52,037 nucleotides of DNA. Origin: Actinomycetota bacterium (lineage in GTDB: Bacteria > Actinomycetota > Acidimicrobiia > Spongiisociales > UBA4744). The stretch is from NCBI GenBank assembly GCA_013152275.1, contig JAADGS010000021.1:6161-58197 (forward strand), in the 5' to 3' direction. The position numbers and the translations under genes were made by a program. Of the stretch, positions 1-52,037 are shown in pieces. Each line of letters begins with the position of its first letter. The first letter of the stretch is position 1. Below the pieces are notes generated by a model that ran no database searches, had not been told where the DNA came from, and saw only the letters and a list, made by a program, of their open reading frames with translations.

Positions 1-785
1 CCACGACACCCACGACGCCCACAACGGCCACCACCTCCTCGTCGGCGCCGTCGACCACATCGACCACGCGAGCGTCGTCGTGTGGAAGCGGGGAGACGTT
101 CTCCGAAGACGGTGAGTTCTTCTCCCTGGACGTTCAAGACGGAGATGCCACGCGCATCTCCGGTTTGAACGGCGTCCAGGATCAAGGATGCGAGCGGTTC
201 ATCATCAGCCTTGCGACCGATGCGGGAGCACCGGCCACTTCGGTCGGTCGCACACGAGTGGTGTTCCTACGAGACCTCGGCATCGTACGAGTGTTCCTTC
301 CCGACGTCACCGACACGAACATCACCGACGGTGTCTTCGAACTCCCGATCATCGACCGGGCGTACGTCGTGCGATCGGCCGACGGATCGCTGTACGTCGA
401 CGCACATCTCGGTGCTGCGGCCATGGCCCGCACCGTGGTGACCGAATCGCCGGCACGGATCATCGTGGAGCTGGATCCGGGCGGTCCCCCTCTCCCGCCC
501 GTTGCGCCGCGCAGCGATCTGGTCGTCGTGCTCACGCCCAGGGAGGGCAATGCCGACTATCCACTCATCGTCACCGGTTACTCCCGAACATTCGAAGCCA
601 ACGTGGTTGTGCGCCTCACCAAGGCACGGGTCGTCGCAGAGGAACGTGTCACTACCGCAACCGACTACCTGAGCGCCTGGGGAGAGTTCACGGTGACGTT
701 CGAGACGGGTCCCCAAGGCGAGCTGCAACTCACCGTCGGGGACGGCGCCGACCAGGATGTGGCGATCAATCTGGTTCTGAACTGA
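1..785 (+). CDS. Secreted AMIN-like / Gmad2 domain protein, 5' partial
   Basis: The reading frame is open from the window edge (first whole codon at base 3), so the true start and any signal peptide lie upstream. The first 26 or so visible residues are a low-complexity Thr/Pro/Ser linker, typical of an exported or lipid-anchored actinobacterial protein. An AMIN-like domain follows (DVQDGDATRISG through RIIVELDPG). The C-terminal domain, from about LVVVLTPREG to the stop, matches the Gmad2 immunoglobulin-like fold, with the family hallmark VTGYSRTFEANVVVRL. AMIN-like domains are associated with cell-envelope targeting; the function of this protein is unknown. Its last 20 bases overlap the convergent rimM. 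Domain calls are from pattern recognition. Confidence 0.8.
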   Translation, partial: TTPTTPTTATTSSSAPSTTSTTRASSCGSGETFSEDGEFFSLDVQDGDATRISGLNGVQDQGCERFIISLATDAGAPATSVGRTRVVFLRDLGIVRVFLPDVTDTNITDGVFELPIIDRAYVVRSADGSLYVDAHLGAAAMARTVVTESPARIIVELDPGGPPLPPVAPRSDLVVVLTPREGNADYPLIVTGYSRTFEANVVVRLTKARVVAEERVTTATDYLSAWGEFTVTFETGPQGELQLTVGDGADQDVAINLVLN

Positions 786-1269
786 ACAGGCCGTCGATCG
801 GAACCACGGTGACGAATCCCGATTCCTGCCGAACCTCCGGGACGAGTTCGGCGACAAACGGGACCTCGACGGTCCGCTCACCGCTACGAATCAGAAGCCG
901 GTCCTGCGCGTCTCCGACAATCACGCCTTCGATCGTCCCGAGAGGACGGCCCTGCGGATCTCGGACCTCGAGTCCCTCGAGATCCTCCGGCCAGAACTCC
1001 CCGTCCTCGAGCTCGCGTCGTTCGTCGGCGGCGATGAAGAGTATCGTGCCACGCAGTTCTTCGGCGGCGCTGCGGTCGGTGACCCCCTCGAACGCAACGA
1101 TCATCCCGTCTTTGTGAACCCGAACACTGCGCACGGTCAGTGTGGTATCGGACTCCGTAGAGAACATGGCACGTCGGACGAACCGCCCCGGACTGTCCGA
1201 CTCGGACACGACGACGACCTCGCCCCTGATCCCATGAGCCTTCAGAATCCGTCCGACGCGAACGTTCAA
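766..1269 (-). CDS. rimM: Ribosome maturation factor RimM
   Basis: 167 residues, normal for RimM, which binds S19 and the 16S rRNA head domain during 30S assembly. The N-terminus [20 protein letters not shown] is the diagnostic RimM opening (GxIxKxHGIRGEV). A C-terminal PRC-barrel follows (LEGLEVRDPQGRPLGTIEGV and the VEVPFVAELVPEV strand). The start overlaps the khpA stop by 4 nt (ATGA), so it is translationally coupled. It is the last gene of the ffh-rpsP-khpA-rimM unit. The trmD, lepB or rplS genes that often follow rimM are absent and a convergent gene lies there instead. Confidence 0.95.
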   Translation of the reverse strand: MNVRVGRILKAHGIRGEVVVVSESDSPGRFVRRAMFSTESDTTLTVRSVRVHKDGMIVAFEGVTDRSAAEELRGTILFIAADERRELEDGEFWPEDLEGLEVRDPQGRPLGTIEGVIVGDAQDRLLIRSGERTVEVPFVAELVPEVRQESGFVTVVPIDGLFSSEPD

Positions 1270-1517
1270 TCGATGAACTCGACTCCTGCGTGGAGACCTT
1301 CCTCGTCACCGGCGGCCCGGGCGAGGGTCCGGACGGCTCGAGCGACGCGGCCACGGCGTCCAATCACACGACCCATGTCCGATTTCACGGTGCGGACCTC
1401 GACCACGACATCCTCAGGACCTTCCTCGACGAGTGTCAGATCGACCTCGTCGGGATGGTCGACAATCTGCGTGACGACGTACCCGACAACGCGTTCGACG
1501 ATAGAACCTCTACTCAT
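1266..1517 (-). CDS. khpA: KH-domain RNA-binding protein KhpA (YlqC family)
   Basis: 83 residues. A single KH domain with the RNA-contacting loop as [15 protein letters not shown] (GxxG-type: G-R-R-G). KhpA partners KhpB/Jag in many Gram-positive bacteria and affects RNA metabolism and envelope growth. Its position between rpsP and rimM is the classic one for this family. It overlaps rpsP (1514-1517) and rimM (1266-1269) by 4 nt each, so all three are probably translated in sequence from one mRNA. Confidence 0.93.
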
Positions 1518-1807
1518 TCCTCATCTCCAACCGTGTGAATCTCGCCCTTTGCCACCTTGAACATCGACCATGCGCCCGATTTTTCGAGGAGTCGCCGTAC
1601 CGTGTCGGTCGGCTGCGCCCCGTTCCGGAGCCAGGCCAGTGCCTTCTCATTGTCGATCTCGATCAGGGACGGGTCCTGACGAGGATCATATCGACCGATG
1701 ATCTCGAGGAAGCGCCCGTCGCGAGGCGACCGAACATCGGCAGCGACGACCCGGTAGGTCGGCTGCTTCTTCTTCCCCATCCGCATCAGGCGGAGCTTCA
1801 CCGCCAT
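1514..1807 (-). CDS. rpsP: 30S ribosomal protein S16
   Basis: 97 residues beginning [20 protein letters not shown], the conserved S16 N-terminus, followed by [14 protein letters not shown] and [16 protein letters not shown]. It is a structural component of the 30S body. The start lies 4 nt after the ffh stop, and the stop overlaps khpA. Length and sequence are fully regular. Confidence 0.98.
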
Positions 1808-1811
1808 GTCG

Positions 1812-3128
1812 TCACCTCATCTTCCTCAGGCCGGGGATCGACTTCCCCTGCGCCATCATCTTCATCATCTTCTGTGCTTCGTTGAATTGCTTCAACAGTC
1901 CGTTGACCGCCTGCGCCGACGATCCTGAACCGGCGGCTATCCGCCGCTTGCGGCTCCCGTCGATCAGCTTGGGGCTCCGTCGCTCTTCCGGAGTCATGGA
2001 ACGAATGATCGCCTCGACCCTGCCCAGGTCGTCATCCGACACCTGAACATTGCGGAACATCGAACCGGCGCCCGGCAGCATAGCAAGCAGTTGGTCGAGC
2101 GGACCTATCTGACGGATCTGTTGGAACTGTTGAAGGAAGTCTTCGAAGGTGAACGAAGCGGTGCGCAGCTTGTCCACCATCGCTTCGGCCTCGGATACGT
2201 CCCATGCGTCCTCGGCTTTCTCGATGAGTGTCAGCACATCTCCCATACCGAGGATTCGTGATGCCATCCTGTCCGGATGGAATGGCTCGAAGTCTCCGAG
2301 TTTCTCACCGACGCCGGCAAACTTGATCGGACACCCGGTGACTTCACGCACGGAGATCGCCGCTCCACCCCTCGCATCGCCGTCGAGCTTCGACAGAACG
2401 ATCCCGGTCAGCCCCACCCGGTCGAGGAATCCCTTTGCGACGTTTACCGCATCCTGTCCGGTCATCGCGTCGACCACGAGCAGGACTTCGTCGGGGTCCG
2501 CCACCCTCTCGATGTCTTCGAGCTCGCTCATGAGTTCCCGGTCGATCTGGAGACGGCCTGCCGTATCGACGATCACAACGTCGGCGCCATCACTGGTTGC
2601 CCGTTTCAGTGCCGCCTTGACCACTTTGGGTGGCTTGGCTTTGCGATTCGTGGAAACGGGCACGCCGATGCGCTCGCCCAGCGTGATGAGCTGCTCGATG
2701 GCCGCCGGCCGCTGAAGGTCGGCTGCCACGAGCAGCGGTCGTCGGCCTTGCTGCTTGAGGAGGCGTGCCAATTTCGCCGCGGAGGTTGTTTTTCCGGATC
2801 CCTGGAGGCCGACCATGAGAATCGTCAGGGGTGGCCTATCGGCCTTCCGCAAGGGTACCGCCGCGCCGCCGAGCGTCGTGATCAGTTCCTCATGGACGAT
2901 CTTGATGACGTGCTGGCCGGGGGTGAGGCTCTTGCTGGTCTCCGCACCGACCGCCCGGACGCGTACCCGCGCGAGTAGTGCTTTGACCACCGTGACGTTG
3001 ACATCTGCCTCGAGCAACGCGAGGCGAATCTCACGCAGGGTCGCATCGACGTCTGCCGGACCGAGCCGACCTTTTCCGCGTAGCCGGGAGAAGACGTCGT
3101 TCAGGCGGTTGGAAAGGGATTCGAACAC
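1812..3128 (-). CDS. ffh: Signal recognition particle protein Ffh
   Basis: 438 residues: N domain (1-90), G domain with P-loop GLQGSGKTT (about 107-115), DTAGRLQID and [10 protein letters not shown], and a methionine-rich M domain ending in [19 protein letters not shown]. It binds 4.5S RNA and signal sequences and hands nascent membrane proteins to FtsY, also in this window (8563-9555). The start is GTG at 3128. There is no Shine-Dalgarno, but TAGAAT lies 6 nt upstream of the GTG, so a leaderless mRNA is likely. First gene of the ffh-rpsP-khpA-rimM unit. Confidence 0.97.
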
Positions 3129-3134
3129 GAGCGG

Positions 3135-3140
3135 ATTCTA
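3135..3140 (-). promoter_or_regulatory. -10 element TAGAAT, leaderless ffh promoter
   Basis: On the minus strand TAGAAT is followed by six bases (CCGCTC) and then the GTG of ffh. In actinobacteria a TANNNT hexamer at this distance puts the transcription start at the start codon. No -35 box is evident. Confidence 0.6.
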
Positions 3141-3297
3141 CCGGGGCCGGTCAAACAGCAGGAGTCGAACGTGCACCGAACCGTGAGGCCAAGGAGAAAC
3201 ACCCCGAGCGCGGCACCGAACGGAGCTGCGGCCACCACGGGCGAGCAGGATCTTCCAGCCCCGCTTCGGGTCGATGAGCACCGCTCCCGGGCGCGAG

Positions 3298-3303
3298 TAG
3301 CCT
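3298..3303 (+). promoter_or_regulatory. -10 element TAGCCT upstream of upp
   Basis: TAGCCT lies 27 nt before the upp GTG. A Shine-Dalgarno GGAAGGA at 3318-3324 ends 6 nt before the start and supports GTG at 3331. The rest of the 202 nt ffh-upp divergent spacer shows nothing recognisable. Confidence 0.45.
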
Positions 3304-3330
3304 ACGAGCAGTCATCCGGAAGGAACCTCT

Positions 3331-3951
3331 GTGAGCCTCACGATCGTCCAACACCCCCTCACACTGCACTACCTCACCGTCCTACGCGATCGCAGCACGT
3401 CCACCGAGCGCTTCCGGGAGACCACCCGACGCCTCGCCTACACGCTCCTGATCGAGGCCACCACCGACATCCCACTCCGCGAGATCCCCGTCGAGACGCC
3501 GCTCGAGGAGACGATCGGGCACCGGCTGGATCGCGCCATCGTCGCCGTGGCCGTCCTCCGAGCAGGGCTCGGACTCCTCGATGCCGTCCTCGACCTCCTT
3601 CCGGCGGTCAGGGTGGGCTATGCGGGCGTTCAGCGGGACGAAGAGACTGCAGAGCCCTTGGAGTACTACACGAAATTCCCGGACCTCGCGAACACCAACG
3701 TCCTGATCCTGGAACCCATGCTCGCGACCGGCGGATCGCTGTCGTGGGCGGTGGACAAGGTCAAGGAACACGGTGCGAGAAACATCACGGCCCTCTGTGT
3801 CGTCACGGCTCCCGCCGGTGTGGAACGCATGGAACGCGATCATCCCGACGTGCACATCGTGGCGGCGTCGCTGGATCGAGACCTCAGTTCCAGCTACTTC
3901 ATCCAGCCGGGTCTCGGCGACATGGGCGACCGTCTCTTCGGGACGCTGTGA
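3331..3951 (+). CDS. upp: Uracil phosphoribosyltransferase
   Basis: 206 residues, the usual Upp length. It converts uracil and PRPP to UMP in pyrimidine salvage. The PRPP loop is LILEPMLATGGS (about 126-136), and the C-terminal uracil-binding segment is YFIQPGLGDMGDRLFGT. GTG start with a good ribosome-binding site. It leads a four-gene operon in which every junction overlaps by 1-4 nt (upp, alkyltransferase-like gene, deoA, punA), coupling base salvage to nucleoside phosphorolysis. Confidence 0.97.
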   Translation: MSLTIVQHPLTLHYLTVLRDRSTSTERFRETTRRLAYTLLIEATTDIPLREIPVETPLEETIGHRLDRAIVAVAVLRAGLGLLDAVLDLLPAVRVGYAGVQRDEETAEPLEYYTKFPDLANTNVLILEPMLATGGSLSWAVDKVKEHGARNITALCVVTAPAGVERMERDHPDVHIVAASLDRDLSSSYFIQPGLGDMGDRLFGTL

Positions 3952-4241
3952 TGTCCGGCTTCGCCGACCACGTCGCCGAGGCGCTCCAGAGCCTCACTCC
4001 AGGTGAGGTTGTCACCTACGGGGAGCTCGCCGCCCAGGTCGGCCACCCCGGCGCTGCGCGCGCTGTCGGCAACATCCTGAGCAACTCAACAGGTCTCCCG
4101 TGGTGGAGAGTGGTCACTTCGACCGGTCGGCTCACCCCCGGGCACCAGGCCGAGCAGACCCGCAAGCTCGAGGCGGAAGGAGTCACGGTTCGAGACGGAC
4201 GTGTCGTGACCCACCCGGCGGACCGCGGAAGAATCGCATGA
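3951..4241 (+). CDS. Alkyltransferase-like protein (ATL), MGMT family without catalytic Cys
   Basis: 96 residues matching the C-terminal DNA-binding domain of O6-alkylguanine-DNA alkyltransferase: TPGEVVTYGELAAQVGHPGAARAVGNIL (helix-turn-helix with Arg finger) and the active-site loop. That loop reads PWWRVV (50-55) where MGMT has PCHRV, so the acceptor Cys is Trp. ATL proteins bind O6-alkylguanine without repairing it and flag lesions for nucleotide excision repair. ATG at 3951 overlaps the upp stop by 1 nt and its stop overlaps the deoA start by 4 nt. Its place inside a nucleoside-salvage operon is unusual. Confidence 0.88.
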   Translation: MSGFADHVAEALQSLTPGEVVTYGELAAQVGHPGAARAVGNILSNSTGLPWWRVVTSTGRLTPGHQAEQTRKLEAEGVTVRDGRVVTHPADRGRIA

Positions 4242-5542
4242 ACACGGTCGAGCTCATCCGACGCAAGCGAGATGGTACGGCACTGTCCCCGGCGGAGATC
4301 ACTTGGCTCATCGACCACTACACGGATGGCTCCGTCACCGACTATCAGATGGCCGCCATGACGATGGCGATCTTCTTCAACGGCCTGAACTCCGATGAAC
4401 TCGCCACGTGGACCGAAGCGATGCTCCACTCGGGCGAGGTCCTCGACCTTGCCGTGATCCCCGGCAAGAAAGTGGACAAGCACTCGACCGGCGGTGTCGG
4501 AGACAAGGTCTCGATTCCTCTTGCGCCGATGGTCGCCGCCGCCGGTGTCCGAGTGCCGATGATGAGCGGCCGCGGTCTCGGGCATACAGGTGGCACCCTC
4601 GACAAGCTCGAGACGATCCCCGGATTCACGACGCAATTCGATCCGAATACCTTCGCCGCTCTTCTCGCCCGCAACGGCCTCGTCCTGGCCGGCCAGTCGG
4701 AGACGCTCGTGCCCGCAGACCGCAAGCTCTACGCCCTCAGAGACGCCACGGGAACGGTCGAGTCGATCCCGCTGATCGCATCATCGATCATGTCGAAGAA
4801 GCTTGCCGAAGACCTGGATGGTCTCGTCCTCGACGTGAAGGTCGGCCGTGGCGCATTCATGCGCGACAGGGAACGGGCCCGACTGCTGGCGCGCACGATG
4901 GTCGGCATCGGAGCGGCCCACGACGTCCCGGTCGTCGCACTGCTGACTCCGATGGAGCAACCTCTGGGCAGGGAGGTCGGCAACGCCTCCGAGATCGTCG
5001 AATCTCTCGCCGTGCTCAGAGGTGAAGGCCCGCGGGACCTGACCGAAATCACGCTTCGCCTCGGGGAGGAGATGCTGATCCTCGGTGGGATCACGAAGGA
5101 TCGCCGCGAGGCTCGAAACACACTGGAAGCCACCATCTCGAGCGGAAGTGCCCTGACGAAGTTCGCCGAGGTGATCGAGGCCCAGGGCGGTGATCCGAGA
5201 GTCGTCGAGAACCCCGACATCCTGCCCCAGCCGGCCCACCGGACGTATCTGCCCGCCACCCGTGGCGGTGTCGTCACCCGGTGCGACGCGTTCAAGATCG
5301 GCGTTGGCGCGATGCACCTGGGCGCAGGGAGGGAACGGAAGGAGGATGTGATCGATCCCGCGGTCGGAGTCACCGTCCTGGCCAAGGAGGGAGATGTGGT
5401 CGCTGTCGGTGAACCACTGGCGGCTGTCGCCTGGAACGATGAAGGCCGCCTGGAGGATGCGACCAGACTGTTGGCAGACGCATGGGAGATCGGCGACGAA
5501 CCCCCGGAACCGCTCCCCCACGTTCTCGAAGAGGTGCGTTGA
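4238..5542 (+). CDS. deoA: Thymidine / pyrimidine-nucleoside phosphorylase
   Basis: 434 residues. It cleaves thymidine (or uridine) with phosphate to base and (deoxy)ribose-1-phosphate. The family signature KHSTGGVGDK lies at 81-90, followed by MMSGRGLGHTGGTLDKLE; a C-terminal alpha/beta domain ends with KEGDVVAVGEPLA. The start is the ATG at 4238, which overlaps the upstream stop by 4 nt; an upstream in-frame extension runs through the previous gene and is not used. Whether it is the thymidine-specific (DeoA) or the broader Pdp type cannot be told by eye. Confidence 0.94.
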   Translation: MNTVELIRRKRDGTALSPAEITWLIDHYTDGSVTDYQMAAMTMAIFFNGLNSDELATWTEAMLHSGEVLDLAVIPGKKVDKHSTGGVGDKVSIPLAPMVAAAGVRVPMMSGRGLGHTGGTLDKLETIPGFTTQFDPNTFAALLARNGLVLAGQSETLVPADRKLYALRDATGTVESIPLIASSIMSKKLAEDLDGLVLDVKVGRGAFMRDRERARLLARTMVGIGAAHDVPVVALLTPMEQPLGREVGNASEIVESLAVLRGEGPRDLTEITLRLGEEMLILGGITKDRREARNTLEATISSGSALTKFAEVIEAQGGDPRVVENPDILPQPAHRTYLPATRGGVVTRCDAFKIGVGAMHLGAGRERKEDVIDPAVGVTVLAKEGDVVAVGEPLAAVAWNDEGRLEDATRLLADAWEIGDEPPEPLPHVLEEVR

Positions 5543-6357
5543 TGCAGTACGAAGCGATCATGGGAGCCGCCGCGACGATCGCCGAGCGTTCCGGTCGCGG
5601 TGTGCACGAGGTCGCCGTCGTGCTCGGTTCAGGACTTGGTGAATACGCGTCGACAGTCCCGGGAGCGCTTGCGATTCCCTACGCGGACATCCCCGGATGG
5701 CCCCTTCCCACGGTGGAGGGACATCACGGAACCCTGTACTCGGCCGACGTGAACGGCCCTGTCCTGATCCTCTCCGGCAGGGCGCACCTCTACGAAGGCC
5801 GATCCCTGGGCGAAGTCGTGTTCGGTGTCAGGGTGGCGATCGCCGCCGGTTGCAGGACCATCGTGCTGACCAATGCCGCCGGAGGCGTGAGAAAAGGCCT
5901 CGAACCCGGCGACCTCGTGCTCATCCGTGATCATCTGAATCTCACCGGGCACAACCCCCTCATCGGCCCCAACGACACTCGCCTGGGCCCCCGTTTTCCC
6001 GACCTGACGAACCTGTATTCGCCCGCCCTGCGCGAAATCGCACATCGAGCGGCTCGAGATGCCGGAGTCCGTCTGGGAGAGGGTGTCTACGCCTGGTTGA
6101 CGGGCCCTTCCTACGAGACACCGGCCGAGATCCGGATGGTCGCGCGCCTCGGAGGCGACCTCGTCGGGATGTCGACCGTTCCGGAGGCGATCGCGGCGCG
6201 CCACATGGGGGCGGCGGTACTCGCAATCTCCCTGGTGACCAATCTGGCGGCCGGCATCTCGGATACGCCGCTCTCCCATGAGGAGGTTCAGGAGACGGCC
6301 ACCAAAGCCCGCACCCGCTTTACCGGCCTGCTCGACAACCTGCTCCCGCTTCTGTGA
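5542..6357 (+). CDS. punA: Purine nucleoside phosphorylase, trimeric type
   Basis: 271 residues. Phosphorolysis of inosine and guanosine. Motifs of the trimeric PNP family: VVLGSGLGEY (27-35) for phosphate binding, GRAHLYEG, LTNAAGGV, and TGPSYETPAEIRM with GMSTVPEAIAARH. ATG at 5542 overlaps the deoA stop by one base (TGATG). Last gene of the upp operon; together the four genes recover pyrimidine and purine bases. Confidence 0.95.
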   Translation: MQYEAIMGAAATIAERSGRGVHEVAVVLGSGLGEYASTVPGALAIPYADIPGWPLPTVEGHHGTLYSADVNGPVLILSGRAHLYEGRSLGEVVFGVRVAIAAGCRTIVLTNAAGGVRKGLEPGDLVLIRDHLNLTGHNPLIGPNDTRLGPRFPDLTNLYSPALREIAHRAARDAGVRLGEGVYAWLTGPSYETPAEIRMVARLGGDLVGMSTVPEAIAARHMGAAVLAISLVTNLAAGISDTPLSHEEVQETATKARTRFTGLLDNLLPLL

Positions 6358-6381
6358 GGGCGAAGCACCCACACCGATTGC

Positions 6382-6387
6382 TAACAT
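6382..6387 (+). promoter_or_regulatory. -10 element TAACAT upstream of etfB
   Basis: TAACAT in the 63 nt gap between punA and etfB, with a Shine-Dalgarno GAGAGGA at 6404-6410 ahead of the ATG at 6421. No clear -35 box. Confidence 0.35.
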
Positions 6388-6420
6388 TCGCGAACGCCAA
6401 TCAGAGAGGAGTGCCCACCC

Positions 6421-7179
6421 ATGAAAGTGGTGGTCTGCACCAAACAGATTCCAGACCCCGCGGCTCCCTATCACCTGGATCCCGAGACACACTTTCTGGA
6501 ACGGCCGACCGACCAGATCCTCGATGACACCGATCGCTACGGGGTCGAGATGGGTCTGCAGGTCGCCGAACGGTCCGAAGGCTCGGTGACCCTCGTTTCG
6601 ATGGGGCCCGCAGGGAATCTCCAGGGCATCCGCCAGGCGCTGGCGATGGGTGCCGACAAGGCCATCGTGATCGAAGACGACTCGCTGCGAGGAGCCGACT
6701 CGTGGGTGACGGCCCAGGTCCTGGCGGCAGCGATCCGCGACGAAGCGTTCGATCTGGTGATCGCCGGTACGGAGTCCACCGATGGTTCCACCGGCGTGCT
6801 CCCCCAGCAGCTCGCAGAGTTACTCGGAGTACCGTCGCTGACCTTTGCGAAGCATCTCGAGCAGGACGGCGACACGATCCGCATCCAGCGTCAGACCGAA
6901 TATGGATACGACGTCGTGGAAGCACCCATACCGGTACTGGTCACCGTGACCTCCGGCGTCGTCGAACCCCGCTATCCCACGTTCAAGGGGATCATGGCCG
7001 CCAAGAAGAAGCCGATCGAACAGATCGGCGTCTCCGATCTCGGGGTGACACCGATGGCAACCCAGGAGATCCTCGAAGTCCGCCCTGCACCGCAACGCGC
7101 CGCCGGCGAGATCATCGAAGATGAGGGCGATGCACATCTGCGGATCATCGAGATGCTCGAGGAAGCGAAGGTGATCTGA
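6421..7179 (+). CDS. etfB: Electron transfer flavoprotein subunit beta
   Basis: 252 residues starting MKVVVCTKQIPDP, the canonical ETF-beta N-terminus. It contains the AMP-binding segment GTESTDGSTGVLPQQLAELL and the domain through which ETF docks onto acyl-CoA dehydrogenases. With EtfA it passes electrons from flavoprotein dehydrogenases to the membrane ETF dehydrogenase. Its stop overlaps the etfA start by one base. Confidence 0.96.
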   Translation: MKVVVCTKQIPDPAAPYHLDPETHFLERPTDQILDDTDRYGVEMGLQVAERSEGSVTLVSMGPAGNLQGIRQALAMGADKAIVIEDDSLRGADSWVTAQVLAAAIRDEAFDLVIAGTESTDGSTGVLPQQLAELLGVPSLTFAKHLEQDGDTIRIQRQTEYGYDVVEAPIPVLVTVTSGVVEPRYPTFKGIMAAKKKPIEQIGVSDLGVTPMATQEILEVRPAPQRAAGEIIEDEGDAHLRIIEMLEEAKVI

Positions 7180-8138
7180 TGAAAGCCTGGGTATTCGTCG
7201 AAGAGTCCCAGGGCAACCCGGCCCAGATCGGGCTCGAGATGCTCTCCAAGTCACGCACGCTCGCCGATTCGCCGGCCGCCGTCTATCTGGGAGCCGGATC
7301 GGAGGAGATCTTCGATCTCCTCGGAAGCCATGGGGCGCACACCGTCTACCACATGACTCCGGACAATCATCTGCCGACCGCCGCCGCCGCGGCGGCAATG
7401 GCGGACCTCGCCGACACCGAACGACCGGATCTGATCATGTTCGGCCTGACCCCGACGGACCGGGACGTCGCGGGACGCCTCAGCGCCCGAATGGGACGTC
7501 CGGTCATCTCCAACGTCATCGACGTCCACGTCGACGGTGACACGCTCACGGCCGTCAACGAGATCTTCGGTGGCACCGAGATCATCGAGACCGCGTTTCT
7601 GGCCGAGAAGCCGCATCTGGTGGTCGTCCGACCGAAATCGTTCCCACCGGAGCCCACAGGACCATCGACGCCGAACGTCGTCCAGGTTGCCCTTCCCGAT
7701 GTCGGCGCGGCCGGCACCGCCGTCATCACCGACGTCCACGTGGAAGAGCGCGAGGGCCCACAGTTGGAAGAGGCGTCGATCGTCGTATCCGCCGGTCGCG
7801 GGCTCGGCTCGGCCGAGCACCTCGACCTGACCAGGCGACTTGCAGATCTTCTCGGCGGAGCCATGGGTGCCACGCGCGCGGTCGTCGACGCCGGGTGGGT
7901 CCCCTACTCTTTGCAGGTCGGACAGACCGGCAAGACCGTCAAGCCCGACGTCTACATCGCCTGTGGCATCTCGGGGGCGATGCAGCACGTCGTGGGGATG
8001 AAGGATTCCAAGGTCATCATCGCCATCAACAAGGACGAAGAGGCACCGATCTTCTCACTGTCGGACCTTGGTGTGATCGGGGACGTCCACAAGGTCCTGC
8101 CGAGGCTGATCGAGGCGCTCGAGGCCCGCGAACACTGA
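7179..8138 (+). CDS. etfA: Electron transfer flavoprotein subunit alpha
   Basis: 319 residues. The C-terminal FAD-binding domain is unmistakable: GATRAVVDAGWVPYSLQVGQ, TGKTVKPDVYIACGISGAMQ and IIAINKDEEAPIF. The N-terminal domain pairs with EtfB. It follows etfB with a 1 nt overlap, giving equimolar expression. A strong hairpin follows immediately after the stop. Confidence 0.97.
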   Translation: MKAWVFVEESQGNPAQIGLEMLSKSRTLADSPAAVYLGAGSEEIFDLLGSHGAHTVYHMTPDNHLPTAAAAAAMADLADTERPDLIMFGLTPTDRDVAGRLSARMGRPVISNVIDVHVDGDTLTAVNEIFGGTEIIETAFLAEKPHLVVVRPKSFPPEPTGPSTPNVVQVALPDVGAAGTAVITDVHVEEREGPQLEEASIVVSAGRGLGSAEHLDLTRRLADLLGGAMGATRAVVDAGWVPYSLQVGQTGKTVKPDVYIACGISGAMQHVVGMKDSKVIIAINKDEEAPIFSLSDLGVIGDVHKVLPRLIEALEAREH

Positions 8139-8144
8139 AACCGG

Positions 8145-8171
8145 AGCGGCCCGGAGACGTTCCGGGCCGCT
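8145..8171. terminator. Bidirectional hairpin between etfA and cdd
   Basis: Perfect 11 bp inverted repeat: 8145-8155 (AGCGGCCCGGA) pairs with 8161-8171, with a 5 nt loop. It sits in the 35 nt between two convergent genes. The T-tract is weak on both sides, so intrinsic termination is likely but not certain. Confidence 0.7.
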
Positions 8172-8173
8172 TC

Positions 8174-8566
8174 TCAATGTTCGAGACGGAACCCGTGCGG
8201 GAGGAGTTCGTCGAGCGGGTACGTCTCTGCGGCTCCGTCGGGACCGGACACGACAACACGCTCGACACCGAACTCATAGAGTCGCTGGCGGCACTGCCCA
8301 CACGGAAATGTCTCTGCCTCCGTGCCGGCATCGATACACGCGACAGCGACGGTCTTCATCGTCGTCTTGCCGGCGGTGACGGCCGACGAGATGGCGCTCG
8401 CCTCGGCACAGGTTCCCGACGGGTACGCGGCATTCTCCCAATTGACACCCCGGTGGACCGACCCGTCATCGGCCACGATGACGGCACCCACACGGAACCC
8501 CGAATAGGGGGCGTAGGCGTTCTCGGCGACTGTACGCGCCTCGGCAAGCAGCTCTTCGGGACTCAT
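8174..8566 (-). CDS. cdd: Cytidine deaminase
   Basis: 130 residues, the size of homotetrameric cytidine deaminase (cytidine/deoxycytidine to uridine/deoxyuridine). The zinc site is complete: NWENAAYPSGTCAEASAI (Cys-Ala-Glu, the Glu being the proton shuttle) and the second zinc pair PCGQCRQ. AYAPYSGFRVGA at the N-terminus is the substrate loop. The start overlaps the ftsY stop by 4 nt, so a salvage gene rides on the smc-ftsY transcript; its product complements the upp/deoA operon nearby. Confidence 0.96.
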   Translation of the reverse strand: MSPEELLAEARTVAENAYAPYSGFRVGAVIVADDGSVHRGVNWENAAYPSGTCAEASAISSAVTAGKTTMKTVAVACIDAGTEAETFPCGQCRQRLYEFGVERVVVSGPDGAAETYPLDELLPHGFRLEH

Positions 8567-9555
8567 ATATCCTCCAACATCGCATCGACGAACTCTGCGG
8601 GAACGAACGGGATCAGGTCATGGACCCCCTCGCCGACCCCGATGAACTTGACCGGCAGATCCAGCTCTCGCTCGATGGCGACGGCGACGCCGCCGCGTGC
8701 GGTCCCGTCGAGCTTCGTCAACACGACTCCGGTCACCCCTACCACCTCGGTGAACGTCCGCGCCTGTACCAGGGCGTTCTGCCCGCTGGTCGCGTCGATG
8801 GCGAGGAGCACCTCGTCCACCTCACCCGCAGCCCGGCCAAGCACCCGGACGATCTTGCCCAGTTCCTGCATCAGGTTGTGCTTGGAGTGGAGCCTGCCGG
8901 CCGTGTCCACGATGAGGACATCGTGACCCCGGGCTCTGGCAGCCTCATATGCGTCGAAGGCAACCGCAGCGGGGTCTGCTCCTTCCTGGCTGGAGACGAT
9001 TTCGACGCCGACGCGCTCCGCCCACGTGCGCAACTGGACACTCGCCGCGGCGCGAAACGTATCCGCGGCGCCCAGGAGTGGGGATCTCCCCTCTGCGACG
9101 AGATACGCTGCGAGCTTCGCGATGCTCGTGGTCTTGCCCGTTCCGTTCACCCCGACGACGATCACCACCGACGGAGCACCCGACAGGTGAAGATCGCGGG
9201 GGCGATCGCCGAACTCGGAGATGAGCTCTGCGCACAGTACGCCTTTCGCCTCCTGCGGGCCGCTCGGATGTTGCTCTCGAACACGTGCGATGATCTCGCC
9301 GGTCGCGAGCACGCCGACGTCCGCAGCGATCAGTGCCTCCTCCAGCTCGTCCCAGAAGCGGTCGTCGAGGCGGCCGGATCCGAAGATCCGGTGCAGTCTT
9401 CCTCCGAGGGCCGTTCGGGTTTTCTCGAGACGATCGGCAAGGATCGGCTGAAGAGCGATGTCCTCGCCGTCTCGTCCGCGGCGAACCACGATGAACAGGA
9501 GGACGGCGACAACGAGTACCGCTGCGCCAAGGAGAATCAATTGTGTCGATGTCAT
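8563..9555 (-). CDS. ftsY: SRP receptor FtsY with N-terminal membrane anchor
   Basis: 330 residues. A hydrophobic helix at 6-25 takes the place of the acidic A domain of E. coli FtsY and should tether the protein. The NG domain follows: P-loop VGVNGTGKTT (134-143), DTAGRLHSK, TKLDGTARGG and the closing GVGEGVHDLIPF. It is the SRP-GTPase partner of Ffh (1812-3128). The start overlaps the smc stop by 4 nt and the stop overlaps cdd. Confidence 0.96.
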   Translation of the reverse strand: MTSTQLILLGAAVLVVAVLLFIVVRRGRDGEDIALQPILADRLEKTRTALGGRLHRIFGSGRLDDRFWDELEEALIAADVGVLATGEIIARVREQHPSGPQEAKGVLCAELISEFGDRPRDLHLSGAPSVVIVVGVNGTGKTTSIAKLAAYLVAEGRSPLLGAADTFRAAASVQLRTWAERVGVEIVSSQEGADPAAVAFDAYEAARARGHDVLIVDTAGRLHSKHNLMQELGKIVRVLGRAAGEVDEVLLAIDATSGQNALVQARTFTEVVGVTGVVLTKLDGTARGGVAVAIERELDLPVKFIGVGEGVHDLIPFVPAEFVDAMLEDI

Positions 9556-12500
9556 GCCAACTGTGACCGTTCACGGATTCGGCGGGACAGCACTTGGGAC
9601 GACCCGCCACGTTCGAGAGTGACACCGTACAGTATGTCGGCAACTTCCATGGTCTGCTGCTGGTGGGTGACGATCAACAGCTGGGCGCGTGAGCGGAACC
9701 GGTCGACCAGTCGCAGGAACCTCCGCAGGTTTGCGTCGTCGAGCGCTGCCTCGACTTCGTCGAGGATATAGAACGGTCCCGGCCTGGCTCGAAACACGGA
9801 GAAGAGGAACGCCAGTGCGGCAAGCGACCGTTCACCTCCGGACAGCAGACTCAACCTGCTCACCTTCTTGCCGAGCGGCATTGCCTCGACCTCCACACCC
9901 GAGGTGAGCGGATCCGACCCGTTCACGAGCCGGAGCCTTCCCTTGCCGCCGGGGAACAGCACTCCGAAGTACTCCTGGTAGTAATGGGCGACCTCCTCGA
10001 AAGCGGCGGTGAATTCTTCGACGATTCGCTCGTCGAGCGCCGAGATCACCTTGCGCAGCTCCGCTCGAGACGAGGCGAGGTCGTCGAGCTGGGCGGCAAG
10101 GAAATCATATCGTTCCTGGAGGTCTCGATACTCCTGTGCAGCAAGCGGATTCACCGGACCGAGCCGCCTGAGTTCTGCCTCATGGCTCGCGAGGAGCGAC
10201 TCGAGATCCTCGTCGACATCCGGTCGAGGCGCCCCGAGCGCCTCTTCGACCGAGGCGTCCGCGTCCCTACGCAGACCTTCGGCCACGGATTCTTCACGCA
10301 CCCGAAGTTCGGCGATCTCCACGGCTGCGGCGGAGATCTCCTGACGGGCGATCTCGCCTGCATTCCGAAGCTCCTCGAGTCGCGTTCGAGCCGTCGCGAG
10401 GCGAGCTCCGGCATCTCCGGCTTCTCGCCGCAACGCTCTCTGACGTTCTCGAAGCGCTGCGAGATGTGCTCTGACCACTTCCAGGGCCTTCACCGACTGA
10501 CCCTCGACGACCTGCAGCCGCATCACGCGAGCGGGGTCGACCGGTCGAACGACCGCGGACTGGAGCTCGCCTCTCACGACTCTCAGGCGGTCCTCCAGCA
10601 TCCTCCTGCGCTCCATGATCGCCCCGAGAGCGGCGGCAGCCTCCTGGCGAGCGTGATTGGCCTGCTCGCGGCGGAGTTCGACCTCCCGTCTCCGTTGCGC
10701 CATCTGCTCCCAAGCCCGCTGGCGCTCGGCTTCCTCACCTTCCAGATCCGCCAATCGGGCTCGCAGCCGCTCGATGCGGGCCTCTCGGTCACCTGCGCCC
10801 TCGACAACCGAAGACCGCCGCTCCTCCAGCCTCTCGATTTCTTCTTCGGCAGCCGTTCGAGCCCGGTCTCTCAGACGCAGCGCCTCGGTCATCCCTCCAA
10901 GCTTGGCCTCGAGTGCCTCGAGCGCCTCGAGTGCCTCACGCTCGACCCGCCGGGCACCGTCGAACGCCCGCTTCGCCGAGGTCAGGAGGCTCTCGGCCCG
11001 AGCCGCGCCGATCTCGGCATCCTCGAGTGCAACCAGGGCCGTCTCGAGCATTGCGGGAGTAGCCCCGTCGGTCCGGGCGATCCACATGCCGTTGGCGTCG
11101 ATCAGGTCCCCCTCCGGGGTGACGGCGCGCACGTCCGGATGATCGGCCACGATCCGCCAGGCCGTCGCCCACCCTTCGGCCACCACGACATCCCCGAGGA
11201 GTTGAGCGGCGAGGTCCAGGTCGGCGCCGGGACCCAGGAGATCGACCAGCGTCTCGATGCCCCATCTGGCTGCGACGTCCCGGGCCGGGGATGCCGGAGC
11301 AGGAGTGGCGGCGGTAACGAGAGGGACTCCGCCGAGTCCGTTCGCCTTGAGTTCGGCGGCGGCTTCCTGGATGTCTCTGCGCGATCGCGCGACGACGCCT
11401 CCCGCCCACGGACCGAGCGCGGCATCGACGGCCGCGGCCCACTCCGGAGGCACTGCCAGGAGCGCCGTCAGAGAGCCGCTCACCCCCGTCTTGGCGAGGG
11501 CTCGTTCACGCGCCGCCGAATCTGTGGTCATGGCTTCTGCCATCGCCTCGCTGCGGGCCTCTGCGCCTGCAAGCGTCAGTCGTGCGCGTCGGGCATGTTC
11601 CTCCGCTCGCTCCCATGCCTGTTGGAGACGTTCTCGCTCGCGCCGGCTACGTTCGTACGCCTCCTGCGCAGGGGCCGTTGCCCGATCGACACCACGAATC
11701 GCATCCTGCAGTTCATCGATCTCGGCGGATTCTTCCGCTACCTTCGCGGCCAGGACATCGAGCCTGCGCCGGAGATCGTGTGCCTCGCGCTCATCACGAT
11801 CGACGGCAGCTTCCAGTGAGCGGAGTTCTCCGCGTACTACGGCGAGTGCTCCTTCGACGGGGAGAGCGTCCTGTTCGGCCAGGGAGCGCGCCTCGTCTTC
11901 CAGCTCGCGAAACACCTGTTCGGCGCGCTCGACATCCCTGCGCGCGGCGTTCTCGGTCGCTCCGCTACCGGCAAGATCCACACCCAGCTCTGCAGCTTCG
12001 ATCTCGAGATCTCTGCGCCGCTCCCCCACGCCCTCGAGACGGGCCTGGGCAGATCTGCGCCGTTCGTGGGCGACCTGGGCGATGCGCCGCAAACGCTCGA
12101 CGGTCGTCTCCAACCGAGCCGCCGCCGCCGTATCCGCATCCAGCGCACGGCCGGCCGCTCCGGCCCGACTACCGAGATCCGGAAGCCGTGATTCGAGTTC
12201 GACCCTCTCGAGTTGCACCGCCTCGAGGTTGGCGCTCCACCGAGCCTCGGCGCCTTCGGCCTCGGCGAGCCGATCGCGGATGGCGCGCATCGCTTCTCCG
12301 CCGACGTAGAGGCGCAACTCACGTAACTCGCGCCGAAGTTCGGCCTGGCGGTCTGCGGACTTTGCCTGCCGCTCCAGCGGTCGGATCTGCCGCTTGAGCT
12401 CGCGAAGGATGTCTTGGAGCCGGAGCACGTCCGCGTCGGTGCGTTCCAGACGACGCACCGACCGTTCCTTGCGAAGTCGGTGCTTGAGGATCCCGGCGGC

Positions 12501-12989
12501 CTCTTCGATCACCGCCCTGTGATCCTCCGGTTTTGCGTTCAGAAGATCGTCGATCCGCCCCTGACCGACAATGAGATGCTGGTGCCGTCCAACCCCTCCG
12601 TCGGACAGCAGCTCCTGAATGTCGAGGAGCCGACAGTCGACGTTGTTGATCTGGTAGTCGCTGGAGCCGTCACGATACAACCGCCGGGTGATCGAGATCT
12701 CGTCGAGATCGAGCGGCATCGTACGTGTGCCGTTGTCGAGCACCAGTGTCACCTCCGCCCGGCCGAACGCAGGCCGGGTCGCCGTCCCCGCAAAGATGAC
12801 GTCTTCCATCCGCTGGGTTCGCAACGAGCGTGTCGACTGTGTTCCCATGACCCAGGCGATGGCGTCGACGAGATTGGACTTGCCGGAACCGTTGGGTCCG
12901 ACGACGACCGTCACTCCGGGCTCGAACTCGAGCCGAGTCCGATCGGCGAACGATTTGAAGCCGACCAGCCGCAGAGACTTCACATACAC
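9552..12989 (-). CDS. smc: Chromosome segregation protein SMC
   Basis: 1145 residues with the standard SMC plan: N-terminal head with Walker A GPNGSGKSN (31-39), long coiled coil, hinge near 490-650 (SGSLTALLAVPPEWAAAVDA and the strands after it), second coiled coil, and a C-terminal head with signature LSLLSGGERSLAALA and Walker B FYILDEVEAALDD. It forms condensin with ScpA/ScpB, not seen here. GTG start at 12989 gives MYVKSLRLVGFKSF, the expected SMC beginning; a second GTG two codons on is possible. Head of the smc-ftsY-cdd unit. Confidence 0.97.
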   Translation of the reverse strand: MYVKSLRLVGFKSFADRTRLEFEPGVTVVVGPNGSGKSNLVDAIAWVMGTQSTRSLRTQRMEDVIFAGTATRPAFGRAEVTLVLDNGTRTMPLDLDEISITRRLYRDGSSDYQINNVDCRLLDIQELLSDGGVGRHQHLIVGQGRIDDLLNAKPEDHRAVIEEAAGILKHRLRKERSVRRLERTDADVLRLQDILRELKRQIRPLERQAKSADRQAELRRELRELRLYVGGEAMRAIRDRLAEAEGAEARWSANLEAVQLERVELESRLPDLGSRAGAAGRALDADTAAAARLETTVERLRRIAQVAHERRRSAQARLEGVGERRRDLEIEAAELGVDLAGSGATENAARRDVERAEQVFRELEDEARSLAEQDALPVEGALAVVRGELRSLEAAVDRDEREAHDLRRRLDVLAAKVAEESAEIDELQDAIRGVDRATAPAQEAYERSRRERERLQQAWERAEEHARRARLTLAGAEARSEAMAEAMTTDSAARERALAKTGVSGSLTALLAVPPEWAAAVDAALGPWAGGVVARSRRDIQEAAAELKANGLGGVPLVTAATPAPASPARDVAARWGIETLVDLLGPGADLDLAAQLLGDVVVAEGWATAWRIVADHPDVRAVTPEGDLIDANGMWIARTDGATPAMLETALVALEDAEIGAARAESLLTSAKRAFDGARRVEREALEALEALEAKLGGMTEALRLRDRARTAAEEEIERLEERRSSVVEGAGDREARIERLRARLADLEGEEAERQRAWEQMAQRRREVELRREQANHARQEAAAALGAIMERRRMLEDRLRVVRGELQSAVVRPVDPARVMRLQVVEGQSVKALEVVRAHLAALRERQRALRREAGDAGARLATARTRLEELRNAGEIARQEISAAAVEIAELRVREESVAEGLRRDADASVEEALGAPRPDVDEDLESLLASHEAELRRLGPVNPLAAQEYRDLQERYDFLAAQLDDLASSRAELRKVISALDERIVEEFTAAFEEVAHYYQEYFGVLFPGGKGRLRLVNGSDPLTSGVEVEAMPLGKKVSRLSLLSGGERSLAALAFLFSVFRARPGPFYILDEVEAALDDANLRRFLRLVDRFRSRAQLLIVTHQQQTMEVADILYGVTLERGGSSQVLSRRIRERSQLA

Positions 12990-13019
12990 TGAATGACACC
13001 CTTGTGATTTGGCGGAATG

Positions 13020-13025
13020 AGGCTA
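13020..13025 (-). promoter_or_regulatory. -10 element TAGCCT upstream of smc
   Basis: TAGCCT on the minus strand, 30 nt before the smc GTG, in the 54 nt gap after acyP. A weak AAGGG lies about 9 nt before the GTG. This may give smc-ftsY-cdd its own promoter. Confidence 0.4.
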
Positions 13026-13043
13026 TCACAGCACGGCGGCCGT

Positions 13044-13331
13044 TCATCGAATCATGAACGTGTCGGCATCGGGGTCGACGGTTGCCGGAGTCACCCGGAC
13101 ATCGGTGACGACGGCCGATCGAGGCCCCACATGTAGCCACTCGATGAGGTTCTCGACGACTTCGGGTGAACCCTGGACCTCGACTTCGACCTCCCCGAAC
13201 GGCAGGTTGCGGACCCACCCGACGGCGCCGAGCATCCTGGCTCGTGCCAGCGTCGCGTAACGAAACCCGACCCCTTGCACGCGGCCACGCACCACTGCCC
13301 TGACTCGGATCACGTGCGACACGTCGGACAC
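13044..13331 (-). CDS. acyP: Acylphosphatase
   Basis: 95 residues. It hydrolyses acyl-phosphates. The catalytic loop GRVQGVGFRY carries the active-site Arg, and the second motif GWVRNLPFGEVEVEVQG matches GxVxNxxDGxVE, with Asp replaced by Phe in the NLPFGE turn. The catalytic Asn (RN) is kept. The GTG start is one base after the rnc stop. Acylphosphatase beside rnc and smc is a recurrent actinobacterial arrangement. Confidence 0.93.
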   Translation of the reverse strand: MSDVSHVIRVRAVVRGRVQGVGFRYATLARARMLGAVGWVRNLPFGEVEVEVQGSPEVVENLIEWLHVGPRSAVVTDVRVTPATVDPDADTFMIR

Positions 13332-13332
13332 G

Positions 13333-14007
13333 CTACGGTGAATCCGCCAGACCCTCCAGAGCCACCCTGGCAGCCGCCTGTTGGGCCTCTTTCTTCGAGT
13401 GACCTTCTCCCTCGCCGCGGATCACCCCGTCGATCTCCACCGTCGCCCTGAATGTCCGATCGTGATCGGGCCCGTCACCGTGCACCCGGTACACGGGTTC
13501 GAGTTGCACCTTGGCAAGCACTTCCTGCAACCGGGTCTTGTAGTCCATGGAGCCCGGAGTCACCGAAAGCGCCGCCACCTGCGCCTCCCAATGCTCGATG
13601 ATCACGCGACGCACTTCTTCGAGCCCCCCATCCAGGTACACCGCCGCCAAGACGGCCTCCAATGCGTCGGCGAGAATCGAGTCTTTGTCGCGACCGTCGG
13701 AGACCTCTTCGCCGTGTCCGATGCGGAGACCGCTTCCGAGTCCGATGGTGCGCGCCACCGATGCGAGCGCCGGCCTGCTGACGAGCGAGGCTCGCAGCTT
13801 CGCCATCTGGCCTTCTCGCATATCGTGGAAGCGCCCGAAGAGGACGTCGGTGATGACGAGACCGAGGACCGCATCACCCAGGAACTCCATCCTCTCATTG
13901 TGTTCGACGTGGTCGTGCTCCGCGGTGAAGGACCGATGGGTGAGCGCCATCTCGAGCAGAGCCGGGTTTCGGAAGTGATATCCGAGCCTCGCTTCGATGC
14001 CGGTCAT
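13333..14007 (-). CDS. rnc: Ribonuclease III
   Basis: 224 residues: an endonuclease domain with the signature HNERMEFLGDAVL (36-48) and the second acidic cluster KDSILADALEAVLAAVYLDGG, then a double-stranded RNA-binding domain (DYKTRLQEVLAKV through KKEAQQAAARVALEGL). It processes rRNA precursors and cleaves structured RNA. Start chosen at ATG 14007 (MTGIEARLGYHFRNP), which overlaps the plsX stop by 4 nt; an upstream in-frame extension lies inside plsX and is not RNase III-like. Confidence 0.96.
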   Translation of the reverse strand: MTGIEARLGYHFRNPALLEMALTHRSFTAEHDHVEHNERMEFLGDAVLGLVITDVLFGRFHDMREGQMAKLRASLVSRPALASVARTIGLGSGLRIGHGEEVSDGRDKDSILADALEAVLAAVYLDGGLEEVRRVIIEHWEAQVAALSVTPGSMDYKTRLQEVLAKVQLEPVYRVHGDGPDHDRTFRATVEIDGVIRGEGEGHSKKEAQQAAARVALEGLADSP

Positions 14008-14930
14008 GCAAACCGCCGTCCTATCTCTTCCACCATGCCTCCCGAGGCCTCGTGAGATGCCCATTCGAGCGCGCTGCGGATCGCAACTCGCGACGATGAT
14101 CCGTGGGCGATGACCGCGACGCCTCGGGTACCGACGAGATGAGCGCCACCCGTGGTCTCATAGTCGAGCCCGGCCAAGACCGTCGCCGGGAGCGGTTCCC
14201 CGGCGTCCGCCGCCAACGAGGCCACCCAGGCGACGGTCCCTTCGATGGCCTTGAGAACGGTATTACCGGTGAACCCGTCCGTCACCACGACATCCACGGT
14301 CGCCGCGGTGATATCACGCCCTTCGACGTTTCCAACGAATCGTGGCAGCGCGTCCTCCAACAATACGGCCGCCTGCCTCTCCAGATCTCTCCCCTTGCCC
14401 TTTTCCTGGCCGATCGAGAGGAGGCCGACCGACGGGTCCGCCACTCCAAGCGAGAATTCGGAGACGACCGAGCCCATGATCGCGAACTGCACGAGATGTC
14501 TGGGGCCCACCATCGGGTTTGCCCCGGCGTCGACGAGGACGGTGGGAGGGTCGGTCGGGATGACGGTGGCGATCGCCGGCCGGAGCACACCGGGAATCCT
14601 CCCGATGATGATCGTCGCTGCAGCAAGTGCCGCCCCCGTCGATCCGGCCGACACGAGACCGTCGGCCTCACCCGAACGGACGAGTCGCGCAGCCACGCTG
14701 ATCGATGCGTCGGGTTTCTCTCGAATCGAACGGACCGGATCTTCACCCATCTCGACGGCATCGCCGGCATGAACGATGGGCAGATCCACATCGACATCTT
14801 CACAGAGCGGTTCGAGCCGTCTTCGATCGCCGACGAGGACGACGTCGATCCCCCTGCGGACGGCCTCCACGGCTCCGGCGATCGTCTCTCGGGGTGCATG
14901 GTCGCCCCCCATCGCGTCGAGGGCTAACAC
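14004..14930 (-). CDS. plsX: Phosphate acyltransferase PlsX
   Basis: 308 residues. It makes acyl-phosphate from acyl-ACP for the PlsY route of phosphatidic acid synthesis. GTG start at 14930 gives the characteristic LALDAMGGDHAPRE; the start lies 1 nt after the rpmF stop. Further motifs: SAGSTGAALAAA, LVDAGANPMVGPRHLVQFA and VVTDGFTGNTVLK. The genome also carries plsB (39935-42232), so two acyltransferase entry routes may coexist. No plsY is visible. Confidence 0.95.
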   Translation of the reverse strand: MLALDAMGGDHAPRETIAGAVEAVRRGIDVVLVGDRRRLEPLCEDVDVDLPIVHAGDAVEMGEDPVRSIREKPDASISVAARLVRSGEADGLVSAGSTGAALAAATIIIGRIPGVLRPAIATVIPTDPPTVLVDAGANPMVGPRHLVQFAIMGSVVSEFSLGVADPSVGLLSIGQEKGKGRDLERQAAVLLEDALPRFVGNVEGRDITAATVDVVVTDGFTGNTVLKAIEGTVAWVASLAADAGEPLPATVLAGLDYETTGGAHLVGTRGVAVIAHGSSSRVAIRSALEWASHEASGGMVEEIGRRFA

Positions 14931-14931
14931 A

Positions 14932-15111
14932 CTATTCGGTTCCGGCGGTGACCTCGTGGCCCCGGTACGTACCACAGGTCGGGCAGGCCCGATGCGGCAG
15001 TTTGGGAGCGTGACACTGCGGACAGGTGGACATGCGCGGCAGGCTGAGCTTCCAACCCGCCTTGCGCCGCCTCGTGCGTGACCGCGACATCTTTTTCTTG
15101 GGTACGGCCAT
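14932..15111 (-). CDS. rpmF: 50S ribosomal protein L32
   Basis: 59 residues beginning MAVPKKKMSRSRTRRRKAGW, the diagnostic L32 N-terminus, with a zinc ribbon CPQC (30-33) and CPTC (43-46), so the zinc-containing C+ form. ATG at 15111. It lies between DUF177 (12 nt) and plsX (1 nt), the classic DUF177-rpmF-plsX order linking ribosome and lipid genes. Confidence 0.97.
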   Translation of the reverse strand: MAVPKKKMSRSRTRRRKAGWKLSLPRMSTCPQCHAPKLPHRACPTCGTYRGHEVTAGTE

Positions 15112-15123
15112 AAGGGGCTCCTC

Positions 15124-15615
15124 TCAAGGTTCCAGCAGATACCGAAGGGCGCCGAACGGAGACGCACTCTCGTCGGCGTGCCCGGAACAGGGATCCGTAT
15201 TCAAGTCGGTTCCGCAGGTAGGGCAAAGTCCAAGACAGTCCAACTTGCAGAGTGGTGCGATCGGAAGGGCAAGTGAGGCTTCGTCTCGCAGGGTCTGTTC
15301 GAGGTCGATAGATCCGCCGCGTCCGATGACGGGACCGTCATCCACCGGCCGGGGACCGAACACTTCGAGAATCGTGACACTCATCTCGTCATCCCGTTCC
15401 ATCAGGCACCGGTTGCATCGCAACGAGGCCGTGAACGTCAGGGTTCCGCGAACGACGACCTCGTCGACCGTCGCCTCGAGCACCAGATCGGCGTGCACCG
15501 GTGCGAGTACCCGGGCCAGGTCGAGCCTGATGTCCAGCGGGCCGTCGAGCACCACCGCCCGGCGCGCACCCGGATGCCCGAGCAGGTCGGAGACGTTCAA
15601 GATGAAAGGGGACAT
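15124..15615 (-). CDS. DUF177 (YceD) family protein
   Basis: 163 residues of the YceD/DUF177 family, whose gene is almost always directly upstream of rpmF. In plants and bacteria the family is linked to 23S rRNA accumulation. Visible features: the central LRCNRCLMERDDEM and a C-terminal cysteine cluster LCKLDCLGLCPTCGTDL that probably binds zinc. It ends in SPFGALRYLLEP, near the family's usual C-terminus. Confidence 0.92.
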   Translation of the reverse strand: MSPFILNVSDLLGHPGARRAVVLDGPLDIRLDLARVLAPVHADLVLEATVDEVVVRGTLTFTASLRCNRCLMERDDEMSVTILEVFGPRPVDDGPVIGRGGSIDLEQTLRDEASLALPIAPLCKLDCLGLCPTCGTDLNTDPCSGHADESASPFGALRYLLEP

Positions 15616-15629
15616 GGTGGATGGTGTTG

Positions 15630-16133
15630 TTACTCGGGAACCGGTGGTGGAGCGGGCCGTGCCTCATGATACTGCGACCGCACACTTCTGATCTGACCCA
15701 GGAGATTACGGAAGAGCATCTCGAGGTGCTCGAGCCGATTATCGGCAAGGTCCTCCGCTTCGAGCCGAATCCTCCGTGCCTCCCCTTCGGCCCTCCGCAC
15801 CAGAGCGTTCGCCTCCTCGACCGCTTCGGCGAGAACCCGCGATTCGCTGACCATCTCGGCGGCTTTCGCCGTGGACTTCTCGACGATGGCTCGGGCACGC
15901 TCGTTGGTTCTGGCGATGAAGGCCTCTCTCTCTCGCACCATCCATCGTGCCGCCCTCAGCTCTTCGGGGAGCGCCGCCCTCAGCCGGCCGATCATTTCGA
16001 GTAGTTCTTCGCGTTCGACCCGGACGCTGCCCGACAACGGAATGGCCTTCGCATCCCGGACTGCGGTTTCCATCTGATCGAGCAGCTCGACGAGTTCACC
16101 GACCTCGGGGATGTTGTCCGTACCGTCAGTCAT
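15630..16133 (-). CDS. Coiled-coil DivIVA-like protein
   Basis: 167 residues, strongly charged and helical. A predicted coiled coil runs from about 38 to 145 (RVEREELLEMIGRLRAAL through LEHLEMLFRNLLGQIRS). The C-terminus is proline-rich. Proteins of this type next to coaD in actinobacteria are annotated as DivIVA-like or cell-division-initiation proteins; the role here is unproven. The coding region overlaps the end of coaD by 8 nt. Confidence 0.75.
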   Translation of the reverse strand: MTDGTDNIPEVGELVELLDQMETAVRDAKAIPLSGSVRVEREELLEMIGRLRAALPEELRAARWMVREREAFIARTNERARAIVEKSTAKAAEMVSESRVLAEAVEEANALVRRAEGEARRIRLEAEDLADNRLEHLEMLFRNLLGQIRSVRSQYHEARPAPPPVPE

Positions 16134-16602
16134 TGCCGTACCTCTTCTTGAGTGCTTCGTTCACGCTCGCCGGTACGAGTTCTTCCACGGGACCGCCGAA
16201 CCGAGCGACTTCCTTGACGAGGGAAGAGGACAGGAATCCGTACACCGGGTTCGTCGGAAGGAACAGTGTGCTGATACCGGAGAGGCTCTCGTTCATCTGT
16301 GCCATCTGTAGCTCGTACTCGAAATCGGAGACGGCGCGCAGGCCTTTGACGATCACATCGACGTTCCTCGACCGGGCGAAGTCGACGAGCAGACCATCGA
16401 AGCTCTCCACGCCCACACGTTCACCATCGTACAGCCGTTGGAGCATGGCGACTCGCTCTCCGGCGTCGAAGAGCGGTGTCTTGGAGGGGTTGGCCACCAC
16501 GGCGATCACGACCTCACCGAAGACCGCCAGGCATCGGCGTATGACGTCGAGATGTCCGTTGGTCGGCGGGTCGAAGCTCCCAGGGATCAGGGCAACGGTC
16601 AC
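16126..16602 (-). CDS. coaD: Phosphopantetheine adenylyltransferase
   Basis: 158 residues. Fourth step of CoA synthesis: 4'-phosphopantetheine + ATP to dephospho-CoA. The nucleotidyltransferase motif is GSFDPPTNGHLDV (8-20) with T/HxGH as TNGH; VIVKGLRAVSDFEYE and FLSSSLVKEVARFGG complete the family signature. GTG start at 16602 overlaps the rsmD stop by 4 nt and begins TVALIPGSFDP; an extension further upstream is less likely. Confidence 0.96.
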   Translation of the reverse strand: MTVALIPGSFDPPTNGHLDVIRRCLAVFGEVVIAVVANPSKTPLFDAGERVAMLQRLYDGERVGVESFDGLLVDFARSRNVDVIVKGLRAVSDFEYELQMAQMNESLSGISTLFLPTNPVYGFLSSSLVKEVARFGGPVEELVPASVNEALKKRYGND

Positions 16603-17138
16603 GCCTCCTCCTTCCTCAGGCGCCACAGGACGGTGTCCCCGTATCTGTGGCGGTCGACCAGCGCGAGACCTCCGACGTTCGGCGGCCGCTCCCCCACCCT
16701 GCGATGGAGTATCACATCCGCTCCGGCGGTCAGCCTCGGAACCAGTTTGCTCAAGACCTTCTCTACAGACGCTAGCGACAGCCCATACGGTGGGTCAACG
16801 AATGCGAGATCTGCGTCGATGTCCGTATCGTCCAGGAAGCGCTCAACGTCCAGCGTGGACACGGTTCCGCCCAACCCGACACTGTCGATATTACGGCGAA
16901 GTGCCAAGAGCGCCGGTCGCGCCCTCTCCACGAACACGACGGACTCTGCGCCGCGGCTCAAGGCCTCGAGGCCGATGGAACCCGATCCCGCGTACAGGTC
17001 GAACACGCGGGCATCGACGACGCTATCCCCCAGCGACGAGAACAGCGCCTCTCGGGCGCGATCCGTCATCGGACGGGTACCGGATCCCGAAGGTCCGGAG
17101 AGGCGGCGGCCCTTTGCCATGCCGGCGATGATCCTCAT
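16599..17138 (-). CDS. rsmD: 16S rRNA (guanine-966-N2)-methyltransferase RsmD
   Basis: 179 residues. The opening MRIIAGMAKGRRLSGP is typical of RsmD. SAM motif I is FDLYAGSGSIGLEALSRGA; the catalytic loop is FVDPPYG (DPPY). ATG at 17138 overlaps the recG stop by 4 nt. The recG-rsmD-coaD order is widely conserved. Confidence 0.95.
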   Translation of the reverse strand: MRIIAGMAKGRRLSGPSGSGTRPMTDRAREALFSSLGDSVVDARVFDLYAGSGSIGLEALSRGAESVVFVERARPALLALRRNIDSVGLGGTVSTLDVERFLDDTDIDADLAFVDPPYGLSLASVEKVLSKLVPRLTAGADVILHRRVGERPPNVGGLALVDRHRYGDTVLWRLRKEEA

Positions 17139-19282
17139 GATCGCAAGAGCCATTCGACGGCATCCCCGAGCAACGCTCTCACCTCCGTTCGTATCTCCGG
17201 ATGTTCACCGAGGTCCGGATCCCCACCCACGAGGGTGAACGCTTCACGCCGAGCCGCGATCAACTCATCCTTGTCCCGCAGGATGTCCGACAGACGAAGA
17301 TCGGACAGGCCCGACTGCCTGGCACCGAACACGGTTCCTTGGCCGCGAATCCGCAGGTCGACCTCGGCCAGCTCGAATCCGTCGTCGCTCGCCACCATGG
17401 CTTCGATACGTGCCCTGCCCTCCTCCGTCGATGGATCGGCAACCAGATAGCACCAGTTCGGACCCGCATGGCGGGCGAGCCTGCCGCGAAGCTGGTGCAG
17501 TTGGCTCAGTCCGAAGCGATCGGCATCTTCGATCACCATGATCGTCGAGTTGGGGATGTCGATGCCGACCTCGATGACCGTGGTGGTGACAAGCAGATCC
17601 AGAGCCCCGTCGCGAAAGGCCTGCATCACCGACCGTTTGTCGGCCGAATGCAGCTGGCCGTGGAGCAGCCCGAGGCGCAGCTCGGGAAAGACCCCTTGGA
17701 GACGCTCGTACTCGGCCGTCGCCGAAGCCGCCTGCACCTTCGGGCTGTCCTCGACGAGCGGACACACGACGAATGTCTGACGGCCGGCGGATGCTTCGAT
17801 GCGAATCCGATCGTAGACCTCGTGGAGCCGATCCGGGCCTACCGCCACCGTGTGGACTTCGGGCCTGCCGGGTGGCATCTCGTCGAGCAGGGAAACATCG
17901 AGATCCCCGTAGAGCGTCATCGAGAGTGTCCTCGGGATGGGCGTGGCGGTCATGATCAGGAGATCGGGATCCGCATCACCCGCCTTCTCCTTGAGCCGCA
18001 CGCGCTGGTGGACTCCGAAGCGATGCTGCTCATCGATGACGGCAACTCCGAGCGCGGCGAAACGCACGCCTTCCTGGATGAGCGCATGTGTCCCGATGAC
18101 GATGTCGACCGCGCCTTCTGCAACGAGCCCGACGACTTCGTCGCGTGTCGCCCTGGGCCGGAAGTTCACCTCGGCGTTGGAGGAGGTCAACAGCGCCAGC
18201 GTCACACCGGTACCTTCACCGCAGAAGAGGTTCGGGGTGTCATCGGGCGGCGGAGCCAACCCCGCTCCTTCGAGAAGCGCCGTGATCGAGAGATAGTGCT
18301 GGACGGCGAGCACTTCGGTAGGAGCCATCACGGCTCCCTGATAGCCTCCTTCGACACCGGTCATCAGCGCCGAGACGGCTACCACCGTCTTCCCCGATCC
18401 GACCTCGCCGAGAAGGAGCCGGTGCATCGGATGCGACGTCTGCATGTCGCGTCCGATCTCTTCGATGACCCGGTGCTGCGCAGAAGTCAGGGCGAACGGA
18501 AGCCCATCGATGAAGCGTCCGAGCAGCAGACCCTCCGGATGGTGGGCAATCCCGACCGCCTCTTCGATCATCCTTCGCTTCGAAAGGGCGAGGGCCACCT
18601 CCAGTCGGAACAGCTCGTCGAATACGAGCCGGCGACGGGCGGCCGCGACGACTTCGGGAGTCTCGGGGAAGTGGATGTCGGAGACGGCCCGATCGCGATC
18701 GATCAGCCCCAGCCTGCGCACCATCTCTTCGGGAAGCGGGTCATCGATCGGCCGCGCCCTCCGGAGCGCATTGTGAATGGCCCTTCGAAGGTATCCCGAT
18801 GACAAACCACCTGCAGACGGATAGACGGGCACGACCCGGCCGGTGACCAGACTCTCGGTGGCGGACCGCATCAGGTCGACATCCGGGCTCTTCATCTGGA
18901 GCTTTCCGCGAAACGACTCGATCTTTCCCGACAGGGCCACCTCCGCACCGACGGAGAGCTGACGTTCGCGGAACGCCTGGTTGAACCACACGACGGTGAG
19001 ACGTGCACTCTCGTCGGAGATGACCGCCTCGGTGATCGTGAGCTTGCGCCGGGGCCTCCTCGTGGATATCCGCTGGACCGTTCCGATGATCGTGACCTCT
19101 CGACCGACGGGAACCGAGGCAATCTTTTCCGTCCGGGACCGATCGATGTACCGACGGGGAACATGCTGGAGGAGGTCGGCCACGGATTCGATCCCGACGT
19201 TTCGGAGCTTCTCGGCGCGCCGGCCGGACAGGAGTTTCACCTGCTCCACCCCCACCTCCGACAGATGGGCCAGGCTGCTCAC
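17135..19282 (-). CDS. recG: ATP-dependent DNA helicase RecG
   Basis: 715 residues. It remodels stalled forks and Holliday junctions. N-terminal wedge/OB domain (VTIIGTVQRISTRRPRRKL), Walker A LLGEVGSGKTVVA near 290, DEQH box VAVIDEQHRFGVHQR, TATPIPRTL, then helicase domain 2 with VVCPLVEDS and QLRGRLARHAGPNWCYL. GTG start at 19282 has no good ribosome-binding site; a TGA in another frame overlaps it as GTGA, which could mean coupling to an unrecognised upstream gene. Confidence 0.95.
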   Translation of the reverse strand: MSSLAHLSEVGVEQVKLLSGRRAEKLRNVGIESVADLLQHVPRRYIDRSRTEKIASVPVGREVTIIGTVQRISTRRPRRKLTITEAVISDESARLTVVWFNQAFRERQLSVGAEVALSGKIESFRGKLQMKSPDVDLMRSATESLVTGRVVPVYPSAGGLSSGYLRRAIHNALRRARPIDDPLPEEMVRRLGLIDRDRAVSDIHFPETPEVVAAARRRLVFDELFRLEVALALSKRRMIEEAVGIAHHPEGLLLGRFIDGLPFALTSAQHRVIEEIGRDMQTSHPMHRLLLGEVGSGKTVVAVSALMTGVEGGYQGAVMAPTEVLAVQHYLSITALLEGAGLAPPPDDTPNLFCGEGTGVTLALLTSSNAEVNFRPRATRDEVVGLVAEGAVDIVIGTHALIQEGVRFAALGVAVIDEQHRFGVHQRVRLKEKAGDADPDLLIMTATPIPRTLSMTLYGDLDVSLLDEMPPGRPEVHTVAVGPDRLHEVYDRIRIEASAGRQTFVVCPLVEDSPKVQAASATAEYERLQGVFPELRLGLLHGQLHSADKRSVMQAFRDGALDLLVTTTVIEVGIDIPNSTIMVIEDADRFGLSQLHQLRGRLARHAGPNWCYLVADPSTEEGRARIEAMVASDDGFELAEVDLRIRGQGTVFGARQSGLSDLRLSDILRDKDELIAARREAFTLVGGDPDLGEHPEIRTEVRALLGDAVEWLLRS

Positions 19283-19605
19283 TTCGCGGAGATCAGGCAG
19301 GGGTGGAGCGACTGTCCCCCATCCTCGATCTCGAGCGCGTTCGACGGATGCTCTGCCCCCGGATGGCCGTGGGCCCCGACGGCCACCACGGGCATCGACG
19401 GTCGCCCGATGAACGAAGTCGGGAGTCCACGATCGCCTCGGCCCGTATCACGACGGACGGCCGATCGATCGTAATGGCGCGAAGCGACATGCTTCAGGTG
19501 TTTGGCAGTAAGGTACATTCGCGGATCCATGACCGGCGACGAGTATACGATTCCGTGCAGCTCCCTCGCGGTGCTAACCTCGCTCACCGGCCCGAGGAGG
19601 TCGCC
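19283..19605. other. recG-rpmB divergent spacer
   Basis: 323 nt. A minus-strand frame reading into the recG start (stop TGA at 19279-19281) remains open across this region, but its longest form is antisense to rpmB and I recognise no domain. On the plus strand an A+T-richer patch with TATACG near 19543 could be the rpmB promoter. Nothing else is visible. Confidence 0.4.
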
Positions 19606-19794
19606 ATGTCGTATCGCTGTGAGATCTGTGGAAAAGAGCCCTGGTTCGGGAAACAAGTCAGTTTCTCGCATAAGCGCTCGAGTCGACGTTGGGTCCCCAA
19701 CATCCAGCGTGTTCGCGTGCGCCACGGTTCCAACACCCGCCGCATGCGTATCTGCACCTCCTGTCTGAAGGCGGGCAAGGTCGACAAGGCCTAG
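19606..19794 (+). CDS. rpmB: 50S ribosomal protein L28
   Basis: 62 residues starting MSYRCEICGKEPWFGKQVSF and containing SSRRWVPNIQ. Two CxxC pairs (CEIC, CTSC) mark the zinc-binding C+ form. ATG at 19606 follows a strong Shine-Dalgarno GAGGAGG (19594-19600). Some longer in-frame upstream sequence exists but lacks L28 character. Divergent from recG. Confidence 0.97.
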   Translation: MSYRCEICGKEPWFGKQVSFSHKRSSRRWVPNIQRVRVRHGSNTRRMRICTSCLKAGKVDKA

Positions 19795-19837
19795 GACCGG
19801 CAACTTCGAGTGATGCCTCGGCTCGGCCCGGCGCCAC

Positions 19838-19843
19838 TACACT
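19838..19843 (+). promoter_or_regulatory. -10 element TACACT, leaderless promoter of cold-shock-like gene
   Basis: TACACT ends 8 nt before the ATG at 19852, with no Shine-Dalgarno between them, the geometry of a leaderless transcript. Confidence 0.55.
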
Positions 19844-19851
19844 CACGTCCC

Positions 19852-20064
19852 ATGCAAGGCGTTGTGAAGATCTTCGATCCTTCCACCGGACTCGGCATCG
19901 TCGTATCCGACACGGACCGAACCGAGCTCCTCCTCGATGGAGCATCCTTGGACGGAAGCATCTTCCGGAACCTGCGGCAGGGTCAACGCATCATCTTCGA
20001 CATCGAGGACATCGAGGGGAGCGCCACGGCACGGCACATTCGTGTCGGCTCCGAAGGCACCTGA
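19852..20064 (+). CDS. Cold-shock-like (OB-fold) small protein
   Basis: 70 residues. MQGVVKIFDPSTGLGIVVSD resembles the start of cold-shock domains (KxFxxxxGxGxI), followed by DGSIFRNLRQGQRIIFDIE, matching the lLxxGqxVxFdve segment. The aromatic RNP residues are poorly kept, so nucleic-acid binding is plausible but altered. The ATG at 19852 has a leaderless-type promoter. It could equally be called a divergent OB-fold protein. Confidence 0.75.
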   Translation: MQGVVKIFDPSTGLGIVVSDTDRTELLLDGASLDGSIFRNLRQGQRIIFDIEDIEGSATARHIRVGSEGT

Positions 20065-20136
20065 CGGCGCGACGCCCACGAGACGGCCACCGCTCGGCAG
20101 CCCCAAGTTCGACCCCCGGACGGGAACCTGCTCGGG

Positions 20137-20142
20137 TATGAT
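20137..20142 (+). promoter_or_regulatory. -10 element TATGAT upstream of RAM-domain gene
   Basis: TATGAT, close to the sigma-70 consensus, 30 nt before the GTG at 20173. A full Shine-Dalgarno GAGGAGG lies at 20161-20167. The -35 region is not obvious. Confidence 0.55.
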
Positions 20143-20172
20143 CGCATCAAGAGACACTCCGAGGAGGTTCCG

Positions 20173-20406
20173 GTGGTCGAAGCGTATGTGTTGATCCAGA
20201 CAGAAGTGGGCAAGGCCGCGAAGGTGGCCGACGAAGCCCGCCGCATCGAGGGTGTGGAACATGCCGACGATGTGACCGGCCCGTACGACGTCATCGTCAA
20301 GGCCTCGGCCGGGACGGTTGATCTGCTGGGCAAGCTCGTGGTCGCCCGCATCCAGTCGATCGAAGGGATCACCCGAACGCTGACCTGCCCGATCGTCAAC
20401 CTGTAG
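20173..20406 (+). CDS. Stand-alone Lrp/AsnC ligand-binding (RAM) domain protein
   Basis: 77 residues forming only the effector-binding beta-alpha-beta-beta-alpha-beta domain of Lrp/AsnC regulators: AYVLIQTEVGKAAKVADEAR, VEHADDVTGPYDVIVKAS and the closing LTCPIV. No helix-turn-helix is present upstream in frame. Such lone RAM proteins form dimers or octamers and may bind amino acids or modulate a full-length partner. GTG start, backed by GAGGAGG. Convergent with ddl, 19 nt away. Confidence 0.88.
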   Translation: MVEAYVLIQTEVGKAAKVADEARRIEGVEHADDVTGPYDVIVKASAGTVDLLGKLVVARIQSIEGITRTLTCPIVNL

Positions 20407-20425
20407 CCTGATCAATCCGTAGGCA

Positions 20426-21514
20426 TCAGCCGAGTTTGGCTGCGATCGAGCCGGCGTTGCGAAGCGCCGTGCCGTCCGAGCCGATGGTCCCGAACCGTCG
20501 GACCGGTTGTTTCTCGGCCTCGGTGACCATGTCGGTCAGCAGCTCACGCCTGTCGAGTGGAGGATCCACCCACAGATAGGCTGCCAGGCTCCCGGGAATC
20601 GTGTTGATCTCATTGACCCACATGTTGTCGCCCCGCACCAGGAAATCGACGCGGGCGACGGAACGGACACCGATGAGACCCGACACGATCATGGCAGCCT
20701 GCCGGATCGACTCTGCCACTTGCACCGGAAGTTTGGCCGGGATCTCGCGCGCCGACCCCTCGAGACCACCACCGGCCAGGTACTTCTGCTCGTAGCTGTA
20801 GATGGCACTGCTCTTCGCATCTCTGACCGGTGCCTCGATGGCGCTGAGTTGCAGGCCGGGATACGTTCGAATGGCGATGTTGTAGTCCCGGCTGCCCTCC
20901 AGGAACGGTTCGATGACTGCACCGCCCTGCAAGTGCTTCGACGACGCGGCGAGTGCGAGTGCAGTCTCCATTCCGTCCACGACCTCGATTCCGATCGAAG
21001 ATCCGCCGAACCGCGGTTTGACGATGAACGGCGGTGTTGCGTCCCACTCGATCCCCGGTTCGAGAAGTCTGCGTGGCACGGAGCAAAGGCCCGCCGATTG
21101 CACGACGGCTCCGAAGGCGAGCTTGTCCATCCCGAGGGCGGACCCTGCGGCGCTCGGCCCCGTGTAACGAATCCCGGCGAGGTCGAGCGCCGCCTGCAGC
21201 GTTCCGTCCTCGCCCGGAGCACCGTGACAGCAGTTCACGACGGCAGAGATGTCGAGCGGCTTCTTGCGGGCAATGAACCCGGCTCCCGTCTCGGCCACGA
21301 ATCGAAGCGGCTTCGCACGCCGTGGCACACCGTCGGCAAAGTCAGCCGCCTCCAGTGACGGATCCACCGAGAACCAGGCACCGCTCTTCGCCCAGTAGAC
21401 CGCCTCCACGCTGCGACCTGTGTCGAGCAGCGTCCTGCACGCCTGCAGACCGGTGAGAATGCTGATGTCGTGTTCGGGGGACGGGCCCCCAAACACCACT
21501 GCCGGGTTGCTCAT
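20426..21514 (-). CDS. ddl: D-alanine--D-alanine ligase
   Basis: 362 residues, ATP-grasp fold. It makes the D-Ala-D-Ala dipeptide for peptidoglycan. Motifs: VVFGGPSPEHDISILTG, HGAPGEDGTLQAALD, the grasp loop FIVKPRFGGSSIGIEVV and VARVDFLVRGDNMWVNEINTIPG (metal and ATP ligands). ATG at 21514 follows AAGGAGC (21521-21527, minus strand), 11 nt after the Mur ligase stop. Substrate and product fit the adjacent MurF-like gene exactly. Confidence 0.94.
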   Translation of the reverse strand: MSNPAVVFGGPSPEHDISILTGLQACRTLLDTGRSVEAVYWAKSGAWFSVDPSLEAADFADGVPRRAKPLRFVAETGAGFIARKKPLDISAVVNCCHGAPGEDGTLQAALDLAGIRYTGPSAAGSALGMDKLAFGAVVQSAGLCSVPRRLLEPGIEWDATPPFIVKPRFGGSSIGIEVVDGMETALALAASSKHLQGGAVIEPFLEGSRDYNIAIRTYPGLQLSAIEAPVRDAKSSAIYSYEQKYLAGGGLEGSAREIPAKLPVQVAESIRQAAMIVSGLIGVRSVARVDFLVRGDNMWVNEINTIPGSLAAYLWVDPPLDRRELLTDMVTEAEKQPVRRFGTIGSDGTALRNAGSIAAKLG

Positions 21515-21525
21515 CAGATTGCTCC

Positions 21526-23016
21526 TTACGGGTAGTGGTCCGGCAGGTCGTTCTCGTACACGACCACATCACCGGGACCGAGCGTTCGTCGCACCCAGGC
21601 GACGGCCTCCTCCCGGGAGTCAACAACCCTAACGGACGGCACGCCGTGCGATCCCTCCAACAGCGCCCGCCGGTTCGTGCGCCCGACGATCACGATGTCC
21701 GTCGCCTCTCTCGCGGCATGTTCGGCGAGACTTACATTCTCCGCATACTGCCGTCGGCCCAACTCCACGAGGCCGGGGGTGACGACGACGCGCCTTCCTC
21801 CGGGGGACGCATGGTGCCGCAACATCGAGAGGACCGCCCGTGCCCCTGTCGGATTCGCGTTGTAGGTGTCGTCGATGACGACCACGCCGCTCGGCGCGGT
21901 CGCCACCTGCCGGCGATGCGCCGGACGCTCCAGTGAGGCCAGATCTGCCGGGTCTGGTGTCATACCGAGCGCCACCAGCACTCCGACGGCGCATGCCACG
22001 TTTCCCGGGAATGCCTCCTCGTCGGAGATCGGACCGATGGCCCGACCATGGACATACACCGTCGAGTCCGGCCCGACATAGACGTCGGCCCGTGAAGAGT
22101 TCGAAGAGCATCGAATGACCTGCCTGCGCCCTTCCTCGGCATCGGCAAGCTCCTCGAGTTGCGGATGATCGACGTTCAGCACCAATGCCCGCGAGCCATC
22201 GACGATCTCGGTTTTCGCCGAGGCGATGGCGTCGAGGGTACCGAATCGTTCGAGATGGACGGGGCCGATGGCGGTGATCACCGAGACCGTCGGACGGATC
22301 CACTCACACAGCGCCCGAATCTCGCCTCGACCGTAGGTACCCATCTCGGCGACGAAGATCTCGGTACCGGGCGCGAGCTGTTCATTGATGGAACGTGCCA
22401 GTCCCAAACGGTTGTTGAAGCTCGCAGGACTCACGACCACCTGGCGGCGGTTCCGCAGAAGTCGACCGACATAGGCCTTCGTCGTCGTCTTGCCGAACGA
22501 GCCGGTAATCGCGACAACCGTCGGAGCGACCGAGACCAGGCGCCGTGAAGCCTCATCGACGAAGCGGGCACTGGATCGAGCCTCCAGCGGCGATCGCAAC
22601 CACAACGCGGCATCGACGAGCAGAGGTATCACAGGCGCCAGCAGGACCGCCGCCAGTCCGGCACCACCGATGGCGAGCAGAAGGGCGAAGAGTGCGACGG
22701 CAGCCCCGGCCGTGCGACGTAGGCGGGGGGTCCATGCGAGTGGTGCAGTCCGACCGCGCACGCCGAGCCCGAGCGGAAAGAAGGCGATGATGGCCGCCGT
22801 TACGAGGCCCACCGGCCGCACCCAGATCGACCCGATCGCTCCGGCCAGCGCAAGCGTGAATCCGGCAAGGTTCACGGCACGGCTTCCCCACCACCGCACG
22901 GCGAATCGGACGACGGAACCGGGCAGGTAATGCTCACGCTGGGCCACACGTATCCAGCGCAGCATCGACACCACCGAGGCGACAACGGCCGCTGCGGATG
23001 TGAGAACGTCGATCAC
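21526..23016 (-). CDS. MurF-like Mur ligase with N-terminal membrane domain
   Basis: 496 residues. The first 140 are hydrophobic, with about three to four membrane spans (near 8-22, 46-66, 68-88 and 103-135), in place of the soluble UDP-MurNAc-binding domain of ordinary MurF. A Mur ligase core follows: P-loop AITGSFGKTTTK (169-180), SFNNRLGLARSINEQ, VAEMGTYGRGEI, the central FPGNVACAVGVLVALG and VVIDDTYNANPTGARAVL. It probably adds D-Ala-D-Ala (or a similar unit) to the wall precursor, at the membrane. It overlaps the upstream hydrolase by 4 nt and precedes ddl. Confidence 0.82.
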   Translation of the reverse strand: MIDVLTSAAAVVASVVSMLRWIRVAQREHYLPGSVVRFAVRWWGSRAVNLAGFTLALAGAIGSIWVRPVGLVTAAIIAFFPLGLGVRGRTAPLAWTPRLRRTAGAAVALFALLLAIGGAGLAAVLLAPVIPLLVDAALWLRSPLEARSSARFVDEASRRLVSVAPTVVAITGSFGKTTTKAYVGRLLRNRRQVVVSPASFNNRLGLARSINEQLAPGTEIFVAEMGTYGRGEIRALCEWIRPTVSVITAIGPVHLERFGTLDAIASAKTEIVDGSRALVLNVDHPQLEELADAEEGRRQVIRCSSNSSRADVYVGPDSTVYVHGRAIGPISDEEAFPGNVACAVGVLVALGMTPDPADLASLERPAHRRQVATAPSGVVVIDDTYNANPTGARAVLSMLRHHASPGGRRVVVTPGLVELGRRQYAENVSLAEHAAREATDIVIVGRTNRRALLEGSHGVPSVRVVDSREEAVAWVRRTLGPGDVVVYENDLPDHYP

Positions 23017-23738
23017 AGCAGTTCCAGAATCTCTGCTCGCACGATCTCTGGTGCACGGATCAGAAGGTGGTGTCCGATGTCGGGCACCACGCTGAGGTGA
23101 GCGTCGGGAAAGAGTTCGACGGCGGCCTCGGCCACGTCGAGCGGCACTTCGCTATCTTCACTGCCCCACACGAGCCGGACGGGACACCCGATCGTCGGCA
23201 GAAGATCCTCATAGGTCTCGTTGACCGCAGCGACCAGGATGTCCCTCATGACCCCGCTCGCCGCCCGGTAGTCAGGTGATCCGTACCGATGCCTGGCGCG
23301 TTCCAGTCGGTCCTCCCGAAGAAGGAACCGGAGCGACTTCCTCAACCGGTACCCGAGCGGGGCCCGGCGGGCCCGTGCCGTGCGGAGCAGCGGGACCCCC
23401 ACCAGCACGAGCCCGGAGACCGGTCGAGTCGCTGCGAGATTGAGCGCGACCCGCCCTCCGAAGGAGTGCCCGACCACGACCGGAGGTGAGGAGTATTCCG
23501 TGAGAACCGCCTCCACCGCCCGGGCATAGCCATCGGTCCCCATCGCAGACTCCGGTGCCGTAGAGGCACCGAAGCCGGGGAGATCGAGCGCGATCGAAGG
23601 AATGTCACGCAGCGTTTCTGCAAAATCCGAATGGTCCCTCCCCCAGCCGTGCAGGGCGAGGACGACGGGTCGACGGCCGCCGTAGCGTTCCCCGAACATG
23701 CCGGCAATTGTTGTCAACGCCACCGTCGCACCCTGCAT
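23013..23738 (-). CDS. Alpha/beta hydrolase
   Basis: 241 residues. The fold is clear: oxyanion segment LALHGWGRDHSDF, nucleophile elbow VVVGHSFGGRVAL (Ser), acid in VWGSEDSEVP (Asp) and the catalytic His in PDIGHHLL. The cap domain is short and Arg-rich (RTARARRAPLGYRLRKSLRF). The substrate is unknown. First gene of the hydrolase-Mur ligase-ddl unit, so a role in cell-envelope metabolism is possible. The N-terminal start may be a few codons later. Confidence 0.85.
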   Translation of the reverse strand: MQGATVALTTIAGMFGERYGGRRPVVLALHGWGRDHSDFAETLRDIPSIALDLPGFGASTAPESAMGTDGYARAVEAVLTEYSSPPVVVGHSFGGRVALNLAATRPVSGLVLVGVPLLRTARARRAPLGYRLRKSLRFLLREDRLERARHRYGSPDYRAASGVMRDILVAAVNETYEDLLPTIGCPVRLVWGSEDSEVPLDVAEAAVELFPDAHLSVVPDIGHHLLIRAPEIVRAEILELL

Positions 23739-23750
23739 CGCTTCAGCGAG

Positions 23751-23756
23751 AGATTA
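23751..23756 (-). promoter_or_regulatory. -10 element TAATCT upstream of hydrolase-Mur ligase-ddl
   Basis: TAATCT on the minus strand, 12 nt upstream of the hydrolase ATG at 23738. No -35 box is seen. Confidence 0.45.
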
Positions 23757-23835
23757 CCGCTCAAGATCCTCGACGCCGACCATACTGGAGGTTGTGAATC
23801 ACACTCATCACGAGGATTTCAGAACGAGGACGGCC

Positions 23836-25659
23836 GTGCTCGGCATGCGCATCCTGACGCTGCTGATCTTGGCACTGGTCGTGACCGCGTATCTCAACGG
23901 TGTCATCACCGACATCCGGGTCTGGGGACCGGCCATCCTCACGGTTCTCGCCGTCGTCCTGTTGACATTGTTGCAGTGGACAAAACTCCAGCATCGCTGG
24001 TTGGGGAAGCTGCTGCTGTGGCTCTTCTTCGCCGTCGTCATCGCGAGCCTGACCGCAGCCGGAACGATTCCGGAACTCCAGTCTGCGGTCCTCGCGGCCG
24101 ACCTGGCGGTCGTCGCCCTCTCTGCGGTGATGACCGGCCTCGTCGCGCACACGATCATCAGCGCTCTCGTCGCGGCCTCCTACTTCGCCGTTGTGCTGAC
24201 GAGTGGCGAGCATCCGGCGGACATCATCGTTCCCCTGGTCGCGGTCGCCGGGGTATCGCTGGCCGTCGGCATGCTGACTCGCGGGTTTCGTCGGGAGAGC
24301 CGCCTGGCCGCCGAGCGGCTGGCGACCCTCAAGGCCCGCGAGGTGGACCTTGCAAGGCTGTATGACGTCTCGACCGCCACGTCGGCCGCCGAGACCGTTC
24401 AAGAGGCCCTCCCGGTCCTCGTTGGCAGGATCGGCCAGTACCTGCATGCGCAGGTGGGTGCTCTGCTGCTGCGGGACCCCAATCGGCCGTGCCTGAACGT
24501 CATGAGTCCCATCTGGACGGTCGGGAACGCGTTGGAGGTGGACGGCTACCAGATCCCGCTTCGCAACGCCGGCGACCTCGAACGCGTGTACATGTCGGGC
24601 TCTCCCGCGATCTTCCACGACATCGACAAAGACCCGGATGTCCATGGACTGCTCGGCGAGCTCGGCGTCCACAACGCTATCGCGGCACCGATGAAAGTGG
24701 AGGACCGAACGCTGGGCGTCATGGTGCTGGCAGACAAAGTGGACGGGACGTTCACCGAAGATGACGTCCAGGCCCTGGTCTCACTCTCCACGCCGACCGC
24801 GTTGGCGATCGCCCAACTCGAACGGATCGAAGAAGCGGCGCAGACCAGCAGGAAGATGGAAGAGCTCGCGGCGATGAAGACGGACTTCGTGTCTGTGGTC
24901 AGTCATGAGCTCAGAACGCCGCTCACATCGATCATCGGTTCACTCGCAACGCTCACACGCCCCGAGTTCCAGCCCACCGACGAGATGGCGCGCGACCTGC
25001 TCCACTCTGCACGCTCACAGGCAGCCAGGCTCGGTCGTCTCATCGAAGATCTCCTGATCGTCTCGCGAATCGAAGGAAGGGCACTTCCGACCCAAGCCGA
25101 ACGCATCGACCTCCCGACGCTCCTCGCAGCCGCGGTGGCCGATATCCCCGACACGGAACAAGTGTCGGTCGAGTGCGGGCCGATCTCACTGCGTTCCGAT
25201 CCCGACCATCTCCAGCGCATCGTCATCAATCTCGTTGAGAACGCCCTCCGGTATGCCGGCGACACGGCCGTCGAAGTGACTGCTTCCGAGGACGACGAAG
25301 CCGTCACCATCTCCGTCGTCGATCACGGACCCGGCATACCGGCCGAGCTGCGCGACCGGATCTTCGAGCGCTTCATACAACTCGGCCCGATCTCCACCAG
25401 GAAACAGGGAGGAACGGGCCTGGGACTCGCCATCGTTCGCGGTCTCGTACAGGCGATCGGCGGCACCGTTCATGTCGAAGACACACCCGGTGGCGGCGCA
25501 ACGTTCCAGGTGCGTATCCCAAAGGCTCCACCGGATGCGCCATCCGCACGGCGCAAGCACACGACCGACGCGAAACCCCTATTCGGGTCCGGCTGCGATG
25601 GCATGGAATCCTCCGTCGACATGGACGAGTTCCCCGGTCGTCATCGACGTCCAGTCTGA
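23836..25659 (+). CDS. Membrane histidine kinase with GAF domain
   Basis: About 607 residues. Five or so membrane helices (to about 150), a short linker, a GAF domain (about 170-330), then HisKA with VVSHELRTPLTS (His near 356) and HATPase_c with NLVENALRY, DHGPGIP and GGTGLGLAIVRG. No response regulator lies nearby, so its partner is elsewhere. Start chosen at GTG 23836, preceded by GAGGA at 23826-23830; GTG 23794 with a GGAGG only 2 nt away is the alternative. The last 81 nt overlap the convergent fabI; the tail after QVRIPKAPP looks non-conserved. Confidence 0.88.
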   Translation: MLGMRILTLLILALVVTAYLNGVITDIRVWGPAILTVLAVVLLTLLQWTKLQHRWLGKLLLWLFFAVVIASLTAAGTIPELQSAVLAADLAVVALSAVMTGLVAHTIISALVAASYFAVVLTSGEHPADIIVPLVAVAGVSLAVGMLTRGFRRESRLAAERLATLKAREVDLARLYDVSTATSAAETVQEALPVLVGRIGQYLHAQVGALLLRDPNRPCLNVMSPIWTVGNALEVDGYQIPLRNAGDLERVYMSGSPAIFHDIDKDPDVHGLLGELGVHNAIAAPMKVEDRTLGVMVLADKVDGTFTEDDVQALVSLSTPTALAIAQLERIEEAAQTSRKMEELAAMKTDFVSVVSHELRTPLTSIIGSLATLTRPEFQPTDEMARDLLHSARSQAARLGRLIEDLLIVSRIEGRALPTQAERIDLPTLLAAAVADIPDTEQVSVECGPISLRSDPDHLQRIVINLVENALRYAGDTAVEVTASEDDEAVTISVVDHGPGIPAELRDRIFERFIQLGPISTRKQGGTGLGLAIVRGLVQAIGGTVHVEDTPGGGATFQVRIPKAPPDAPSARRKHTTDAKPLFGSGCDGMESSVDMDEFPGRHRRPV

Positions 25660-26352
25660 CAGCAGCAGGCACACCATTCGTGCCACGGGAGTCGGGTCCT
25701 CGACATTCCACGCCAGTGGCGCCCGTTCCTTCCAGACCTCATCGAACCTCGCAAAGCCGGGAATCGACCGCGCCGCCACCGTCCCGAGCGGACCTGCGGC
25801 AACGGCGTTGACTCGAATCCCCTCCGGGCCGAGATCACGGGCGAGATACCGGGTCACCGCCTCGAGCGCCGCCTTCGCGACGCCCATCCAGTCATACGCA
25901 GGCCAGGCTTGGCGGTTGTCGAAATCGAGTGTGACGAGCGAACCGCCCGACGGCATGAGCGGTGCGAGACAGGCCGCGATCGTCTTGAAGGAGAAGGCCG
26001 ACGTCATGAACGCGGTCTGAGCACTTTCGGGCGGGGTGCTCAGAAACTTGCCGCCGAGCGCATCGTCGGGAGCAAAGGCGATCGCGTGCAGTGCCCCATC
26101 GAGGCTTCCCCACCGGGAAGAGATGTCGTCGGCGAGCGCCGTGACATGGGCGGGATCGTTCACGTCCAACTCGATGACGTCGGGTGGGCTGGGAAGTCGC
26201 CGGGCAGACCGCTGCGTGAGCGGAAGCCCGCGACCGAAACCGGTGAGCAGCACCTCCGCGCCTTCTTCTTGCGCCACTCGGGCGGTGTGCCACGCGATCG
26301 AGTCGTCGGTGAGCACTCCGGTGATGAGAAACCGTTTCCTTGCCAACAACAT
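25579..26352 (-). CDS. fabI: Enoyl-[acyl-carrier-protein] reductase (NADH), InhA/FabI type
   Basis: 257 residues, SDR fold with the FabI-type dinucleotide loop FLITGVLTDDSIAWHTA. The catalytic pair is Tyr153 and Lys160 (YDWMGVAK, Tyr-x6-Lys), with VTLDFDNRQAWPAYDWM as in InhA and the C-terminal VDGGFHAI. It performs the last reduction of fatty-acid elongation. No Shine-Dalgarno: TAAGGT sits 6 nt before the ATG, so leaderless. Its 3' end overlaps the kinase gene by 81 nt. Confidence 0.94.
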   Translation of the reverse strand: MLLARKRFLITGVLTDDSIAWHTARVAQEEGAEVLLTGFGRGLPLTQRSARRLPSPPDVIELDVNDPAHVTALADDISSRWGSLDGALHAIAFAPDDALGGKFLSTPPESAQTAFMTSAFSFKTIAACLAPLMPSGGSLVTLDFDNRQAWPAYDWMGVAKAALEAVTRYLARDLGPEGIRVNAVAAGPLGTVAARSIPGFARFDEVWKERAPLAWNVEDPTPVARMVCLLLSDWTSMTTGELVHVDGGFHAIAAGPE

Positions 26353-26358
26353 GAGCCC

Positions 26359-26364
26359 ACCTTA
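26359..26364 (-). promoter_or_regulatory. -10 element TAAGGT, leaderless fabI promoter
   Basis: TAAGGT, then GGGCTC, then the fabI ATG. Same layout as ffh, dtd and others in this window. Confidence 0.55.
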
Positions 26365-26437
26365 TTCGACATCTCGTCGCCTCACGGTACTTGGTGCCCG
26401 ACGCCATGGAGTTGGTTACCTCGCCGGCGATATGCCG

Positions 26438-26707
26438 TCACACCAGGTCGACGACCCTTCCACTGGAAATGTCTACGACGAATTCCCGGCCACTTCTCGA
26501 ATCTGCGATCCACGAGGCGAGCTGCTCGCCCTCGCGTCGAACGACCCACCATGCATACTCTTGACGCGTCTGATGGGAAGCACGGGCGGCACGGGCGGCA
26601 AGAACCGCTTCGGCTCCGGTGAGAAACGACCCGATAGCCCTCTCGACGACCAAGCCCGTCGGCAGACCCGCGACCTCCTCTTCAATGTACTCGATGGCCT
26701 CGAACAC
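26438..26707 (-). CDS. Small conserved-looking protein, tandem paralogue 2
   Basis: 89 residues; I do not recognise the family. It aligns without a gap over its full length with the neighbour at 26825-27094 (53 of 89 identical by my count). The N-terminal half is acidic and helical (EAIEYIEEEVAGLPTG, then an Ala/Arg-rich helix); the C-terminal half holds the most conserved block, EYAWWVVRREGE and WIADSRSGREFVVDI. No signal peptide or membrane span. GTG start at 26707 follows CAGGAGA at 26713-26719. Probably soluble; the Trp pair and the R-S-G-R-E-F motif suggest a small beta-rich fold. Confidence 0.8.
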   Translation of the reverse strand: MFEAIEYIEEEVAGLPTGLVVERAIGSFLTGAEAVLAARAARASHQTRQEYAWWVVRREGEQLASWIADSRSGREFVVDISSGRVVDLV

Positions 26708-26824
26708 GGCAGTCTCCTGACCGCCCCTACTCCGTACCGCGTCGGCACGCTACAGCACGATGGCAACGATTCCGTGGATTTCGCCGCCCGCCGGGCACGA
26801 TCTCATGCCGCCGGACGGCTGCAC

Positions 26825-27094
26825 TCAGGAGAGATCGACGATCTGCTCCTTCGAGAGGTCCATCACGAATTCACGACCGCTGCGGGAATCTGCGATCCAC
26901 AAAGCGACTCGCTCACCCTGGCGCCGAACGATCCACCACGCGTACTCATGACGATCCGCGTAGGCATCACGCGCCGCCCTGGCGGCGGCGATGGCTTCCT
27001 TCTCGGCAGCAAACGTCCCGAGGTGTGTTTCGAGCGATACGCCGGTCGGAAGCCCATCGACTTCTTCCTCTACGTATTGAACGGCTTCGTACAC
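26825..27094 (-). CDS. Small conserved-looking protein, tandem paralogue 1
   Basis: 89 residues, upstream copy of the pair. GTG at 27094 was chosen over a GTG/TTG 21 nt further out because it gives MYEAVQYVEEEVDGLPTG, aligned residue for residue with the paralogue, and has GAGGAGAGG just upstream. The conserved C-terminal block reads EYAWWIVRRQGE and WIADSRSGREFVMDL. Function unknown. The two genes are 117 nt apart, enough for separate promoters. The start faces the 1.37 kb repeat region. Confidence 0.82.
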   Translation of the reverse strand: MYEAVQYVEEEVDGLPTGVSLETHLGTFAAEKEAIAAARAARDAYADRHEYAWWIVRRQGERVALWIADSRSGREFVMDLSKEQIVDLS

Positions 27095-27310
27095 GACCCT
27101 CTCCTCAACCAACACTCACCCTCATCAGGGTACCGTATCTGAACCGGGATGGCTCAGCTTTCGGGCGGGTTCCGTCATGTTCGCCACGGTCTCGACATGA
27201 CTCATCGGATCCGCCTCCGCGAAGCGTACGGTCACTCCTCGTGCCCTTTCCCCGAAGCGACGGCGCAAGACACACGATGACGCCCATGTTTCCGGGATGT
27301 CCAAGCACAA

Positions 27311-27490
27311 GAAAACCCCGAGGGAGCTTCTGTCGAAACGTCCGCCCTCTCGGGGTTTCTGTCCCACTGGAACTCCGTTCCCCGAAAGAAACGGTCTCCC
27401 GATGGGAGCCCCAAGATGATCTCTCGACCGCCTCGGGTGCGCTACGAAGTTACCTCCATTGCGCAACCCCATTATTACCGCCGTCGGCCA
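27311..27490. repeat. 180 bp structured repeat, copy 1
   Basis: Matches copy 2 at 27594-27773 at 176 of 180 positions. Four hairpins are visible. H1: 27313-27322 with 27349-27358 (AAACCCCGAG / CTCGGGGTTT). H2: 27369-27373 with 27377-27381. H3: 27396-27400 with 27404-27408. H4: 27435-27442 with 27461-27469, with one bulged base. Read on the minus strand, H1 ends in TTTTC like a terminator. Similarity to copy 2 continues at lower identity to about 27550. Confidence 0.88.
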
Positions 27491-27593
27491 TCATCTGCAA
27501 CCCAGAACCTTCTCCAGATTTCGCGACCACGAATCCGGATTTCGCGACCGGACCCAGGTACCAGGAACGGCCGCGCAGCGGGCCAGGACGCGA

Positions 27594-27773
27594 GAAAACC
27601 CCGAGGGAGCTTCTGTCGAAACGTCGGCCCTCTCGGGGTTTCTGTCCCACTGGAACTCCGTTCCCCGAAAGAAACGGTCTCCCGATGGGAGCCCCAAGAT
27701 GATCTCTCGACCTTCTCGGGTGCGCTACGAAGTTACCTCCATTGCGCGACCCCATTATTACCGCCGTCGGCCA
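27594..27773. repeat. 180 bp structured repeat, copy 2
   Basis: Second copy, offset 283 bp from the first. The four differences lie outside the paired arms of the hairpins described for copy 1 (H1 loop, the bases before H4, and the H4 bulge). Lower-level similarity continues to about 27833. Confidence 0.88.
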
Positions 27774-27781
27774 CCGAACGC

Positions 27782-27925
27782 AACCCCGAATCCTGCCCGA
27801 ATTTCGCGACCACGAACCCGAATTTCGCGACCACGACATCCACGACGCGAGAGAACCCCGAATCCTGCCCGAGCTTCGCGACCACGAACCCGGATTTCGC
27901 GACCATGACATCCACGACGCGAGAA
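27782..27925. repeat. 72 bp tandem duplication
   Basis: 27782-27853 and 27854-27925 match at 67 of 72 positions. Each unit begins AACCCCGAATCCTGCCCGA, contains one TTCGCGA pair and ends with CATCCACGACGCGAGA. Confidence 0.88.
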
Positions 27926-27970
27926 AACCCCGAAGGAGCCTCTGTCGAAACGTCAGCCCTCTCGGGGTTT
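27923..27970. repeat. Partial third copy of the repeat (H1 hairpin only)
   Basis: 48 bp matching the first 48 bp of copy 1 at 45 positions, then diverging. It keeps most of the H1 stem (one end pair lost). Confidence 0.8.
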
Positions 27971-28460
27971 CCCGTCCCGCCGAACCCGGTGTCGAAACAC
28001 CGGACCGCCGGGCCCGAAGCCGGAAACCAACTCCGGGTGCCGCAGTCTGCGGTGTCCCACGAACCCTGAGGCCCGTCGGACCACTCTCGCCTTGGCAGAA
28101 CCGAAGTCCAACCAAAGTCCGAGCGTCGCCCCACTCCGAGTCGAAACCCGAAGGAAGCCTCCCTCCGTCACCGGAAGGATCCGCTTCCCGATCTGACCGT
28201 GAAACCCGAAGGCTTCACGATACGCCTTCTCTCGAAGGACGGCCCCTCTCGGGGCACCGACCGGAAAGTCGGCGGATTCGCCGTCCGGTCGCCCGGCCGG
28301 CTCACCCTTACTGCATCGAACGTCTCCAACACAGCAACGGCAACTTACGGAAGCCTCCATCAACATGCAAGCGCGAGGCCTGTCTGGTTTTCGCGATCAC
28401 GAATCGAGTTTTCGCGACTCACGCCACGAAGTGTCACCCCCGGTCGCTATGGTCGCAACC

Positions 28461-29231
28461 ATGAGTCTCGAAACCCTCTCCCCAAGCAGGGCCGGCGATT
28501 TCAAAACGTGTCCCCAGCTGTTCAAGTTTCGCGCAATCGACCGGCTTCCGGAACCGACCACCATCTACCAGGCACGAGGCACGACGACCCACCTCGCCTT
28601 GGAACGCCTCTACGACCTCCCTGCACCCGAGCGCACCGCAGAGCGGCTCTATGAGCTGTTTCGGCAGGCGTGGACCGAGCTGCGCGGCCATGAGGAGTAC
28701 GCCGAACTGTTCGAGGACGGCGACGCCGAGCGCCGCTGGGGCATGGAGAGCATGGCCTTGCTCGGCAACTACTTCGCCCTCGAGGATCCGACCCGGATAT
28801 CACCACTGCACCGGGAACTCAAGATGCTCGAGCAGCTCGACGGCATGACCATTCGCGGCATCCTCGATCGAATCGACGAGACCGCCGACGGCGACCTCAT
28901 CATCCTCGACTACAAGACCGGGAAAGCCCCCCCTGAGCGCTACGCCATGGAAGCGTTCTTCGCACTGAAGATCTACGCGCTCCTCATCCGCAAGCGAACG
29001 GGCCGCACGCCGATCGAGGTTCGTCTCCTCTATCTGAACGGACCCACCATGTACCGGCTCGATATCGACGATCGGAAACTCGATGCAGCGGAGAGTGCGG
29101 TCCGTGCACTGTGGGAGCGCATCGACCAGGCGATCGCCGAAGAACGGTTCCCGCCGAAGCGGGGACCGTTGTGCGACTGGTGCTCATTCAAGAATCGGTG
29201 CCCGGCGTGGGTGCAGCCACCGGAAGCCTGA
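28461..29231 (+). CDS. RecB-like PD-(D/E)XK nuclease with Fe-S cluster motif
   Basis: 256 residues, a complete stand-alone nuclease domain. Active-site elements: THLALE, ILDRIDE and the D-x-K core LIILDYKTGK. Cys17 (TCPQLF) plus Cys238, Cys241 and Cys247 (CDWCSFKNRC) form the AddB/Cas4-type 4Fe-4S clasp. ATG at 28461 gives LSPSRAGDFKTCPQLFKFR, the usual start of this domain. It ends 6 nt from the convergent gdhA. Likely a DNA exonuclease in repair; closely similar nuclease domains end both AdnAB-like proteins downstream. No cas genes are nearby. Confidence 0.9.
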   Translation: MSLETLSPSRAGDFKTCPQLFKFRAIDRLPEPTTIYQARGTTTHLALERLYDLPAPERTAERLYELFRQAWTELRGHEEYAELFEDGDAERRWGMESMALLGNYFALEDPTRISPLHRELKMLEQLDGMTIRGILDRIDETADGDLIILDYKTGKAPPERYAMEAFFALKIYALLIRKRTGRTPIEVRLLYLNGPTMYRLDIDDRKLDAAESAVRALWERIDQAIAEERFPPKRGPLCDWCSFKNRCPAWVQPPEA

Positions 29232-29237
29232 GGCCGC

Positions 29238-30521
29238 CTACGGGTAGACGCCGCGAGCCAGTTTCGCCTCGGCCACCCTGTGTACACCTTTGATGAGTGC
29301 TGCGGTGCGCATGTCGACGTTCCGTTTGATGCTGACGGACAGCACCTCGTCGAACGCCCTGTTCATGATCTCGCGCAGCCGTGCCACCGTCTCGTTCTCG
29401 GTCCAGAAGTAGTTCTGCAAATCCTGAACCCACTCGAAATAGGAGACGGTGACCCCGCCGGCGTTGGCAAGGACGTCCGGAATGAGGAACACCCCTTTGT
29501 CCGCGAGGATCTCGTCGGCCTCCATGGTCGTCGGGCCGTTGGCTCCCTCGGCAACGATCCGTGCCTGAACCCTCTCGGCGTTGCCCTTGTGGATCACACC
29601 GGCGACTGCAGCAGGAATGAGGATCTCACATGGCAGTTCGACCAACTCCGCGTTGCCGATCGGATCTGCATCCGGATACCCGTCGAGAAACCCGTGTTCA
29701 TCGACCCAACGCGCAACCTTGCCGATTTCGAGCCCGTTCGGATCGTAAATCCCGCCGTGAATGTCCGAGACGGCGACGACCGCACATCCCAGCTCTGCGG
29801 CGGCGATCGCCGCGTAGCGTCCGACGTTGCCGAAGCCTTGGACGATCACCCGGGCGTTCGAGAGGTTCAGGCCGATGTGATTGGCCGCCGAGGGAAGCAG
29901 GCTGACGACGCCGCGGCCCGTCGCCTCTCTTCGGGCAACCGACCCGCCGAGCGACGGTGGCTTCCCGGTGACGACCGCAGGTTCCGTATGACCCACCTCC
30001 TGGCTGTACGTGTCCATGATCCAGGCCATCGTCTGCTCATTGGTCCCCATGTCCGGAGCGGGGATGTCCTTGTTGGGCCCGATGAAATTGATCACTTCGA
30101 CCGTGTACCGCCTGGTAACCCGCTGAAGCTCCGGAAAGCTCAGCTCCAACGGATTGACGCGAACGCCACCTTTGGCACCCCCGAACGGCAATCCGACGAT
30201 CGACGTCTTCCAGGTCATGAGCATGGCAAGGGCGGCAACCTCACCCAGGTTCACATCCGGCGCGTACCGGATCCCACCCTTCGTCGGTCCCATCGTCAAC
30301 ACATGCTGGACCCGGTACCCGAAGAGGGTCTCTACATCGGAGTACTTGTCCCTCCGGTAGGGAAATGTCACGACAAGCGACCGCTGCGGGTATCTGAGGC
30401 GTTGCCAGACGTTACGGTCCAAATCCATGATCTCCGCGACACGGTCGAACTGTGCGACCGCCTCGCGATACATCTGCGATTCCCACTCCCGCGCCTCGAC
30501 GCCCTTTGAAATGCTTTCCAT
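29238..30521 (-). CDS. gdhA: Glutamate dehydrogenase
   Basis: 427 residues, the length of hexameric NAD-type (RocG/GudB-like) enzymes. It interconverts glutamate and 2-oxoglutarate plus ammonia. Active-site region: GPTKGGIRY, TWKTSIVGLPFGGAKGGV (catalytic Lys) and GPNKDIPAPDMGTNEQ; NAD domain VIVQGFGNVGRYAA; C-terminal ANAGGVTVSYFEW. Start at ATG 30521 with AGGAGGCG (30523-30530) just upstream; the long in-frame extension beyond it is Arg/Cys-rich and not GDH-like. Coenzyme preference cannot be fixed by eye. Confidence 0.94.
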   Translation of the reverse strand: MESISKGVEAREWESQMYREAVAQFDRVAEIMDLDRNVWQRLRYPQRSLVVTFPYRRDKYSDVETLFGYRVQHVLTMGPTKGGIRYAPDVNLGEVAALAMLMTWKTSIVGLPFGGAKGGVRVNPLELSFPELQRVTRRYTVEVINFIGPNKDIPAPDMGTNEQTMAWIMDTYSQEVGHTEPAVVTGKPPSLGGSVARREATGRGVVSLLPSAANHIGLNLSNARVIVQGFGNVGRYAAIAAAELGCAVVAVSDIHGGIYDPNGLEIGKVARWVDEHGFLDGYPDADPIGNAELVELPCEILIPAAVAGVIHKGNAERVQARIVAEGANGPTTMEADEILADKGVFLIPDVLANAGGVTVSYFEWVQDLQNYFWTENETVARLREIMNRAFDEVLSVSIKRNVDMRTAALIKGVHRVAEAKLARGVYP

Positions 30522-30540
30522 ACGCCTCCTGGGATACCAC

Positions 30541-30546
30541 AATCTA
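30541..30546 (-). promoter_or_regulatory. -10 element TAGATT upstream of gdhA
   Basis: TAGATT on the minus strand, 19 nt before the gdhA ATG, in the 35 nt divergent gap to the DUF488 gene. Confidence 0.4.
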
Positions 30547-30556
30547 CACCGAACGC

Positions 30557-31000
30557 ATGCCTGCGAACCAACACCCCATCGTCTACACCATCGGTCACGG
30601 CACCAAGGACTTTCACGCCATCGCCGCCGTGCTGGACAACTATCGAATCGCGACGTTGATCGACGTTCGATCTCGCCCCTATTCGCGGCATGCTCCCGAT
30701 TTCCGCAGAGAGACACTGTCTCCTCTCGCTCGGACGGCCGGCTTCGGATACCGGTGGTTCGGTAACACGCTGGGAGGCCTCGACGAGACACCGCACCCCG
30801 CCTCGTTTCTGGCCTCCATCACCCAGGTGATCTCGCTCGCACGAACTGCCCCCGTCGCCCTCCTCTGCGCAGAGGGAGAACCCACCGGTTGTCACCGCTC
30901 GACCTTGCTCGCACCAAGGCTCGAAGACATGGGGGCGCGCGTGGTGCACATCCTGCCCGACGGGTCGGCAAGACCACACCAGCCGACGCTCGGGTTCTGA
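30557..31000 (+). CDS. DUF488 domain protein
   Basis: 147 residues of the DUF488 family: VYTIGHGTKDF, LIDVRSRPYSRHAPDF (with the conserved D-V-R), FGNTLGGLDETP and the cysteine pair region VALLCAEGEPTGCHR. The biochemical role of DUF488 is not established; the conserved Cys/His/Arg set suggests an enzyme. The ATG at 30557 is 35 nt from the divergent gdhA start, and the gene precedes the AdnAB-like pair by 58 nt. Confidence 0.9.
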   Translation: MPANQHPIVYTIGHGTKDFHAIAAVLDNYRIATLIDVRSRPYSRHAPDFRRETLSPLARTAGFGYRWFGNTLGGLDETPHPASFLASITQVISLARTAPVALLCAEGEPTGCHRSTLLAPRLEDMGARVVHILPDGSARPHQPTLGF

Positions 31001-31045
31001 GAGTCTCGGGCTCGGGCTTCTCAACGATGTGTCACACCCGACCCC

Positions 31046-31051
31046 TAGCCT
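31046..31051 (+). promoter_or_regulatory. -10 element TAGCCT, leaderless promoter of the helicase-nuclease pair
   Basis: TAGCCT ends 7 nt before the ATG at 31059, with no Shine-Dalgarno. This supports ATG 31059 over a GTG at 31029, which would lie upstream of the transcription start. Confidence 0.55.
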
Positions 31052-31058
31052 GTCGGGT

Positions 31059-34031
31059 ATGAATGAGCAGCGCATCGATCCCGCCGATTGGCCGGACGCG
31101 ATCCGTCGCGCGGAAGGGTCCCAGATCGTCGTAGGCGGACCCGGGACCGGCAAGACCGAGTTCCTCGTGCGGAGGGCTCACCACCTGCTCGAAGACGGTG
31201 TGCCGGCGGAGAACCTCCTGCTGTTGTCGTTCTCGCGACGGGGTGTGACAGACCTGAGAGAGCGACTGGAGTCACTCCTGGCACGTTCCGGCGTCGCGGT
31301 GCCCGTGTCCACGTTCCACTCGCTCGCTTCCCGTCTACTGGAGACATTCGCTCAGGACATCCTCGGCTGGACGAGCCGGCCGACGCTGCTGACCGGCCCG
31401 GAACAGGTCGCGTTGGTCCACGAACTCCTGGCGACCGAAGATCCGGCACGATGGCCGCTCCCGTTTCGTGCCCTCCTGACGACGGACGCCTTCGCACGCG
31501 AGGTCACCGACTTCGTGCTGCGCTGCAGCGAACAACTGATCGGCCCGGACCGTCTCGCTGCGATCGCCTCGGATCGCGCCGATTGGAAGGCCCTGCCCGC
31601 ATTCCTCGAACGGTACCGCGAACGGCTCCGCACGATCGGTCGAACCGACTACGGATCTCTGCTGGCCGACGCGGTAGGCATCCTGGAGGACCCGCACGCC
31701 AGAGATGCGGTCGCCGACCAGTACCGATTCGTTCTCGTCGACGAGTACCAGGACACGACTCCGGCACAGGTCGAACTGCTGCGGCGTCTGACCGCAATCG
31801 GCCGAAATCTGACGGTTGCAGCCGATCCGTACCAATCGATCTACAGCTTCAGAGGAGCCGACCTCCGCAATGTCGCCCTCTTTCCCGAACTCTTCGCCGG
31901 ACCAGGCGATCGGACCGCCCGGCGTCTGATCCTCACGACTTCGTTCCGAGTACCCAGACACATCCTGGCTGCGGCGGAACGTGTCACGGCCGGTGGATCA
32001 CTGCCCGGAGCCGCCGGACCGGTGAACCCTGCACCAGGAAGCGGCAGCGTCGAGGTATACGGCTTCACGCAGCAAAGCGAGGAGGCCGAATGGCTGGCCC
32101 GCGAGATCCAGCGCCTGCACCTCGAGGAGGGCTGCCCCTTTGGATCCATGGCGGTCTTCGTACGATCCAAGCGGCGATTCCTGCCCGAGCTGTCCCGCGC
32201 TCTCGAGCGAAGGGAGATCCCCCACGATCAACCCGACGCCCGCCTCGCCGACCACCCTACGGTTCGGGTGATCTTCGACTGCGTGATCGCCGCCACCACC
32301 GGCGGCATCGAACAGGACCGTGCGGTCCGTCGCCTCCTGCTGGGCCCACTCTTTCACATCCCCCTCGGTCGCCTCCATGAGCTCGAACGTTCGCGCGCCG
32401 AGACGGACGCTCCGTGGAGTGACACGATCCGGGCGGGCATCGAGGATGGGCATCTCCTCGCCGATCTCCTCGAGGACCCCGGCTGGGCGACGAGCATCCC
32501 TGCCGTCGACGGATTCTGGAATGTCTGGACATCGCTTCCGCAGATCGGCGAGATCGTCACCGATCCCCGGCGGAGGGAGGAACGTGCAGCATGGACGTCG
32601 CTCGGGCAGGTCCTCGGCCGCCTCGCCGAACGAGACCCGTCCACGACGCTGAACGACTACCGGCTGCTGGCGGATCGGGAGGATTTCGAGGCGACTCCTC
32701 TCCTGTCGTACCGAGCGCCCGAGGAAGACCGGCTGACGTTGACCACGCTGCACCAGTCGAAGGGCCTCCAATTCGATTTCGTCTTCGTGGCAGACGCCGT
32801 GGAGGGGACCTTCCCTGATCTTCGGTCCAGAGAGTCGCTCCTCGGATCGAGACACCTCACCCCCTCGATTCCCGATGACACCTCCGGTTATCTTCGATTC
32901 CGGCTCCAGGAGGAGATGCGCCTCGCCTACACGGCGATCAGTCGAGCACGCAAGCGAGTGGTGTGGACCTGCACCGCACGCGGGTTCGATGAAGGGCGAG
33001 GGATGCCCAGCCGCTTCCTCCCTGCCGTGGCAGGGGTCACCACGGTCCAAGCCGCGGTATCCCGGCCACCGGAGCGGACGCACCCGGTGACGCCCCTCGA
33101 AGCGGAGGCGTGGCTGCGACGGATCGCCGGTGACCCGGGAGAAGCTTCGGCCACACGCACCGCGGCGCTCTCGCTCCTCCTCGAAGGGCCCCGATGGGGT
33201 CTCCGGCCGTGGCACCGCTTCGCCGGGGTTTGCCCTCGCGGGTCCGATACGGGTCTCGTCGGTACCGACCTGGTCATGTCACCATCGAGAGCCGAGGCAT
33301 ACCATACGTGTCCTCGCAAGTTCGCGTTCGAGCGGCTCCTCCATGTCGGCGACGAGCCCGGCCCTCACGCCTCGCTGGGATCCGTCGTGCACGAGGCGCT
33401 CGAGAGAGCCGAAGAGTCGGCCATGGCTCGAGGGGACCGGCATGCCGACCTCGGCGAAGCCCTCGAACACCTCTCCACGTTGTGGAACCCTTCGGAATTC
33501 GGAGGGGAGCCTTGGGCCGCGGCCTGGTTCCGGCGAGCCGAACGGATTCTCACCCATCTCTACGAGCACTGGCCGGGAACAGGTCTGCCCATTGCTCTGG
33601 AGCGATGGGTCGAGCTCGATCTCGGAGGTGTCCCCTGGCGCGGCAAGGCCGACCGGATCGAGGTCACGGACGACGGCCTGGTCGTCGTGGACTACAAGAC
33701 GGGAACGACCCTGCCCTCGCTCCCCGATGCTGCCGTCTCCATCCAGCTCGGCTTCTACGCCATGGCGGTGGAGGCAGACCCCGAGTTGTCGCAACGGGGC
33801 CCTGTCGTCGGAGCAGAGATGTGGTATCCCGCCAAGAAGGACGCGAAGTCCGTCCCCATCCGCAAACTCGATCTGGGGCAGATGGATGCAATCATCGAAG
33901 CGATGAGAGATATCGTCGTCGGCATCCAAACCGAAGACTGGACACCTGTGACCGGTCGGGCATGTACGTACTGCCGCGTTCGGCTCGTCTGTCCGGAGTG
34001 GCCCGAGGGACGGGAAGCCTTTCGACCATGA
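31059..34031 (+). CDS. adnA: AdnA-like UvrD helicase / RecB nuclease subunit
   Basis: 990 residues. Superfamily 1 helicase: Walker A VVGGPGTGKTEF (24-35), FVLVDEYQDTTPAQVELLRRL (motif II, DEYQD), ADPYQSIYSFRGA, LTTLHQSKGLQFD and the RLAYTAISRARKRVVW motor end. The C-terminal RecB-like nuclease has Cys751, GSVVHEAL, KADRIE, VVDYKTGT and CTYCRVRLVC (Cys969, 972, 978), giving a Fe-S clasp. AdnAB is the actinobacterial end-resection machine, analogous to RecBCD/AddAB. It overlaps the next gene by 4 nt (ATGA). The assignment of subunit A rests on gene order and is tentative. Confidence 0.82.
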   Translation: MNEQRIDPADWPDAIRRAEGSQIVVGGPGTGKTEFLVRRAHHLLEDGVPAENLLLLSFSRRGVTDLRERLESLLARSGVAVPVSTFHSLASRLLETFAQDILGWTSRPTLLTGPEQVALVHELLATEDPARWPLPFRALLTTDAFAREVTDFVLRCSEQLIGPDRLAAIASDRADWKALPAFLERYRERLRTIGRTDYGSLLADAVGILEDPHARDAVADQYRFVLVDEYQDTTPAQVELLRRLTAIGRNLTVAADPYQSIYSFRGADLRNVALFPELFAGPGDRTARRLILTTSFRVPRHILAAAERVTAGGSLPGAAGPVNPAPGSGSVEVYGFTQQSEEAEWLAREIQRLHLEEGCPFGSMAVFVRSKRRFLPELSRALERREIPHDQPDARLADHPTVRVIFDCVIAATTGGIEQDRAVRRLLLGPLFHIPLGRLHELERSRAETDAPWSDTIRAGIEDGHLLADLLEDPGWATSIPAVDGFWNVWTSLPQIGEIVTDPRRREERAAWTSLGQVLGRLAERDPSTTLNDYRLLADREDFEATPLLSYRAPEEDRLTLTTLHQSKGLQFDFVFVADAVEGTFPDLRSRESLLGSRHLTPSIPDDTSGYLRFRLQEEMRLAYTAISRARKRVVWTCTARGFDEGRGMPSRFLPAVAGVTTVQAAVSRPPERTHPVTPLEAEAWLRRIAGDPGEASATRTAALSLLLEGPRWGLRPWHRFAGVCPRGSDTGLVGTDLVMSPSRAEAYHTCPRKFAFERLLHVGDEPGPHASLGSVVHEALERAEESAMARGDRHADLGEALEHLSTLWNPSEFGGEPWAAAWFRRAERILTHLYEHWPGTGLPIALERWVELDLGGVPWRGKADRIEVTDDGLVVVDYKTGTTLPSLPDAAVSIQLGFYAMAVEADPELSQRGPVVGAEMWYPAKKDAKSVPIRKLDLGQMDAIIEAMRDIVVGIQTEDWTPVTGRACTYCRVRLVCPEWPEGREAFRP

Positions 34032-37000
34032 GCATCACTCCGACAACCGAGCAGCGCCGGATCATCGACCATCCGCTCGAGCCCCTGCGAGTCGCGGCAG
34101 GGGCAGGCACCGGGAAGACGACCACGATTGCCCTGCGGCTGGCGGCGCTGGTCCGTGAGGCCGACATCGAGCCCGAGGCCGCGCTCGGGATCACGTTCAC
34201 GAACAAGGCCGCCGAGGAGCTGGCCGACAAACTCCGACTCCATCTCCCCGGTTTTGCCCGCGAGGGCCGCGAAGTGGAGGTCACGACCTATCACGGCTTC
34301 GCTCACCGGATCGTCGACGAGTTCGGTCCGATGGTCGGCATCGAGCGTGACATCACCGTCATCGGTACCGGCTATCAACGCGAGCTACTCCGCGAGGCCC
34401 TCGCGGCCGGATCGTCGGAGCTTCTCGACTTGACCTCTCCTGCCCGCCGAGTGGATGAGCTCGCTGCCCTTGCCGCGCGACTCGGCGACCACCTCCGCTC
34501 CCCCTCGGACATTCTCGCTCTGACCGTGGACAACGAAGTCGACGCGGCCCGACGCGAAATGGCCGCCGTGCTCGAACGGTACGACACACTCAAACGCAGG
34601 CTCGGTGTCGCCGACTACTCGGATCTGATCCGCTACGGATTCGAGATCGTCTCGGTGCCTTCGGTGGGCCGCAGAATCCGGGACCGCTATCGGGTCGTGC
34701 TTCTCGACGAGTACCAGGACACGAACCCGGCGCAGCGCGAACTCCTGCTACGGCTCTTCGGAGACGGATTCCCCGTGACCGCCGTGGGCGACCCGGATCA
34801 GACGATCTACGAGTGGCGGGGGGCATCTCTGGAGAACTTCGCCGCCTTTCCCGACCACTTCGCCGTCGCCGGGAAACGCGCAAAGACCCTGACACTGGGA
34901 GTGAACCGTCGCTCCGACCGTCGCATCATCGACGTGGCAAACACGGTCAAGGAGAGGATCGGCGATGCCCAGGGCGTCGAACGGCTCGTCGCTCGCCCGG
35001 ACGCAGGTGCGGGCACGGTCTCTCTTGCCTGGTTTCACACCGCGACCGACGAAGCCGCATGGATCGCCAGAGAAGTGCGACAGCTCCACGACTCTCAGGG
35101 TGTTCAGTGGCGCGACATGGCGCTGCTGTTTCGTAAGAACCGGACGATCCCTCTGCTGCGGGAAGCGCTGGAAGCACTCGACATTCCTGTGGAGGTCGCG
35201 GCGCTCGGTGGCCTCCTCCAGGTGCCCGAAGTGGCCGATCTGCACGCATGGATGCGCCTGATCGGACATCCCGACGACGCGCCGTCACTCGTTCGGATCC
35301 TTCTCGGCTCCCGCTACCGGCTGGGGATGGGCGACCTGGTGCCGCTCGCCCGGAGAAGTCGCGAACGCGGCACGACGATGCTCATGACCATCGACGAGGA
35401 AAAGACCGAACTCCCGGAAACAGCTCGAAGTCGGCTCAGGCGGTTCCGTGAGCGCTACCGCTCCCTTCTGACCCTCGCCCAGGGGGTCACACTCGTCGAA
35501 CTCGCCCGCCACATCCTCGATGCCACCGGAACCTGGGCCGAAGTGGAGGCGCTCGCAGGGGCGCGGCGATTGTCGACGCGGCTCAACCTCTACCGGTTCC
35601 TCGATCTCGCCGAGGAGTGGAGTCCACTCGAGGGGCGCCCCTCGCTCGAGGCGTTCCTGGACTACCTGGATCTCCTGCAGCAGGACGCATCGTCCGAGGA
35701 ACTCGATACGGCAACGCTCAGCGGCGAGGACGCCGTCTCCCTGCTGACGGTGCATCGGGCCAAAGGGCTCGAATGGTCCGCGGTGTTCATCCCTGCAGTC
35801 TGCAGCGGCACGTTCCCATCGTCGGCGCATGGAGGTCTCGATGATCCGCAGCGCCATCCGAAATCGCTGCCCTCCTCCCTGCGTATCGATCACGCGGGCG
35901 ACGACACCAGTCCCGCAGCACTGCGTTCGCGCCACGACGCCCAGGAGTGGCGTGCCGCCTACGTGGCGGTCACCCGTGCCAGGCATCGCCTCGTACTCAC
36001 CGGCGCCCACTGGTACACGACCGGTCGGGCCAAGAAACCCAGTGCCCTCTTCGATGCGGTCGCAAAGCTCGATGGCGTCACCGTCGAGCCTCCCGTCGGC
36101 GATCCCGGAACACCGCCCGAGACGCTGCGAACCGCCCGGCGTGCCCCCGCGCCCGATCCCCTGTTCATAGACGGATGGGAGGCAGCCTTCGAGAACGCCG
36201 CCGCGGACCCCGCATGGCTCGAGGGCCTGTCCCAGGATCCCGAGGGGTTTGCGGCGCAGCAGCGCCGGTTCGAACTCGTCCTGGATGAACTCCCGAAGAG
36301 CCCCCAACTCGCCACCCGGCAGCCACGACTCAAGGTCTCGGTCACCAACCTGGTCACCTATGCAACCTGCCCGAAACGCTACTTCTGGACGGCAGTCGAT
36401 CCACTGCCGAGACGCCCCTCGTACGCTGCCCGGCGCGGCATCGAGATACACCGGCGCATCGAGTTGCACAACCTCGGCACCGTGCCGCTCACGGATGCGG
36501 AAGGATACGATCTGGTCACCGCCGACCACCCGCCAAAAGGCGATCCCTTTGCCGCGTATCTCTCTTCGCGATTCGCGGCGCAGCGCCCGCGATTCGTCGA
36601 AGTCGCCTTCGAGCTCGTGCTGTCTCCCGCCGTCACCGTGAAGGGACGTATCGACGCGATCTACGAGCGATCCCCCGGCAGTTGGGAGATCGTCGACTTC
36701 AAGACGGGCAGGCGCTCCGCAAACCCCGCGATGGAAGTGCAGCTCGAGGCATACGCCATCGCGGCCCGGACCGCGAACCTCGCGACAGATCCACCACGAA
36801 CCATCGAGGTCGTCTTCGCCTACCTCGGCGATGGGCTCGACGTGGTGACCGAACGCGTGGACGAGACATGGCTGAGGGCTGCACACGAGCATTTGGAGTC
36901 CCTCACCGGAGCGATCCTCGAAGGCAGGTTCGTCGAGACTCCGTCGCCGCAGTGCCAATGGTGCGACTTTCTCACCTTTTGTCCGTCGGGACGAGCATTC

Positions 37001-37039
37001 CTCCAAGACCAGGACAACGTTGGCACCAGTCCACGGTAG
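34028..37039 (+). CDS. adnB: AdnB-like UvrD helicase / RecB nuclease subunit
   Basis: 1003 residues with the same two-part build as its neighbour: Walker A AAGAGTGKTTT (23-33), GITFTNKAAEELADKL, LLDEYQDTNPAQRELL, VGDPDQTIYEWRGA, LLTVHRAKGLEW and VTRARHRLVLTG; nuclease domain with Cys781 (ATCPKRYFW), GIEIHRRIE, KGRIDAIYE, IVDFKTGR and CQWCDFLTFC (Cys976, 979, 985). The helicase motifs are closer to the UvrD/PcrA consensus than in the partner, as expected for the lead motor. Start at ATG 34028, coupled to the previous gene. Confidence 0.82.
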   Translation: MSITPTTEQRRIIDHPLEPLRVAAGAGTGKTTTIALRLAALVREADIEPEAALGITFTNKAAEELADKLRLHLPGFAREGREVEVTTYHGFAHRIVDEFGPMVGIERDITVIGTGYQRELLREALAAGSSELLDLTSPARRVDELAALAARLGDHLRSPSDILALTVDNEVDAARREMAAVLERYDTLKRRLGVADYSDLIRYGFEIVSVPSVGRRIRDRYRVVLLDEYQDTNPAQRELLLRLFGDGFPVTAVGDPDQTIYEWRGASLENFAAFPDHFAVAGKRAKTLTLGVNRRSDRRIIDVANTVKERIGDAQGVERLVARPDAGAGTVSLAWFHTATDEAAWIAREVRQLHDSQGVQWRDMALLFRKNRTIPLLREALEALDIPVEVAALGGLLQVPEVADLHAWMRLIGHPDDAPSLVRILLGSRYRLGMGDLVPLARRSRERGTTMLMTIDEEKTELPETARSRLRRFRERYRSLLTLAQGVTLVELARHILDATGTWAEVEALAGARRLSTRLNLYRFLDLAEEWSPLEGRPSLEAFLDYLDLLQQDASSEELDTATLSGEDAVSLLTVHRAKGLEWSAVFIPAVCSGTFPSSAHGGLDDPQRHPKSLPSSLRIDHAGDDTSPAALRSRHDAQEWRAAYVAVTRARHRLVLTGAHWYTTGRAKKPSALFDAVAKLDGVTVEPPVGDPGTPPETLRTARRAPAPDPLFIDGWEAAFENAAADPAWLEGLSQDPEGFAAQQRRFELVLDELPKSPQLATRQPRLKVSVTNLVTYATCPKRYFWTAVDPLPRRPSYAARRGIEIHRRIELHNLGTVPLTDAEGYDLVTADHPPKGDPFAAYLSSRFAAQRPRFVEVAFELVLSPAVTVKGRIDAIYERSPGSWEIVDFKTGRRSANPAMEVQLEAYAIAARTANLATDPPRTIEVVFAYLGDGLDVVTERVDETWLRAAHEHLESLTGAILEGRFVETPSPQCQWCDFLTFCPSGRAFLQDQDNVGTSPR

Positions 37040-37064
37040 GTTTGAAACCGAAAGGAGTACTCGA

Positions 37065-37700
37065 ATGGCAGTGATCACGGTATGGAGCGACATGCTCTGC
37101 CCATGGGGATACGTAGCCGGTCTCCGTCTGAGGAAGATGCGGGATCAACTCGGTGCAGATTCCGTTTCGTTCGACTTTCGGGCATGGCCGCTCGACGTCA
37201 CGCATCGGCCGCCCACCACAAGCCGGAGGCGGGCGGAAATCGTCGCTCTCGCCCAACGCGAACCGAGTGCATTCACGCTCTACGAAGGCGCGATACCCGT
37301 CTCGTCGGTACTGGCCTCGGAGGCTCAGAAGTGGGGCTACTCGTACGGCCAGGAGGTCGGCGAGCACTTCGATCTCGCGATCCGACGCTCCTTCTTCCTG
37401 CATTCGCGGAATCTCGGGATCCGCGATGAGCTTCTTGCCGTGGCACAGACCGAAGGGCTGGACGACGGTGCCCTGGCCTCGGCTCTCGACAGCGGAGAGT
37501 TCCGGCCCGCCATCACCGCCGATATCAGGGAGGGAAGAGAAATCCCCGTCGGTGCAAGTCCGACGGTTGTCCTCCCGGACGGTACGGTGCTGTCCAATCC
37601 GGGGTTTGAGGTGACACGGTTGCGAGAGATCCCGATCATCACGGCCGATCATCCCTCCATCTACGAGGACCTGCTGCAACGAGCAACCTGGCAGGATTGA
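37065..37700 (+). CDS. DsbA/FrnE-like thioredoxin-fold protein
   Basis: 211 residues. VITVWSDMLCPWGYVAGLRL carries the DsbA-family redox motif, but as CPWG: only the first Cys of CPWC-type FrnE proteins remains. The helical insertion (YEGAIPVSSVLASEAQKWG onward) and the cis-Pro loop VGASPTVVLPDG are intact. No signal peptide, so cytoplasmic. A monothiol oxidoreductase or glutathione/mycothiol-dependent enzyme is possible. ATG at 37065 follows AAAGGAG at 37051-37057. Convergent with dtd. Confidence 0.85.
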   Translation: MAVITVWSDMLCPWGYVAGLRLRKMRDQLGADSVSFDFRAWPLDVTHRPPTTSRRRAEIVALAQREPSAFTLYEGAIPVSSVLASEAQKWGYSYGQEVGEHFDLAIRRSFFLHSRNLGIRDELLAVAQTEGLDDGALASALDSGEFRPAITADIREGREIPVGASPTVVLPDGTVLSNPGFEVTRLREIPIITADHPSIYEDLLQRATWQD

Positions 37701-37702
37701 GC

Positions 37703-38158
37703 TCAAAGGATCTTCCCACCGCTCACATCGACGACGAAGGTGACGGGTCCCTCATTCGCGAGCGAGACGAGCATTCGTTCGCCGAATGCCCCCGAGGCCA
37801 CAGGAACGCCCCGGGCCGCCACGGAGTTCGCCACCATGTCCACGAGGAACGCCGCGGCGTCGGCGGGAGCAGCGTCGGTGAACGAGGGCCTCCGACCTTT
37901 TCTCATGTCGGCACAGAGAGTGAACTGGCTGACGACGAGTACCGACCCTCCGACATCGGCCACCGACCGGTTCATCTTGCCGTCGTCGTCGCAGAAGATC
38001 CGGAGACCAACGACCTTGTCGGCAAGCGCCTCCGCATCCCGGGGCTCATCACCACGGGCGGCACACACGAGTACCAGGAGCCCGACGCCGATCGTGGCAA
38101 CCGGGTTGCCACCGACCGTCACCGCCGCTTCTCGAACGCGTTGGATCACTGCTCGCAT
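37703..38158 (-). CDS. dtd: D-aminoacyl-tRNA deacylase
   Basis: 151 residues. It removes D-amino acids mischarged on tRNA. Both family motifs are present: VVSQFTLCADMRKGRRPSF (SQxT, the cross-subunit Thr) and NEGPVTFVVDV (the Gly-Pro motif). ATG at 38158 gives MRAVIQRVREAAVTVGG, the standard beginning. A TACATT lies 6 nt upstream and there is no Shine-Dalgarno, so leaderless. Divergent from the histidine kinase gene 51 nt away. Confidence 0.95.
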   Translation of the reverse strand: MRAVIQRVREAAVTVGGNPVATIGVGLLVLVCAARGDEPRDAEALADKVVGLRIFCDDDGKMNRSVADVGGSVLVVSQFTLCADMRKGRRPSFTDAAPADAAAFLVDMVANSVAARGVPVASGAFGERMLVSLANEGPVTFVVDVSGGKIL

Positions 38159-38164
38159 GTCGGC

Positions 38165-38170
38165 AATGTA
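38165..38170 (-). promoter_or_regulatory. -10 element TACATT, leaderless dtd promoter
   Basis: TACATT, six bases (GCCGAC), then the dtd ATG. Confidence 0.55.
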
Positions 38171-38209
38171 GCGCTCAATACGCGCCCGGCGGTCGCCGAT
38201 ACACGACGT

Positions 38210-39913
38210 ATGGCGGTTTCCAAGACGAGAACCATCGACCCGCCCGAGCAGGTCGTGGTCCGAGCGTTCGGCGTGGCCACGATCATCGTGGCCGCACAGT
38301 TGGCTGCAGCGGCAGCCTTCTTCGCCAATCCCGTACTCTTGCTTGCAGCCATCGCCCCGTCGCTCGTCGCGGTCATGGCATTCGTCACCTTCCGGGGCAT
38401 GCATGTTCCTGCCGGGTGGATCATGATGGGGTCCGCCGTGGCAATCGCCGTCGACATCGGCCTGACCGATGGAACCCAGTATCGGATACTCGGGCTCGGC
38501 GGAATCATCGTGCTCGGCGTGATCGCCGTAATGCTCTCGGCACAGCGATGGGCCATGTACATGCTTGCCTTCGCTTCACTGATCGTGATTGCGAACACCA
38601 CCTGGAACCGCACCGGCGACCTCGTGGAGACACTTGCGAACGGAATGAGTCTCGCCATCATCTTCCTCATCGGAGCCTCCCTTGCGGCCTGGGTGCGAAC
38701 CACGAAACTCAAGGCGGACCAGCGGTACCGCACGCTCGTGCAACGTGCTCCGATTTCGATTTGGGAAGAGGACTTCTCGGCCGTCGGAAAGTGGCTCGAC
38801 GGACTCCGCTCGGAAGGCGTCACCGACCTCAGGAGTTTCCTCACACCGGGCATGATCCGCGAAGCCACCGGGCTCATCGTCGTACGCGGGGTGAACCAGG
38901 CTTGTATCGATTTGCTGGAGGCGCGCGATGCGACACAGCTCGTCGGTCCCCTGCAGCCTGCCAGCATCTCAGAGGAAACACTGGCGTCACTCACCGAGCA
39001 ACTGATCGCCATCTGGGAGCGAACGGACCACGTCACGACGGAAGTCGAGGGGTTGACGTTCAAAGGGAATCCGATCCAGGGGATTCTCCACTGGTCGGCT
39101 CCGAGGATCAACGGCCGGATCGATCTCTCCAATGTCGTCGTGTCGGTCACGGATGTCACACCCCTCAAGGAGACACAGCGGCGCCTCGCAGACCTCATCG
39201 ATTCGAAAGACCGTTTTGTGGCTTCGGTCAGCCACGAGCTCAGGACGCCGCTGACCACCGTGGTCGGGCTCGCGGCCGAGCTACGCGATCACCTGCCGCG
39301 TTTCCAGATGCAGGAGATGCATGAGATGCTCGGCCTCATCGCCACACAGGCGACCGACGTCGGTCACATCGTGGAGGATCTACTCGTCGCCGCCAGAGCA
39401 GACATCGGAACGATCTCGCTTCACACGGAACGACTCGACGTCCGCACCATCATTCGCGAGGTGGTGGCCAGCCATCCGCCCGACAGGCTTGCACTTCCGA
39501 AGCATGCCCTGATGGCAACGGCAGACTCCACGCGACTGCGCCAGATCATCCGCAATCTGCTCACGAATGCGAGACGCTACGGAGGCGACCATGTCGGGCT
39601 CACCGCCGGGGAGAGTGCCGACAGGATCTCAATCGAGGTGAGTGACGACGGGCCCGGAATCCCGACCGACGATGCCACTCGCATCTTCCTCCCCTACCAG
39701 ACCGCGCACCACACCATCGGGCTCACCGAGTCCGTCGGACTTGGACTTGCCGTGGCACTACAGCTGGCGCGACTCATGGACGGTGACCTCACCTATGAAC
39801 GGCGAGGAGTGCTCACCGTGTTCCGTCTGACGTTGCCGATATCGCTCGATCCGGAGAGGCACACGGACACGACCGTGCAGGGACAGTCCGGCTCGACCGT
39901 GTTCGCCGACTGA
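38210..39913 (+). CDS. Membrane histidine kinase
   Basis: 567 residues. About five or six membrane spans up to residue 160 (for example VVVRAFGVATIIVAAQLAAA), a PAS-like region (RYRTLVQRAPISIWEEDF through VSVTDVTPLKETQRRL, about 170-320), HisKA with SVSHELRTPLTTVVG (His about 341) and HATPase_c with NLLTNARRYGG, DDGPGIP and SVGLGLAVALQLARL. The G2 box is reduced (VGLGLA). No adjacent response regulator. Start at ATG 38210, immediately divergent from dtd. The neighbouring plsB is 21 nt downstream but has its own promoter. Confidence 0.86.
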   Translation: MAVSKTRTIDPPEQVVVRAFGVATIIVAAQLAAAAAFFANPVLLLAAIAPSLVAVMAFVTFRGMHVPAGWIMMGSAVAIAVDIGLTDGTQYRILGLGGIIVLGVIAVMLSAQRWAMYMLAFASLIVIANTTWNRTGDLVETLANGMSLAIIFLIGASLAAWVRTTKLKADQRYRTLVQRAPISIWEEDFSAVGKWLDGLRSEGVTDLRSFLTPGMIREATGLIVVRGVNQACIDLLEARDATQLVGPLQPASISEETLASLTEQLIAIWERTDHVTTEVEGLTFKGNPIQGILHWSAPRINGRIDLSNVVVSVTDVTPLKETQRRLADLIDSKDRFVASVSHELRTPLTTVVGLAAELRDHLPRFQMQEMHEMLGLIATQATDVGHIVEDLLVAARADIGTISLHTERLDVRTIIREVVASHPPDRLALPKHALMATADSTRLRQIIRNLLTNARRYGGDHVGLTAGESADRISIEVSDDGPGIPTDDATRIFLPYQTAHHTIGLTESVGLGLAVALQLARLMDGDLTYERRGVLTVFRLTLPISLDPERHTDTTVQGQSGSTVFAD

Positions 39914-39920
39914 ACATCCG

Positions 39921-39926
39921 TAGACT
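39921..39926 (+). promoter_or_regulatory. -10 element TAGACT, leaderless plsB promoter
   Basis: TAGACT ends 8 nt before ATG 39935 and starts 8 nt after the kinase stop. No Shine-Dalgarno. It favours ATG 39935 over the TTG three bases earlier. Confidence 0.5.
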
Positions 39927-39934
39927 CCCGCTTG

Positions 39935-42232
39935 ATGGAGACACTCTGGCCTGAAGGAAACGGTCGTCCGCTGGTCTTCCTCGTCGACGCCTCCAGCATC
40001 GTCGAGCAGCGCCTCCTTCACGGATGGATCGACCGCAATCGCGTGCCCGGCGTTCGGTACGAGGTTGTCTGCATCCCTCCGTCCCGTAAGCCACGGCGGC
40101 CCTGTCCGGACAAGCACAGGCTCGGCGACTTCCTCGCCGACGATCCCCTGTTCGTCCCGCTGCGTGTCGCGTGGCTGGCGCCTCACCACCACGGCCGGCG
40201 GTCGGTTTCGTTTGTCGACCTGTTCCGGCTCAGGGATCCCCGTGTCCCGGATCCGCTTCGCCAGCTCGCCATCGTTCGTTACAGCCCCGACCGCTGCTGG
40301 GTGGTCGTCGGCGAGCCGGCGACCGCCTCCTCACTCCACCGAAGCTGGGAGGCCGAAGGCACCGACGGCGACTTCGTCGCCTTCGTGCACCGCCGCGCCC
40401 AACTGGCTCTCGAACGTGCCGAACGGCGTCTGCGAGGAAACCGTTACAAGGTCCCACGGTTCGTTCGCCGAGATATCCTCGCCGACCCGTCGTTCGTCGA
40501 GCAGGTTCGTGCCATCGCCGAAGCCGAGAACCGATCTCCCGATGCCGCCATGACGAGAGCATCCAGATACCTCAAGGAGATCGCCGCTTCCCACAGCCCA
40601 TACCTCATCGACCTCGTCGCCAACGCGATCCGGTGGTTGTACCGCCGCGGCTATCGGGCGATCCTGTACTCACCCGGAGACCTCGCGAATGTCCTGTCGA
40701 TCGGGCAGCGGTATCCCCTCGTCTTCCTTCCGTCACACAAGTCCAATCTCGACCACCTGGCGCTGCAGTACGTCTTGTGGGAGAACGACGCGCCTCCCAA
40801 TCACACCGCGGGCGGCATCAACTTGAACTTCTTTCCCCTCGGGCCGATCATCAGGCGGACCGGCGTGTTCTTCATCCGCCGCACGTTCAAGAAGAACAAC
40901 CTCTACAAGTTCGTCCTGCAGAGCTACCTCGACTATCTGATCGAGAAGCGGTTCCCACTCGAGTGGTACCTGGAAGGGGGACGTTCCCGATCCGGAAAGC
41001 TGCTTCCCCCTCGTTACGGGATGTTGACCTACGTCGCCGATGCGTTCAGAAGAGGAAAGAGTGAGGACGTCTTCCTCATCCCGCTTTCGATCACGTACGA
41101 CCATATCCAGGATGTGAGCGCGTACGCCGCGGAACAGCGCGGCGAACGCAAGGAACGCGAGAGCTTCGGATGGTTGATCCGCACCATCCATTCGTTGGGC
41201 CGACGGTACGGCGACATCCACCTGCGTTTCGGCGAACCGCTCGCCCTGTCCGACTATCTCGAGCAAGGAGCGGCGATCGCTCCCATCGACGTTCAAAAGA
41301 TCGCGTTCGAGGTGTCGACGCGGATCAACGACGTCACACCCGTCACCCCGACCGCGCTGCTCACAATCGCCCTCCTGACCGCAGAAGATCGGGCATTCAC
41401 GTTGGATCAGCTCCGAGAGGAGATCTCCGAACTGTGCGAATACATCCGTTCGCGCGACATCCCGATCACCGAACGCGTGGAGTGCAAGAACGCCGAACAG
41501 ATCGAATCGATCCTGCAGCGCCTCGACGACCAGGGCATCGTCGCCACGTTCGACGCCGGACCCGAGACCGTGTACATGATCGGTTCCGAGCAGCGTCTCA
41601 CTGCTGCCTACTACCGCAACACGATCGTTCATTTCTTCGTCAACGCGGCCATCGCCGAGCTCGCACTCCTCACCGCCGCGAACGCCCAGGTGGCCGGTCC
41701 GGAAGCCTTCTGGGACGAGGTGATGCGACTCAGAGACCTGTTGAAGTTCGAGTTCTTCTTCGCGGACAAAGACGAGTTCCGCCAGCAAGTCTGGAACGAG
41801 CTGCTTCACCAGGACCCTCGCTGGCCCAAGCGCGTTCTGCAGGGAGCAGAGGAGATCCGCACCTTGCTCCGAGACCTGCGGCCGCTCACCAGCTACTGGG
41901 TTCTTCGGCCGTATCTCGAGGCATACCAGGTCGTAGCCGATGCTCTCGTCCTGCATCCGCCGTATGTCGAGATCAACGAGAAGAAGTTCATGGGCGAGTG
42001 CCTGGCGCTCGGAAGACAGTATCGGCTCCAGCAGCGCATCCACACCGACGAGTCGATCTCGCAGGTGCTCTTCACCTCGGCCTTCAAACTCGCCGGGAAC
42101 AGGGGTCTCCTCGATATCGATGATCCGGACTGTGAGGCGAAGCGCCGAACCTTCGCTTCAGAGATCCAGGATGTGCTGGCCAAGATCGATTCCATCGCGG
42201 CCCTCGCCACTGGTCGGCGGGCAGGGTTCTAG
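39935..42232 (+). CDS. plsB: Glycerol-3-phosphate 1-O-acyltransferase PlsB
   Basis: 765 residues, the full length of PlsB. It acylates sn-glycerol-3-phosphate. Acyltransferase blocks in order: VFLPSHKSNLDHLALQY (HxxxxD, near 266-282), GGINLNFFPLGPIIRRTGVFFIRR, WYLEGGRSRSGKLLPPRYGML (near 343-363) and VFLIPLSITYDHI. The C-terminal third is the family-specific helical region. It is likely a peripheral membrane enzyme. With plsX also present, both acyl-CoA/ACP and acyl-phosphate entry may exist. Confidence 0.93.
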   Translation: METLWPEGNGRPLVFLVDASSIVEQRLLHGWIDRNRVPGVRYEVVCIPPSRKPRRPCPDKHRLGDFLADDPLFVPLRVAWLAPHHHGRRSVSFVDLFRLRDPRVPDPLRQLAIVRYSPDRCWVVVGEPATASSLHRSWEAEGTDGDFVAFVHRRAQLALERAERRLRGNRYKVPRFVRRDILADPSFVEQVRAIAEAENRSPDAAMTRASRYLKEIAASHSPYLIDLVANAIRWLYRRGYRAILYSPGDLANVLSIGQRYPLVFLPSHKSNLDHLALQYVLWENDAPPNHTAGGINLNFFPLGPIIRRTGVFFIRRTFKKNNLYKFVLQSYLDYLIEKRFPLEWYLEGGRSRSGKLLPPRYGMLTYVADAFRRGKSEDVFLIPLSITYDHIQDVSAYAAEQRGERKERESFGWLIRTIHSLGRRYGDIHLRFGEPLALSDYLEQGAAIAPIDVQKIAFEVSTRINDVTPVTPTALLTIALLTAEDRAFTLDQLREEISELCEYIRSRDIPITERVECKNAEQIESILQRLDDQGIVATFDAGPETVYMIGSEQRLTAAYYRNTIVHFFVNAAIAELALLTAANAQVAGPEAFWDEVMRLRDLLKFEFFFADKDEFRQQVWNELLHQDPRWPKRVLQGAEEIRTLLRDLRPLTSYWVLRPYLEAYQVVADALVLHPPYVEINEKKFMGECLALGRQYRLQQRIHTDESISQVLFTSAFKLAGNRGLLDIDDPDCEAKRRTFASEIQDVLAKIDSIAALATGRRAGF

Positions 42233-42260
42233 TGACGTCGTTTCGATGCTCGGCATCCGG

Positions 42261-42298
42261 CAACGACTCTCCAGACCCTCAAGAGCATCGTGTCGTTG
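42261..42298. terminator. Inverted repeat after plsB
   Basis: CAACGAC (42261-42267) and GTCGTTG (42292-42298) form a 7 bp stem with a 24 nt loop, preceded by a small GATGC/GCATC hairpin at 42245-42257. No T-run. It may terminate plsB or act in the leader of the sigma factor gene; the rest of the 124 nt gap shows nothing clear. Confidence 0.35.
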
Positions 42299-42356
42299 AT
42301 GCCACCACCCGATGCCGGGGAGATTCGCCGGCCGTTCGCCGGGCGGACCTCGTGCG

Positions 42357-42866
42357 ATGAGCGACGGCCCGTCCGCCACGATTCTCGATCTCTTCGACCG
42401 CTACGCGGATGGTGTCTTCACACTCGGGTACCGCCTCCTCGGTGATCGACATCTCGCGGAAGACGTCGTCCAAGAGACGTTCCTTTCGGTCCTTCGAGGC
42501 ATCGCCTCCTACCGCGAAGAGGGCCCGATCGCCGGATGGCTGTATCGGATAGCGTATCGCAGTGCAATCGCGCAGCAGAGGAAGCGGAGAGATCTGCCGA
42601 CGGATCCGGCGGATATGATCGATCTGGTCGGACACGCGACCGACGACGTTGAGCGGACTGTGATCTCGCGCGAACTCCTCGTCGCCATGGACCGGGCGAT
42701 TTCCGCGCTGACTCCCCCACTCGGAGCGGCTTTCGTCCTGCGCGAGATCGAAGGGCTCTCCACACAAGAGGTTGCGCAGGCACTCGAGATCTCCGCGTCC
42801 TCGGTGAAGATGCGCCTCGCGAGAGCGCGAAAGGCGCTCCGCTCCAGGCTGAAGGGATACCTGTGA
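42357..42866 (+). CDS. ECF-type RNA polymerase sigma factor
   Basis: 169 residues. Region 2: LFDRYADGVFTLGYRLLGD with RHLAEDVVQETFLSVLRGI (core binding and -10 recognition). Region 4: LTPPLGAAFVLREIEGLSTQ and EVAQALEISASSVKMRLARA (helix-turn-helix for -35). No region 3. ATG at 42357; the stop overlaps the anti-sigma start by one base (TGATG), so the pair is co-translated. The signal it senses is unknown. Confidence 0.92.
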   Translation: MSDGPSATILDLFDRYADGVFTLGYRLLGDRHLAEDVVQETFLSVLRGIASYREEGPIAGWLYRIAYRSAIAQQRKRRDLPTDPADMIDLVGHATDDVERTVISRELLVAMDRAISALTPPLGAAFVLREIEGLSTQEVAQALEISASSVKMRLARARKALRSRLKGYL

Positions 42867-43084
42867 TGAACTGCGACGACCTCGACGCCCTCCTTCCTGA
42901 ACTCCTCGACGGGCAGGTGAGCAAGGAGGAGAGAGATGCTGCACTGGAGCACCTCGCCACGTGCAACGACTGTCGGATCGTCGTTGACGACCTCGAGCAC
43001 ATCAACCGGCTCTATCGCGAGCACGGAAGAATGCACCTCACCGACGAAACGCGCGAGCGCCTCCGCCGGCTTCTCGAAATGTGA
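42866..43084 (+). CDS. Small zinc-finger anti-sigma factor
   Basis: 72 residues with the zf-HC2 anti-sigma motif His-x3-Cys-x2-Cys (HLATCNDC), preceded by LLPELLDGQVSKEERDAALE, the usual helical lead. There is no membrane helix; it is a soluble, minimal anti-sigma, like the redox-responsive ZAS proteins. ATG at 42866 overlaps the sigma stop. The family often releases sigma when the zinc thiols are oxidised; whether that holds here is untested. Confidence 0.88.
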   Translation: MNCDDLDALLPELLDGQVSKEERDAALEHLATCNDCRIVVDDLEHINRLYREHGRMHLTDETRERLRRLLEM

Positions 43085-43129
43085 CCGATCTGCCTCCAGT
43101 CGCGACATACCAGTTGAAAGGAGGCAATC

Positions 43130-43333
43130 ATGAAGATCAACGAAGCAAGCTGGGACCGGGTCGCCCGTGTCGTGCTGGGTGGGGTGCTCCTCTATCTGGG
43201 GTGGGCAAATGTCGTCACCGGAGGATGGGGTATCTTCCTCAAGATCATCGGTTTCGTCCCCCTGATCACAGGAGTGGTCGGCTGGTGCCCGATTTACGCG
43301 ATCGCCAAGTTCCGCACCAAGTCTTCGACCTGA
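43130..43333 (+). CDS. DUF2892 membrane protein
   Basis: 67 residues. NEASWDRVARVVLGGVLLYLG and FLKIIGFVPLITGVVGWCPIY are the two membrane helices of the DUF2892 family (also found fused to rhodanese in YgaP), including the family Gly-x-Cys-Pro-x-Tyr motif. A strong Shine-Dalgarno AAAGGAGG (43117-43124) is 5 nt from the ATG. It may be co-transcribed with the sigma/anti-sigma pair 45 nt upstream. Confidence 0.92.
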   Translation: MKINEASWDRVARVVLGGVLLYLGWANVVTGGWGIFLKIIGFVPLITGVVGWCPIYAIAKFRTKSST

Positions 43334-43372
43334 CGGTGCCGGCGCCGGCCACCCCCTTCTCACCGACGCTCC

Positions 43373-43392
43373 CACGCCGTACCCTCGGCGTG
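43373..43392. promoter_or_regulatory. Inverted repeat around a -10 box, operator candidate
   Basis: CACGCCG (43373-43379) and CGGCGTG (43386-43392) are a perfect 7 bp inverted repeat whose 6 nt centre is TACCCT (43380-43385), a -10-like box 8 nt before the ATG at 43394. A dimeric repressor bound here would cover the promoter. Alternatively it is a transcription terminator of the DUF2892 gene. Confidence 0.5.
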
Positions 43393-43393
43393 C

Positions 43394-44566
43394 ATGGTTC
43401 GTCTCATCGACCCGACCGTCGCACGCCGGACGGCGGCACACATGGAGACCTTGGAGAGAGAACTCTCCGCGCAGATGGCAGCGGCCGTCACGCTGCTGCG
43501 CACGGTGGGGGGAACGACGGTGACGGCTGCAAGAGCCCGGGCGTCGACGAACTGGTGGGGCGAAGAGGCCGCCAGATTGCGCCTACGCGCCGACGCCGTC
43601 GACATGGGCAACGCCTGCCCCGTCCCGGAGACGTGGGGACCGACGATCTCGGCACCGGACCCGCCCAGGGACCTTGTGCTCGCGGACCTCTCGAAGCTCG
43701 AGGAGAGGCGAACCCTTCTGTCGACGCATCTCGATCTCTTGAACGGATTCCTTCGATGGGTGCCTGGGGAGCCGCTGCAGAGCCTCCGATCGAGCTTGAC
43801 CCGGGCGGTTGCCCGACTGGATCGTGCCGTCGCCGATCGAAGGGCATGGGCAGACCGGAATCTGCTGTTCTTCGACCCGTCCGGAGATGGGCGCATCGTC
43901 GAAGTGATCGGCGATCTGAAGACGGCTCGACACGTCGTCGTTCTCGTCCCGGGCATGGGGAATGGCCTTTCGTCGTATGAGCGAACCCTGCGTGTCGATG
44001 CGCTCCGCCTTGCGGAGCGTCTCGGCGACACGGACACGGCAGTTGTGGCCTGGCTGGGCTATGACCCTCCCGACACGATTGTGGGCGCAATCTCGCGCGG
44101 ACCTGCCCGTCGGGGCGCAGCCGCCCTCGGAGACTTCGTCAGACGGCTCGGTCCGGTCCATACGACGGTCATCGCTCACTCCTACGGATCACTCGTCGCT
44201 GGGCTCGCAGCCCGGCAAGGTCTGCTCGTTCCGGACGAACTGGTGTTCATAGGCAGTCCTGGTGTCGGGGCCGACAACGTCGCGGAGCTGGGTCTTCCTC
44301 CCTCCACGACGGTGTGGTCCGGCCTCACACTGTTCGACCCGATCCGGCTTGCTCGCCCAGACTGCATGGATCCTTCGCCCCGCTGTTCGACCGACCTGGT
44401 TTTCGGTACCGACCCGCACGGTCCGATGTTCGGCGCCAAGGTATTCGCGACCGGTGAAGGCCCGCTGTGGAACGCCCACTCGGCGTACTACCGAACCGGA
44501 TCGCTGTCGTTGGAGAACCTGGCGCACATCGCTCTCGACGAGGACGTGGTCGACGGTCGAGCGTGA
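43394..44566 (+). CDS. DUF1023 alpha/beta hydrolase
   Basis: 390 residues. The C-terminal half is the actinobacterial DUF1023 hydrolase: HVVVLVPGMGNGLSSYER, TAVVAWLGYDPPDTI, the nucleophile elbow TTVIAHSYGSLVAGLAA and VFIGSPGVGADNVAEL, ending in NAHSAYYRTGSLSLENLAHI (His). The N-terminal 170 residues are helical and Ala/Arg-rich (LERELSAQMAAAVTLLRTVG), recalling the helical region often attached to this domain. No signal peptide is seen. Substrate unknown. Confidence 0.88.
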   Translation: MVRLIDPTVARRTAAHMETLERELSAQMAAAVTLLRTVGGTTVTAARARASTNWWGEEAARLRLRADAVDMGNACPVPETWGPTISAPDPPRDLVLADLSKLEERRTLLSTHLDLLNGFLRWVPGEPLQSLRSSLTRAVARLDRAVADRRAWADRNLLFFDPSGDGRIVEVIGDLKTARHVVVLVPGMGNGLSSYERTLRVDALRLAERLGDTDTAVVAWLGYDPPDTIVGAISRGPARRGAAALGDFVRRLGPVHTTVIAHSYGSLVAGLAARQGLLVPDELVFIGSPGVGADNVAELGLPPSTTVWSGLTLFDPIRLARPDCMDPSPRCSTDLVFGTDPHGPMFGAKVFATGEGPLWNAHSAYYRTGSLSLENLAHIALDEDVVDGRA

Positions 44567-44591
44567 AGCGTGTTTCGGCGTCGCTTCCGGC

Positions 44592-45758
44592 TCACGGACG
44601 CGTCAACGACCGGTGCAGCGCCCACGAGGCAAGAGTGAGGAACACCGCGGCGTACCCGCCGAGAATCGCCAGCTCGGGGAGGATGTCGACAAGTCCTCCT
44701 CCCCGCTGCACCATCTCGATGAACGCCTCCAGAGCCCACGCGTGCGGAGTGATGTGGGCCGCCGTGAACAATCCCGGCGAGAAGATCTGGAATACCTGCA
44801 AGGGAACCATGCATCCTCCGAGCGCCCCGAATCCGAGCCCAAGCAGCACACCGATTCCGCCGGCCTGCGCATCGTTGCGAAACAGCGACCCTATCAGCAT
44901 CGCGGCACCGGCGCTGACGAGCGAGAACATGACGAGGACGGCGCCGGTTCCCAGCGGGTCTCCCCAATCGACGCCGAATATCAGCCACGTGCCGAGAACG
45001 ATGAACAGACCCTGCACCATCGCGACCCCGAACCTTCCCATGGCTTCCCCGGCAACAATGGTTCGTATCGGTGTTGGCGTCGCCACCATGCGACGGCTGA
45101 CGCCCAACATTCGTGAGCGGATCAGTGCGGCAGACCCGGCGAGGGAGGTGAGGAACATGAACAGGATCAACTGGGAGTGCGCGCCCAGATCGAAGCGTCC
45201 GACCTGAGTGAATGAGACCGGCTCTCCCACCAACGACGTGCCGACGGAGATACCTGCCAGGCCGGCTTGCTCGGCCCTCGCTATGGAGAGCGCAACATTG
45301 AAATCGGCCAGACCCTGAGCTTCAACGAACCTGGCCGCTCGCAGCACCCTGTTCTGTTCGGCGACGACGCTCCCCACGATGGTTCGAAGTACGGCCTCTT
45401 CCTGCAAGGATCGAGCGATGAAACCGAGCTCGACGCCGTCTCTGACCCTCTCGTCGTAGTCCTTCGGTATTTCGAGGCCGGCTTCCACTTCTCCACGCTC
45501 GACGGCCAGGAGGAGTTGGTCGAGGTCCGCATAGGACGTGACGCGGATGGTGGCCTGGTTCTGCAGATCGGCCATCAGCGACCGGGCGAGCGGACCGTCA
45601 TCACCGCCGACGACACCGAGACGAGGCAAGAAACTGCCACCGAACACGGCCCCGAGCACCAGGGTGAGCAGAAGTGGAAGGACGAAGATGAAGAAGAATG
45701 AGCGGCGATCCCGCATCATGCGGAGCACATTCGTTCCGGCAATCGTCCACACCTTCAT
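44592..45758 (-). CDS. ABC-2 type exporter permease (second)
   Basis: 388 residues. One N-terminal helix (FFFIFVLPLLLTLVLGAVFGG), a large extracytoplasmic domain (about 50-190), then five helices, the layout of ABC2_membrane_3 / YhgE-like permeases. SPGLFTAAHITPHAWALEAF is the usual block before the last helix. ATG at 45758 overlaps the upstream permease stop by 4 nt. With the gene at 45755-46951 it should form the heterodimeric channel driven by the ATPase at 46951-47886. Confidence 0.9.
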   Translation of the reverse strand: MKVWTIAGTNVLRMMRDRRSFFFIFVLPLLLTLVLGAVFGGSFLPRLGVVGGDDGPLARSLMADLQNQATIRVTSYADLDQLLLAVERGEVEAGLEIPKDYDERVRDGVELGFIARSLQEEAVLRTIVGSVVAEQNRVLRAARFVEAQGLADFNVALSIARAEQAGLAGISVGTSLVGEPVSFTQVGRFDLGAHSQLILFMFLTSLAGSAALIRSRMLGVSRRMVATPTPIRTIVAGEAMGRFGVAMVQGLFIVLGTWLIFGVDWGDPLGTGAVLVMFSLVSAGAAMLIGSLFRNDAQAGGIGVLLGLGFGALGGCMVPLQVFQIFSPGLFTAAHITPHAWALEAFIEMVQRGGGLVDILPELAILGGYAAVFLTLASWALHRSLTRP

Positions 45759-46951
45759 CGGTTCACGACCTTGCGCAACAGCACCCATGCGAGTGCGCCC
45801 GACGCCACGCCGAACCCCATCAGGACGGCTGCAGCCGGCAGCACGTCGGAGACGTGACCTGCGGCCAGGTCACCCAGCCCCTGCAAGAACCATGCGTGCG
45901 GCGTAAACCGGCTCACGACGGCCAGGAGACCGCCGACCTGCGCCACCGGGAAGAAGGACCCACCGAGAATGGCCAACGCGATGGCGACGATTGCCGTGTA
46001 CGCATGGGCCTGTTCGTCGGTCTTGGCGATGCCCGACACGACGGCCATGATCCCGACCGCCGAGAACGTCACGGTGAGGACGAGGATCGCCACTCCGACG
46101 GGGTTCCCCCAGTGCGCTCCAAGCAGATACGTGGAGGCGACCACGAGAACGGTCATGCTCACGACGCCGAGAACGTACGCCACGATCGCCTTGCCACCGA
46201 GAATCGAGCCTCTCCCGATCGGGGCGACCAGCAGGCGGTCGAGCGTTCCGTCATGACGCTCCTCCAACAGCCCCAGGACGCCAAGCTGAGTGACGTAGAA
46301 CAAGAACAGGACCGCCATCCCCACCGTCATCGAAGTCGCCCCATCGAGCCGGCGGGTTGCGGCCGGCACGCTGCCGACCGTGACCGGCGCGGGATACCCC
46401 ATTGCCGCGGCGACCGTGCCCGGACCGATCGATCCGCCGGCTACCCGATAGGTCCGAATCTCGAGGTTGACGGCGGTCACCTCATCCGCGAAGCGGGTCG
46501 CGAGTGCCTCGGCGATCGAGGTGGCGGTCCATGAGGCTCGACTGCCGATGACTTCGAGCGTTGTGGCTTCGCCATGCTGCACCGCGGCAGAGAATCCGGC
46601 GGGAATCACGAAGGCGGCGCTGATGCCATCCTCGGAATTGGAGAGGGAATCGCCTCCAACCTCCACCCGCCGGCGTGCTTCGTCGACGGACCCGACCGAC
46701 ACGATCCTGATCCCCTCCTGCCCGGCGGCGAAACCGGCGAGTACCTGGTCCGTGAATGCGGCGGCGATCTCCCCTCCGTCCTGGTCCACGACACCAAAGG
46801 TCGCAGCGAAGTGTGTCGATGCGATCGGGTTGAAGACGAAGCTGAAGATGGCTGCCAGCCCCAGGGGAGCGATGATCCCGACGATGTAGGCGGAGCGATC
46901 GCGCAAGCGCCTGCGAAGATCCTTGCCCGCGATGAGCAATGCAGGACGCAT
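45755..46951 (-). CDS. ABC-2 type exporter permease (first)
   Basis: 398 residues with the same topology as its partner: helix near 22-42, a long external loop, and a six-helix C-terminal half containing ERHDGTLDRLLVAPIGRGSILGGK, a hallmark of ABC-2 permeases, and SRFTPHAWFLQGLGDL. It starts one base inside the ATPase stop. The substrate (drug, lipid or antibiotic) cannot be inferred. Confidence 0.9.
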   Translation of the reverse strand: MRPALLIAGKDLRRRLRDRSAYIVGIIAPLGLAAIFSFVFNPIASTHFAATFGVVDQDGGEIAAAFTDQVLAGFAAGQEGIRIVSVGSVDEARRRVEVGGDSLSNSEDGISAAFVIPAGFSAAVQHGEATTLEVIGSRASWTATSIAEALATRFADEVTAVNLEIRTYRVAGGSIGPGTVAAAMGYPAPVTVGSVPAATRRLDGATSMTVGMAVLFLFYVTQLGVLGLLEERHDGTLDRLLVAPIGRGSILGGKAIVAYVLGVVSMTVLVVASTYLLGAHWGNPVGVAILVLTVTFSAVGIMAVVSGIAKTDEQAHAYTAIVAIALAILGGSFFPVAQVGGLLAVVSRFTPHAWFLQGLGDLAAGHVSDVLPAAAVLMGFGVASGALAWVLLRKVVNR

Positions 46952-47886
46952 CAGTCCCGCAGAGCCTTGCCGGTGAGGTGCAGGAACACGTCTTCGAGGT
47001 TCGGCTCGTCGATCTCGACGGTCGCCACGGTGACGCCCGACCCGGTCACGACCGACAGGACCTCGGTGATGACCTCACCCGCGTCTTCGACGATGATGTC
47101 GATGCCGTCGTCGACGCGCCCCACCTCCCGGACGGTTTCGATACGACGAACCCTTCCGATGGCGGCGTCGAGATCCCCCGAGGCCCGCAAACGAATCCGA
47201 TCGTTGCTGCCGACCAGACCGACCAGCTCATGTCGGGTTCCTTCTGCGACCAGCTTCCCTGCGTCGATGATTCCCACGCGGTCGCACAGGCGCTCGGCCT
47301 CCTCGATGTAGTGGGTCGTGTAGATGACCGCCATGCCCTCACGGCCGAGAAGCTCGACGTTTTCGAGAATCGCATTGCGACTCTGCGGATCGACGCCGAC
47401 GGTGGGCTCGTCGAGGATGAGGAGTTGCGGCTCGTGCAACAGGCCGATCCCGATGTTCAGGCGCCGTTTCATGCCTCCCGAGTACTCTTCGACGCGGTCG
47501 TCCGCCCGCTCGGAAAGGCCGATGATCTCCAGCACTTCATCGGTTCTGGACGCGAGGTGAGACGAGGACAGCCCGTACAACCTGCCGAAGAAGCGGATGT
47601 TCTCCCTGGCGGTGAGATCCGGATAGACGGCAACCTCTTGCGGGACCAGACCGATCGCGGCCCTTGCCTTGACGCTTCGTGTCGTCACCGGTTGCCCGGC
47701 GACGGTCACCGACCCCGCATCGCTCGAGAGCAACCCGGCAATCATCGAGATCGTGGTCGTCTTACCTGCACCGTTCGGACCGAGCAGCCCGTAGGTCTCG
47801 CCCCGCGCGACCCGAATACTCACGTCGTCCACGGCCACGAGGCCATCGAAAGACTTGCGAAGGCCCTCACAGACGAGCACGCACAC
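46951..47886 (-). CDS. ABC exporter ATP-binding protein
   Basis: 311 residues. Walker A GLLGPNGAGKTTTISMIAG, Q-loop GLVPQEVAVYPDLTARENI, signature EEYSGGMKRRLNIG, Walker B LLILDEPTVGVDPQSR and switch His in YTTHYIEEAERL. The C-terminal 80 residues form a DrrA-type regulatory tail (LEDVFLHLTGKALRD). GTG start at 47886 is preceded by GGGAGGG (47891-47897, minus strand). First gene of the exporter operon. Confidence 0.94.
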   Translation of the reverse strand: MCVLVCEGLRKSFDGLVAVDDVSIRVARGETYGLLGPNGAGKTTTISMIAGLLSSDAGSVTVAGQPVTTRSVKARAAIGLVPQEVAVYPDLTARENIRFFGRLYGLSSSHLASRTDEVLEIIGLSERADDRVEEYSGGMKRRLNIGIGLLHEPQLLILDEPTVGVDPQSRNAILENVELLGREGMAVIYTTHYIEEAERLCDRVGIIDAGKLVAEGTRHELVGLVGSNDRIRLRASGDLDAAIGRVRRIETVREVGRVDDGIDIIVEDAGEVITEVLSVVTGSGVTVATVEIDEPNLEDVFLHLTGKALRD

Positions 47887-47901
47887 AGTTCCCTCCCTGT
47901 C

Positions 47902-47931
47902 TTGCCAGGAAGCTAGCAGACGGTTTACGAT
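47902..47931 (+). promoter_or_regulatory. Promoter TTGCCA-18-TACGAT for the phosphoribosyltransferase gene
   Basis: TTGCCA at 47902-47907 and TACGAT at 47926-47931, spacer 18 bp. Transcription would begin near 47938, past the in-frame ATG at 47936, which supports ATG 47978 as the start. It lies in the divergent gap to the ABC ATPase. Confidence 0.55.
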
Positions 47932-47977
47932 CAGAATGATCCCGATACACCGCCGCGAACGCGAGAAAGCTACGCAC

Positions 47978-48622
47978 ATGATCTTTCGAGATCGCAATGA
48001 CGCAGGTCGGCGCCTCGCAGAGAGCTTGAGGAACTTCGCGGGTCCCCAAACGGTGGTCATCGGCCTCCCCAGAGGAGGTGTCGTCGTCGCCTCCGAAGTG
48101 TCGGCGGCGATCGGCGCTCCGCTCGATGTCCTCGTCGTCCGCAAGCTCGGCGCGCCGGGCCAGCCCGAGCTGGGTATCGGAGCGATCGGCGAGGACGACA
48201 TCGAAGTGCTCAACCCGGACCTCATCGGCATGCTCGGCATCACCCAGGCCGAACTCGACGCCGTCAGAGAGGCGGAACGAGCAGAGCTTCGACGTCGGGA
48301 GGCGCGGTACCGTCGTGGCAACCCACCACTCCCGGTTGCAGGGAAGACGGTGCTGCTGATCGACGATGGCCTCGCAACCGGTATCACCGCCAAGGCGGCT
48401 GCGAGGGTGCTGCGCGCCCGTGGCGCAGGGCGAATCGTGCTTGCGGTACCGGTGGGTGCACCTGATACGGTCCACGATCTCAGGGGAGAAGTCGACGAGA
48501 TCGTGTGCCTCGAAGTCCCCCGATGGTTCAGAGCGGTCGGCCAGTGCTACGAGGACTTTCGGCAGACGACCGATGCGCAGGTTGTCGAGTGCCTCGACGG
48601 TGCAGCCGAACGCGGCTCCTGA
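47978..48622 (+). CDS. Phosphoribosyltransferase family protein
   Basis: 214 residues. MIFRDRNDAGRRLAESL is the typical beginning of this PRTase subgroup; VIGLPRGGVVVASEVSAAIG forms the first loop and VLLIDDGLATGITAKAA is the PRPP-binding DD-x6-T motif. VPRWFRAVGQCYEDFRQ near the C-terminus is a conserved block of the group. The base or substrate is unknown; related domains are sometimes fused to hydrolases. ATG at 47978 has only a weak ribosome-binding site. Confidence 0.88.
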   Translation: MIFRDRNDAGRRLAESLRNFAGPQTVVIGLPRGGVVVASEVSAAIGAPLDVLVVRKLGAPGQPELGIGAIGEDDIEVLNPDLIGMLGITQAELDAVREAERAELRRREARYRRGNPPLPVAGKTVLLIDDGLATGITAKAAARVLRARGAGRIVLAVPVGAPDTVHDLRGEVDEIVCLEVPRWFRAVGQCYEDFRQTTDAQVVECLDGAAERGS

Positions 48623-48630
48623 CACAAGGC

Positions 48631-48696
48631 GGCACCCCGAACGACCAAGCATCGGATTGCGCATCCGGTCTCCGCGCCGCTGCCTCTCGGGGTGCC
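48631..48696. terminator. Long-loop inverted repeat in the PRTase-kinase gap
   Basis: GGCACCCCGA (48631-48640) pairs perfectly with TCGGGGTGCC (48687-48696), a 10 bp stem around a 46 nt loop that holds an inner CGGAT/ATCCG hairpin. It sits between two convergent genes, so a terminator is the simplest reading; a small structured RNA is also possible. The remaining 120 nt to the kinase gene shows nothing else. Confidence 0.5.
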
Positions 48697-48818
48697 AAAC
48701 CGTGCGTACTACATATCAGTCGCAGGCCACCGCGACAAGGGCCATTCGACTCTATCGAGTCCGAAGCCGCCGCCGAGACAGGAGCGCCATTCCGCCGAGC
48801 CGATGCCGGCCGCCGTGG

Positions 48819-50465
48819 TCAACTCGTCGTGACCGGCACCTCGTCCTCCACTGCAGACTCGATCGTCCGCAACAGCTCGGCGACCTGGAACGGCTTCGCG
48901 ACGAACGCATCCATCCCTGCCCGCAGCACCTGGTCTGCAACGTCGCCGGCGCCTTCGGCTGCCATGCCGATGATCGGGACCCTCGTTCGAGCGGATTCGC
49001 CCTGGCGAATCTCGGCCGCAACTTCCATGCCCCCGATGTCGGGAAGCCACAGATCCAGAAGGATGACGTCGAAGCGGTGCTCGCCCGCTGCTTTGAGAGC
49101 ATCGAGTCCACAGTCGACGACATCGACACGATGACCACGACGCTCGAGGATACGTTTGGCCACCATCCGATGTGTTGCGCTGTCGTCAACCACCAACAGG
49201 CTGAGATGGCGACGTCGCTCTCGAAGCCAGTGCTTGGTGACCAGCGTCGAGAGGTCGACCGGGGACGGCCCGGTCAACACGGCCCGAATCGCTCCTTGCA
49301 TCACGTCGTCGGTCAACGGTCTCGTCAGGTAACCCGCGATGTTCAGGTCACGACACCGAACGGCGTCACCCCGCTGCCCGACGGAGGTGACGACGACGAT
49401 GTGCATCTGCTCCAGATCCGCTCTCTGTCGAAGCTTGGCTGCGAACTCGAGCGAGTCACCGTTCAATGACACGACGGCCAGAGCGAATGGATGGTCCGTT
49501 GCAGCCGCAGTTCCCAGTGCACCGACGGCTTCTGTCGCGTTCTCCACACCGACCGGAGAAAGCCCGATGGCACCGATCGCATCCACGTACCCTTCGCGCA
49601 CGAACTTGTTCTTGGCGATCACCAGCGCCGGAAGATCCTCCAGCTCGGAGCGTCCCCCCTCGCTGATGCTCACTGCACCTTTGTACACGCCGATCGGCAC
49701 GATCACATGGAAGTCGGAGCCCTGTCCGAGTTTGCTGTCCGCCCAGATACGGCCGCCCATGAGTTCCACGAGCCGGCGGCATATCGCCAACCCGAGACCT
49801 GTGCCGTTGTTGCGCACCGCCGTCTCGTCGCCGGCCTGCTCATATGCCTCGAAGATCGAACCCAGCTGCTCCGCAGGAATACCAGGACCGCTGTCGCTGA
49901 CCCGCAGATGAAGCGCAAGATCCGCGTCGGCCGAAGCATCCGTGGACACCGCCACGGAGACGGCGCCATCCCGAGTGAACTTCAGCGCGTTGCCGATCAG
50001 GTTGAGCAGGATCTGGCGAATACGGCCGGGGTCTCCGGTGATCACCTCCGGAACGTCCTCACCAACCTCGAGTTCGAAACCGATGCCTTGGTCTTCGGCT
50101 TGGGCCGCGGAGAGCGCCGCGATGTCGTTGAGAAGATCGGAGAGATTGAACGGCACCGTCTCGATCTCGAGTTTTCCCGCCTCGATCTTCGACAAGTCCA
50201 AGAGATCGTTCACGAGCGTCAACAGGGCGTTGGCCGACGACGCCGACAATCCGAGGTATTCACGCTGTTCGGGAGTCAGTTTCGTCTCGAGGGTGAGCTG
50301 GGTCATCCCGATGATTCCGGCGAGTTGCGTACGGATTTCGTGGCTGACGTCCGCAAGGAACCGCGACTTGGCCCGGTCGGCCCGCTCTGCCTCCTCGAGG
50401 CGCGAGGCAAGCCGCCGCTCCCACGAAGGCGGTTCCGGTGGCTGCGTGGTTTCTACCTCCTGCAC
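48819..50465 (-). CDS. Hybrid histidine kinase with degenerate and intact receiver domains
   Basis: 548 residues, no membrane span and no obvious sensor. HisKA VSHEIRTQLAGIIGMTQ (His42; the usual Pro of RTPL is Gln), HATPase_c with NLIGNALKF, DSGPGIP and NGTGLGLAICRRL (about 150-255). A receiver-like domain at about 279-397 lacks the phospho-acceptor Asp (VVSLNGDS, Ser333) and has Arg for the Lys (YLTRPL). The final receiver is intact: LLVVDDS, DVILLDLWLPDIGG (Asp471) and FVAKPF (Lys524). GTG start at 50465 follows GGAAGGAA. Confidence 0.9.
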   Translation of the reverse strand: MQEVETTQPPEPPSWERRLASRLEEAERADRAKSRFLADVSHEIRTQLAGIIGMTQLTLETKLTPEQREYLGLSASSANALLTLVNDLLDLSKIEAGKLEIETVPFNLSDLLNDIAALSAAQAEDQGIGFELEVGEDVPEVITGDPGRIRQILLNLIGNALKFTRDGAVSVAVSTDASADADLALHLRVSDSGPGIPAEQLGSIFEAYEQAGDETAVRNNGTGLGLAICRRLVELMGGRIWADSKLGQGSDFHVIVPIGVYKGAVSISEGGRSELEDLPALVIAKNKFVREGYVDAIGAIGLSPVGVENATEAVGALGTAAATDHPFALAVVSLNGDSLEFAAKLRQRADLEQMHIVVVTSVGQRGDAVRCRDLNIAGYLTRPLTDDVMQGAIRAVLTGPSPVDLSTLVTKHWLRERRRHLSLLVVDDSATHRMVAKRILERRGHRVDVVDCGLDALKAAGEHRFDVILLDLWLPDIGGMEVAAEIRQGESARTRVPIIGMAAEGAGDVADQVLRAGMDAFVAKPFQVAELLRTIESAVEDEVPVTTS

Positions 50466-50562
50466 ATTCGTTCCTTCCCCGGCGACATGCAGTTACCGTG
50501 CTATCGACAATGTGTCGCGCGCAGTTGAACCTTTCCTTGGCTCAAGCTGCTCAAGTGTGCCA

Positions 50563-50568
50563 TACAAT
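50563..50568 (+). promoter_or_regulatory. -10 element TACAAT of the tRNA gene
   Basis: TACAAT ends 8 nt before the first base of the tRNA. A TTGGCT at 50537-50542 is 20 bp upstream, longer than ideal. Confidence 0.5.
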
Positions 50569-50576
50569 CAGTACCG

Positions 50577-50650
<74 letters not shown>

Positions 50651-50657
50651 CCCGAAT

Positions 50658-50682
50658 ACCCCCTGGTCAGGTGCCAGGGGGT
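50658..50682. terminator. Hairpin just after the tRNA
   Basis: ACCCCCTGG (50658-50666) and CCAGGGGGT (50674-50682): perfect 9 bp stem, 7 nt loop. It may terminate the tRNA transcript. The stop codon of the recombinase fragment lies in the loop, so it could also mark the boundary of the inserted element. Confidence 0.6.
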
Positions 50683-50939
50683 TCATGACCGCTCCACGAG
50701 GCCAATTCGAGCGGTTCTGTCCGTCGTTTGTCCGTCTGAGAATCGCGCAGCATCTGATCGAGACGCTTCACGATAGTGGCCACCTCCGAGGGGAACAGGC
50801 GACCGTACAGGTCCATGGTGACGGCGACCGACCTGTGGCCGAGGTGACGGTTGATGTGCTCAGGATGAGCGCCCGCTGCGACCATCAACGCGACAGCGAT
50901 GTGTCTCAAGTCGTGGATGCGGAAGGTCCCCAGGGTCAC
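50667..50939 (-). pseudogene. Tyrosine recombinase (integrase), C-terminal remnant
   Basis: 90 residues covering only the end of the catalytic domain: FRIHDLRHIAVALMVAAGAH (box II His-x-x-Arg-His), INRHLGHRSVAVTMDLYGRLFP (second His and the Tyr nucleophile). A stop codon (50952-50954, minus strand) closes the frame five codons upstream, and the N-terminal and core-binding domains with the first catalytic Arg are missing. Lying 17 nt from a tRNA gene, it is the remains of an element that integrated at that tRNA. It cannot be active alone. Confidence 0.88.
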
Positions 50940-51417
50940 ACCGAGAGAACGTCACCTTCGGACGGCTCCGCCCTCCCACCACGACCAGCTCTTCGCCCTC
51001 TACGGCCGGCCCTTCGATTCGGTCGTCCGGATCGAGCACTGCCGATTCAACTATCCCGACTCCACCAAACCCGGGGAACATCGGTCTCCGATGAACCCGG
51101 ACCGGTTCAGTCAGGAACAACCAAGTCCGATCCCAACACTGTCAGACCTCGAGCGGGGAGCGCCGAGTGGTCGGGTTGAGGATGCTGCGGGGTGGGTCGG
51201 TGAGGCTTCGGTCGGTGTGATCATGCGTGGCTGCATTCCGTCCGGTTGGGATCTTCACCCAGATAGCGGCAGTACGAGCGCCAGTCTGTAGTCCGCGACC
51301 TACGATGCGCCCGTTGGTGCTCCGGATGTTGTGGAACTCGGACCGTCGAATCTGATCGCACCGACCGGCTTGGCACGCACTCATCGACGTGGCCCCTGTG
51401 GACATCGCCGACGACCT
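50940..51417. other. Decayed sequence next to the integrase remnant
   Basis: 478 nt with short overlapping frames on both strands but no recognisable domain, consistent start signal or repeat. Base composition is more mixed than in the neighbouring genes. Most simply, degraded mobile-element DNA. Confidence 0.5.
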
Positions 51418-52037
51418 CTACTTCAGGAGATTCGTGACGATGCCGTCTGCTGCAGCGTCCGATGCCACGTTGACCGTTCCTTGGTCGATGTCGATGATGA
51501 GTGCTTGGCCTTGCGCGAGTGACGACACCGCTTGGGCGAGCTTCGGGACGTCGATAAACCGTGCTGCAGCCGGAAGGTGGGAGTCGTCGGCAGGTTCGCT
51601 GTCCCAGGCGATCAGTTGCAGGGTTCCGTGACGAGGACGTACGGCGTTGATATCGACGAAAGGGAACTTCTCGCCCAAGGAATACGGGCCGATGAACCCT
51701 GCAGGCGTGCGAAAGCCCACCGCCCGGTGGTCGCGGACAAAGCCAGGCGGAACGATGGCGAGCGCCCGAAACTCGACGAGGTCGAGTGCCTCCACGGCGC
51801 CGGCGGGCAGGTCTTCGGGCAGGACGAGTTGACGTCTCTCAGCAGGCGTGTCGAGGAATGCCTGCAGTGGATCCGGTGGAGTCTGGACGCGACCTTCCGC
51901 CTCCCAGGCTCGCTGGAGGATCGGGCTGGGGTCTGAACGTCCGCCGTTGGCGCGTTCGAACAGCTCTCTGGCGAGTGAACTCAGGGCGTTGCGAAGCGCC
52001 TCCGGACCCGACTCGCCTGGCCCGAGCAGGGTCTCAA
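51418..52037 (-). CDS. Uncharacterised protein, 5' partial
   Basis: The minus-strand frame is open from the window edge to the stop at 51418, at least 206 residues; a GTG at 51795 is internal. The visible N-terminal part is helical and polar (ESGPEALRNALSSLARELFE, then a proline-rich stretch), followed by a more beta-rich part (LDLVEFRALAIVPPGFVRDH, RTPAGFIGPYSLGEKFPFVD). The C-terminus, ALIIDIDQGTVNVASDAAAD, is acidic. I do not recognise the family. Its position beside an integrase remnant suggests accessory DNA. Confidence 0.65.
   Translation of the reverse strand, partial: ETLLGPGESGPEALRNALSSLARELFERANGGRSDPSPILQRAWEAEGRVQTPPDPLQAFLDTPAERRQLVLPEDLPAGAVEALDLVEFRALAIVPPGFVRDHRAVGFRTPAGFIGPYSLGEKFPFVDINAVRPRHGTLQLIAWDSEPADDSHLPAAARFIDVPKLAQAVSSLAQGQALIIDIDQGTVNVASDAAADGIVTNLLK

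Follow-up and report, generated by a model that had tools for sequence, protein, structure and literature searches.

Putative structured RNA genes in tandem at a conserved locus in one order of Acidimicrobiia, with a paired upstream site also found at dnaA

The CsrB/CsrC and RsmX/Y/Z decoy RNAs are strings of hairpins that occur in several paralogous copies, and the large ornate RNAs GOLLD, ROOL and OLE are highly structured, tetraloop-rich molecules with unknown or structural roles. In the case of datA, it is DNA that titrates a regulator, DnaA. Ms1 RNA of Actinobacteria binds the RNA polymerase core and lies in synteny with a HAD-IB hydrolase and its partners, as described in PMC9130861.

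We analysed a 52,037-nt stretch from an Acidimicrobiia genome (contig JAADGS010000021.1, positions 6,161–58,197; hereafter the window), in which a long intergenic region carries a near-identical repeat pair. Comparative sequence evidence makes a strong case that this region is a tandem row of three separately transcribed non-coding RNA genes on the minus strand, and the identity of the units as structured non-coding RNA genes appears nearly certain. Our best reading is that they represent a new sRNA family, stable and probably protein-binding, within a regulon for replication or growth; a literature search for the RNA or its paired upstream site found no paper describing either. Like CsrB/CsrC and RsmX/Y/Z, the array consists of hairpin strings in several paralogous copies, but it does not have the GGA-in-loop pattern, and 69% of the hairpin loops in 59 predicted transcripts are GNRA or UNCG tetraloops, against 3.6% in shuffled sequences. 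The array RNAs are also highly structured and tetraloop-rich like GOLLD, ROOL and OLE, whereas they are shorter, variable in length, confined to a single chromosomal locus and without an Rfam match. Searching Rfam 15 at the gathering score gave no match to the array and found only a tRNA, and the matches from a permissive search of 27250–28470 were all far below the cut-off, which agrees with an earlier sequence-only reading that had placed the repeats outside known families.

That reading had described 180-bp copies at 27311–27490 and 27594–27773. Direct comparison gave the same picture, with exactly four mismatches (176/180 identity; positions 27343, 27430, 27431 and 27465), a start-to-start offset of 283 bp, and weaker similarity past the 180 bp (93% over 240 nt). 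The third partial copy it reported is real (27912–27971, 93% identical to copy 2) and corresponds to the terminator hairpin of a longer unit with a different body; this third full unit (28417–27924) had been overlooked, as had the promoters and paired upstream sites of the units. The window contains two short units (27471–27312 and 27754–27595) and one long unit (28341–27924), all oriented toward the fabI side, with the following predicted features and flanking genes.

27519–27547, minus: upstream paired site of unit 1, a TCGCGAAA direct repeat 21 bp apart (CGCGAA starting at 27546 and 27525)
27471–27500, minus: putative promoter of unit 1, −35 TTGCAG (27500–27495), 17-bp spacer, −10 TAATAAT (27477–27471)
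27312–27471, minus: predicted unit 1 RNA, short type, about 160 nt, four hairpins, with covariation in the family
27309–27356, minus: terminator hairpin of unit 1, CCCCGAGAGGG...CCCTCGGGGTTTT, from the alignment of 40 terminators
27802–27830, minus: upstream paired site of unit 2, by sequence pattern
27754–27783, minus: putative promoter of unit 2, −35 TTGCGT (27783–27778), 17 bp, −10 TAATAAT (27760–27754)
27595–27754, minus: predicted unit 2 RNA, short type, about 160 nt, four hairpins, terminator at the 3' end
27874–27903, minus: extra paired site with one mismatch and no promoter at the usual spacing
28390–28417, minus: upstream paired site of unit 3, by sequence pattern
28342–28370, minus: putative promoter of unit 3, −35 TTGCAT (28370–28365), 17 bp, −10 TAAGTT (28347–28342)
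27924–28341, minus: predicted unit 3 RNA, long type, about 418 nt, 13 hairpin loops (nine GNRA/UNCG), fold z −6.1
27921–27968, minus: terminator hairpin of unit 3, from the terminator alignment (the former partial copy)
28461–29231, plus: divergent flanking gene, stand-alone PD-(D/E)XK nuclease (PF12705), the conserved neighbour on that side
26825–27115, minus: flanking gene on the other side, short protein without a Pfam match, with a paralogue at 26438–26707

The extra paired site is part of a local 72-bp duplication (27782–27853 / 27854–27925). On the minus strand, the units follow one plan: two copies of TCGCGAAA 20–21 bp apart, about 15–20 bp, TTGNNN, 16–18 bp, TANNNT, the hairpins, and a terminator whose hairpin has the general form CCCCGAGAGGG-N-CTTCGG-N-CCCTCGGGGTTT. 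Promoter position and spacing were conserved across the 62 units collected. Both the −35 and the −10 box match the E. coli consensus only weakly, and a generic scan with that consensus found no promoter in the region, so the promoter call rests on conserved position and spacing. As expected of an independent sRNA, each unit appears to have its own conserved promoter and an intrinsic terminator.

The predicted minus-strand fold of each near-identical copy contained four hairpins, as had been proposed, and the terminator alignment bore out the terminator-like character of the last one. The sequence-only reading had assigned all four differences between the copies to loops, a bulge or unpaired bases; this holds for three of them, each unpaired in the predicted fold of at least one copy, and fails for the fourth, a paired G/A change at transcript position 41. 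Covariation, which the same reading had proposed as a check on the stems, was found: in the short-type alignment, which is small (seven sequences) and has a structure predicted from those same sequences, 27 of 57 pairs change on both sides with pairing kept. The observed values were reached by 0 of 500 shuffles, and the signal was lost when partners were slid by 1–3 columns. Forty aligned terminators showed covariation at 7 of 15 pairs with 98% pairing, and the other body types likewise covary. In the minus-strand reading, G-U pairs exceed A-C mismatches (54 vs 12, and 96 vs 5), which favours an RNA made from the minus strand. The 59 transcripts had stabler predicted folds than shuffled sequences (mean z −4.7), to which the tetraloop energy bonus applies as well. 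Unit 1, a near-twin of a model member, was matched by cmsearch at 156.7 bits (E 1.8e-39).

The consensus fold of the short type is four separate hairpins. Among relatives, predicted RNA lengths range from about 145 to more than 500 nt and hairpin number differs several-fold, with nearly everything paired; body length and sequence differ between families, and the terminal hairpin stays and is the most conserved part. In these alignments, the RNA class is one in which promoter, hairpin style and terminal hairpin are kept and the body is free to change length. The proposal of a duplicated structured RNA is thereby strongly supported, through covariation, strand-specific G-U pairs and a conserved promoter and terminator, with no Rfam family to match. 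A protein-coding reading seems improbable; the region has many long frames on both strands, as expected in GC-rich DNA, but units that differ in length and hairpin number and are laid out with promoter and terminator sit poorly with a conserved protein.

The element sequence was found at one locus alone in its own genome (3.07 Mb, 100 contigs), and an exact 30-mer scan of the genome-contig collection gave no match to it. A plain DNA search of related genomes, likewise proposed earlier, recovered the element from this locus in 23 of the 59 relatives, mostly as a single site or as two adjacent ones. Synteny was tested by tblastn of the window genes against 20 array loci, with neighbours typed by Pfam. 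The array lies between a ddl-murF-hydrolase-kinase-fabI side and a side with PD-(D/E)XK, glutamate dehydrogenase, DUF488 and two UvrD-plus-PD-(D/E)XK helicase genes, and this arrangement held at the 20 loci wherever the contig was long enough and the neighbours recognisable; L056 was the exception, with the RNA present and the other synteny markers absent. A fabI search brought 80 further loci, mostly titled Acidimicrobiia or Actinobacteria metagenome bins. The recurrence of the putative element at this locus is far beyond chance, and synteny indicates that the predicted array has stayed in one chromosomal position throughout an order of Acidimicrobiia. A location near the terminus or origin was considered and is not indicated: in G025, a relative assembled as a single contig of 2.21 Mb, dnaA lies at 1.358 Mb and the array at 2.085 Mb.

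Several observations concern the neighbours themselves. The two tandem paralogous short proteins of the window (26438–26707 and 26825–27115), neither with a Pfam match, are kept beside the array in several families, and the two adjoining UvrD helicases (31029–37039), each with a C-terminal PD-(D/E)XK domain, are AdnAB-like. In several families (L072, L090, L116, L122 and L135), the gene next downstream of the array encodes a bacterial PH-domain-type membrane protein, with bPH_2 plus SHOCT at L135 and assigned by eye at the other four. The same fabI relative and array units turn up in records labelled Armatimonadetes or Acidobacteria, among them L135 (QQUL01000260.1) and several loci titled Acidobacteria, and these labels may be wrong.

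With a covariance model the element was found in most of the order; the model, built on the terminator, matched 46 same-order genomes among 198 drawn from the class. Matches elsewhere in the class and phylum were mostly weak, and those outside the order may be ordinary terminators. Some class-level matches belong to another hairpin-rich intergenic stretch (family f23; L176, L177, L178 and L179) with a similar terminator, CCCCGAGGGG...CACTCGGGGTTT, and without the paired TCGCGAAA site or the array synteny. L177 and L178 have a GGAGTTCGGTCCGCGGTTCGTAC part in common, the genome of L179 has two terminator matches 490 bp apart, and no Rfam match was found; this stretch is possibly a second RNA family.

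The strict form of the paired site (CGCGAAA-N13/14-CGCGAAA) was found in 55 of 59 relatives, and the reversed pattern, used as control, occurred in none of the genomes. In the window's genome, the strict pair occurs three times, only at the three array promoters, and a one-mismatch pair lies between rnpA and dnaA; further one-mismatch pairs precede unrelated genes. In relatives, pairs located elsewhere than at the array precede dnaA in eight (by Pfam), the class II ribonucleotide reductase gene nrdJ in five, and a CpaB/Tad-pilus operon at three loci; the dnaA and nrdJ sites come mostly from a single family of this order. On this pattern, a common regulator for the array and dnaA is probable. 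Some further pair sites also precede unrelated genes, and the regulon would therefore not be limited to replication; some genera show a distinct pattern, and the direct repeats could in part be UP-element or nucleoid-protein sites.

Other contexts of the pair were also seen. In some genera (L255–L260 and L263–L267), unrelated genes are preceded by the pair and then by a GGGCCC(T/A)CCCCCGCCACCACC-like sequence, a promoter-associated pattern of another kind. Two further conserved contexts occur at L235, L237 and L272 and at L236, L238, L239 and L241; of these two, one has a following TTCTAGCCTGC...ATGTTCGAAGC-like stretch and the other a following GCTCAGAGTGGC element. The nrdJ of L200 appears to be intein-bearing (Pfam/NCBIfam intein and LAGLIDADG matches).

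In the mechanism that we propose, each unit would be driven by a sigma70-type promoter with the paired site upstream at a fixed distance. The two TCGCGAAA copies, about two helical turns apart, would most simply be bound by an activator that acts as a dimer or cooperatively. Transcription would proceed through successive hairpins, whose GNRA/UNCG tetraloop caps are very stable, and end at the conserved terminator hairpin. The RNA would then act in trans, most likely by binding a protein as a stable scaffold or decoy, with the conserved terminal hairpin and the tetraloop helices as the features recognised. Since the same paired site stands before dnaA (with one mismatch in the window's genome) and, in relatives, before nrdJ and Tad-pilus genes, RNA production is probably coupled to replication or growth state. 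For the combined statement of RNA genes, a regulator shared with dnaA and a trans-acting role, we lean towards acceptance; the protein-binding scaffold step, taken by itself, is the weakest and is put forward tentatively.

The alternative that survives best, which we nevertheless think unlikely, is that the array is the order's 6S/Ms1-like, RNA-polymerase-binding RNA. A search for 6S RNA (RF00013) in 19 genomes, with positive controls in five known genomes, found none in the window's genome or its 18 relatives, and the predicted promoter and terminator of each unit suit a stable sRNA. According to PMC9130861, Ms1 stands in for 6S in many Actinobacteria and is likewise a structured, separately transcribed actinobacterial sRNA of low sequence conservation, found via synteny. 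However, the array neighbours (fabI, PD-(D/E)XK nuclease, glutamate dehydrogenase and UvrD-type helicases) are not those given for Ms1 there (HAD hydrolase etc.), and the array has tandem copies and a far larger length range. The units share with 6S RNA the character of a stable RNA gene of global-regulator type, but have no match to its covariance model and a different architecture: their predicted folds are separate hairpin strings, and the consensus fold has no long closing stem with a large central bulge.

Base-pairing regulatory sRNAs with mRNA targets are less probable still. The units have an sRNA-like size and their own promoter and terminator, but no conserved open or unpaired seed was found in the RNAs, and the bodies vary between families while the terminal hairpin is constant; nearly complete pairing, variable hairpin number and the lack of a conserved seed point to a protein-binding scaffold or decoy instead. 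We rate a little lower again the reading in which the DNA is functional, with paired sites titrating a replication regulator and the RNA a by-product. Several high-quality sites are indeed clustered at one locus, one of them promoterless (27874–27903), and the same site occurs at dnaA, but covarying RNA helices, the G-U bias and conserved terminators would be left unexplained. A cis-acting leader (riboswitch or attenuator) of the downstream minus-strand gene is very improbable: the array does lie upstream of a co-directional gene with a terminator at its 3' end, but the downstream genes vary by family (small unknown proteins, a bPH/SHOCT protein, others), with no constant gene class, and two or three units stand in series, every one ending in a terminator. 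The mobile non-autonomous repeat of the sequence-only reading, or a REP/BIME/MITE-like DNA element, is contradicted by the data: it would account for palindromic hairpins and near-identical adjoining copies but hardly for a single genomic locus in place of dispersed copies, the same neighbours across the order, a search of phages and plasmids that gave no match, the strand-specific G-U bias and a conserved promoter outside the hairpins.

The preferred reading, stable and probably protein-binding sRNAs in a replication/growth regulon, would give a large, poorly cultivated bacterial class a widespread RNA gene family so far without annotation, one whose freely changing bodies let it escape ordinary homology searches. 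A more far-reaching view, which we hold to be doubtful, is that the order-wide tetraloop-capped hairpin-string RNAs belong to the same cell-cycle regulon as dnaA and ribonucleotide reductase and serve in Acidimicrobiia as RNA effectors that control replication. The paired DNA site, which the array shares with the promoters of dnaA and of the gene for the B12-dependent ribonucleotide reductase, provides a functional handle, making both the transcription factor and the putative role of the RNA in replication or growth directly testable.
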